DNA from: a virus
Reading direction: 5' to 3' (one strand)
Virus record (IMG/VR): IMGVR_UViG_3300042520_000697
Span: 1-34,704 of that record
DNA: 34,704 nt
Shown: positions 1-34,704 of the stretch, piece after piece
How positions within the stretch are numbered: the stretch's first letter is position 1
Layout: every line of letters starts with the position of its first letter
The notes under the pieces: model-generated
What the model was told of the DNA's origin: nothing
What the model saw: the letters and a program-made list of their open reading frames with translations, nothing else
Databases searched by the model: none
Position numbers and translations under genes: made by a program

Positions 1-1
1 T

Positions 2-127
2 ATAAATCTTAAACCTGGAGAAACATTAAACTTTGATGCAGGTGCTATTAATAATACCTTAACAGCAATAACATATGATACTCTTACTAATTCTGGAGCT
101 GAGTTAATCATTATTACTCTTACTTAA
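2..127 (+). CDS. C-terminal end of a virion or fibre protein (partial)
   Basis: An open frame enters from the left edge and ends in a TAA that overlaps the next ATG by one base. The visible 41 residues read NLKPGETLNFDAG... and end in a hydrophobic beta-like strand (ELIIITLT). This is the sort of short beta-rich tail end found in small phage virion proteins. Only the C-terminus is visible, so no function is assigned. The stop/start overlap with the following structural gene suggests the two are translationally coupled in one late operon. Confidence 0.6.
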   Translation: MNLKPGETLNFDAGAINNTLTAITYDTLTNSGAELIIITLT

Positions 128-1377
128 TGGGAACTATAATATCTACTACAGGTGTATCTAATCAATCAGTATTGGCTAATGATCCAATGTTAGCTGATGC
201 ATTTGGTAGATTAAGAGTAGCACAACCATTGACTCTATTTGATTCTTCTCATAGATACAGAGATAATGGTCTATGGGCTACCTCTACAGCAAGTGGAGGA
301 GCAGCAGTATTTAGTGCAAATGAAGGACTAGTAAATCTAAATGTAGATACAACAAGTGGTTCACAAGTACTAAGAGAAACATTTAAAGTAATGTCATATC
401 AACCAGGTAAATCCTTACTTGTAATGAACACATTTGTAATGGCTCCTGCTCAAACTAATCTTAGACAAAGAGTAGGATACTTTGGTACGGATAATGGAAT
501 TTATGTTCAATTAAATAATAGTACTTTAAGTTTTGTTGAAAGAAGTTTAGTCACAGGTATTGTTACAGAGTCAGTAGTTAATCAAGCTTCTTGGAATGCT
601 GATCCATTAGATGGTAATGGTCCATCAGGAATAACTTTAGATATTACTAAGGCTCAGATTTTATTCATGGATATTGAGTGGCTAGGAGAAGGAACTGTAA
701 GAGTAGGTTTTATTATAGATGGTAACTTCATTGTATGCCATAGATTTAATCATGCTAATTTTATTACATCTACTTATATCACAACAGCTTCATTACCACT
801 TAGATATGAGATAACTAATACAGGAGTAACAGCTAGTTCAAGTACATTAAAACAAGTTTGTTCTAGTGCAATATCTGAAGGTGGTTATGAACTTAGAGGA
901 GCACAACAAGCAGTTGGAACACCTATCACAACACCTGAAACATTTGCTGTAGCAGGAACTTATTACCCAATGCTAGGACTTAGACTTAAAACTACTACAT
1001 TAGATGCTATAGTTATAACTACAGCAATATCTTTATTAGGATTAGGTAATGGTAAAAATTATGCATGGAGAGTTGTGCAATCTGCTATAACAACAGGAGG
1101 TGCATGGACATCAGCAGGAGCAGATTCATCTGTAGAATATAATCTTACAGGAACATCTGTTACGGGTGGTAGAGTATTGGCACAAGGATATGTTAATTCA
1201 TCTAATCAAGGTTCTCCAAGTATCAATATATTAAAAGAAGCATTGTTTGCAACACAACTTGAAAGAAATACTTTTACAAGTACACCTCTTGAATTGGTTA
1301 TTGAAATGGCTATTGATGCTACAGGAGGAACTTTAGGAGCATATGTTTCATTAGATTGGGAAGAAGTAAGTAGATAA
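127..1377 (+). CDS. Virion structural protein, DAFGRLRV type (tail/baseplate or fibre-associated)
   Basis: A 416-residue beta-rich protein without signal peptide or membrane segments. Near residues 24-50 it carries the pattern DAFGRLRV...LFDSSHRYRD followed by QPGKSLLV (about 92-99) and QRVGYFG (about 114-120). I remember this pattern from a widespread family of structural proteins in marine tailed phages; its exact role is not settled. Start: the ATG overlaps the upstream stop, and no better start lies nearby. It sits just before a fibre-type protein and the lysis cassette, consistent with a peripheral tail component. The family call is fairly firm; the position in the virion is inference. 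Confidence 0.65.
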   Translation: MGTIISTTGVSNQSVLANDPMLADAFGRLRVAQPLTLFDSSHRYRDNGLWATSTASGGAAVFSANEGLVNLNVDTTSGSQVLRETFKVMSYQPGKSLLVMNTFVMAPAQTNLRQRVGYFGTDNGIYVQLNNSTLSFVERSLVTGIVTESVVNQASWNADPLDGNGPSGITLDITKAQILFMDIEWLGEGTVRVGFIIDGNFIVCHRFNHANFITSTYITTASLPLRYEITNTGVTASSSTLKQVCSSAISEGGYELRGAQQAVGTPITTPETFAVAGTYYPMLGLRLKTTTLDAIVITTAISLLGLGNGKNYAWRVVQSAITTGGAWTSAGADSSVEYNLTGTSVTGGRVLAQGYVNSSNQGSPSINILKEALFATQLERNTFTSTPLELVIEMAIDATGGTLGAYVSLDWEEVSR

Positions 1378-1383
1378 ACACTT

Positions 1384-2199
1384 ATGGCAACTAATATAAA
1401 TTTTAAGAATAAATTAGGTATATCAGGTGGGTGTAGTATTACATTACCTACAAATTCATTGGACCCCGATGCACAAGCATTCATAACAGCAGCTGCAATA
1501 ACTAACACTACACAACAAGCTGCAATAAATACTTTGGTAGTTGACTTGAAAGGGTATTCACTTTGGACTCCAATAAAGGCTTTATATCCTTTTGTAGGAG
1601 GTACTGCTTCACAACATAAGTTTAATTTAAAAAATCCTTTAGATACTGATGCCGCATTTAGATTAGTGTTTAATGGAGGTTGGACACATTCAAGTAATGG
1701 AGCTTTACCTAATGGTACTAATGCATGGGCAAATACTTATTTAACTACACAAGGAACATTAACTTTAAATTCAGCAAGTTTTGGGGTATATTCAAGAACA
1801 AACAATGGCACGCAAAATGCACCTGCAATTGGTAATGTTACAGGAGGAGCATCAGGAGAATGTTCTTTGTGGTTAAATCTTGGAAATGTTGCATATTTAA
1901 GAGTTAATAGTGCACCTGTTTCAAATACATCTAACTTTGATTCAAGAGGTTTATTTATTGCTAATAGAGTAAATTCAACACAAGTACAATTGCAAATTAG
2001 AGGAACACAAACTACATTTGCTAATGTAAGTCAAAATACTTATCCTCAACCTTTTCAATTAGGAGGTGTAAACCCAAATAACTTTGATAATAAACAATTA
2101 GCTTTTGCATTTATAGGAGACGGTTTAACAGCTCAAAATATGACTGATTTAAACACAGCAGTTGTTGCATTTCAAACAGCATTAAGTAGAAACGTATGA
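1384..2199 (+). CDS. Tail fibre / receptor-binding-type protein with lectin-like body
   Basis: 271 residues. After a low-complexity N-terminus rich in Ala, Thr and Asn, the segment from about residue 57 (LWTPIKALYPFVGG) through FNLKNPLDTDAAFRL and the GGWTHSSNG stretch (about 98-106) is a pattern I recognise from phage tail-fibre and appendage proteins with a concanavalin-like beta-sandwich. The remainder alternates beta-strand-like segments (SGECSLWLNLG, STQVQLQIRG). It follows another structural gene by 6 nt and overlaps the next small gene by 4 nt (ATGA). The likely job is host recognition or fibre tip, by inference from family and context. No catalytic motif is visible. Confidence 0.6.
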   Translation: MATNINFKNKLGISGGCSITLPTNSLDPDAQAFITAAAITNTTQQAAINTLVVDLKGYSLWTPIKALYPFVGGTASQHKFNLKNPLDTDAAFRLVFNGGWTHSSNGALPNGTNAWANTYLTTQGTLTLNSASFGVYSRTNNGTQNAPAIGNVTGGASGECSLWLNLGNVAYLRVNSAPVSNTSNFDSRGLFIANRVNSTQVQLQIRGTQTTFANVSQNTYPQPFQLGGVNPNNFDNKQLAFAFIGDGLTAQNMTDLNTAVVAFQTALSRNV

Positions 2200-2414
2200 T
2201 ACAAGTAGGACTTTTAACATTGTCACAAAAAGAGGAATTAGTAGGACAACTATATGCACCTGATTCTTACTTTAATCCTATTCAGGACTTGAATAATAAC
2301 TGGATTATTTCAGTAGAAGAAATGGAGCAGTGTGTTAATCCTGATTATCTTTGGGTAAAAGACCTTGACTTGATACCATACGAACCAAAACCAACCCCAC
2401 CACCTTTTGAATAA
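2196..2414 (+). CDS. Small protein following a tail fibre gene
   Basis: 72 residues, acidic, with the central pattern PDSYFNPIQD...NWIISVEEM and a Pro-rich end (PKPTPPPFE). The ATG overlaps the stop of the fibre gene (ATGA), indicating translational coupling. I have a recollection of similar short proteins following fibre genes in Bacteroidota phages, but know no established function. A fibre assembly chaperone or a small virion component is possible from position alone. The coding call rests on tight packing and an amino-acid composition that is not random. Confidence 0.55.
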   Translation: MIQVGLLTLSQKEELVGQLYAPDSYFNPIQDLNNNWIISVEEMEQCVNPDYLWVKDLDLIPYEPKPTPPPFE

Positions 2415-2430
2415 AATGCTTGATAAAGCA

Positions 2431-2460
2431 TTGTAGTATGAATAATTTTTTGTATATTAT
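2431..2460 (+). promoter_or_regulatory. Promoter P1 for the lysis cassette
   Basis: TTG (2431-2433), then 19 nt, then TATATTA (2453-2459) inside TTTTTTGTATATTAT. This fits the Bacteroidota layout TTTG-N19-TAnnTTTG. The box lies 26 nt before the ATG at 2486, and the same core recurs before five other genes in the window. Confidence 0.6.
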
Positions 2461-2485
2461 AATATATATTTATAACATAACAACA

Positions 2486-2761
2486 ATGGAAACCTGGTTA
2501 CTAACACTCATCCTTTTTATAGCTAGTTTAATTTTTACTATATTTGGATACTTTTTAAAAATGATACACTCTGATGTTAGAAAAAATACAGAAGAACAAG
2601 GTAGATTAAAAGGTAAAATAGAACTAGTACAACAAGAGAATCAAATAAAATATCAAGCACTACAAGAACTAACACAACTTGAAATTAAAAACTTAGCAAA
2701 GAATGTTAGTGAATTATCAGATGCAGTAAAATTATTCATAGTAAATAGTAGACATGACTAA
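2486..2761 (+). CDS. Membrane-anchored coiled-coil lysis-cassette protein (XhlA- or spanin-like)
   Basis: 91 residues from the ATG at 2486. Residues 3-25 form one strongly hydrophobic helix (WLLTLILFIASLIFTIFG...), followed by a charged heptad-like region (about 30-85). One N-terminal membrane helix plus a coiled coil resembles XhlA-type holin helpers and inner-membrane spanins. A longer reading from TTG at 2420 would add 22 residues, but those codons overlap the promoter box at 2446-2459, so the ATG is preferred. It overlaps the next, holin-like gene by 8 nt and lies in the same cassette as the endolysin. The function is inferred from topology and context only. Confidence 0.55.
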   Translation: METWLLTLILFIASLIFTIFGYFLKMIHSDVRKNTEEQGRLKGKIELVQQENQIKYQALQELTQLEIKNLAKNVSELSDAVKLFIVNSRHD

Positions 2762-3032
2762 TATAAAAAAAAGATGGAATGCTCCAACTCCTAAGTTCTG
2801 GAAGAATGTACAGAAGATTGCTATTGCAGTAGGTGCAGCAGCAGGAGTAGTAATAGCAGCTCCAATAACATTACCAGCAGCAGTAGTTACAGTGGCTGGT
2901 TATTTAGTAACTGCAGGAACAGTAGCAGCTACTTTATCCCAATTAACAGTAGAAGATTACAAGGATTTAGAAACAGTAATAACTAAAAAAAAGAAAAATG
3001 GCAAAGAAAGTAAAAGCCCCAGTGGAAATTAA
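2754..3032 (+). CDS. Holin-like small membrane protein
   Basis: 92 residues: basic N-terminus (KKRW), then two hydrophobic Ala/Val/Gly-rich segments at about 20-37 and 39-62 separated by a short Pro-containing turn, then a Lys-rich C-terminus. Size, two membrane segments, basic tail and location two genes before the endolysin fit a class II-like holin that would open the inner membrane for endolysin release. I do not recognise the family by sequence. Its end overlaps the next gene by 35 nt in another frame. Confidence 0.5.
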   Translation: MTNIKKRWNAPTPKFWKNVQKIAIAVGAAAGVVIAAPITLPAAVVTVAGYLVTAGTVAATLSQLTVEDYKDLETVITKKKKNGKESKSPSGN

Positions 3033-3303
3033 TGCTGAAGTTAAGGTAAAGAAAACCAGAGTAAGTGTTAAGAAAAAAGACAAGAATTTAGAAGTAGTAA
3101 TTGACACACCAAAAACAGATGTGGTTCTTACTTCTAATGAAGAAGAAAAGAAGTTTGTACTTGATTCAAGAAAACTTGATGTTGAAGTAACTAAAACTGA
3201 TGAAGGTACTACAGTTAAAGTAGAAGCTCAAAAACCTATACTTAAAAGAGTTGGTAAATGGGTTGCTCATATGATGAGTAAAAAATTTAACCGTAAGAAA
3301 TAA
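2998..3303 (+). CDS. Small Lys-rich protein of the lysis cassette, unknown function
   Basis: 101 residues, highly charged, with alternating Val/Lys/Glu/Asp segments (VKVKKTRVSVKKK, LEVVIDTPK, VEVTKTDEGTTVKVEA) suggesting an extended beta-sheet protein, then a short amphipathic C-terminus (VGKWVAHMMSKKF). The gene starts 35 nt inside the holin-like gene, and its stop overlaps the endolysin ATG by one base, so it is embedded in the lysis operon. I do not recognise a function. The C-terminal helix could touch the membrane; that is speculative. Confidence 0.55.
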   Translation: MAKKVKAPVEINAEVKVKKTRVSVKKKDKNLEVVIDTPKTDVVLTSNEEEKKFVLDSRKLDVEVTKTDEGTTVKVEAQKPILKRVGKWVAHMMSKKFNRKK

Positions 3304-4181
3304 TGGATGTTTTAAAAAAAGGAAGTAAGGGGTCATCAGTGGTCACTCTTCAAGAATTTTTAAAACTTACAGCTGACGGAATCTTTGGTCCAAAAACAGA
3401 ATCAGCAGTAAAGTCTTACCAAAAGAAAAATGGTTTAATACCTGATGGAGTAGTTGGTCCTAAGACTTGGGCTCACATGGGTATTCTTAATACTGACAAT
3501 GCTGAGAATCTAGAAGTAGAAAAAGCATTAGAGATTAAGAAACATTACATGCCAGTAGGAACTTACTTCCCTGGTCCTGTAAAGAAACAATGGATATTCT
3601 TACACCACACAGCAGGATGGGAAGATCCTTATCAAGTTGCTGATATGTGGGCAAGAGATGACAGAGGTAATGTAGCTACTGAATATATATTAGGTGGTCA
3701 ATCTGTAAGAAATGGTAATACCAAGTATGACGGTGAATTAATCCAATGTTTTCCAGAAGGAGGATATGGGTGGCATACAGGTACAGGTAACTCTGTAATG
3801 CATAGAAACTCTGTAGGTATTGAAGTATGTTGTATGGGTCAGATAGTTAATGGAAAGACTTATGTTGGTACACCAGCAGATCCTAATCAAATAGTTAAGT
3901 TGGCTAAACCATTCCGTGGTTTTCAGTTTTGGCATAAATACTCAGATGCTCAAATAACTACATTAAAACAATGGATACTATTTGTAGCTGAAAGATATAA
4001 TATTGATCCTAGAGTAGGTTTAGTAGAATATATTAAAGCTAAAGGTGCTGATGGATTTGATGTGCTAGATTTGGCTAGAGCTAATTCTACACCAGGAATG
4101 TATTCTCATACTAATGTACTAAGAGGTAAAGTAGACATGTTCCCGCAGCAAGAGTTAATTGATATGTTATTAAGCTTGTGA
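3303..4181 (+). CDS. Endolysin: N-acetylmuramoyl-L-alanine amidase with N-terminal peptidoglycan-binding domain
   Basis: 292 residues. Residues 1-60 form a PG_binding_1 domain (GSKGSSVVTLQEFL, DGIFGPKTESAVKSYQ, PDGVVGPKTW). Residues about 95-290 form an Amidase_2/PGRP-type zinc amidase: LHHTAG (His101, His102), GYGWHTG, NSVGIEVC and YSHTNVLRGKVDMFP, with His269 and Asp278 as likely further zinc ligands, as in AmpD. The enzyme should cut the bond between N-acetylmuramic acid and L-alanine in host peptidoglycan. There is no signal peptide, so export through the neighbouring holin-like protein is expected. The ATG overlaps the previous stop by one base. The domain order, binding module first, is less usual for phage amidases but well known. 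Confidence 0.9.
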   Translation: MDVLKKGSKGSSVVTLQEFLKLTADGIFGPKTESAVKSYQKKNGLIPDGVVGPKTWAHMGILNTDNAENLEVEKALEIKKHYMPVGTYFPGPVKKQWIFLHHTAGWEDPYQVADMWARDDRGNVATEYILGGQSVRNGNTKYDGELIQCFPEGGYGWHTGTGNSVMHRNSVGIEVCCMGQIVNGKTYVGTPADPNQIVKLAKPFRGFQFWHKYSDAQITTLKQWILFVAERYNIDPRVGLVEYIKAKGADGFDVLDLARANSTPGMYSHTNVLRGKVDMFPQQELIDMLLSL

Positions 4182-4182
4182 T

Positions 4183-4341
4183 ATGAAACTAAGAAACAAC
4201 TGGAATACATCAAAAAAGCAGTGGGATAAGTTGATGATAAGATTGAGAGTATCCAGTTTAGATATATTCTCACTAGAAATAGATATCTCAAGAGAGTTTT
4301 ATTTATTTACTATTCTGAACTTTACTATTAAGAATAGATAA
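4183..4341 (+). CDS. Tiny basic ORF after the endolysin (52 aa)
   Basis: The ATG lies one base after the endolysin stop, and the frame ends in TAA just before a terminator hairpin. The product begins MKLRNNWNTSKKQWDKL and continues with a hydrophobic, partly amphipathic body (IRLRVSSLDIFSLE, REFYLFTILNFTIKNR). Tight spacing to the endolysin and to the terminator support it as a real last gene of the lysis operon. I do not recognise a function. A small membrane-associated or lysis accessory protein is possible. Confidence 0.5.
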   Translation: MKLRNNWNTSKKQWDKLMIRLRVSSLDIFSLEIDISREFYLFTILNFTIKNR

Positions 4342-4359
4342 AGATATACTAACTACTGT

Positions 4360-4390
4360 AATCCAGGTACTTTGTATGCCTGGATTTTTT
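4360..4390 (+). terminator. Rho-independent terminator of the lysis operon
   Basis: An 8-bp perfect stem, AATCCAGG (4360-4367) with CCTGGATT (4379-4386), an 11-nt loop, then a T-rich run. It separates the lysis operon from promoter P2 of the packaging operon. Confidence 0.8.
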
Positions 4391-4400
4391 ATTTTAAATA

Positions 4401-4430
4401 TTTCCAGTTTAAACTTTTATTGTATATTTG
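4401..4430 (+). promoter_or_regulatory. Promoter P2 for the packaging operon
   Basis: TATATTTG at 4423-4430 matches the Bacteroidota -7 consensus TAnnTTTG exactly. The upstream TTTC at 4401-4404, 18 nt away, is a weak -33 element. It lies 23 nt before the ATG at 4454, directly after a terminator. Confidence 0.6.
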
Positions 4431-4453
4431 TCTAAACTTTTAAAATATATAAA

Positions 4454-4771
4454 ATGGAAAACCAACAAATGACTGAGGATTTAACTCCTGAACAATTAGA
4501 AGCAAGAAGAGATGAAATGAAAGAATTTTATGAGAAATCTCTTCCTTATCTTGAAGCACAAGCTAAGTATGAAAAATTACTTACTGAAGTAGAACAAGCT
4601 AGATATCAAAGAGCAACTATGCAGTTTCAGTATGCCAACATGATGGCTGCAAATCTTCCAGATTCTGAAGAAGAACTAGAAAGAGAATATGCATCTAGAG
4701 AAGACTCTGTATCAGAACCAAAACCTACAGTAAAAGCACCAACTGCAGGTAAGAAACTAAGAAGAGGTTAA
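4454..4771 (+). CDS. Small coiled-coil protein opening the packaging operon
   Basis: 105 residues, helical and strongly charged: residues 9-60 (LTPEQLEARRDEMKEFYEK... to EVEQARYQRATMQFQYA) are almost certainly coiled coil, followed by an acidic stretch (about 75-90) and a basic C-terminus (GKKLRRG). No membrane segment or metal-binding motif. It is the first gene after promoter P2, and its stop overlaps the next ATG. I recall similar short helical proteins near the terminase in crAss-like phages without a known role. An assembly or packaging accessory is inference. Confidence 0.6.
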   Translation: MENQQMTEDLTPEQLEARRDEMKEFYEKSLPYLEAQAKYEKLLTEVEQARYQRATMQFQYANMMAANLPDSEEELEREYASREDSVSEPKPTVKAPTAGKKLRRG

Positions 4772-5148
4772 TGGCACTTGTAAATCAAGTACAAAAGAGG
4801 GTAAGAATGCCCAAATGGGATGTTGTAAAATTTCAGATTTTAACTCATTGTTATATTAATCGTATAACAATGAGTGAGTCTGATCTAGACTGTCTTACAT
4901 TATTAAGTTTTAATCAACCAATTGAACTAAGTAATTTTTGTCTTGATGCATCTTCAGAAGAAGAATGGATATTTAAAACTCCACAAACAGTTAGAAATAG
5001 TGTAAATAAAGCTGAGAAAACTGGACTTGTGGTTAAAGACCCAACTAACAAAAAGTTGGTTATGTTAAATCCAGATTTAAAAATTCAAACAGAAGGAACT
5101 ATTTTATTAGACTATAAATTTTTAGGTAATGAAACCCAAGAAAGCTAA
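4771..5148 (+). CDS. Winged-helix-like protein of the packaging module
   Basis: 125 residues. The segment from about 68 to 99 reads as recognition helix plus wing: KTPQTVRNSVNKAEKTGLVV followed by a basic hairpin (KDPTNKKLVML). This suggests a winged-helix DNA-binding fold. The N-terminal half (about 16-60) is helical. Being encoded upstream of the large terminase, it is one of two or three candidates for a small terminase subunit, but that is inference. The ATG overlaps the upstream stop, and the 3' end overlaps the IHF-like gene by 20 nt. Confidence 0.55.
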   Translation: MALVNQVQKRVRMPKWDVVKFQILTHCYINRITMSESDLDCLTLLSFNQPIELSNFCLDASSEEEWIFKTPQTVRNSVNKAEKTGLVVKDPTNKKLVMLNPDLKIQTEGTILLDYKFLGNETQES

Positions 5149-5524
5149 TAGTTTATATAAAGAAGTAACAGAAGAGTTTGATGTTTCTGAAGATTTAGTA
5201 GAAACTTTAGTAGAAAGCTACTATAAAACATTAAGAAAAAAAATGAGTAGTATCAGTGACTTAAGAATTAATGTAGATGGTTTAGGTCACTTTGTTATTA
5301 AAATACAAAAGGTAAAGAAGGCAATACCTCATTATGAAAAAGTTTTAAATAATCATGATACATCTACTTTTGGTGCTTATCATAATAAAAAGAATGTAGA
5401 AGAAAAATTAGAACTTTTAAAAAAAATTCATGTGCAAATTGAAGAAGAATTATTAAAACGTAAAACATTTAAAAATGAAAAATACTCTCAAGATAATTTG
5501 GCAGAACCGGAAACAGATAGTTGA
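5129..5524 (+). CDS. IHF/HU-like DNA-bending protein
   Basis: 131 residues. Residues 7-40 form two helices as in the HU/IHF dimerisation core (SLYKEVTEEFDVS, LVETLVESYYKTLRKKM), followed by the beta turn INVDGLGHFVIK at 47-58, which resembles the HU/IHF 'V.L.GFG.F' strand. The C-terminal 70 residues are Lys-rich and helical rather than a canonical DNA-embracing arm, so this is a divergent member. crAss-like phages are known to encode IHF-like subunits in their structural block. Likely role: bending phage DNA for packaging or transcription. Its 3' end overlaps the next gene by 50 nt. Confidence 0.65.
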   Translation: MKPKKANSLYKEVTEEFDVSEDLVETLVESYYKTLRKKMSSISDLRINVDGLGHFVIKIQKVKKAIPHYEKVLNNHDTSTFGAYHNKKNVEEKLELLKKIHVQIEEELLKRKTFKNEKYSQDNLAEPETDS

Positions 5525-5774
5525 AGGAATAACTAATAGTATAATTAGAGATGAAACAGTAGAAGAAATAGCAAGACTTAGATATTCTATTTGTGATGAA
5601 TGTGAACATAAAGGAAAAAAATGTGCTGTAAAAGGTACTGCTCCATGTTGTAATGAATGTGGATGTTCACTTAATTTTAAAACTAGATCTCTTGCTTCTT
5701 CTTGTCCAGTTGGTAAATGGGATGCCATTGCTACAGTAGAAGAAGAAGATGCATTAGATAACCTTAAAGATTAA
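5475..5774 (+). CDS. Small Cys-rich (zinc-binding type) protein
   Basis: 99 residues. After a basic helical N-terminus (residues 1-35) come eight cysteines at 40, 43, 50, 58, 59, 62, 64 and 77 (CDEC...C...CCNECGC...C), a pattern expected of a small zinc ribbon or double zinc site. An acidic C-terminus follows. The start lies 50 nt inside the IHF-like gene. The Met with AAAA just upstream looks typical for this phage, and the helix before the Cys cluster supports it. I recall comparable proteins near the terminase in Bacteroidota phages but know no defined function. A DNA- or RNA-binding adaptor is plausible. Confidence 0.6.
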   Translation: MKNTLKIIWQNRKQIVEGITNSIIRDETVEEIARLRYSICDECEHKGKKCAVKGTAPCCNECGCSLNFKTRSLASSCPVGKWDAIATVEEEDALDNLKD

Positions 5775-5778
5775 TAAT

Positions 5779-6609
5779 ATGATTGTATTTAATGCAGATG
5801 ATCATAGTTACAGAAGTATTGATGACAGTAACATTGATTGGATAAGTGTAACAACACTTGTTTCCCATTTTAAAAAACCATTTAATGCAAAGAAAATTGC
5901 AGAGAAAGTTACTAAGAATAAGAACTCAAAATGGTTTGGTATTGATCCTGTATTAATACAACAGATTTGGACTAATGAGGGTGACAGATCAACTACTCTT
6001 GGAACATGGTATCATAATCAAAGAGAAGTTGACTTATGTTCATTAGCATCTATGGAAAGAGAAGGTGTTACTGTACCTGTATTTAAACCTTCTGAAGTTA
6101 AAGAAGGTATTAAAGTAGCACCTAATCAAAAACTAGAACCAGGCGTGTATCCAGAACATATGGTCTATTTAAGATCAGCCGGTATCTGTGGTCAATCAGA
6201 TTTAGTTGAAGTAGTCAATGGTAAAGTAAATATCATTGACTATAAGACTAATAAAAAAATAGATATGCAATCATACGTAGATTGGGAAGGTAAATCTGAA
6301 AAAATGGGATTTCCTGTAGACTCACTAGATGATTGTCATTTTTATCATTATGCATTACAACTTAGTATTTATATGTATATTATACTGAAGCATAATCCAA
6401 AATTAAAACCAGGAAGAATATTTGTTCATCATATTACATTTGAAGTAGAAAAAGAAGATAATTGGGGATATCCTATAAGTAAGTTAGATGAAAATGGAGA
6501 ACCTATTGTAAAAGAAGTTACACCAATTTCAATACCTTATTTAGTAGATGAGGTATTGGCAATTATTCACTACCTTAGTGATAACAGAAATAAAATTAAA
6601 AAGAAATGA
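5779..6609 (+). CDS. PD-(D/E)XK family nuclease
   Basis: 276 residues. Core motifs of the RecB/Cas4-like branch of the PD-(D/E)XK superfamily are visible in order: GTWYHNQRE (helix with His and Glu, about residue 76), a Glu at 126 (VYPEHMVY), GQSDLVEV with Asp141, and IIDYKTNKK with Asp154 and Lys156, followed by a helix carrying YALQLSIYMYI (about 194-204). These residues would bind metal and cleave DNA. A nuclease of this superfamily next to the terminase is part of the crAss-like packaging block; roles in resolving or trimming DNA before packaging have been suggested but not proven to my knowledge. The stop overlaps the next ATG (ATGA). Confidence 0.85.
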   Translation: MIVFNADDHSYRSIDDSNIDWISVTTLVSHFKKPFNAKKIAEKVTKNKNSKWFGIDPVLIQQIWTNEGDRSTTLGTWYHNQREVDLCSLASMEREGVTVPVFKPSEVKEGIKVAPNQKLEPGVYPEHMVYLRSAGICGQSDLVEVVNGKVNIIDYKTNKKIDMQSYVDWEGKSEKMGFPVDSLDDCHFYHYALQLSIYMYIILKHNPKLKPGRIFVHHITFEVEKEDNWGYPISKLDENGEPIVKEVTPISIPYLVDEVLAIIHYLSDNRNKIKKK

Positions 6610-7124
6610 GTTTTACAAAATTGTTTGATGTACAGAACGGAGTAGTTATTCCTACTGAACATTGCTACACACTGAAGGCTCTGAAAGATGTGATGGATGA
6701 ATATCCAGAAGAACATCTTAAGATATATCTTTATCTATTCTATATGTGTTGTCCAAATCCGGATTTAAATCCCTTTTTCTTTACACCAGACATAGATAAG
6801 GAATCATTGATTCTAGAACAAATTGACGGGGATTTCTCTACTGAAGATGACACAATTTTTGCAGCACTTAGATTCTGTGAAAGAATGTATGAAACACCTA
6901 CATCCAGAGCATACAAAGGTATTGCATCTATGCTAGATAGATTAGGAAGATATATGGAAACTAGTCAGATTACTACAGGTAGAGATGGTAACTTTAACTC
7001 TTTGATTGCTGCAGCTAAAAACTATGATGCAATTAGACAGTCTTTCAAAGGAGCCTATAAAGATCTTCAAGAGGAACAACAAAGTAAAGTAAGAGGTGGA
7101 CAAGGACTAGCATATGACATGTAA
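6606..7124 (+). CDS. Conserved-type protein directly upstream of the large terminase (small terminase candidate)
   Basis: 172 residues, predominantly helical and acidic in the first half, with YLYLFYMCCPNPDLNPFF (about 41-58) and a C-terminal basic/Gln-rich helix. The position immediately before the large terminase, with a one-base stop/start overlap, is where small terminase subunits are often encoded, and the helical makeup would allow it. However, no helix-turn-helix is obvious at the N-terminus, and I do not recognise the sequence as a known small terminase. Confident coding, uncertain role. Confidence 0.6.
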   Translation: MSFTKLFDVQNGVVIPTEHCYTLKALKDVMDEYPEEHLKIYLYLFYMCCPNPDLNPFFFTPDIDKESLILEQIDGDFSTEDDTIFAALRFCERMYETPTSRAYKGIASMLDRLGRYMETSQITTGRDGNFNSLIAAAKNYDAIRQSFKGAYKDLQEEQQSKVRGGQGLAYDM

Positions 7125-9331
7125 TGAGTGAAATTTATCAAGATATACCAACCTATGAAAATGGAAACTGGACAATTACAAGTTTTGATTCCAGAGAGGA
7201 CTTCACTAAGTTTATCTTTGGAGTATTTAAAGAACCAGGAGAATATAAATTTAATGAAACTACCAATAAGATTTTCATATCTGAGTCAACAAAATTTAAA
7301 AAAGATAGAGTATATTGTACAGCTCCCTTTAAATCAAAAGACTACATAAGTTATTGGGATGACCAAAAGACTAAATGTAGAAAAGGTATTATAGTTAAAG
7401 ATGGTGATTTAACCTGGTTTGTTTGTAGAGAGTACTACATGTGGTTAAACTTTCTACCAATTTTTGATAAGGAAGAACAGAACTTTGGTTTTGCTAAAAT
7501 CAGAGATGCACAGTATCATTTGGCACTCTATGAACTTCTTGCAGAACTTAACTATAAACATGCAGCTATATTAAAAAAACGTCAGATTGCATCTTCTTAC
7601 TACCACATGGGTAAGTTTATAAATCAGCAATGGTTTGAGGCAGGGGTTACTTTAAAAATGGGTGCAAGTCTTAAAGACTACATTAATGAGAAAGGATCCT
7701 GGAAGTTCTTACAAGAATATGCTGCATTCTTAAATGAACATACAGCATGGTATAGACCTATGTCACCGGATAAAGTAATGATGTGGCAGCAAAAGATTGA
7801 GGTAAGAAAAGGAGATAGAAAGAATGAAGTTGGTCTTAAAGGTACTATACAAGGTATGTCATTTGAGAAAGATCCAACAAATGGTGTAGGGGGTCCAGTT
7901 AAATACTTCTTCCATGAGGAGGCAGGAATTGCTCCTAAGATGGATCAGACATATGAGTACATGAGACCGGCAATGAGATCTGGTTTAATTACTACAGGGA
8001 TGTTTATTGCTGCAGGATCTGTAGGAGATTTATCTCAGTGTAATCCTTTAAAGGATATGATATTAAATCCTTTGTCTAAAGATATATATGCTGTACAAAC
8101 AGATTTAATAGATGATAAAGGTACTACAGGTATGTCAGGTTTATTTATTCCTGAACAATGGTCTATGCCTCCTTACATAGATGATTATGGTAATTCATTA
8201 GTAGAAGAAGCAATAGAAGCATTAAAAAAACAGTTTAAACAATGGAAAGATGAGTTATCTCCAGAAGACTACCAGCTTCGTATATCTCAGCATCCTAGAA
8301 ATATAAAAGAAGCATTTGCATACAGAACAGTATCTGTATTTCCTCCTCATTTACTTGCAGCACAAGAAAGAAGAATTGAAGAAAAAGACTATGCATATGA
8401 ATATTTAGATATATCAACTGATATAGAGGGAAGGCCTGTAGTTACTAAAAGTAATAAAAGTCCAATAATGCAATTTCCAATAAACAAAAAGACTGAAGAT
8501 AAAACAGGATGTATTGTTGTATGGGAAAGACCAATTCCAAATCCTGAGTTTGGTAAAACATATTATGCATCTATTGACCCCGTAGGTGAAGGTAAAACTA
8601 CAACATCAGAATCATTATGTTCAATCTACATAATGAAAGCTCCAATAAGAGTGCAAAAAGTTACGGGTACTGAAGTAGAGACTTACATAGAACAAGGTAA
8701 GATAGTGGCTGCTTGGTGTGGTAGATATGATGATATAAATCAAACACATAAACAACTAGAACTTATTATTGAATGGTATAATGCATGGGCACTTGTAGAA
8801 AATAACATATCTTATTTTATTCAACACATGATTGCAAGACGTAAACAAAAATATCTTGTACCAAAAGGACAGATTATGTTTTTAAAAGATTTAGGTTCTA
8901 ATAATAATGTGTATCAAGAATATGGTTGGAAAAATACAGGTACTCTTTTTAAAGCACATCTTCTTAGTTATGCCATAGAATTTACTAAAGAAGAATTAGA
9001 TCAAGAATTAAAACCAGATGGTACAGTAGTTAGAACTACCTATGGTATAGAGAGGATTCCTGATCCTATGTTAATCAAAGAAATGAGAGAATATGCAGAT
9101 GGAGTCAATGTGGATAGACTAGTTTCTTTTGCTGCTCTTGTTGCATTCATGAGGATTCAAGAATCAAATAGAGGTGTTGCAACAAGAACAATCATGGATG
9201 ATGCAGCTAAAAACTTGCAAAAGTCAGAAAATTTGTTTAAATTAAATAAGAGTCCATTTAAACACATGGGTCATAAAACATCTACTATGAATAGAGGATT
9301 TAAAAAATCTGCATTTAAAAATATTAAATAG
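7124..9331 (+). CDS. terL: Terminase large subunit (packaging ATPase and nuclease)
   Basis: 735 residues. An N-terminal ATPase has a degenerate Walker A-like segment at about 149-163 (LKKRQIASSYYHMGK) and a Walker B at about 261-267 (YFFHEEAG). The C-terminal RNase H-fold nuclease has acidic residues at Asp485 (YASIDPVGEG), Glu559 (ALVENN) and Asp664 (VDRLVSFAALVA). It powers DNA translocation into the prohead and cuts the concatemer at the portal. It lies 6 nt before the portal gene, the usual partner. Length is at the upper end for the family, as in crAss-like phages. The ATG overlaps the previous stop. Family firm; residue roles assigned by eye. Confidence 0.9.
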   Translation: MSEIYQDIPTYENGNWTITSFDSREDFTKFIFGVFKEPGEYKFNETTNKIFISESTKFKKDRVYCTAPFKSKDYISYWDDQKTKCRKGIIVKDGDLTWFVCREYYMWLNFLPIFDKEEQNFGFAKIRDAQYHLALYELLAELNYKHAAILKKRQIASSYYHMGKFINQQWFEAGVTLKMGASLKDYINEKGSWKFLQEYAAFLNEHTAWYRPMSPDKVMMWQQKIEVRKGDRKNEVGLKGTIQGMSFEKDPTNGVGGPVKYFFHEEAGIAPKMDQTYEYMRPAMRSGLITTGMFIAAGSVGDLSQCNPLKDMILNPLSKDIYAVQTDLIDDKGTTGMSGLFIPEQWSMPPYIDDYGNSLVEEAIEALKKQFKQWKDELSPEDYQLRISQHPRNIKEAFAYRTVSVFPPHLLAAQERRIEEKDYAYEYLDISTDIEGRPVVTKSNKSPIMQFPINKKTEDKTGCIVVWERPIPNPEFGKTYYASIDPVGEGKTTTSESLCSIYIMKAPIRVQKVTGTEVETYIEQGKIVAAWCGRYDDINQTHKQLELIIEWYNAWALVENNISYFIQHMIARRKQKYLVPKGQIMFLKDLGSNNNVYQEYGWKNTGTLFKAHLLSYAIEFTKEELDQELKPDGTVVRTTYGIERIPDPMLIKEMREYADGVNVDRLVSFAALVAFMRIQESNRGVATRTIMDDAAKNLQKSENLFKLNKSPFKHMGHKTSTMNRGFKKSAFKNIK

Positions 9332-9337
9332 AAAGTT

Positions 9338-12082
9338 ATGCAAATATATAACGCATTACAGGCTAAGAAAGGTGCTAAGACTTCACAGAATAGGTTAGGT
9401 AGTATTACCCAACCTCTGCAGTTCTTACCTAAAAAAGATAAAACAGATGAGTGGGCAGCTTGGAATCTAGACTGGTTAGAGTGGCAAGGTCTTAAACAAA
9501 TCCGTAGAAATGCTAGAAGATTAATGAAAAATTATAAACTAGCAAAAGGTATTATTGATAGAACAGACTATATAATTGAAGATGATAATGAATATAGAGA
9601 TGTTGTAGAAACTCTTACTAAAGAAGATGTATCTGCACTTGAATTAAAATTCTATCCAATTATTCCTAATGTAGTTAATGTTCTAGTAGCTGAATTTGCA
9701 AAAAGATCTACAAGATTAACTTATAGAGCTGTTGATGACTTTTCATATAATGAGATGTTAGAACAAAAAAGAGGAATGGTTGAACAAACTTTAATGGCAG
9801 ATGCTGCAACTAAAATGTTAGCAGCAATGTTAGAACAAGGATTGGATCCAAATTCTGAAGAAGCAAAACAACAACTACAACCTGAAAGTTTAAAATCATT
9901 ACCTGAAATAGAACAGTTCTTTAAGAAAGATTATCGTTCTATGGTAGAACAATGGGCTGAACATCAACATAAAGTGGATGTAGAAAGATTTAGAATGGAT
10001 GAGTTAGAGGAAAGAGGTTTCCGTGACATGTTAATTACAGATAGAGAGTTCTGGCATTTCCGTATGATGGAAGATGATTATGAAGTAGAACTTTGGAATC
10101 CTGTTCTTACATTCTATCATAAGTCACCAGATATAAGATATATATCACAATCTAACTGGGTAGGTAAAACTGATATGTTTACTGTATCGGATGTTATAGA
10201 TAAGTTTGGACATGTTTTAACTGAAGAACAACACAAAGCTCTTGAATCAGTTTATCCAATTAGATCTGCCGGTTATACAATTGGAGGTCTTCAAAATGAT
10301 GGTAGTTTTTATGATGGTGTTAGATCTCATGACTGGAATACAAGTATGCCTTCATTAAGTTATAGACAGTATACATCTTTTATGGCAGGTAATGTATTAG
10401 ATGGATCAGATATAATTACTCAGATATTAGCAGAAGGAGAAGACTATTATGATCAAGGTACAGCTTATCTACTTAGAGTAAGTACCTGTTATTGGAAATC
10501 ACAAAGAAAAGTAGGACATCTTACTAAGATTACTGAAGAAGGAGAAGTAACAAATGATATAGTTACTGAAGATTATCAGATTACAGATAAAGCAATTTAT
10601 GATACAAGACTCTTTAAAAATAAAAATAAAGATAATTTACTTTTTGGTGAACATATAGATTGGATCTGGATTAATGAAGTTTGGGGAGGTGTAAAGATTG
10701 GACCAAACATTCCTTCATTCTGGGGTATGAATAACCCTGGTGGATTTTCTCCAATCTATTTAGGTATAGATAAAAACCATATTGGTCCACTTAAGTTTCA
10801 ATTTAAAGGTGACTCAAGTTTATATGGATCTAAACTTCCTGTAGAAGGATCTGTATTCTCAGACAGAAATACTAAGTCTACTGCTCTTATTGACTTAATG
10901 AAACCATACCAGATTGGATATAACATTGTTAATAATCAAATAGCAGATATACTAGTAGATGAACTTGGTACAGTAATTATGCTTGACCAAAATTCATTAC
11001 CTAGACACTCATTAGGAGAAGACTGGGGGAAAGGTAACTTAGCTAAAGCTTATGTTGCAATGAAGAATTTCCAGATGTTACCATTGGATACTTCTATTAC
11101 AAACACTGAGAATGCATTAAACTTTAATCATTTCCAGAAACTTGATCTTGAACAAACTAATAGGTTGATGTCAAGAATACAATTAGCTAACTACTTTAAA
11201 CAACAAGCATATGAAGTAATTGGTGTTAATCCTCAAAGGATGGGACAACAAATATCACAACAAACTGCTACTGGAGTAGAACAAGCAATGAATGCATCAT
11301 ATGCACAAACAGAAATATACTTCATTCAACACTGTGATTATTTAATGCCAAGAGTTCATCAAATGAGAACTGATCTAGCACAGTATTATCATTCTACTAA
11401 ACCATCTTCAAGATTAACATATATTACATCAGCTGATGAAAAGGTAAACTTTGAAATTAATGGTACAGATCTTTTACTTAGAGATTTAAATATTGCAGTT
11501 AGTACAAATGCAAACCATAGAGCTATTCTAGAACAGTTAAAACAAATGGCTCTTCAGAATAATACTACTGGTGCAAGTATTTATGATCTTGGTAAAGTTG
11601 TTCAATCAGAATCTATTGCATCTCTTAATTCTGTTCTTAAAGCTTCTGAACAAAAACAAGAGCAACAAAAACAACAAGAAATGCAACAGCAACAACAAAT
11701 GCAACAAGAACAACTTCAAAAACAACAAGAGATTGAACAAATGAAGATTGATGCTACTATGGCTGAGAAAGAGAAAGATAGACAAAGAGATATCTTGGTT
11801 GCAGAAATTAGAGCTGCTGGTTATGGTGCTCCTGCAGATGTTAACCAAAATCAAATGTCTGACTATGCTGATGCAATGAAAGAGATAAGAGAAACAGAAC
11901 AGTATCAAGAACAAACAGGATTGCAAAGAGAAAAGGAAACAAACAGGATGGTTATTGAAAATCAAAAGAACCAACTTGAACGTGAAAAACTACAAACTGA
12001 GAAAGATATTGCTGAGAAACAATTACAGATTGCACAGGAAAACAAAAACAAATATGATATTAAACCAAGTAAGGAAAAGTAA
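9338..12082 (+). CDS. Portal protein with long Gln-rich coiled-coil C-terminus
   Basis: 914 residues. The first 760 residues read as a crAss-like portal: WNLDWLEWQGLKQIRRNARR near the N-terminus, VVNVLVAEFAKRSTRLTYRAVD, a wing region about 200-300, and the helical stem/crown around 580-700 (FQKLDLEQTNRLMSRIQLA, QATGVEQAMNASYAQTE-type). The portal forms the dodecameric ring at the packaging vertex and binds the terminase. Residues about 765-914 are a Gln/Glu/Lys-rich coiled coil, probably a barrel or internal extension. It follows terL by 6 nt. The call rests on position, size and remembered crAss-like sequence pattern. Confidence 0.85.
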   Translation: MQIYNALQAKKGAKTSQNRLGSITQPLQFLPKKDKTDEWAAWNLDWLEWQGLKQIRRNARRLMKNYKLAKGIIDRTDYIIEDDNEYRDVVETLTKEDVSALELKFYPIIPNVVNVLVAEFAKRSTRLTYRAVDDFSYNEMLEQKRGMVEQTLMADAATKMLAAMLEQGLDPNSEEAKQQLQPESLKSLPEIEQFFKKDYRSMVEQWAEHQHKVDVERFRMDELEERGFRDMLITDREFWHFRMMEDDYEVELWNPVLTFYHKSPDIRYISQSNWVGKTDMFTVSDVIDKFGHVLTEEQHKALESVYPIRSAGYTIGGLQNDGSFYDGVRSHDWNTSMPSLSYRQYTSFMAGNVLDGSDIITQILAEGEDYYDQGTAYLLRVSTCYWKSQRKVGHLTKITEEGEVTNDIVTEDYQITDKAIYDTRLFKNKNKDNLLFGEHIDWIWINEVWGGVKIGPNIPSFWGMNNPGGFSPIYLGIDKNHIGPLKFQFKGDSSLYGSKLPVEGSVFSDRNTKSTALIDLMKPYQIGYNIVNNQIADILVDELGTVIMLDQNSLPRHSLGEDWGKGNLAKAYVAMKNFQMLPLDTSITNTENALNFNHFQKLDLEQTNRLMSRIQLANYFKQQAYEVIGVNPQRMGQQISQQTATGVEQAMNASYAQTEIYFIQHCDYLMPRVHQMRTDLAQYYHSTKPSSRLTYITSADEKVNFEINGTDLLLRDLNIAVSTNANHRAILEQLKQMALQNNTTGASIYDLGKVVQSESIASLNSVLKASEQKQEQQKQQEMQQQQQMQQEQLQKQQEIEQMKIDATMAEKEKDRQRDILVAEIRAAGYGAPADVNQNQMSDYADAMKEIRETEQYQEQTGLQREKETNRMVIENQKNQLEREKLQTEKDIAEKQLQIAQENKNKYDIKPSKEK
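11651..11740 (+). repeat. CAA/CAG-rich low-complexity tract encoding a poly-Gln segment of the portal
   Basis: About 30 codons dominated by CAA, CAG, GAA and AAA encode mostly Gln, Glu, Lys and Met (e.g. QQEMQQQQQMQQEQ). The tract is in frame and lies in the coiled-coil C-terminus of the portal. It is liable to length change by slippage. Confidence 0.8.
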
Positions 12083-12132
12083 CTTAGCTATATATTACAA
12101 TTTTTTTTTCTACACCTTTTAAATTTTTAAAA

Positions 12133-12150
12133 TTTATTTTGTATATTAAA
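12133..12150 (+). promoter_or_regulatory. Promoter P3 for the scaffold-capsid operon
   Basis: TTTATTTTGTATATTAAA with TATATTA at 12142-12148, 22 nt before the ATG at 12171. No clear TTTG box is seen 19-21 nt upstream; that region is a T/A-rich run. A second TATATTA sits at 12091-12097. Confidence 0.5.
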
Positions 12151-12170
12151 CTATAAACAAAACCAACAAC

Positions 12171-13451
12171 ATGGAAACAACCAACAAAAAACCTGAAGAT
12201 CAGGTACAAGATTCTACAGCGGTAGAACAAGTAGATGTAAATATTGATGAAATCTTTGGAATGCCGGGAGCAGAAAATGTCATGCTTCCATCAGGTGCAG
12301 AAGAAGATAAACCTAAGTCTATGTTTTCAAAAGAAAACAGTGTAGACACATCGTTCTTTGAAAAACCTGCTAGTTCTGCAAAAGAAAAAACTGATGACAA
12401 GAATGAGCCTGAACTTAAATCTGGTGAAATTGAAGAGACTATCAATGAACTAAATGATTTAATTACTCAAGAAGAAGATGCTGGAAATAAAGGAAGACCT
12501 AAAGTAGATAAATCTGGTCTTTATGATTTAGCACAAAAAATGATTGAGGAAGGTAGTCTTATTCCATTTGATGATGATAAAACTTTAGAAGAGTATACTA
12601 CTAAAGATTTTAGAGAGTTATTTGAAGCAAACTTTGCAGAAAGAGAAAATGAAATTAGAAGAAATACTCCAAGAGAATTTTTTGAAGCACTTCCTGAAGA
12701 ACTTCAGATTGCAGCTAAATATGTAGCTGATGGTGGTGAAGATCTTAAAGGTTTATTTAGAACTCTTGCTCATGTAGAAGAAATGAGACAACTTGATCCA
12801 TCTGATGAGTATGATCAAGCTGAAATTGCAAGACAGTATTTATATGCTACAGGATTTGGAACTCCAGAAGAAATAGAATCTGAGATCCAAGATTGGAAAG
12901 ATTTAAATAGATTAGAACAAAAAGCTAATCAATTTAAACCTAAATTGGATGCAATGCAAGAAGAAATTATTGGAAGAGAACTTGCAGAACAGGAAGAGAA
13001 AAAACAATTGCAAGCAGAACAAGCAAAAGCATATCAAGAAAATGTTTATAATACTCTTGCAACAGGAACAATTGGTGGTGTTAAACTAGATAGAAAAATT
13101 CAGAGTTTATTATTCTCCGGATTAGTACAACCAAACTACCCTTCTATTTCAGGAAAACCAACCAACCTACTTGGTCACTTACTAGAGAAGTATCAGTTTG
13201 TAGAACCAAGACATGATTTAATTGCCGAAGCTCTTTGGTTACTTGCAGATCCAAATGGATATAAAAGTAAGATAAAAGAACAAGGTGGAAAACAAGCTAC
13301 AGAAAAAGTAGTAAGACAATTGAAAACGGAACAGTCTAGAAAGATTGCATCTTCTATAAATAATCAGTATGATGATGAACCAAGAAGAAATACTACTTCT
13401 AGATCTGAACCAAGGAAGCTTTCTAAAAACACAATGTTTAGAAGATTTTAA
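12171..13451 (+). CDS. Putative capsid scaffolding / head assembly protein
   Basis: 426 residues, very acidic and Glu/Gln-rich, with a disordered N-terminus (about 1-100), long helices (about 105-300, including EIESEIQDWKDLNRLEQKAN and the QEEIIGRELAEQEEKKQ coiled coil) and a basic C-terminus (about 380-426, RRNTTSRSEPRKLSKN). An acidic helical protein with a basic tail between portal and major capsid genes is the classic layout of a scaffolding protein, whose basic end binds the capsid protein. I do not recognise a specific family, so the call is from context and composition. It starts METTN after an AACCAACAAC leader. Confidence 0.6.
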   Translation: METTNKKPEDQVQDSTAVEQVDVNIDEIFGMPGAENVMLPSGAEEDKPKSMFSKENSVDTSFFEKPASSAKEKTDDKNEPELKSGEIEETINELNDLITQEEDAGNKGRPKVDKSGLYDLAQKMIEEGSLIPFDDDKTLEEYTTKDFRELFEANFAERENEIRRNTPREFFEALPEELQIAAKYVADGGEDLKGLFRTLAHVEEMRQLDPSDEYDQAEIARQYLYATGFGTPEEIESEIQDWKDLNRLEQKANQFKPKLDAMQEEIIGRELAEQEEKKQLQAEQAKAYQENVYNTLATGTIGGVKLDRKIQSLLFSGLVQPNYPSISGKPTNLLGHLLEKYQFVEPRHDLIAEALWLLADPNGYKSKIKEQGGKQATEKVVRQLKTEQSRKIASSINNQYDDEPRRNTTSRSEPRKLSKNTMFRRF

Positions 13452-13479
13452 TTAAGTAACAAACAAAAACAAATATAAA

Positions 13480-15099
13480 ATGGCAACTCCAGTTTTAAAC
13501 AATGGTATATTTCTACGGGATACCAACTACCAAGCTAGTTCACACGTAGACTCTTACCACTTGGTTAACATGTTGAAGGATGCAGAACCTATGGATCTGG
13601 GCCCAGTAGACCTTTGGGCTATGGCACAGAAAGTAGAGATGCCTCTTTATCAAATGTCTAGCTTTGGTGGTAAAAATGTAATCATGGTTGATAATGCTCG
13701 TGGAGAGTATAGATGGCAGACTCCAGTGTCTGTAGATCTACCTTACATCCTTGAGGATATTGAACCAGAAAATAATTTTAAAGGTATTGAAGGAACAACA
13801 TTCCGTATCAAAATCAACAGACGTGAGTTTGGACATGGTGATATCATCACTTATGACAAATATAACGGAGTTGAGATGTACATTACTGATGAAGATATTC
13901 TTCCTTTAGGAGATGCTTATATCTATACTGTACAGTTGGTAAACAATGACAACTTCAAATACTTGGATAACAAGTACTTGGCAAATGGTACTAAAGTATT
14001 CCGTAAAGGTTCTGCTCGTGGAGAATATGGTGAAAGATTCTCAGACATTACAACAAGAACAGGATTCCGTGAATTCTATAACTTTGTTGGTGGTGCTGAA
14101 GCTCACGTACATTATTCTATTTCATCTCGTGCAGATTTGATGATCAAAGGTGGTATGAATGCAGATGGTACAGTTCCTGTAACTGAAATCTGGAGAACAT
14201 TTGACAAAAACACTCAAGATCCTTCTATTACTTCATTAGAAGATATGGTTAAAGTAATGGGTAAAGATAAAGTTAAACGTGCATTTGACAACGGAGATTT
14301 ATCTAGAACATTCTTAACTGGAATGGAAGCTGCTCACTTGACTAAGATTGCTACTGACATTGAGACTTACTTAATGTGGGGACAAGGAGGTAGAGTACGT
14401 CAAGATGGTCCAGATGATATTAGATTATCTGTGGGTCTTTGGAGACAGTTGGATAACTCATTCAAAAGAGTATACAACAAAAATAACTTTACATTGGATT
14501 TATTCCGTGGAGAGATCTACAACTTCTTCAATGGTAAAGTTGAATTCCAAGGTCCAGATCCAAAACGTAGCTTAGTTGTACAAACAGGTATGGGTGGTAT
14601 GAGAATGGTAAATGAAGCTATCAGAAGAGAAGCTGTTGCATCAGGTTTACTTATTCAGGCTGCTGATATTGGTGCAATCACTGGTAAAGGTATGGACTTG
14701 AACTTTGGATTTGCTTATACTTCATATGTAATTCCATTCTTGGCAAATGTTAAGTTTGTTCTTAACCCAGCATTTGACAACATCCATACAAATGATATTG
14801 AGAACCCAATCATTGATGGTTTCCCATTATCTTCTTACTCATTCATTATCTTTGATATCACTGATAATACTAATGACAATATCTACTTATTGAAATTGTC
14901 TTGGGATAATCAATTGAAATGGTGGTATCAAAATGGTACAATGGATTACATGGGTCGTACTCAAGGATTCCAGTCTTCTGGTCAGTTCAATGGATACCGT
15001 GTAATGATGTCTCAAACTATGCCTGCAATTTGGGTTAAAGATCCAACTAAGGTATTGAAGATTGTTATGAGAAACCCAATCACTGGTGGATCATTCTAA
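13480..15099 (+). CDS. Major capsid protein (HK97-fold, crAss-like type)
   Basis: 539 residues. Landmarks include YQMSSFGGKNVIMVDN (about 58-73), FRIKINRREFGHGDIITYD (about 108-126), GFREFYNFVGGAEAHVHYS, MWGQGGRVRQDG and LVVQTGMGGMRMVNEAIRREA (about 364-384), a pattern I associate with crAss-like major capsid proteins. Length is slightly above that of the family prototypes. Codon use differs from neighbours: Arg is often CGT and Phe/Asn often TTC/AAC, where most other genes use AGA, TTT and AAT, indicating selection for high expression. A strong terminator-type hairpin follows 16 nt after the stop. It should assemble the icosahedral shell on the scaffold and portal. Confidence 0.88.
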   Translation: MATPVLNNGIFLRDTNYQASSHVDSYHLVNMLKDAEPMDLGPVDLWAMAQKVEMPLYQMSSFGGKNVIMVDNARGEYRWQTPVSVDLPYILEDIEPENNFKGIEGTTFRIKINRREFGHGDIITYDKYNGVEMYITDEDILPLGDAYIYTVQLVNNDNFKYLDNKYLANGTKVFRKGSARGEYGERFSDITTRTGFREFYNFVGGAEAHVHYSISSRADLMIKGGMNADGTVPVTEIWRTFDKNTQDPSITSLEDMVKVMGKDKVKRAFDNGDLSRTFLTGMEAAHLTKIATDIETYLMWGQGGRVRQDGPDDIRLSVGLWRQLDNSFKRVYNKNNFTLDLFRGEIYNFFNGKVEFQGPDPKRSLVVQTGMGGMRMVNEAIRREAVASGLLIQAADIGAITGKGMDLNFGFAYTSYVIPFLANVKFVLNPAFDNIHTNDIENPIIDGFPLSSYSFIIFDITDNTNDNIYLLKLSWDNQLKWWYQNGTMDYMGRTQGFQSSGQFNGYRVMMSQTMPAIWVKDPTKVLKIVMRNPITGGSF

Positions 15100-15114
15100 T
15101 CAGAATCTATATAC

Positions 15115-15143
15115 AAGGGAGGGGGGAACTCCTCCCTTTTTTT
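15115..15143 (+). terminator. Terminator or attenuator after the major capsid gene
   Basis: Stem AAGGGAGG (15115-15122) with CCTCCCTT (15131-15138), an 8-nt loop, then a run of T to 15143. The next gene follows 38 nt later without a recognisable promoter, so partial read-through is probable. Confidence 0.85.
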
Positions 15144-15150
15144 AAATTTT

Positions 15151-15181
15151 AAAACCAACAAAAACAAAAACCAACAAAAAA
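15151..15181 (+). promoter_or_regulatory. A-rich translation leader with two AACCAACA copies
   Basis: Two copies of AAACCAACAAAAA lie directly before the ATG at 15182. Similar AACCAACA leaders precede the ATGs at 12171 and 22440. No Shine-Dalgarno sequence is present. This fits A-rich initiation regions of Bacteroidota mRNAs. Confidence 0.5.
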
Positions 15182-16204
15182 ATGGAAACAACAAATTTTA
15201 CAAAAGTTGAAGTAGAGGTAGGCAGTATTAAAAAAACATCAATTGCTGTTAGACCTTACTTTGACAAAAAAGCTTCTAACATGGGATTAGAAGAGTACGG
15301 AATGAGTTTATTTGACGGAGTAACTCATAATGAACAACTAGCTTGTCTAGAAAATAATGGTGTAGTAAGATATATTACAGGATTAAATGAGTTTGCTCCT
15401 GAAATTAAATTACTACAAATAGAAGAAAGAGAAGCAAGAATTAAAGAAATAAGAAGTTCAGTAGCTGAATTAGAAAGAGAGTTGGCTGCAAATGTTATTG
15501 ATCCAGAGGATAAAGATTTTTGGAATCAAGTAAAACTTCTTAAACCTGATAATAGAGAGTTTTGGAATAAGATAGACATGTCATGTGGTAATGAACCTGT
15601 TTATTTAGATCCAACAAAACCTTTTGATAGAATTAAAATACATGCTATTGAAGCAGGTGCCTTTGCAATGATTGCAAAAAGTTTTGATGATGCAAGATCA
15701 AAAGCAGTTCCCCCTAAGTTTTATCTAGATAAGGAAGAAGAAACTGTAATGGTAAGAACAGAGTACAAAAAACTCCGTAACAAAGCTTACTCAGAATTAC
15801 AAAAACTATATGATAAAAACAGTACAAAATTATTTTATATTGCAAAAGTTGTGGATGCTAATAGTACTCAATACAGAAAATCAACTCCATTAGATGTTCT
15901 TTATGAAAACATGGATAGATATATTTCTGGTGATGGTGCTGAAAATAACAAAGAAAGAGCAGCAAAAACATTTACTGATGCAGTAAATATGGATATGGAA
16001 TCATTAAAAATTAAATCAATTGTACGTGATTCCGTTTTTTTTAAGTATATTATTAATAAGCCCGATGGATATATTTACCATTCTAAGACAAATGCCTTAC
16101 TTGGAAGAAATGTACCTGATGTTATTGAACACTTAAAAAATCCTTTAAATGAGGATATTTTAAAAGATCTTAACCTAGCTTGTGAGAAATATTGGAATAC
16201 ATAA
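15182..16204 (+). CDS. Post-capsid conserved-type structural protein, unknown role
   Basis: 340 residues, soluble, helical and acidic. A coiled-coil stretch sits at about 80-108 (IEEREARIKEIRSSVAELERELA), and KDFWNQVKLLKPDNREFW and an FYLDKEEE segment follow. A gene of this size immediately downstream of the capsid gene is a regular part of the crAss-like structural block. I recall it as conserved but without a settled function; head-associated or assembly roles are inference. It starts METTN like the scaffold gene and follows the capsid terminator, so its expression is likely set by read-through. Confidence 0.6.
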   Translation: METTNFTKVEVEVGSIKKTSIAVRPYFDKKASNMGLEEYGMSLFDGVTHNEQLACLENNGVVRYITGLNEFAPEIKLLQIEEREARIKEIRSSVAELERELAANVIDPEDKDFWNQVKLLKPDNREFWNKIDMSCGNEPVYLDPTKPFDRIKIHAIEAGAFAMIAKSFDDARSKAVPPKFYLDKEEETVMVRTEYKKLRNKAYSELQKLYDKNSTKLFYIAKVVDANSTQYRKSTPLDVLYENMDRYISGDGAENNKERAAKTFTDAVNMDMESLKIKSIVRDSVFFKYIINKPDGYIYHSKTNALLGRNVPDVIEHLKNPLNEDILKDLNLACEKYWNT

Positions 16205-16216
16205 AATACAATAAAT

Positions 16217-16387
16217 ATGAAAGCTGCTAACGTGACTAAAACAAAGTCAAAGAAAATTACAGGTGCTGATAAAACACCAGGTGGAAAAGTAGGAGGAACT
16301 AATCCTAATTTGAAATCAACAACTAAACCAAAAGGAAAAGTTGGTGGTATATCTAAAGCTCCTAAAAAAGCTAAACCTTCTTGTTAA
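16217..16387 (+). CDS. Small basic Lys/Gly-rich protein 1 (56 aa)
   Basis: MKAANVTKTKSKKITGADK is followed by two near-repeats, GGKVGGTNP and KGKVGGISK, and a basic end KAPKKAKPSC. Lys, Gly, Thr and Pro make up most of the protein, which looks disordered. It is the first of ten consecutive small basic genes packed with few or no spacer bases between the post-capsid gene and the connector-like gene. No known domain. Binding to packaged DNA or to the inner capsid surface is an inference from charge and place. Confidence 0.55.
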   Translation: MKAANVTKTKSKKITGADKTPGGKVGGTNPNLKSTTKPKGKVGGISKAPKKAKPSC

Positions 16388-16392
16388 GAACA

Positions 16393-16548
16393 ATGGGTAA
16401 AGATATGATAAAAAGAAAAGACGGTAGTTATTCCCAGAGAGGTCTCTGGGATAACATCCGTGCTAATAAAGGTTCTGGTAAGAAACCTACTAAACAGATG
16501 CTGCAACAGGAAAAGAAAATTAAAGCAACTAATAAAAAGAAAAAGTAA
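16393..16548 (+). CDS. Small basic protein 2 with YSQRGLWDNIRAN motif (51 aa)
   Basis: The product has MIKRKDGSYSQRGLWDNIRA then NKGSGKKPTKQML and a Lys-rich end. The QRGLWDNIRANKGSGKKPT pattern is one I recall from short proteins of several environmental phages, with no known function. It is too compositionally specific to be chance. The stop (TAA) overlaps the next ATG by one base, supporting coupled translation. It carries roughly one Lys/Arg in three residues. Confidence 0.65.
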   Translation: MGKDMIKRKDGSYSQRGLWDNIRANKGSGKKPTKQMLQQEKKIKATNKKKK

Positions 16549-16760
16549 TGGAAAAAGGAAAATGTCCAAAAGGATATATGTTGTATGCAGACCCAGTAAC
16601 TGGTAAAGAAAAATGCATAACACCATCTGAATTTTATAAAGATTGGGAAAAAGAAAAGGGTAGACCTGGTATGATTAAAATGATAAATAGAAAACCTCCA
16701 AAAGGAAGAACAACTTTAGCTAAAAAAGGTGGTAGTGTAAAATCTAAAAAGAAGAAGTAA
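16548..16760 (+). CDS. Small basic protein 3 with C-terminal KKGGSVKSKKKK tag (70 aa)
   Basis: An ordered-looking N-terminal part contains CPKGYMLYADPVTGKEKC, two cysteines flanking a short hairpin, then a Lys/Arg-rich linker. The C-terminus KKGGSVKSKKKK is nearly identical to that of the protein ending at 17848 (RGGSVKSKTKKK) and similar to that ending at 18817 (KKGGAIKRKKK). Overlaps neighbours on both sides by one base. Function unknown; the shared tail suggests a common targeting or binding signal. Confidence 0.6.
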   Translation: MEKGKCPKGYMLYADPVTGKEKCITPSEFYKDWEKEKGRPGMIKMINRKPPKGRTTLAKKGGSVKSKKKK

Positions 16761-16990
16761 TGGCTGTTAAAAAAACAACAACTAAAAAAGCACCAGCTAA
16801 AAAAGCAAGTACAACAAGTATATCAATTGGACTTGGTAGTAATAAAGCTGAGATGAGAAAATGGGAAGTAGAATCTGCATTAAGTACTTTAAAAAGAGCA
16901 GAGGATATCCGTAAGGATAAAAAGATGATGACTGATATTGCAAATCTTGCTAAAGAACAAATGAATGTTTTAAAAAACTTTAGTAAGTAA
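16760..16990 (+). CDS. Small basic protein 4: Lys/Ala/Thr-rich head and helical body (76 aa)
   Basis: The N-terminal 20 residues (AVKKTTTKKAPAKKAST) resemble histone H1-like or ParB-tail basic repeats. Residues about 28-76 are an amphipathic helical region (AEMRKWEVESALSTLKRAE, then a helix to KNFSK). A disordered basic arm plus a helix is a plausible DNA-contacting architecture, but the family is not recognised. It sits in the middle of the basic gene cluster, overlapping the previous stop by one base. Confidence 0.6.
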   Translation: MAVKKTTTKKAPAKKASTTSISIGLGSNKAEMRKWEVESALSTLKRAEDIRKDKKMMTDIANLAKEQMNVLKNFSK

Positions 16991-16992
16991 TT

Positions 16993-17283
16993 ATGGCACA
17001 GGCAAAAACTAAGAAGGTAAAAGTTACTGCCGGTGGTGAGAAACATGTAGTATATAAAAAGACTACAAAAAAAGGTGAAGGAAAGGTTGGTCACATAATG
17101 GTCAACCATCCTACCAAAGATAAAGGACAGTGGGATACTATAGACTTAACTAAAAAAGGTAGAGCAAAAACAGTTAAACAAGGTGTTGCTGCAACTAAGA
17201 AGTGGCACAAAGATAATCCTGACTATAAATATAAAGGTAAAGGAAATGGGAAAGTCTCCAGCATGGCAAAGAAAAGAAGGTAA
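16993..17283 (+). CDS. Small basic protein 5 (96 aa), GKVGHIMVNHPT type
   Basis: The central pattern GHIMVNHPTKDKGQWDTIDL (about 33-52) followed by TVKQGVAATKKWHKDNPDY and a basic Gly/Lys end is one I recall from small uncharacterised proteins of environmental and Bacteroidota phages. It appears folded in the middle, with disordered basic ends. Its last 38 nt overlap the start of the next gene. Function unknown. Confidence 0.65.
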   Translation: MAQAKTKKVKVTAGGEKHVVYKKTTKKGEGKVGHIMVNHPTKDKGQWDTIDLTKKGRAKTVKQGVAATKKWHKDNPDYKYKGKGNGKVSSMAKKRR

Positions 17284-17527
17284 GAATCCAGAAGGTGGTC
17301 TTAATTCTAAAGGGGTAGCTAGTTATAGAAGAGCTAATCCTGGTAGTAAACTTAAGACAGCTGTAACTACTAAACCTTCTAAACTTGATCCAGACAGTAA
17401 GTCTGCTAAGAGAAGAAAAAGTTTCTGTGCTAGGATGAGTGGGATGAAGAAAAAACTAACAAGCTCTAAGACAGCTAATGATCCTGATTCAAGGATCAAT
17501 AAGTCTTTAAGAAAATGGAACTGTTAA
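17246..17527 (+). CDS. Small basic protein 6, KNPEGGLNSKG / DPDSKSAKRRKSFCARMSGM family (93 aa)
   Basis: From the ATG at 17246 the product begins MGKSPAWQRKEGKNPEGGLN, then DPDSKSAKRRKSFCARMSGM (about 48-67) and ends NDPDSRINKSLRKWNC. I recall this as a well-conserved short phage protein family of unknown function (a DUF). A longer reading from 17183 would add 21 residues that do not fit the family start and would lie entirely inside the preceding gene, so 17246 is preferred. It overlaps the upstream gene by 38 nt. Conserved Cys and Trp at the C-terminus suggest a specific fold or partner. Confidence 0.75.
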   Translation: MGKSPAWQRKEGKNPEGGLNSKGVASYRRANPGSKLKTAVTTKPSKLDPDSKSAKRRKSFCARMSGMKKKLTSSKTANDPDSRINKSLRKWNC

Positions 17528-17539
17528 ATTATATATACA

Positions 17540-17848
17540 ATGAAAAAAACAATTAAAACTACAAAAATGAAAAAAATGTCTAATGGTGGACAAAAAGATC
17601 CTGGTAAAGGTGGTAGAATTGCTGGTCTTGCAACTACAATTTCTGGTGCAATAGGTGTTGGAACTAAGATGCTTAGTGATGCAATTAAAAAAAGAAGAGC
17701 TGTTGTACAGGGTGCAAAAGAACTTAGAAAAGCTGATCCTAACCTGAAAAAAAAGGAAGCAATAAAAGCATCACGATATACAATTAACAATCCTACACCA
17801 GAAGCAAAAAGAGGTGGAAGTGTAAAATCTAAAACTAAGAAAAAATGA
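17540..17848 (+). CDS. Small basic protein 7 with RGGSVKSKTKKK tail (102 aa)
   Basis: The basic N-terminus with MSNGGQKDPGKGG is followed by a Gly/Ala/Thr-rich hydrophobic helix at about 26-46 (RIAGLATTISGAIGVGTKML), a charged helix (KKRRAVVQGAKELRKADPNL) and the tail RGGSVKSKTKKK. The hydrophobic helix could insert in a membrane or pack in a bundle, recalling small ejection or internal head proteins, though that is speculation. The tail matches that of the gene ending at 16760. The stop overlaps the next ATG (ATGA). Confidence 0.6.
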   Translation: MKKTIKTTKMKKMSNGGQKDPGKGGRIAGLATTISGAIGVGTKMLSDAIKKRRAVVQGAKELRKADPNLKKKEAIKASRYTINNPTPEAKRGGSVKSKTKKK

Positions 17849-18183
17849 AAAAGTGTATGTCAGGCTGTGGAGGTAAGATGATGTCAAATGGTGGTGCTAA
17901 AGTTGCCAAAATAAAAAAGATGGCAGCTGGTGGTGCTGCTGGAAAAATGATTCCTTTATATGATAATAATCCTAGAGTCTATAGTGGTCGTAGTTTAAAA
18001 AATGGGGGTTCTGCTTCACTTCCTGTTTGTAAAGGTGGTGATGTAAGAATGCCAGATGGTAGTTGTGGTAAAAGAAAATTTAAATCAGGTGGATTTAAAG
18101 ACTTATCAGGAGATGGTAAGATTACAAAAAAAGATATTTTGATCGGTAGAGGTGTTATTAAAAAAACTACTAAAAAGAAATAA
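17845..18183 (+). CDS. Small basic protein 8 with NGG repeats and an EF-hand/dockerin-like loop (112 aa)
   Basis: The Gly/Lys-rich N-terminus has repeated [K/S]-N-G-G elements (MSNGGAK, LKNGGSA), cysteines at the start (CMSGCGG), then FKSGGFKDLSGDGKITKKDI. In DLSGDGKITKKD, residues 1, 3, 5, 6, 8 and 12 match the calcium-binding loop D-x-[DNS]-x-D-G-x-[IL]-x-x-x-D of EF hands and dockerins. It ends GVIKKTTKKK. I recall short phage proteins ending with this 'DGK(I/V)T..D(I/V)L.GRGV' pattern, function unknown. Calcium binding is predicted from the loop only. Confidence 0.65.
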   Translation: MKKCMSGCGGKMMSNGGAKVAKIKKMAAGGAAGKMIPLYDNNPRVYSGRSLKNGGSASLPVCKGGDVRMPDGSCGKRKFKSGGFKDLSGDGKITKKDILIGRGVIKKTTKKK

Positions 18184-18185
18184 TC

Positions 18186-18332
18186 ATGGCTGAAAAGAAG
18201 GATAAGAAATGGATACAAAAAGCAGTTAACCCTAAACATAAAGGTTACTGTACTCCAATGTCTAAACCTACTTGTACTCCTAAGAGAGCAGCTCTTGCAA
18301 GAACTTTTAAAAAAATGGCTAAAAATAAATAA
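18186..18332 (+). CDS. Small basic protein 9, HKGYCTPM type (48 aa)
   Basis: The 48-residue product has KKWIQKAVNPKHKGYCTPMS, then KPTCTPKRAALARTFKKMAK. The KGYCTPM..PTCTP spacing of two Cys-Thr-Pro units and the basic helical end recall a short phage protein seen repeatedly in environmental phage genomes; its role is not known to me. It fits exactly between its neighbours with 2-nt gaps. It is shorter than many annotation cut-offs. Confidence 0.6.
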   Translation: MAEKKDKKWIQKAVNPKHKGYCTPMSKPTCTPKRAALARTFKKMAKNK

Positions 18333-18334
18333 TC

Positions 18335-18817
18335 ATGGCAACTAAAAAAACACAAGTTAAGAAAAGTCCTACTGGAGCTCCACTAGGTAATCCACTTAAA
18401 TTCTTTAGAGAAGGTGGAGAAAAAATAAAAGCAATGTTTAAAAATGGAGGATATAATGTTCCTAAAAATGCACCATTGCCAAGAAAAGATAATGGTGGTG
18501 GATCTGGTATGGGTAGAATGGCAGCAGATGATGCAGCATTTGATGCACTGATAAATACATCATCTGCACCAGTTAGTACACCAAAACCTTCTAAACCAGT
18601 ACCTGGTGGACCTTATGGAAATACTACTCCTGGTCATATACCATTAAGAGGTTATGGAAGCCAAAATACAACTCCACCAGATAGTGTAAGAATGAGAGAT
18701 TTAGTTCCTCCTGATTTGGGTCCTATAAAAGGAGGAGGTTTTGGAAATACTACTCTTGGTCATACAACTCCTTTGATTAGAAAAAAAGGTGGAGCTATAA
18801 AAAGAAAAAAGAAGTAA
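18335..18817 (+). CDS. Small basic protein 10, Pro/Gly-rich with KKGGAIKRKKK tail (160 aa)
   Basis: The longest of the basic set. A basic N-terminus contains FKNGGYNVPKN (about 36-46), then a long disordered Pro/Gly/Thr/Ser region with two related units, PGGPYGNTTPGHIPLRG (about 89-105) and KGGGFGNTTLGHTTPLIRK (about 133-151), then the tail KKGGAIKRKKK. The internal GNTT(P/L)GH repeats and the shared tail with two other proteins of the cluster suggest one protein class with a common C-terminal signal. Function unknown. Confidence 0.6.
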   Translation: MATKKTQVKKSPTGAPLGNPLKFFREGGEKIKAMFKNGGYNVPKNAPLPRKDNGGGSGMGRMAADDAAFDALINTSSAPVSTPKPSKPVPGGPYGNTTPGHIPLRGYGSQNTTPPDSVRMRDLVPPDLGPIKGGGFGNTTLGHTTPLIRKKGGAIKRKKK

Positions 18818-18820
18818 GAC

Positions 18821-19519
18821 ATGCTTAATAGTACTATTACCATAAAGATGAAACAGAGGCTTAACAAGCTTGACAGTCAGGATTATGATAATATAAACTG
18901 CTGGCAAATTGTTGAGTCTTTTAATAAAGCTCAGGTAGAATGGGTTAGAAGACAACTTCATGGTCTTAATATAGTTAAAGAAGGTGATGAACAATCTACT
19001 CGTAGAAAAGATGACTTACAAAAGTTATTAATAAAAGAACCGTTTTCCACAATAAAAAAAGATCAATACTATGAGGGAAACATTCCTCAAGATTATTTAC
19101 AGTGGAAAAGAGTAGATGTCTATGCTAAAAAAGAATGTTGTGATAAAAGAAGAATGAATGTTTATCTTGCAGAAGAAGGTAATTTAAATCAACTTCTAAG
19201 AGATAAATTAAAGCAACCAAGTTTTGATTGGGCAGAAACATTTGCTACTTTGATTATTGATACAGTACACGTTTATACAAACAATGAGTTTGATGTATCT
19301 GATGCACAACTTACTTATTATAGACAACCTATTAAGATACAAATAAACGGGTGTTCAGATCCCTACACGGGAATCATTTCTACTACAGAAGTACAATCAG
19401 AATTCAAAGATGATATAATAGAATTAATAATAGACGAAGCAGTAAGTATCTTAGCTGGAGATATAGAATCTGGAAATCAGTTCTCTAGAACACAAGAATC
19501 TGCAGAAAGAAGTAACTAA
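18821..19519 (+). CDS. Head-tail connector-like structural protein
   Basis: 232 residues. The N-terminus reads MKQRLNKLDSQDYDNINCWQ, followed by EAFNKAQVEWVRRQLHG-like (here ESFNKAQVEWVRRQLHG, about 28-44). The middle has PQDYLQWKRVDVYAKKECC (about 89-107) and a beta-rich C-terminal half with YYRQPIKIQING. I recall this pattern from structural proteins in Cellulophaga- and crAss-like phages. A helical N-terminus with a beta domain, between capsid and tail genes, suits a connector or ring protein under the portal. The exact ring assignment is inference. It is 2 nt upstream of the ferritin gene. Confidence 0.6.
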   Translation: MLNSTITIKMKQRLNKLDSQDYDNINCWQIVESFNKAQVEWVRRQLHGLNIVKEGDEQSTRRKDDLQKLLIKEPFSTIKKDQYYEGNIPQDYLQWKRVDVYAKKECCDKRRMNVYLAEEGNLNQLLRDKLKQPSFDWAETFATLIIDTVHVYTNNEFDVSDAQLTYYRQPIKIQINGCSDPYTGIISTTEVQSEFKDDIIELIIDEAVSILAGDIESGNQFSRTQESAERSN

Positions 19520-19521
19520 TT

Positions 19522-20136
19522 ATGGAAGCAAAACCAAGATCTTTAAAAAGACCAACTAATACAGTTGTGGGATTAGAAAATAAACATATGGATATTTCTA
19601 AACCTAGTGAAGGTACTACAACAGAAGTTCCTACAACTAAAACAAAGAATCCTCTACTAGATGATTCATGTGCTAGTTATCTTAACTATAGAATACAACA
19701 AGAAGAATATTCAGCAAGAATATATCTATCAATGTCTATGTGGTTAAACAATGAAGGTTACATGGGTGCAGCAGCATTATGGAGAACATACTCAGATGAA
19801 GAAATGAAACATGCTGATATAGCAAGAAAGTATATGTTGTCATTTGGTATCCAACCGGCTACACCTAGATTAGATCAACCTAAACAAACTTTTTCAGGTC
19901 TTCCTGAAATTATTAAGATGTCATTTGAACATGAAATAGAAGTATCTAAACAAATAAAAGAAATGGCTAATCATGCATTGTCTGATGGTGATCATATGTT
20001 GTATGAATTATGTCTTGCTTATCTAAAAGAACAAGTGGAAGAACATGATAAAACTCAAACTTGGATGGATAAACTTGAAGCTTTTGGTACAGATAAGATT
20101 GCTCTTAGATTACTTGATAATGAAATGGCCGGATAA
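19522..20136 (+). CDS. Ferritin (FtnA-like, ferroxidase centre intact) with N-terminal extension
   Basis: 204 residues. Residues about 50-204 align by eye along the whole four-helix ferritin core with E. coli FtnA. The ferroxidase ligands are all present: Glu61 (QEEYSA), Glu94 and His97 (EEMKH), Glu138 (FEHEIE), Gln171 and Glu174 (KEQVEEH), corresponding to FtnA Glu17, Glu50, His53, Glu94, Gln127 and Glu130. It should oxidise Fe(II) and store Fe(III) in a 24-mer cage. Residues 1-50 are a basic/Thr-rich extension with no FtnA counterpart. It is not a Dps. It sits 2 nt after a connector-like gene and before promoter P4, inside the virion gene block, so a virion-associated role or host iron/oxidative control are both open. 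Confidence 0.9.
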   Translation: MEAKPRSLKRPTNTVVGLENKHMDISKPSEGTTTEVPTTKTKNPLLDDSCASYLNYRIQQEEYSARIYLSMSMWLNNEGYMGAAALWRTYSDEEMKHADIARKYMLSFGIQPATPRLDQPKQTFSGLPEIIKMSFEHEIEVSKQIKEMANHALSDGDHMLYELCLAYLKEQVEEHDKTQTWMDKLEAFGTDKIALRLLDNEMAG

Positions 20137-20150
20137 ATTTTTTTAAAAGT

Positions 20151-20182
20151 TTTGATATTTCAAAAACTTTTAGTATATTATA
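20151..20182 (+). promoter_or_regulatory. Promoter P4 for the abundant structural protein
   Basis: TTTG (20151-20154), 19 nt, TATATTA (20174-20180) in CTTTTAGTATATTATA. This is the best match in the window to the Bacteroidota promoter layout. It lies 32 nt before the ATG at 20213 with an A-rich leader. Confidence 0.7.
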
Positions 20183-20212
20183 GTATATATTTATTAACTA
20201 AAACAAAAAACA

Positions 20213-21790
20213 ATGAGTTATTTTAATCATGCCTTTAGAAAAACCTTTGTGGGAACAGAAGGTTATACTGATCTTAATGGTGGTCAACTTGGTACTACTG
20301 GAAATATTTTTGAAGGTGGTCAATTTGGATTTGTTAATCCTAGAAACTGGACTGTAGTTCCAACAATTTATAATGCTGTTACGGTTGGTTGTTGTAACCT
20401 TATTCTTGCTGCAGGTTCAATTTATCAAAATGATAAAATTGGTCCTTTCCACGGAGGATACTTAGAATCTAACAAGTCTAAGGAAATTAATCCAAGATAT
20501 GTAAACAAGTTCTACCGTGTAGATCCATGTTTACCACAAAATAATGTTATCCATATTGGTAACACAGCTTGGACTGATAGTGTTGCATTATCATTATCTA
20601 CGGCTGGTGCTGGTGATCCAGGTGTTAACTTAGTTGATGGTGTGTATACAGACATTCCATTATCTGGTGCAGGCACTGGATTAGTAGTTAATATCACTGT
20701 AGTAGGTGGTGTAGTTACTTTTGTAGAAATTGTAAATGGTGGTTCAGATTGGACAACAGCTGATACAGCTACAACTAGTGATGAACTTATTCCTGAAGAT
20801 GGTGATGGTACACAACCTATATTTGTTGTAACAGCTGGTGTTGGTGCTAACTGTTGTAAAGAATTTTTCTGTGGTGAGACTTATACATTACGTGTTGATG
20901 TTAAAGGTTCTCCTGCATTAAGATTACTTAACCACAACTCTTACATCATTGCTTCTGCATATGGTGGATGTTGTCCTGATGGTGCAATTGCTCCAGTAGT
21001 AATTGACTCTACATTAATCTTCAAACAATGGGCTGAGGCTATTACAAGATATCCAGTTATCTCTCCATTTATGCAAATCATCTTAGTTGATGAGACAGGT
21101 ACTCCTTGGTATGCACCAGGAACAAGTGCTTCTTTCTTAGCTGCTAATGGTGTTGATACTTGGGATCATTATGTATCTCCAGGACACACTCCTGATGGTT
21201 GTGCTGGATTAGTTCTTAATGGAGCTTATGTAGATACTAAATTCCAAAACTGTACATTCCAAATCTCTGACTTCTATGAATTAGAGCCAGTAAGATTGTA
21301 TGCTTCTGAAGTAGACTTAAATGGTGATCCATGTTTGTTTGATGGAGTATGTGTTGTTACAGAATGTGAAGGAAGACAAGCAATGGGATTAGGTGAGTCA
21401 GTTGCAAGAGATATAATTTTATCTGAACAATACAGACAAAACTTCTTCCATTCAGACTTCCGTATCCGTGAGATTACTCAAGGTTACAGTGTGTTTGATT
21501 TTATCAATAGAAATACTTTGTATACAAGATATTTCTTGCAACACAATGTTCCACGTTTCAATAACCCAACCAGTACATTTGATAATGATCAATACTTGTT
21601 AGAAGTTATCACTTGTGATCGTATTGCTGCATTTGAAACTTTTGTTGATGCATGGTTAGAAGAGTGTTCTCAGTGTACAGGTATGGAAATTGAAGGATGT
21701 GTTGAACCGGTTTGTGAACCAGTTTATAACTTCCCAGTTTTAACAACTAATTTCACTCCTAACGTAACAGTAATTTGTCAGACTCCTTAG
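20213..21790 (+). CDS. Abundant Cys-rich virion structural protein with inserted beta domain
   Basis: 525 residues. It begins MSYFNHAFRKTFVGTEGY and later has FIFKQW-like SPFMQIILVDETG, SVFDFINRNTLYTRYFLQHN (about 424-443) and many cysteines, often paired (GCCNL, NCCKEF, GGCCPD). Residues about 131-210 carry a Gly/Val-rich unit (VDGVYTDIPLSGAGTGL ... VVTFVEIVNGGSDW), a module I recall as a frequent insertion in phage structural proteins. Arg codons include CGT and Phe/Asn TTC/AAC as in the capsid gene; it has its own promoter and a strong hairpin after it, so it is probably highly expressed. A tail or head-decoration role is open; the family is not identified. Confidence 0.6.
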   Translation: MSYFNHAFRKTFVGTEGYTDLNGGQLGTTGNIFEGGQFGFVNPRNWTVVPTIYNAVTVGCCNLILAAGSIYQNDKIGPFHGGYLESNKSKEINPRYVNKFYRVDPCLPQNNVIHIGNTAWTDSVALSLSTAGAGDPGVNLVDGVYTDIPLSGAGTGLVVNITVVGGVVTFVEIVNGGSDWTTADTATTSDELIPEDGDGTQPIFVVTAGVGANCCKEFFCGETYTLRVDVKGSPALRLLNHNSYIIASAYGGCCPDGAIAPVVIDSTLIFKQWAEAITRYPVISPFMQIILVDETGTPWYAPGTSASFLAANGVDTWDHYVSPGHTPDGCAGLVLNGAYVDTKFQNCTFQISDFYELEPVRLYASEVDLNGDPCLFDGVCVVTECEGRQAMGLGESVARDIILSEQYRQNFFHSDFRIREITQGYSVFDFINRNTLYTRYFLQHNVPRFNNPTSTFDNDQYLLEVITCDRIAAFETFVDAWLEECSQCTGMEIEGCVEPVCEPVYNFPVLTTNFTPNVTVICQTP

Positions 21791-21815
21791 TCTTTCTAGT
21801 ATTAGTATAAACAAT

Positions 21816-21850
21816 AAGGGGAGAAGAGTTTCAAACTCCTCCCCTTTTTT
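21816..21850 (+). terminator. Terminator or attenuator after the abundant structural gene
   Basis: Outer stem AAGGGGAG (21816-21823) with CTCCCCTT, inner stem GAGTT/AACTC separated by an AA bulge, followed by TTTTTT. The next gene starts 12 nt after the T run without a visible promoter. Confidence 0.85.
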
Positions 21851-21862
21851 ATTATAAAAACC

Positions 21863-22420
21863 ATGGCAAATCATATTTTAAGTTTAGAAGTACCAACTGT
21901 AATGAATGCATGTATTCTTACTGTCTTTGATACTAGTATATATTCAGAAGCAATTCCAGTGGTATGTGAAACATTAAATATTACATTACCTGGTTTTTCT
22001 TATTCAGTACAATTAGATGTTGATGCATGTGCTGGATGTTCTGGATTTTTAGAAAATATAAGTGCTTGTGATCTTGGTGTTCAAACTGTAAATTGTGGAA
22101 CTACATGTGCTGATCTACCTGATGGAGTATATATTATTAAATATAGTGTATCTCCAAATGATGTAGTATATGTAGAGTATAATCATATGAGAATCACACA
22201 AGCATTAAATAGATATTATAATATTCTTTGTAGAGTAGATGTAGCAGATTGTGATCCACCAGCAAAAGTTAAACAAAAATTAGAAATGCTGAGAATGATT
22301 AAGATGTATCTTGATGCTGCAAAATCAAAAGTAGAGTTTTGTCACGAGCCTCAGAAAGGAATGAGTCTTTATAACTATGCTTTGAAATTATTAAAGAAAA
22401 TGGATTGTGTAAATTGTTAA
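21863..22420 (+). CDS. Tail-module structural protein, MANHILSLEVP type
   Basis: 185 residues. N-terminal beta-rich part (ANHILSLEVPTVMNACILTV), a Cys-containing middle (CAGCSGFL, NCGTTCADL), then DGVYIIKYSVSPNDVVYVEY (about 89-108) and a helical C-terminal half ending in KVEFCHEPQKGMSLYNYA and CVNC. I recall this as a recurrent structural protein of Flavobacterium and related phages; the role is undefined. A beta domain for tail interaction plus a helical end is consistent with a tail or baseplate part. It follows the attenuator hairpin, so levels should be below those of the upstream product. Confidence 0.6.
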   Translation: MANHILSLEVPTVMNACILTVFDTSIYSEAIPVVCETLNITLPGFSYSVQLDVDACAGCSGFLENISACDLGVQTVNCGTTCADLPDGVYIIKYSVSPNDVVYVEYNHMRITQALNRYYNILCRVDVADCDPPAKVKQKLEMLRMIKMYLDAAKSKVEFCHEPQKGMSLYNYALKLLKKMDCVNC

Positions 22421-22439
22421 ACTTTAAAACCAACAAAAA

Positions 22440-22649
22440 ATGAGTAGTTGTCCTAATTGTGGAGCCAAATTAAGTTGTGGATGTCAGAAAAGAACACTTC
22501 CCAATGGAAAACAAGGATGTAGTAGTTGTGCTAGTAAAGCTGAGAAAAAACCAGAACCAACTACAGCTAAATCTTCTAATCAACCTAATGTAAATAAAAA
22601 TGTTTGGGGACCAAATAGATATCTGAACTTGAAAAAATTTATTAAATAA
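22440..22649 (+). CDS. Small zinc-ribbon-like protein (69 aa)
   Basis: The N-terminus carries CPNCGAKLSCGC and CSSC, with cysteines at 4, 7, 13, 15, 27 and 30, a pattern typical of a zinc ribbon. The C-terminal half is polar and ends NRYLNLKKFIK. I recall similar 'SSCPNCGAKLSCGCQKR' proteins in tail modules of Flavobacterium phages. The zinc knuckle probably stabilises a small tail or assembly component. It is preceded by the AAAACCAACAAAAA leader and followed 1 nt later by the next gene. Confidence 0.65.
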   Translation: MSSCPNCGAKLSCGCQKRTLPNGKQGCSSCASKAEKKPEPTTAKSSNQPNVNKNVWGPNRYLNLKKFIK

Positions 22650-22650
22650 A

Positions 22651-25170
22651 ATGGCAGTTAAAACAATTATAATATTTACTCCTTGTTGTAGTCCAGGAAG
22701 CAGTCTTACTTTTGAAGGTGATATTCCAGGTCTTACTAATAACAATGTTTATATTTATAATGGGCCTCCTGTAATAGGTACGTCAACAGGAACACCTTTG
22801 TATGATACTTTGCTTACTCCACAATGTTATATTTTTTCTAGAGGTAGTGCACCAATAACAAGTACTTTTGTTGCAGTTACAAGTACCCCATTAGTAATTG
22901 GAAATTTTGCATTAAATGTAGCAAATCCAAAAAATTGTGCTACTCAAAATTGTATTGATGCTTGTACTGCTCAACCAGACAACACCTGGACACCTAGATT
23001 TTTAATATATAGTCCATGTTGTGGTGGTCCTTCTTTATATTTTAGAGTCACTGATATAAATGGAAACTATCCGGGTGTAATTCCTTCTACAGGAGTAGCA
23101 TTATATATTGGTCCAAATTATCCAGCAACAGATGGAGCTGGAATGTCTATGCCTCCAGGATTAATTACTAATACATGTTATAGTATAACATCTTCTGCAG
23201 TAGGTCCAACATCATTTATTACATCAACAGCTGAATATAATAATTTACAATTAGCTCCACCAGATAATCCTAGTACTTATAATTACCGTTCTTATATAAA
23301 TGATAATTGTGCTGCATTTATTAGTGAATGTCCTACATGTAATACATCATGTTATGCATTATGGTCATGTGATGGATCTATTCCTGTATTTACTACAAAT
23401 GTAGATCTGTCAGCTTATGTAGGATTAAATATAGTTGTAACTAGTGTTGATCCAGCAGATAACATAACTAGTCTTTGTGTTTTTGTAGAAGAACTAGCAA
23501 ATACTACATGTACAGATCCTATTGATATTACTATAGATCCAGTAATATATTGTGATTGTGATTGTGCATGTTATACAGTAATTGGTAATGCAACATCTAT
23601 AAATTATATAGATTGTGAAGGTAATTTTGTACAGGTTTTAAATCCAGCAACTTATAATCAATTTTGTGCAAGAGCATATCCATTAGTTGATGCACCAATT
23701 GATGAAACAATAGTTATTACAAATAGTGGTGATTGTGTTCAGCAACAGGTGTTAGATCCTATAACTTGTGAAGAAAATGTTGAATGGGTATGTCCAGTTA
23801 AATGTTATCAACTTACAGAGTGTGATAATCCTACTAATATCATATACAGTACAACTGCAGCTTTAGAACAGATTGTATTAAATAATCAGATAATAACAAT
23901 TGATGGTTTTACAGAATGTTGGGAAGTAAAAGAATCACCTATAGATTGTGAGTGTCCAATTAATGTAACTGTTTTAACTGTAAGTAGTTGTTGTAGAGTA
24001 TGTAAAGGAGATACTAATTACAAGTTAACTAGTTGTTTAAATCCAAATGTATTTATTTATACATCATCGGATCTTTCACTTTATATTGATCAAACTATTA
24101 TAAGAAAAGACTGTGGTGGTTGTTGGATTGTAACTGAAATAAATACACCTATTCCAACTAATACACCAATAGAGGTTGTACAAGGATTTACAAATTGTGA
24201 TGAATGTGAAAGAATACATTATCTACTTACAGATTGTTATAATCCTTTAAATACTATAATTACTTATACGGATCTATCAGCATACTTAGATCAGTATATT
24301 AAATTAGAATGGTGTCCAGATACATGTTGGAAAGTAACTACTACAACAGAAACTGAAAATGCAGGTATTGTATCTGATATACAAAATTCATATGAGGAAT
24401 GTATTGATTGTATTACAGATGCAAAATGTATTTGTAGTACAATTAAAAATTATGATGCTGTAATACAAACCTATAGTTATATTAATTGCTATGGTCAGTT
24501 ACAAACTGTTACACTTGCACCTGGACAAAAAAGTGAAAGGATATGTGTAATAAAATGGTTAGTACCAGAAAGTTGTAACTGTTTAGTTCTTACTGAAACT
24601 AATGGAACAATTACACAAAATGTTGTTATATATCCATCTGGAGAATATCAAAATAATAAACCTGTTTGGACTTTTAATGACAGTATAATATATTATGATG
24701 GTACAAAATGGATATTAGAAACAGTATCAAATAATTATTATTTAGAATCTGTAGTAAATTTAAATTGCCCAGTTGGTACATGGCATCAATCATCAAGTAT
24801 TCCTACGCAAGTAACTACAGTTATTACAACTAAAGAATGTCAAAATACAATTGAATATTTTGGAGACTGTGTTAATGGTATATGCCCTCCTAGAAAACAT
24901 ACTAAAAAATCTGTAAGACCTGGATATAATACACCAGCTTGTGAGACTTGGAAGTATGAAGAAATATCTTGTAGAGCAGCAGAAGCTATGTACAGAAAAG
25001 TTATGGAATTAAGATATGGTATTTCAAACTGTTGTGGTGATGATGATGAAAAGTATATTATCCAAAAAGAATTGGTTGATTTACAAGCATTGATACCACC
25101 TGCAAAAATAACTCCTGTACCTCCTCCACCACTTATTAGTACAGTATATACAACATTTAAAGCTATCTAA
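22651..25170 (+). CDS. Large Cys-rich repeat protein of the tail module
   Basis: 839 residues with about 57 cysteines (near 7%). Two N-terminal units of about 100 residues (each starting with PCC and containing a GPP/GPN turn and a ..T.CY.. strand) are followed by four repeats beginning near residues 234, 385, 457 and 523 of the form [YH].L..C......I.....L...[VI].....I......CW.V. The C-terminus has KKSVRPGYNTPACETW and SCRAAEAMYRKVMELRYGI, which I recall from Flavobacterium phage tail proteins. No signal peptide. Probably an extended, disulfide- or metal-stabilised tail or baseplate component; its function is unproven. It lies directly before the protease gene (1-nt gap). Confidence 0.6.
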   Translation: MAVKTIIIFTPCCSPGSSLTFEGDIPGLTNNNVYIYNGPPVIGTSTGTPLYDTLLTPQCYIFSRGSAPITSTFVAVTSTPLVIGNFALNVANPKNCATQNCIDACTAQPDNTWTPRFLIYSPCCGGPSLYFRVTDINGNYPGVIPSTGVALYIGPNYPATDGAGMSMPPGLITNTCYSITSSAVGPTSFITSTAEYNNLQLAPPDNPSTYNYRSYINDNCAAFISECPTCNTSCYALWSCDGSIPVFTTNVDLSAYVGLNIVVTSVDPADNITSLCVFVEELANTTCTDPIDITIDPVIYCDCDCACYTVIGNATSINYIDCEGNFVQVLNPATYNQFCARAYPLVDAPIDETIVITNSGDCVQQQVLDPITCEENVEWVCPVKCYQLTECDNPTNIIYSTTAALEQIVLNNQIITIDGFTECWEVKESPIDCECPINVTVLTVSSCCRVCKGDTNYKLTSCLNPNVFIYTSSDLSLYIDQTIIRKDCGGCWIVTEINTPIPTNTPIEVVQGFTNCDECERIHYLLTDCYNPLNTIITYTDLSAYLDQYIKLEWCPDTCWKVTTTTETENAGIVSDIQNSYEECIDCITDAKCICSTIKNYDAVIQTYSYINCYGQLQTVTLAPGQKSERICVIKWLVPESCNCLVLTETNGTITQNVVIYPSGEYQNNKPVWTFNDSIIYYDGTKWILETVSNNYYLESVVNLNCPVGTWHQSSSIPTQVTTVITTKECQNTIEYFGDCVNGICPPRKHTKKSVRPGYNTPACETWKYEEISCRAAEAMYRKVMELRYGISNCCGDDDEKYIIQKELVDLQALIPPAKITPVPPPPLISTVYTTFKAI

Positions 25171-25171
25171 A

Positions 25172-26434
25172 ATGAAACACATTAAAGAAAAGATAAAAGA
25201 ATTAGCTTCAATGTCATTACCAAATGTTACAAGTATATCATATGGTTATAAATTTATAAATGGTATACAAACAAATGAGTTAGCAATACTATATGGTGTA
25301 GCAAAAAAGAAATCATTAGCTGAACTATCTACTGAAGAAATTATTCCTAGAACAATATCTGTTGGTGCAGATGATATAAAAACAGATGTGTTTGAAGCTC
25401 CTATGCCAGAATTACTTGTATGTAATGCTTTTTGTGGACAAGTAGCAGGACCTAACTCTGCAGCAAACAGAACTTTAACAAGACCCTTAGTAGGTGGACT
25501 TTCAATATCTTCTACAAACACTGTATTTTCAGTAGGTACATTTGGATTTATTGCAGTACATGAAGAAACAAATGCATTAGTTGGAGTAACAAATAATCAC
25601 GTTATTATACAAGATTCATTTTTAACTTCTGAAAGAAACTTGTTAGGTTTAATAAGAAATGAATATACTCCAGTAAATACAGTTTATCAAGATGGAGAAA
25701 GTGGATTTATTCCACCATCAAATTATAATATAGGTTTATCATTAAGGTATGTACCTGTATCAGCAAACTCAGATAATAGAGTAGACTGTGCTATATTTTC
25801 ATTACAAAAATCAGATATAGAACAATCTATTATATCTAAGTCAGTTATGCAAAGTGGAGAAACATATAGTGATCCTTTACCATTTGCTACTTCTGATGAG
25901 ATAGATGATTTGCTTATTACTAATCCTATGATATATAGTTCTGGTAGAACTACAGGCCCAAAAGGAGGACCTTTATGTCCACTTAGAATTTTTTCTATCT
26001 TTACTGCATTTCCAATCTTGTATGCAAAACAAGGAGGATTTTCCCCAGTAGTATTTACAGATCAGATTACATATGTAAAAACAGATCCTGCAACAGATCC
26101 TGCCTTATCTCCTACATGTCCTAATCCCGTATATAGTGGAGATTCAGGTTCTGCATTAATTGCAGATTTTAATGGGGTAAGAAAGATTGTAGGACATGTA
26201 TTTGCAGGAACTAAAGTAGGAAGTGATTTTATATTTGGTTATGCAAATAGAATAGATAACACTGCAATAGAAATGGGAATCAAGGCATGGGATGGTACAC
26301 ACAATGTAAAATATGTAGACCCTACATCAATTGAATATATTACAACTCCTAACGGAAGTTCTAATAAATATATAGACTGTAGTGCTAGAAAATATTGGCA
26401 GGTTGGATTAACTTATCTAAATAACCCTTGTTAA
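25172..26434 (+). CDS. Trypsin/chymotrypsin-fold serine protease
   Basis: 420 residues. The catalytic triad is visible in order: His143 in GVTNNHVI (equivalent of TAAHC), Asp205 in RVDCAIFSL and Ser325 in YSGDSGSALI (GDSGG-type). An N-terminal segment of about 100 residues (SYGYKFINGIQTNELAILYGVAKK-like) precedes the fold; no signal peptide. It should hydrolyse peptide bonds in the cytoplasm or as part of the virion. Lying among tail genes directly after the large Cys-rich protein, it may mature tail proteins, act as an autoprotease, or digest host surface proteins; which of these is unknown. The C-terminus adds about 50 residues after the fold. Confidence 0.8.
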   Translation: MKHIKEKIKELASMSLPNVTSISYGYKFINGIQTNELAILYGVAKKKSLAELSTEEIIPRTISVGADDIKTDVFEAPMPELLVCNAFCGQVAGPNSAANRTLTRPLVGGLSISSTNTVFSVGTFGFIAVHEETNALVGVTNNHVIIQDSFLTSERNLLGLIRNEYTPVNTVYQDGESGFIPPSNYNIGLSLRYVPVSANSDNRVDCAIFSLQKSDIEQSIISKSVMQSGETYSDPLPFATSDEIDDLLITNPMIYSSGRTTGPKGGPLCPLRIFSIFTAFPILYAKQGGFSPVVFTDQITYVKTDPATDPALSPTCPNPVYSGDSGSALIADFNGVRKIVGHVFAGTKVGSDFIFGYANRIDNTAIEMGIKAWDGTHNVKYVDPTSIEYITTPNGSSNKYIDCSARKYWQVGLTYLNNPC

Positions 26435-26457
26435 TCTCAATAAAATTATGTATATTA
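26428..26457 (+). promoter_or_regulatory. Promoter P5 for the fibre genes
   Basis: TTG (26428-26430), 20 nt, TATATTA (26451-26457), 16 nt before the ATG at 26474. The -33 box lies inside the end of the protease gene. Confidence 0.6.
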
Positions 26458-26473
26458 TATTAATAGAAAAAAT

Positions 26474-28180
26474 ATGAAACCACTAAATTTTGATAATTCT
26501 CCTTGTAGTCCTATATCAAGTAATTGTGTTATATGGCAAGGACCTAATTTAGATTGTATTAAATTATGTACAGGAGATACTGTATCTGATGTAGTTGCTA
26601 AACTAGCTACTGAACTTTGTACAATAATGGATCAATTAAATATATCAAACTATGATCTTTCATGTTTTGATTTAGTAGGTTGTAAACCTGATACCTATCA
26701 AGCATTCTTACAATTTTTAATTGATCAAGTATGTAATCTAAATAATATTGTTGGAGGACAATCAAGTAATAATCCTGATGAAATAAAAAGTGATCCATTT
26801 ATCACAGTAGCACCTTGTTTTATAGTAAATGGAATTACAGTAATGACATTAACTGAATATGTTATTGCAATAGGTATAAGAGTTTGTAATCTAGTAGATC
26901 AAGTAGCTGATATACAAACTCAAATTGATAACTTACAACTTCAGGTAAATTCATTAGAAATAATAGTTAATCAAGGTAGTACATATACATTACCTTCTAT
27001 ATCAACAAATTGTTTTGCAAGTGCAATTGGAAATCCTTCAGCAACAATTGATCTTGTAGTAAATGCATTGGTAAATGATCCTTTAATTTCATATTGTGAA
27101 TTACTTGCATCAACAGGATTACCAGCAGAAATAACTTCAGCAGTATTATCTCAATGTATTCTTAATGGTTCACCATCACTTGCTAATCCTGGACAAGACA
27201 TGCAAACAGCATATGGTCCTTATACAGGAGCAGGAACTTGGCAAAACAATCCTATTACTGCAGCTGATGCACTAAATAATTTATGGATAGCACTTTGTGA
27301 TATATACACATATGTATCAACATTAACTTTAACTGTTCAAGATACAAACACTATAGATCTTGATTATACTTCAGGAGTATTAACAGCAAACATTGTAGAT
27401 ACAGGATGGGTAGATTTAAATGGATTTTTATGGTATGGGGTAAATAGTGCTACAAGAGTTCCTCAATGTAGAAGAATTGGTAATCAAGTACATTTTAGAG
27501 GTATATTAATGATTCCTTTACAAGAACCTCCTGGTAATCAACCATTAGAGTGGGATTATAAAGGATCTTCTCCATTAACAGATACTTATTTTGGAAATTC
27601 AACAGTAACACCATCAACAACGGGTCCTGGATCTGTAGTATTAAATTCTGGTGGTTCTATTACATTTAATCAAGGTTTGTCAGTTATACCAACATCTGTA
27701 GTTGCTAATGCTTTAAATTTTGATAATACATATTCTATGGGTTTTAAAATAGCACTTAGATTTATTCGTATTGATACTTCACCTACATACAGTGGAACTT
27801 TATCAACTTTATTAAGACCATCAATTACAGCAGATAAAAGATTAGTATTACAATTAGTAAAAGATATTGAAGAAACGGCTGGTACTGGAGGAACACCAGG
27901 TAATCCACACAGTACTTCACTTTTAAACAATTTAATATCACATGTAAGAAATAATGAATTTGTACCAAAATATCAAAGTGCATCAAGTGTAATGGCAAGT
28001 TCACCTGTTTCAGGTGTACAACCTGTTGAATTAGATTATGATTCTACATTAAGATATGAATTTGATTGTGATGCTAATGATGAAACTAATTTGGGTGGAT
28101 TTGGTTGGATAGATTTAGATGGTTTAATAGCTTATCTTGATCCATGTAACACAGATATTAAAAATTATTCTTGTCCTTAA
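26474..28180 (+). CDS. Tail fibre / baseplate-type protein A
   Basis: 568 residues. The N-terminal 90 residues have SSNCVIWQGPNLDCIKLC followed by TVSDVVAKLATELC, a two-cysteine element also present in shortened form in the next gene (NCVIYSGPGITC ... DTS). A coiled-coil stretch (about 140-170, VADIQTQIDNLQLQVNSLEI) suggests trimerisation. The C-terminal half is beta-rich with GNQVHFRGILMIPLQEPP (about 338-355), which I recall from phage appendage proteins. Likely a trimeric fibre whose N-terminal domain docks on the virion. Receptor binding is inferred. Confidence 0.6.
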   Translation: MKPLNFDNSPCSPISSNCVIWQGPNLDCIKLCTGDTVSDVVAKLATELCTIMDQLNISNYDLSCFDLVGCKPDTYQAFLQFLIDQVCNLNNIVGGQSSNNPDEIKSDPFITVAPCFIVNGITVMTLTEYVIAIGIRVCNLVDQVADIQTQIDNLQLQVNSLEIIVNQGSTYTLPSISTNCFASAIGNPSATIDLVVNALVNDPLISYCELLASTGLPAEITSAVLSQCILNGSPSLANPGQDMQTAYGPYTGAGTWQNNPITAADALNNLWIALCDIYTYVSTLTLTVQDTNTIDLDYTSGVLTANIVDTGWVDLNGFLWYGVNSATRVPQCRRIGNQVHFRGILMIPLQEPPGNQPLEWDYKGSSPLTDTYFGNSTVTPSTTGPGSVVLNSGGSITFNQGLSVIPTSVVANALNFDNTYSMGFKIALRFIRIDTSPTYSGTLSTLLRPSITADKRLVLQLVKDIEETAGTGGTPGNPHSTSLLNNLISHVRNNEFVPKYQSASSVMASSPVSGVQPVELDYDSTLRYEFDCDANDETNLGGFGWIDLDGLIAYLDPCNTDIKNYSCP

Positions 28181-28191
28181 AATATTAAATA

Positions 28192-29775
28192 ATGGCTTGT
28201 TCAAATACAAATATAACATGTACTAGTTGTAATACAACTTGTAGTGGTTGCAATACTAAATGTCCAAAGTGTGGTTGCAAGGATAGTTTTTTAACTACCC
28301 CACCACCATGCCCTACACCAGCAGGATGTCCCGATCCTCCTGCATGTTCAGAAGTATTAGATGCTAATTGTGTTATATATTCTGGACCTGGTATTACTTG
28401 TAATGATGACACAGTAGTTGTTCCAGATACATCTATAATGAATGCATTAGAAGATATTGTAAGATATTTTTGTGCATTTAATCCAACTATTCCTGAAATA
28501 ACATGTGATACAGATATTGTTGTAGATGCTGATTCTAGTATTATAGAAGCATTTGAAGCTATAGTAAATTATTTTTGTACTGCTATTTCTACACTAGTAC
28601 CAATTACAGCTGATAATGGTCTTACTATGAGTACAATAACAAATGTACAATGGGGAGGAACATTAATACAAGATACTACTATAACTCAAGCAGGATACAC
28701 AACTACCTTTACAGCAACTCCTATTGCAGGATCATCAGCTATGACAATTGTAACAAGTGGTGTTGATGCAAATACAATTGGTCTTACAATTAGAAATCTT
28801 ATTACAGATGCTACATCAAAAGCTGCTGAATTTGGAGGTGGTTTAGGACAAGGTTTGCTTGTAACAACAAATAATGCTCCTACTAATCCTGCATTATATG
28901 CAGTTGCTGAAGAACCTACATTAGGTAATGTTACAGTTAATGTTCTTAAATTGTATGCATCTACTGCAGCACCCGCACTTGCAGGTATAGGTGCAGCAAT
29001 TAATTTTACTTATCAAACAACTTTAGGAACAGAATTATCATCGGGAAGAATAGGTTATACATCTACTACAAATAGTGCATTACCACTTTTAAATGTAGCT
29101 AAATTTTTTATTACTACAAAAGACAATGGTTCTGCAACACCTGATACTAAATTAGAGATATCAGGAAATGGGCAGTTAAAACTTAATAGATATGGTATAG
29201 GTACATTTGCAGGAACTCCTACATTTAATCTATTAACTAATGGTACTGGTGATGTAATTGAACAAACAGCCGGTTTATTTGGTACTGCATTTAGAGCAAT
29301 AATATCACCTCCTCCAACTATTAATGTTCAAGTTAAAAGTTATTTAAACTCATTTGTTGGAACAGGTCAAACTATTATTCCTACTGTTCAGTATCAAATT
29401 GTTAATGGAGTAACAACGTCACAATATAATGCTGGTACAGGAGTTTGGACATGTCCTCAAACAGGTAGATATGATATTAATTGTAACTTATATCTTACTG
29501 CTCCTGCAGGTACTACTGGTTGGGGAGATTCAAATGATGGAAATATACAAATAGGTGTTACTGATACTACAGGAACAGCTATAATATACTTTGCTGATAT
29601 TATTATGATTAGAAAAGGAGTGTTCTTAAAGACAGCATATTTAACAGGAACATTACAAGGTGCTGTATTAAATGCAGGTACACAATTGATTTTTAAAGTT
29701 TTGAACTTTACAGATATTAATTATGTACCCGTAATTGGAGATAATATAGACTGGTCAATAAGACGAGTTGGATAA
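28192..29775 (+). CDS. Tail fibre / receptor-binding protein B with C1q-like C-terminus
   Basis: 527 residues. The first 50 residues carry tandem CxxC elements (about eight cysteines) before a Pro-rich linker. Next come two units resembling the N-terminal element of the preceding protein (NCVIYSGPGITC...ALEDIVRYFC and CDTDIVV...AFEAIVNYFC). The middle (about 140-370) is a Thr/Ala/Gly-rich beta shaft. The last 155 residues read as a C1q/TNF-like jelly roll: YNAGTGVWTCPQTGRYDINC and later GDNIDWSIRRVG. Such heads are trimeric and bind ligands, so this is the best receptor-binding candidate in the window. A terminator follows. Confidence 0.65.
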   Translation: MACSNTNITCTSCNTTCSGCNTKCPKCGCKDSFLTTPPPCPTPAGCPDPPACSEVLDANCVIYSGPGITCNDDTVVVPDTSIMNALEDIVRYFCAFNPTIPEITCDTDIVVDADSSIIEAFEAIVNYFCTAISTLVPITADNGLTMSTITNVQWGGTLIQDTTITQAGYTTTFTATPIAGSSAMTIVTSGVDANTIGLTIRNLITDATSKAAEFGGGLGQGLLVTTNNAPTNPALYAVAEEPTLGNVTVNVLKLYASTAAPALAGIGAAINFTYQTTLGTELSSGRIGYTSTTNSALPLLNVAKFFITTKDNGSATPDTKLEISGNGQLKLNRYGIGTFAGTPTFNLLTNGTGDVIEQTAGLFGTAFRAIISPPPTINVQVKSYLNSFVGTGQTIIPTVQYQIVNGVTTSQYNAGTGVWTCPQTGRYDINCNLYLTAPAGTTGWGDSNDGNIQIGVTDTTGTAIIYFADIIMIRKGVFLKTAYLTGTLQGAVLNAGTQLIFKVLNFTDINYVPVIGDNIDWSIRRVG

Positions 29776-29821
29776 CTATAAAGAAGTTACAGGTTGTTGG
29801 TTTCTGTGACAACAAGGCAAT

Positions 29822-29851
29822 ACCCTCACACTTGTGGGGGTTTTGTTTTTT
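29822..29851 (+). terminator. Rho-independent terminator after the fibre genes
   Basis: Stem ACCCTCAC (29822-29829) with GTGGGGGT (29834-29841), including one T-G wobble, a 4-nt loop, then a T-rich tract. It ends the fibre operon before promoter P6. Confidence 0.85.
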
Positions 29852-29858
29852 AGTTACA

Positions 29859-29889
29859 TTTGTTAATGTCAAATATTTTTAGTATATTA
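29859..29889 (+). promoter_or_regulatory. Promoter P6, almost touching the next start codon
   Basis: TTTG (29859-29862), 20 nt, TATATTA (29883-29889) in TTTTTAGTATATTAAT. Only 2 nt separate the box from the ATG at 29892. An inverted repeat ATTTG/CAAAT (29858-29874) overlaps the upstream box. Confidence 0.6.
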
Positions 29890-29891
29890 AT

Positions 29892-30473
29892 ATGAAGGAG
29901 TTTAAGAAACCAAATGTAAAAGCTTCAAGGTATAGACCAGAAGTAATAACTCTCTTAAATAAAGAGTTCTTTGAAAACTTTAAAAAAGCATATCCTAAGT
30001 ATAAAAACTTGGATAATAAACTATTAAGAAAAATCATTAAACGATTTAATCAAATAGTTTATCAGACAGTAATTGATACAAGAGATGGTGTGCAATTGCC
30101 GGAGCAATTAGGTTGGTTATTTATTGGAACATGTCAACGTAGTAAGAAAGACAATATTGATTATGCAAAATCTAAAAAGTATGGTGTTAAGGTAACAAAC
30201 AATAATTGGGAAACAGATGGAAAACTAGCTAAGATATTTTTTACAAACTATGCACCAAAACACAAAATGAAGAATAGAGAATTTTGGGGGTTTACTGCAT
30301 GTAGAGAATTTAAAAGATCAGTAGCTAAAACATATCCTGAAAATTGGAATATATATGTACCTGTTCTATCTAAGGCAAAAATAGATAAAGTTTACAATAG
30401 TATTATGTATAAAGATTATTTAAATAAAGTTGAGAAAACAACTTTAAAAACATATAACGAATTTGAGTTATGA
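29892..30473 (+). CDS. crAss-like conserved-type protein of the tail block, possibly IHF-like
   Basis: 193 residues, basic (many Lys, Tyr, Asn). The first half holds two helices (LLNKEFFENFKKAYPKYKN, LRKIIKRFNQIVYQTVI), then a turn GVQLPEQLGWLFIGTCQRS that recalls the 'V.L.G.G.F' strand of HU/IHF proteins. The second half has GKLAKIFFTNYAPKHKMK and FWGFTACREFKRSVAKTYPE. I remember this pattern from crAss-like phages near the ring genes; a DNA-binding role is plausible from charge but unproven. The ATG is only 2 nt downstream of the P6 box, and no alternative in-frame start precedes the conserved part. It overlaps the next gene by 4 nt. Confidence 0.6.
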   Translation: MKEFKKPNVKASRYRPEVITLLNKEFFENFKKAYPKYKNLDNKLLRKIIKRFNQIVYQTVIDTRDGVQLPEQLGWLFIGTCQRSKKDNIDYAKSKKYGVKVTNNNWETDGKLAKIFFTNYAPKHKMKNREFWGFTACREFKRSVAKTYPENWNIYVPVLSKAKIDKVYNSIMYKDYLNKVEKTTLKTYNEFEL

Positions 30474-31138
30474 CAACAATTGGAGATGCCGTATCACGAG
30501 TAAGAAATACATTAAAAGCTGTAAAGGAAGATCCTTTTCTTACTGACAGAGTTATATATTCTGCAATAACAAAGTATGGGCAAACTCTTTTAAAGAGAGA
30601 AGATAATCAATTTAGATTAATGAAGATAAGTTCTATCTTCAATGTTCTTTCTTATGTTGAACTTATTGATGTTGATAGAGTTGAAGCAGGATGTATTGGT
30701 GTATATTCAGGATGTTATTTTAAAAGAACAAAAGATAAACTACCTACAATTTTTGATGGAGCAATGGGTCCTATTATTCGTACTGTATCTTCTATAGATG
30801 GATCAATAGAAATGTTCAGAACAGATCCTGGTACTTGGGTTTCTATAACTAAGTCAACAACATTTAAATATAATAAGAGACCTTACTTCTGGTATCTTAA
30901 CGGTTACTTATATTGTCCCAATATAGACTGGGAAGCAATAAGAATTGAAGCTGTATTTGAAGGAAGTACTGCAGAGTATAATTGTAATACAGATCCTTGT
31001 CTTATTAGACAGAATGATCCATTACCTTTTCCAGAATATTTATTTTCTGAAATAGAGCAGTTTGTTATAAAAGAATTAACCATGGCTATGCAGGTTCCAA
31101 CTGATGGGCCTGATGATGGTCAAAATGCATTAAGATAA
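30470..31138 (+). CDS. Tail ring / stabilization-type protein (crAss-like)
   Basis: 222 residues. The N-terminus TIGDAVSRVRNTLKAVKEDPFLTDRVIYS is followed by VELIDVDRVEAGC (about 57-69) and KRTKDKLPTIFDGAMGP (about 81-97); this series matches my memory of a conserved crAss-like tail protein predicted to resemble P22 gp4-type stabilization proteins. It probably forms a ring beneath the portal. The C-terminal FSEIEQFVIKELTMAMQVP helix fits a ring interface. It overlaps both neighbours (ATGA upstream; one base downstream), so the three tail genes are translated together. Confidence 0.7.
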   Translation: MTTIGDAVSRVRNTLKAVKEDPFLTDRVIYSAITKYGQTLLKREDNQFRLMKISSIFNVLSYVELIDVDRVEAGCIGVYSGCYFKRTKDKLPTIFDGAMGPIIRTVSSIDGSIEMFRTDPGTWVSITKSTTFKYNKRPYFWYLNGYLYCPNIDWEAIRIEAVFEGSTAEYNCNTDPCLIRQNDPLPFPEYLFSEIEQFVIKELTMAMQVPTDGPDDGQNALR

Positions 31139-32193
31139 TGGATTTTAACTACACACTAAAATACAGAACATTTGACCAGTTGTTGGAAGATGTTACTATT
31201 GACATGCATACATTTGCATTGGAAAATATGATTGAGCCTCAACAATTAATTAAACTTGTAAAAAAGATTAATTATGATTTAGGTTTAAGAATTAATCAGC
31301 AGAAAGAAACAATACTTGAAGTATGTCATAATAAAGTAAAATTACCTGATGACTTTTATACATTTAATTTTGCATTTGTTTGTGGAGAATATAAAGATTT
31401 TGTAGGTTATGGATATCCTGCTGGTGGTACCAACATACAAGAAGTACCTTATAAAGAAGTTCCATCTACTGTAAATCAGTGTGCAGCACCAACAATTAAT
31501 TGTTCTACGTGTGGTTCAAATCCTTGTAATAATACTGCAGCATGTTCTAGTAATACAAATCCTCCTACATGTGCTCCTGTAGTAATTCCTGATTCTGTTG
31601 ATCCACTTAATCCATATGGTGATACCTGTATTAGACCAAGAGTATTTATGAACTGTAAAGGTGAGAAGTATGAACTAATACAAGTTTTAAATACAGGAAC
31701 AACAAGAACCTATTCAAAACTTTTACCACTACGAATGAAGTCAAGTCAAGAAATTGAATGCGACTGTCCAAACTTATATTATAATACACCAAATGAGGGT
31801 TGGATAAAAGATGGGTTTTTATTTACAACTTTTGAAAGTGAAAAAGTTTATTTAAATTACCAAGGTGAACTACTTGATGATAATGGTAATCTAATGGTTC
31901 CCGATCATGACCTTCTTAATGAATATTATGAGTATGCATTAAAAGCAAGAATACTAGAGAATCTTTATATTAATGGAGAAGATGTTGCTCAAAGAATGCA
32001 ACTTATAGAACAAAGACTAAGAGTTGCAAGAAATCAAGCACTCAATCTAGTTAATACTCCAAACTTTAGAGAAATGGAAAAACTTTGGTGGGCAAATAGA
32101 AAAGCTCAGTATGGTAAATACTACTATATGTTTATGAGTCACTCACCTAACAATCCTTACTATAGAAGAAACACAAATAGTAGAGTTATTTAG
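31138..32193 (+). CDS. Tail ring/structural protein (crAss-like) with Cys-rich insertion
   Basis: 351 residues. The N-terminus YRTFDQLLEDVTIDMHTFAL with IEPQQLIKLVKKINYDLGLR (about 33-52) and KLPDDFYTFNFAFVCG matches a conserved crAss-like virion protein found next to the ring and muzzle genes. Residues about 118-146 are an insertion with CxxC-like cysteines (NCSTCGSNPCNNTAACSS), after which MNCKGEKYELIQVLNTGTTR continues the core. The C-terminal third is helical (EYALKARILENLYINGEDVAQR). It probably builds part of the tail barrel. It ends in TAG, an argument against TAG recoding here. Confidence 0.7.
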   Translation: MDFNYTLKYRTFDQLLEDVTIDMHTFALENMIEPQQLIKLVKKINYDLGLRINQQKETILEVCHNKVKLPDDFYTFNFAFVCGEYKDFVGYGYPAGGTNIQEVPYKEVPSTVNQCAAPTINCSTCGSNPCNNTAACSSNTNPPTCAPVVIPDSVDPLNPYGDTCIRPRVFMNCKGEKYELIQVLNTGTTRTYSKLLPLRMKSSQEIECDCPNLYYNTPNEGWIKDGFLFTTFESEKVYLNYQGELLDDNGNLMVPDHDLLNEYYEYALKARILENLYINGEDVAQRMQLIEQRLRVARNQALNLVNTPNFREMEKLWWANRKAQYGKYYYMFMSHSPNNPYYRRNTNSRVI

Positions 32194-32195
32194 TT

Positions 32196-34704
32196 ATGGC
32201 AAAGAAACAGGGTATACAAGATACGTCTAAAGTATTTACTAATTCTTTTTCAAAAGGATTAAATAAAGATTCTGATCCTTCATTTGTATCTGAAGGAATG
32301 TGGACTCATGCAATTAATGTAGTTAACAATACTATTGAAGGAGATGTTAATACATTATCTAATGAAATAGGAAATGAACCATGTGGTGTTACTGGACTAT
32401 CAATGCCAGCTACAGCAACAGACAAACATATAGTAGGTGCTATATATCTTTATTCAGATAAATGGGTAATATTTACTGCAGGACATAATTCACAAGGACA
32501 AAGAATAACTTCTGAAATAGGGTTGTATGAAGAGGACTCTTGTAGATACAGAGAAATTGTACAAGACCCATGTTTAAACTTTGATAAAAGATATCTTATA
32601 TCTGGAGCATCTAGAGAAAAAGAAGATTGTTCTTGGCAAGTGTATTGGGCAGATGGATTTAATCCAGATAGATATTTAAATATTGGAGATCCTCAAACAT
32701 GGCCAACATCTGATTATCAATGGTTAGGTGGTTTAAATATGAACTATTATTCTAATGGTACTGTTGTAAATTTTCTTTGGCCAGGTGTTCCTTGGTATGA
32801 AAAAGTAACTCCAGCACAACCATGTGAATTTACAACATATATAAACTCACTTAATTGTGATGATACCAGACTTGCTAGATTAATGGAGACACCATGTCTT
32901 AATTTAACACTAGGTCAATCAGGTGGAACATTAGCCAATGGAACTTATTTTGCAGTTATTGCATATAGTATTAAAGGACAAAGAGTAACAGATTGGTTTT
33001 CACAAAGTAACTTTCAGTTTATCTATACTGTAAATGATCTAGAGGGTTCGTTAATATTAGATGTAGAAGTTGATTCAGAAAACTTTGATGAATTTATTTT
33101 GGTAATTGTAGAAGCTACAAATCAACAAACTGTAGCTAGTCAAATGGGAATCTATTCTACTAATACAAATAGAATTGCAATTGATCAAATTAATCCTAGT
33201 CTTATAAAAGTTCCTTTAGAACAATTACCAATTCAAACTCCTGTATTTGAAACATCTGATCAAATAGCAGAAGTAAATGATTATTTATTACGAGTAGGTC
33301 CTAGATCTAAATTTGATTTTAATTATCAACCACTTGCTAATATGATTAGCACAAGATGGGCAAGTGTTGAGTATCCTGCTGATTATTACATGAAGGGAGG
33401 TAATAAAACAAATTATCTTAGAGATGAAGTTTATACTTTCTACATTAGATGGATTTATGATACAGGAGATAAGTCTTCTTCATATCATATTCCAGGACGT
33501 GCTCCAAGACAATTTCAAATTCCAGGAGGACCTGCATTAAATGAAACATCTGATTTTTTATTAAATCCTGATAAAAATATATTAGCAACAGATGATCAAG
33601 TATTTGAAGTTTATAATACAGCTACAATAAATATAGCACCGGGTCCTGTTGTAGGTACAACAACTGATGATGGAGGTACTGTAGTTGCAATTGGAGAAAT
33701 GGGTTATTGGGAATCAGAAGAAATATATCCAGATAACAGACCTGATATTTGGAATCCAAGTAGATATTGTTGGACAGGACCTGCTGCTCAACTACTACCA
33801 GGACAGAGTGTCGGTAATTATGATTTGTGTGGTTTACCAATAAGACATCATAAGTTTCCTGAAAATTTTATAAATAACAGTCCTGCTACACAAGCATTAC
33901 ATTTTAGACCAAATTCAAATACAACAAGTGCTGGTGCTGATGAATATTTTATTAGATTAATGGGAGTTTATTTTGAAAACATAATGCTTCCAAAAGATCA
34001 AAATGGAAATGATATTCCTGGTATAGTTGGTTATGAAATTCTTAGAGGTTCTAGAGAAGGTAATAAAACTATTATTGCCAAAGGAATGGTTAATAATTTT
34101 AGAAGTTATAAAATAAGAAATAATATTCCTTCTGATGTAATTGGACTTTATCCAAACTATCCTTATAATACTATTCTTCCATTAAATAATTCTAATACAC
34201 CAGGTGATCATAATTACTTGTATAATGATCCATATATTAGAAATCAAGATGCTGCAGGAAATGATTTAGATCAAAATATACCTAATGATATATTTACATT
34301 TCATTCCCCGGATACAATGTTCCGTACTCCATTTCTCTCTACCACAGAGTTTAAATTATATGGAACATTAAGTGGTTATGCCGATATAAATTTTCAAGAA
34401 CCTAATGGTCATCCAAAATGGAAACTATTAAGTGATGATGTAATTCTACCAATGATAGTTGCTGGTGTAGCTGAAGCTATCATATCTATGTTAGGTAAGA
34501 GAACAGTAAATGAACCAATTATAAATTCATATACAGAACAAGTTAGAGGAACAGGAGGAATTAATCCAATCAATCTTAGTTTTGGTCCAACTGGTTCAGG
34601 AACATTTGTTGGAGGTAATAGTACACCTGGAACTGGTGGTCAAATTGACGATGCACTTGCACAAAACAATGCTTTAGGGAATATTGATAATGCATTAACT
34701 AATC
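32196..34704 (+). CDS. Tail muzzle / tubular-stabilization protein (crAss-like), 3' end outside window
   Basis: The frame is open from the ATG at 32196 to the right edge (836 codons seen). N-terminal features FTNSFSKGLNKDSDPSFVSE and GMWTHAINVVNNT, then SEIGLYEEDSCRYREIVQDP, DCSWQVYWADGFNPDRYLNI and later GYEILRGSREGN and FTFHSPDTMFRTPFL, form the series I associate with the large muzzle protein at the tip of crAss-like tails, the counterpart of T7 gp12-/P22 gp10-like tubular proteins. It closes the distal tail and gates DNA release. It is 2 nt after the ring gene. About one further third of a typical length may lie outside the window. Confidence 0.8.
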   Translation, partial: MAKKQGIQDTSKVFTNSFSKGLNKDSDPSFVSEGMWTHAINVVNNTIEGDVNTLSNEIGNEPCGVTGLSMPATATDKHIVGAIYLYSDKWVIFTAGHNSQGQRITSEIGLYEEDSCRYREIVQDPCLNFDKRYLISGASREKEDCSWQVYWADGFNPDRYLNIGDPQTWPTSDYQWLGGLNMNYYSNGTVVNFLWPGVPWYEKVTPAQPCEFTTYINSLNCDDTRLARLMETPCLNLTLGQSGGTLANGTYFAVIAYSIKGQRVTDWFSQSNFQFIYTVNDLEGSLILDVEVDSENFDEFILVIVEATNQQTVASQMGIYSTNTNRIAIDQINPSLIKVPLEQLPIQTPVFETSDQIAEVNDYLLRVGPRSKFDFNYQPLANMISTRWASVEYPADYYMKGGNKTNYLRDEVYTFYIRWIYDTGDKSSSYHIPGRAPRQFQIPGGPALNETSDFLLNPDKNILATDDQVFEVYNTATINIAPGPVVGTTTDDGGTVVAIGEMGYWESEEIYPDNRPDIWNPSRYCWTGPAAQLLPGQSVGNYDLCGLPIRHHKFPENFINNSPATQALHFRPNSNTTSAGADEYFIRLMGVYFENIMLPKDQNGNDIPGIVGYEILRGSREGNKTIIAKGMVNNFRSYKIRNNIPSDVIGLYPNYPYNTILPLNNSNTPGDHNYLYNDPYIRNQDAAGNDLDQNIPNDIFTFHSPDTMFRTPFLSTTEFKLYGTLSGYADINFQEPNGHPKWKLLSDDVILPMIVAGVAEAIISMLGKRTVNEPIINSYTEQVRGTGGINPINLSFGPTGSGTFVGGNSTPGTGGQIDDALAQNNALGNIDNALTN

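Follow-up and report, generated by a model that had tools for sequence, protein, structure and literature searches.

Identification of a ferritin gene in a crassvirus structural module

The window, i.e. the whole stretch of 34,704 nucleotides of viral DNA that was analysed (IMG/VR record IMGVR_UViG_3300042520_000697), contains on its plus strand an open reading frame of 204 predicted amino acids at positions 19522 to 20136, which starts 2 nt past the stop of the preceding ORF. The product matches the Pfam ferritin domain PF00210 (E 1.6e-24, 86.9 bits against a cut-off of 24.5) and was assigned to the FtnA-type ferritins from this match, its AlphaFold2 fold and its invariant ligands. Three parts can be distinguished: an N-terminal tag, MEAKPRSLKRP (codons 1-11, 19522 to 19554), common to the Dps proteins found at the same place in relatives; a Thr-rich linker (residues 12-46, 19555 to 19659) with low pLDDT, variable in relatives; and the ferritin domain itself (residues 47-204, 19660 to 20133), with the ligands E61, E93, E94, H97, E138, E170, Q171, E173 and E174.

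The location of the gene in a structural module, proposed in the earlier note on this DNA, was borne out by the crassvirus genes on the same strand of the window. The major capsid protein is encoded at 13480 to 15099 (Crass_capsid PF23898, E 4.5e-30), and the final gene, at 32196 to 34703 and truncated by the window end, matches the crassvirus muzzle protein (PF25731, E 1.2e-20). The gene directly upstream of the ferritin (18821 to 19519, plus strand) had been called connector-like and placed 2 nt away; the spacing is correct, and the product is identified more precisely as a homologue of the crassvirus tail ring protein. It aligned in tblastn with the ring protein of csAssE-Sib (E 5e-9) and with structural proteins of the Cellulophaga phages phi17:2 and phi4:1 (E 1e-6), and matched phrog_29507, a virion structural protein (E 6.5e-11). 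Flavobacterium or Cellulophaga are likely hosts of slot-bearing phages, as the named phages with a related ring gene infect these genera.

The ring gene forms the upstream border of the site, hereafter called the slot. The downstream border is the gene of a 525-amino-acid structural-module protein (20213 to 21790, plus strand), the order of genes here being conserved in relatives. This protein had a weak profile match to FpV4 gp17 (E 3.3e-5, probability 72 %) and no match to phi17:2 gp63; profile searches of the PDB with the ring and downstream proteins yielded no usable match. The slot gene is separated from the one that follows by an AT-rich gap (20137 to 20212, plus strand), the point at which relatives with a ferritin, a Dps or an empty slot regain DNA similarity in alignments. 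The predicted folding of the gap was barely better than that of shuffles (z -1.19). The promoter which the note had placed downstream of the ferritin gene comes down to a consensus match, with 13 promoter-like sites counted in 18300 to 20400 against 8.8 (sd 2.6) in shuffled sequence. The region before the ring gene (16548 to 18817) holds a run of small ORFs, several of them Lys/Gly-rich and strongly variable among relatives, and is possibly a second variable region.

Conservation of the ferritin

In a phmmer alignment to E. coli FtnA (9bye), which had no gaps and an offset of 44, E61, E94, H97, E138, Q171 and E174 corresponded to FtnA E17, E50, H53, E94, Q127 and E130. E93, E170, E173 and Y68, aligning to FtnA E49, E126, E129 and Y24, were also intact. 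We take these residues to be those of the FtnA ferroxidase site (sites A, B and C, with the third-site glutamates). None of the ten varied among the 40 distinct viral ferritins of alignment A1, from which the ferritins of faecal 'Bacteriophage sp.' records were excluded, or among the 18 distinct ferritins of the slot survey described below. The AlphaFold2 model (pLDDT 83.7) has the five-helix ferritin fold, with predicted helices at residues 48-77, 81-107, 127-154, 158-188 and 192-203 corresponding to the four-helix bundle and a short fifth helix, and its top Foldseek match was the ferritin of V. cholerae (3qz3, TM 0.94 on the target, E 4.3e-11).

The ferritin domain is under strong purifying selection, and the tail is looser: dN and dS (NG86) against three relatives were 0.0065 and 0.47, 0.0052 and 0.37, and 0.065 and 0.78 for the domain, and 0.054 and 0.21, 0.118 and 0.42, and 0.26 and 0.74 for the 45-codon N-terminal tail. 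The statement of the earlier note that all six ferroxidase ligands are present and that the gene is not decaying is confirmed by the alignment with FtnA, the invariance of the ligands and the purifying selection, and a decayed gene can be rejected on the same grounds. That the enzyme is intact is well supported by the catalytic residues, and it is presumably active.

Distribution and phylogeny of the viral ferritins

A scan of IMG/VR gave 56 loci with relatives of the ferritin, some of them from near-identical contigs. In 37 of these, the ferritin lies directly behind a ring gene, which answers the question of whether the same ferritin is found beside connector genes in related phages; 15 are beside giant genes, three upstream of a portal homologue and one behind a muzzle homologue and one further gene. 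Crass_capsid PF23898 was matched by 32 of the 39 ferritin records that were searched (of 56), 31 of them over the cut-off. Thirteen of the 15 giant-gene loci were searched for a DFDID-type motif, which we take to be an RNA polymerase motif. It was present in the directly upstream ORF of ten and in a downstream ORF of L056, and absent from L043 and L048. The giant gene of L041 is homologous to phi14:2 g066, annotated as a catalytic RNA polymerase subunit (E 2e-73). A second ferritin lineage adjoins a virion RNA polymerase (vRNAP) gene, and a scan of further phages for this site returned only two loci, both already in the known set.

In the phylogeny, 52 viral rows formed one clade apart from 35 cellular ferritins (SH-aLRT 100). 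The latter were the first 35 rows of a pattern scan (74 loci with a match, L142 included), among whose listed titles none names Bacteroidota, and they included three faecal scaffolds (L057-L059). A recent host-gene insertion is rejected by the separation of the viral clade from the sampled cellular ferritins. The case that the note had named as refuting, a single recent insertion with no conservation in relatives, does not hold in view of the 56 loci, the single clade and the ring tree described below. On this sequence evidence the viral ferritin is old and conserved in its phage group. One ferritin of the viral clade was found in a bacterial MAG, on a 5.5-kb Tissierellales contig (L142) that is probably a misbinned phage contig. 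The ferritins of L057-L059, which are unverified phage records (faecal 'Bacteriophage sp.' scaffolds), group with the cellular ones, and these scaffolds are probably bacterial DNA.

Contents of the slot behind the ring gene

The slot was surveyed by scanning for ring proteins and inspecting the stretch up to the next gene; the scans share contigs. Counted per distinct ring protein (n = 161), the slot held a Dps-like protein in 119 cases, a ferritin in 16, both in one and another ORF in one, was empty in 19 and was cut off in five. The scan with the window-type ring protein gave, among the matches listed (80 of 478 relatives), 61 Dps-like proteins, eight ferritins, ten empty slots and one that was cut off. 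From the scan with a divergent ring protein (78 loci), 40 Dps-like proteins, 18 ferritins, one slot with both, 14 empty, one other and four cut off were obtained. A third scan used a Dps-like query, and all 80 matches listed (of 289) were within 18 nt of the end of the ring gene or overlapped it. The slot is more often occupied by Dps than by ferritin, a point that goes beyond the earlier note.

Dps was present in three of 39 ferritin records, each time directly behind the ferritin. Ferritin was found in two of 50 further records, both of them ferritin-slot loci, and in none of the other 48, whose slots held a Dps (41) or another ORF (1) or were empty (6). No gene is annotated in the slot of csAssE-Sib, FpV4 or phi17:2. 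Since empty slots exist, the slot gene is dispensable; ferritin as an essential content of the slot is rejected, Dps being more numerous and empty slots occurring.

Four loci (L013, L014, L019 and L235) carry ferritin and Dps in tandem within one slot. In the first three only the ring-adjacent ferritin is tagged and the Dps is without a tag, and in L235 both proteins open with a common QKIxRP-type sequence. The slot of L282 (3732 to 3869) contains a 45-codon Lys/Ala/Pro-rich ORF in place of a ferroxidase.

The Dps-like slot protein

All six slot Dps proteins that were scanned matched DUF5856 and phrog_858 ('starvation-inducible transcriptional regulator'), a family represented in T4-like phages and phiR1-37. 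Searched against structures, the profile matched Dps proteins, best NapA (E 4e-4). Foldseek ranks 1-36 for the model were all Dps or Dps-derived with probability 1.00, but with E values of at least 5e-3 and TM scores of about 0.4-0.6. The residues H63, H75, D90 and E94 (H-12-H-15-D-4-E), presumably the inter-subunit Dps ferroxidase ligands, were invariant in the 46 aligned proteins and intact in 119 of 121 survey proteins, with gaps at the last three positions in the remaining two; NapA aligned with the same spacing. By profile and ligands the alternative slot protein is Dps-like, with its own ferroxidase ligands intact, and it is presumably active. Among the matches listed for its DUF5856 relatives (60 of 96 records), the match begins behind the tag. 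The DUF5856 protein g280 of phage phiR1-37, annotated in GenBank as 'phage structural protein', differs from the slot Dps in having no tag.

The N-terminal tag and linker

In the ferritin model, pLDDT is below 50 for residues 1-21 and reaches 81 by the block 41-50. Residues 1-46 have a net charge of +3 and contain eight Thr. An opening M..xRxLKR tends to occur in both the ferritin and the Dps proteins of the slot; the linker behind it varies and is disordered in the models. In the first alignments, R.LK[RK] was found within residues 1-14 of 43 of 46 Dps proteins and 16 of 40 ferritins; divided by site, the A1 ferritins with this motif were 16 of the 24 at the ring slot and none of the 16 at other sites. 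The vRNAP-side ferritins, like phiR1-37 g280, are untagged. In the wider survey the strict motif was present within the first 45 residues of 80/121 Dps proteins and 7/18 ferritins, and many of the remaining proteins had looser openings, e.g. RNLLKR or QKIxRPS, with none visible in a few. L8 and K9 of the tag were invariant in all 46 aligned Dps proteins.

Among the ORFs scanned, the tag was confined to the slot. R.LKR just after a Met in the first 40 residues occurred in 87 of 2236 ORFs (136 loci), and all 87 were slot proteins, three that were initially unlabelled being two variant ferritins and a Dps cut by the contig end. Records of 118 and 115 kb had exactly one tagged ORF each, of 166 and 141 ORFs respectively, when scanned in 20-kb pieces, at whose borders an ORF start could escape. 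A chance motif is rejected by both results, and a general packaging tag on many virion proteins was not seen in these two records when scanned in this way. Among named phages no tagged protein was found; one search gave four faecal scaffolds, and the ORFs of the three that were read were without it, and in another no record matched 80 % of the tagged Dps.

When the ferritin and Dps families were compared with hhalign, the tag alone aligned, weakly (probability 15.7 %, E 0.0017). The similarity of the ferritin tag to the tag of the nearest-ring Dps was 29.9, against 22.9 (sd 1.9) in shuffles that disregard relatedness among the phages, and none of 2000 shuffles reached it. The tag peptide was common to ferritin and Dps across ring proteins of 63-71 % identity (L020/L255, L030/L363, L018/L257). 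Its codons were mostly the same ones (AGA, TTA, AAA), with Leu written with several codons; as they are little varied, conservation at the nucleotide level is a possibility.

Exchange of the slot gene

Within a 6.7-kb stretch, blast aligned the loci L226 and L228 in three pieces (2.4, 2.3 and 1.2 kb) with identities of 97.9-99.2 %. Their DNA is identical through the end of the ring gene, the spacer and the tag codons, continues as a ferritin gene at one locus and a Dps gene at the other, and is identical again just before the next gene. About 250 upstream bases of L226 (2308 to 2561) gave no alignment to L228. The same pattern was seen at greater distance between the window and L064, and in L069 the site is empty. 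A tree of 177 ring-protein rows requires 32 changes of slot state; this tree came from a short search and has several long branches, and its starred branches alone force 11 Dps, seven ferritin and five empty changes. The sequences give good support to a modular slot, in which the cage would be swapped behind the tag or the gene removed.

Two GIY-YIG homing endonuclease-like genes lie directly behind the ferritin of L046 (10524 to 12629) and may have helped it to move.

Discussion

The slot in the structural operon of this uncultured crassvirus group would encode a tag of about ten residues, a disordered linker and the subunit of a cage, either an FtnA-type ferritin, as in the window, or a Dps, and recombination would exchange the cage behind the tag or delete the gene. 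As ferritin and Dps are exchanged behind one tag, iron oxidation at a given place appears to be what is selected. In our judgement it is just probable that this is a slot for swappable cargo: the N-terminal tag would stay the same and dock whichever iron-oxidising cage follows it, the surface or interior of the particle being the likeliest place. The tag would bring the cage to the assembling particle, most likely near the tail ring or portal or within the head, and Fe2+ would be oxidised and mineralised near the phage genome, which would limit Fenton damage at assembly, within the particle or upon entry. More tentatively, ferritin and Dps could be interchangeable virion cargo that is carried by a fixed tag targeting capsid or ring, is exchanged by recombination when the host or redox conditions change, and guards the genome from such damage in the particle or at entry.

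A location in the particle is favoured by the linkage to the ring gene, the tags that track the ring lineage, the vRNAP-side ferritin site, the GenBank note on phiR1-37 g280 and the parallels with T4 and P1 DarB; the untagged members elsewhere and the dispensable slot gene disfavour it. The N-termini of ferritin and Dps point outward in known structures, and 24 or 12 tags would therefore be exposed on the assembled cage. Assembled cages of these proteins measure about 9-12 nm. In phi-crAss001, RNA polymerase proteins are packaged as virion cargo and the constrictions of the tail are described as below 5 nm (PMC10172136); the cages would be too wide for these, and they could enter the cell only as subunits or unfolded. 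Cages remaining in or on the particle would face no such requirement.

The earlier note had suggested that the N-terminal extension is a tether. This stands for the first 10-12 residues, which are kept across the domain swap; the other approximately 35 residues are a variable linker. The extension behaves like a modular tether, its opening being retained when the ferritin domain is replaced by Dps. A constant short N-terminus on differing bodies is also what distinguishes a capsid targeting sequence of the T4 type, and by sequence the slot proteins have it, more loosely in part of the family. As described for T4, diverse internal proteins have the conserved targeting sequence in common, with about ten N-terminal residues kept and bodies that differ between related phages (PMC3012670, PMC9026906), and the cargo is mostly dispensable there too. 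In T4, however, several proteins carry the sequence, as a propeptide that gp21 cleaves off, whereas here there is one tagged protein per phage and the cargo is a predicted iron-oxidising cage; the likeness drawn here is one of organisation. P1 DarB, from its description in PMC9024508, offers a further parallel.

Encapsulins with ferritin-like cargo, the parallel drawn in the note, share an HK97-fold shell, the kind of cargo and a short terminal peptide with the present system, and an encapsulin with bacterioferritin cargo would likewise be a shell within a shell (PMC8346489). This parallel fits less well than the T4 targeting sequence, since the loading peptides of Family 1 encapsulins are given as C-terminal in the same source, and an encapsulin system proper is rejected: here the tag is N-terminal and the shell is that of a phage, built from crassvirus major capsid protein. 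The likeness of the tag to the encapsulin signal LTVGSLRR (PMC5959871) is too short to mean much.

The slot ferritin resembles bacterial FtnA in its domain, ferroxidase ligands and predicted fold, and differs from it in the tag and linker and in belonging to a viral clade that is separate from the 35 cellular sequences of the tree. Ferritin-superfamily enzymes are found in other viral genomes, as Dps and Mn-catalase in Gratiaviridae and as a K02217 ferritin on gut viral contigs; a fixed slot, a tag or swapping is not described for them in the excerpted text of these sources (PMC8008677, PMC10098016).

The strongest rival to docking on the particle, which we consider unlikely, is that the basic tag is a DNA-binding tail holding the cages on phage DNA in the cell or head, with the ring gene merely a neighbour. 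E. coli Dps does bind DNA through a Lys-rich basic N-terminal tail, Dps-like proteins are the majority in the slot, and the tag, with its 3-4 basic residues, is modelled as disordered. Against this reading, Leu and the spacing are conserved besides the charge (L8 and K9 in 46/46), the tail of the window ferritin has a net charge of just +3, and the tags track the ring lineage.

It is rather unlikely that the ferritin or Dps is a soluble product of an auxiliary metabolic gene that controls iron and peroxide levels in the cytoplasm of the infected cell and is unconnected with the particle. In other phages, genes for Dps, Mn-catalase and DNA-binding ferritin-like proteins have been assigned to oxidative stress (PMC8008677, PMC6669764), and phages with empty slots are viable; such a role leaves unexplained why a common tag survives the domain swaps and why the Dps loci, 80 of 80 among the matches listed, are directly behind the ring gene. 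That the tag serves only to anchor recombination or to set the start of translation, its peptide binding nothing, would agree with breakpoints just after the tag codons and with the little variation of these codons, but is very doubtful given a peptide motif common to ferritin and Dps in phages with ring proteins of only 63-71 % identity, the several Leu codons in the tag and the lack of any other tagged ORF in the two 115-118 kb records.

Docking of a tagged cage on or in the particle is the reading that we retain. The idea of a tether is strengthened and narrowed to about ten residues, and the finding widens from one ferritin to a tagged, swappable ferroxidase slot. Tagged phage cargo is already known; in the excerpted text of open-licence PMC papers, an iron-oxidising cage as a class of cargo was not found reported, nor was a ferritin or Dps in crAss-like phages or such a swap. 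At one phage locus, a single tag is followed by either of two distantly related enzymes that share their chemistry, and the exchange itself allows the function under selection to be read off as the delivery of iron oxidation to one place. The finding also suggests a function for DUF5856, a family without an assigned function in Pfam. Should the tag direct proteins to the virion, protection against redox damage would be packaged by crassviruses, and its ten residues could readily be used to load proteins into their particles.
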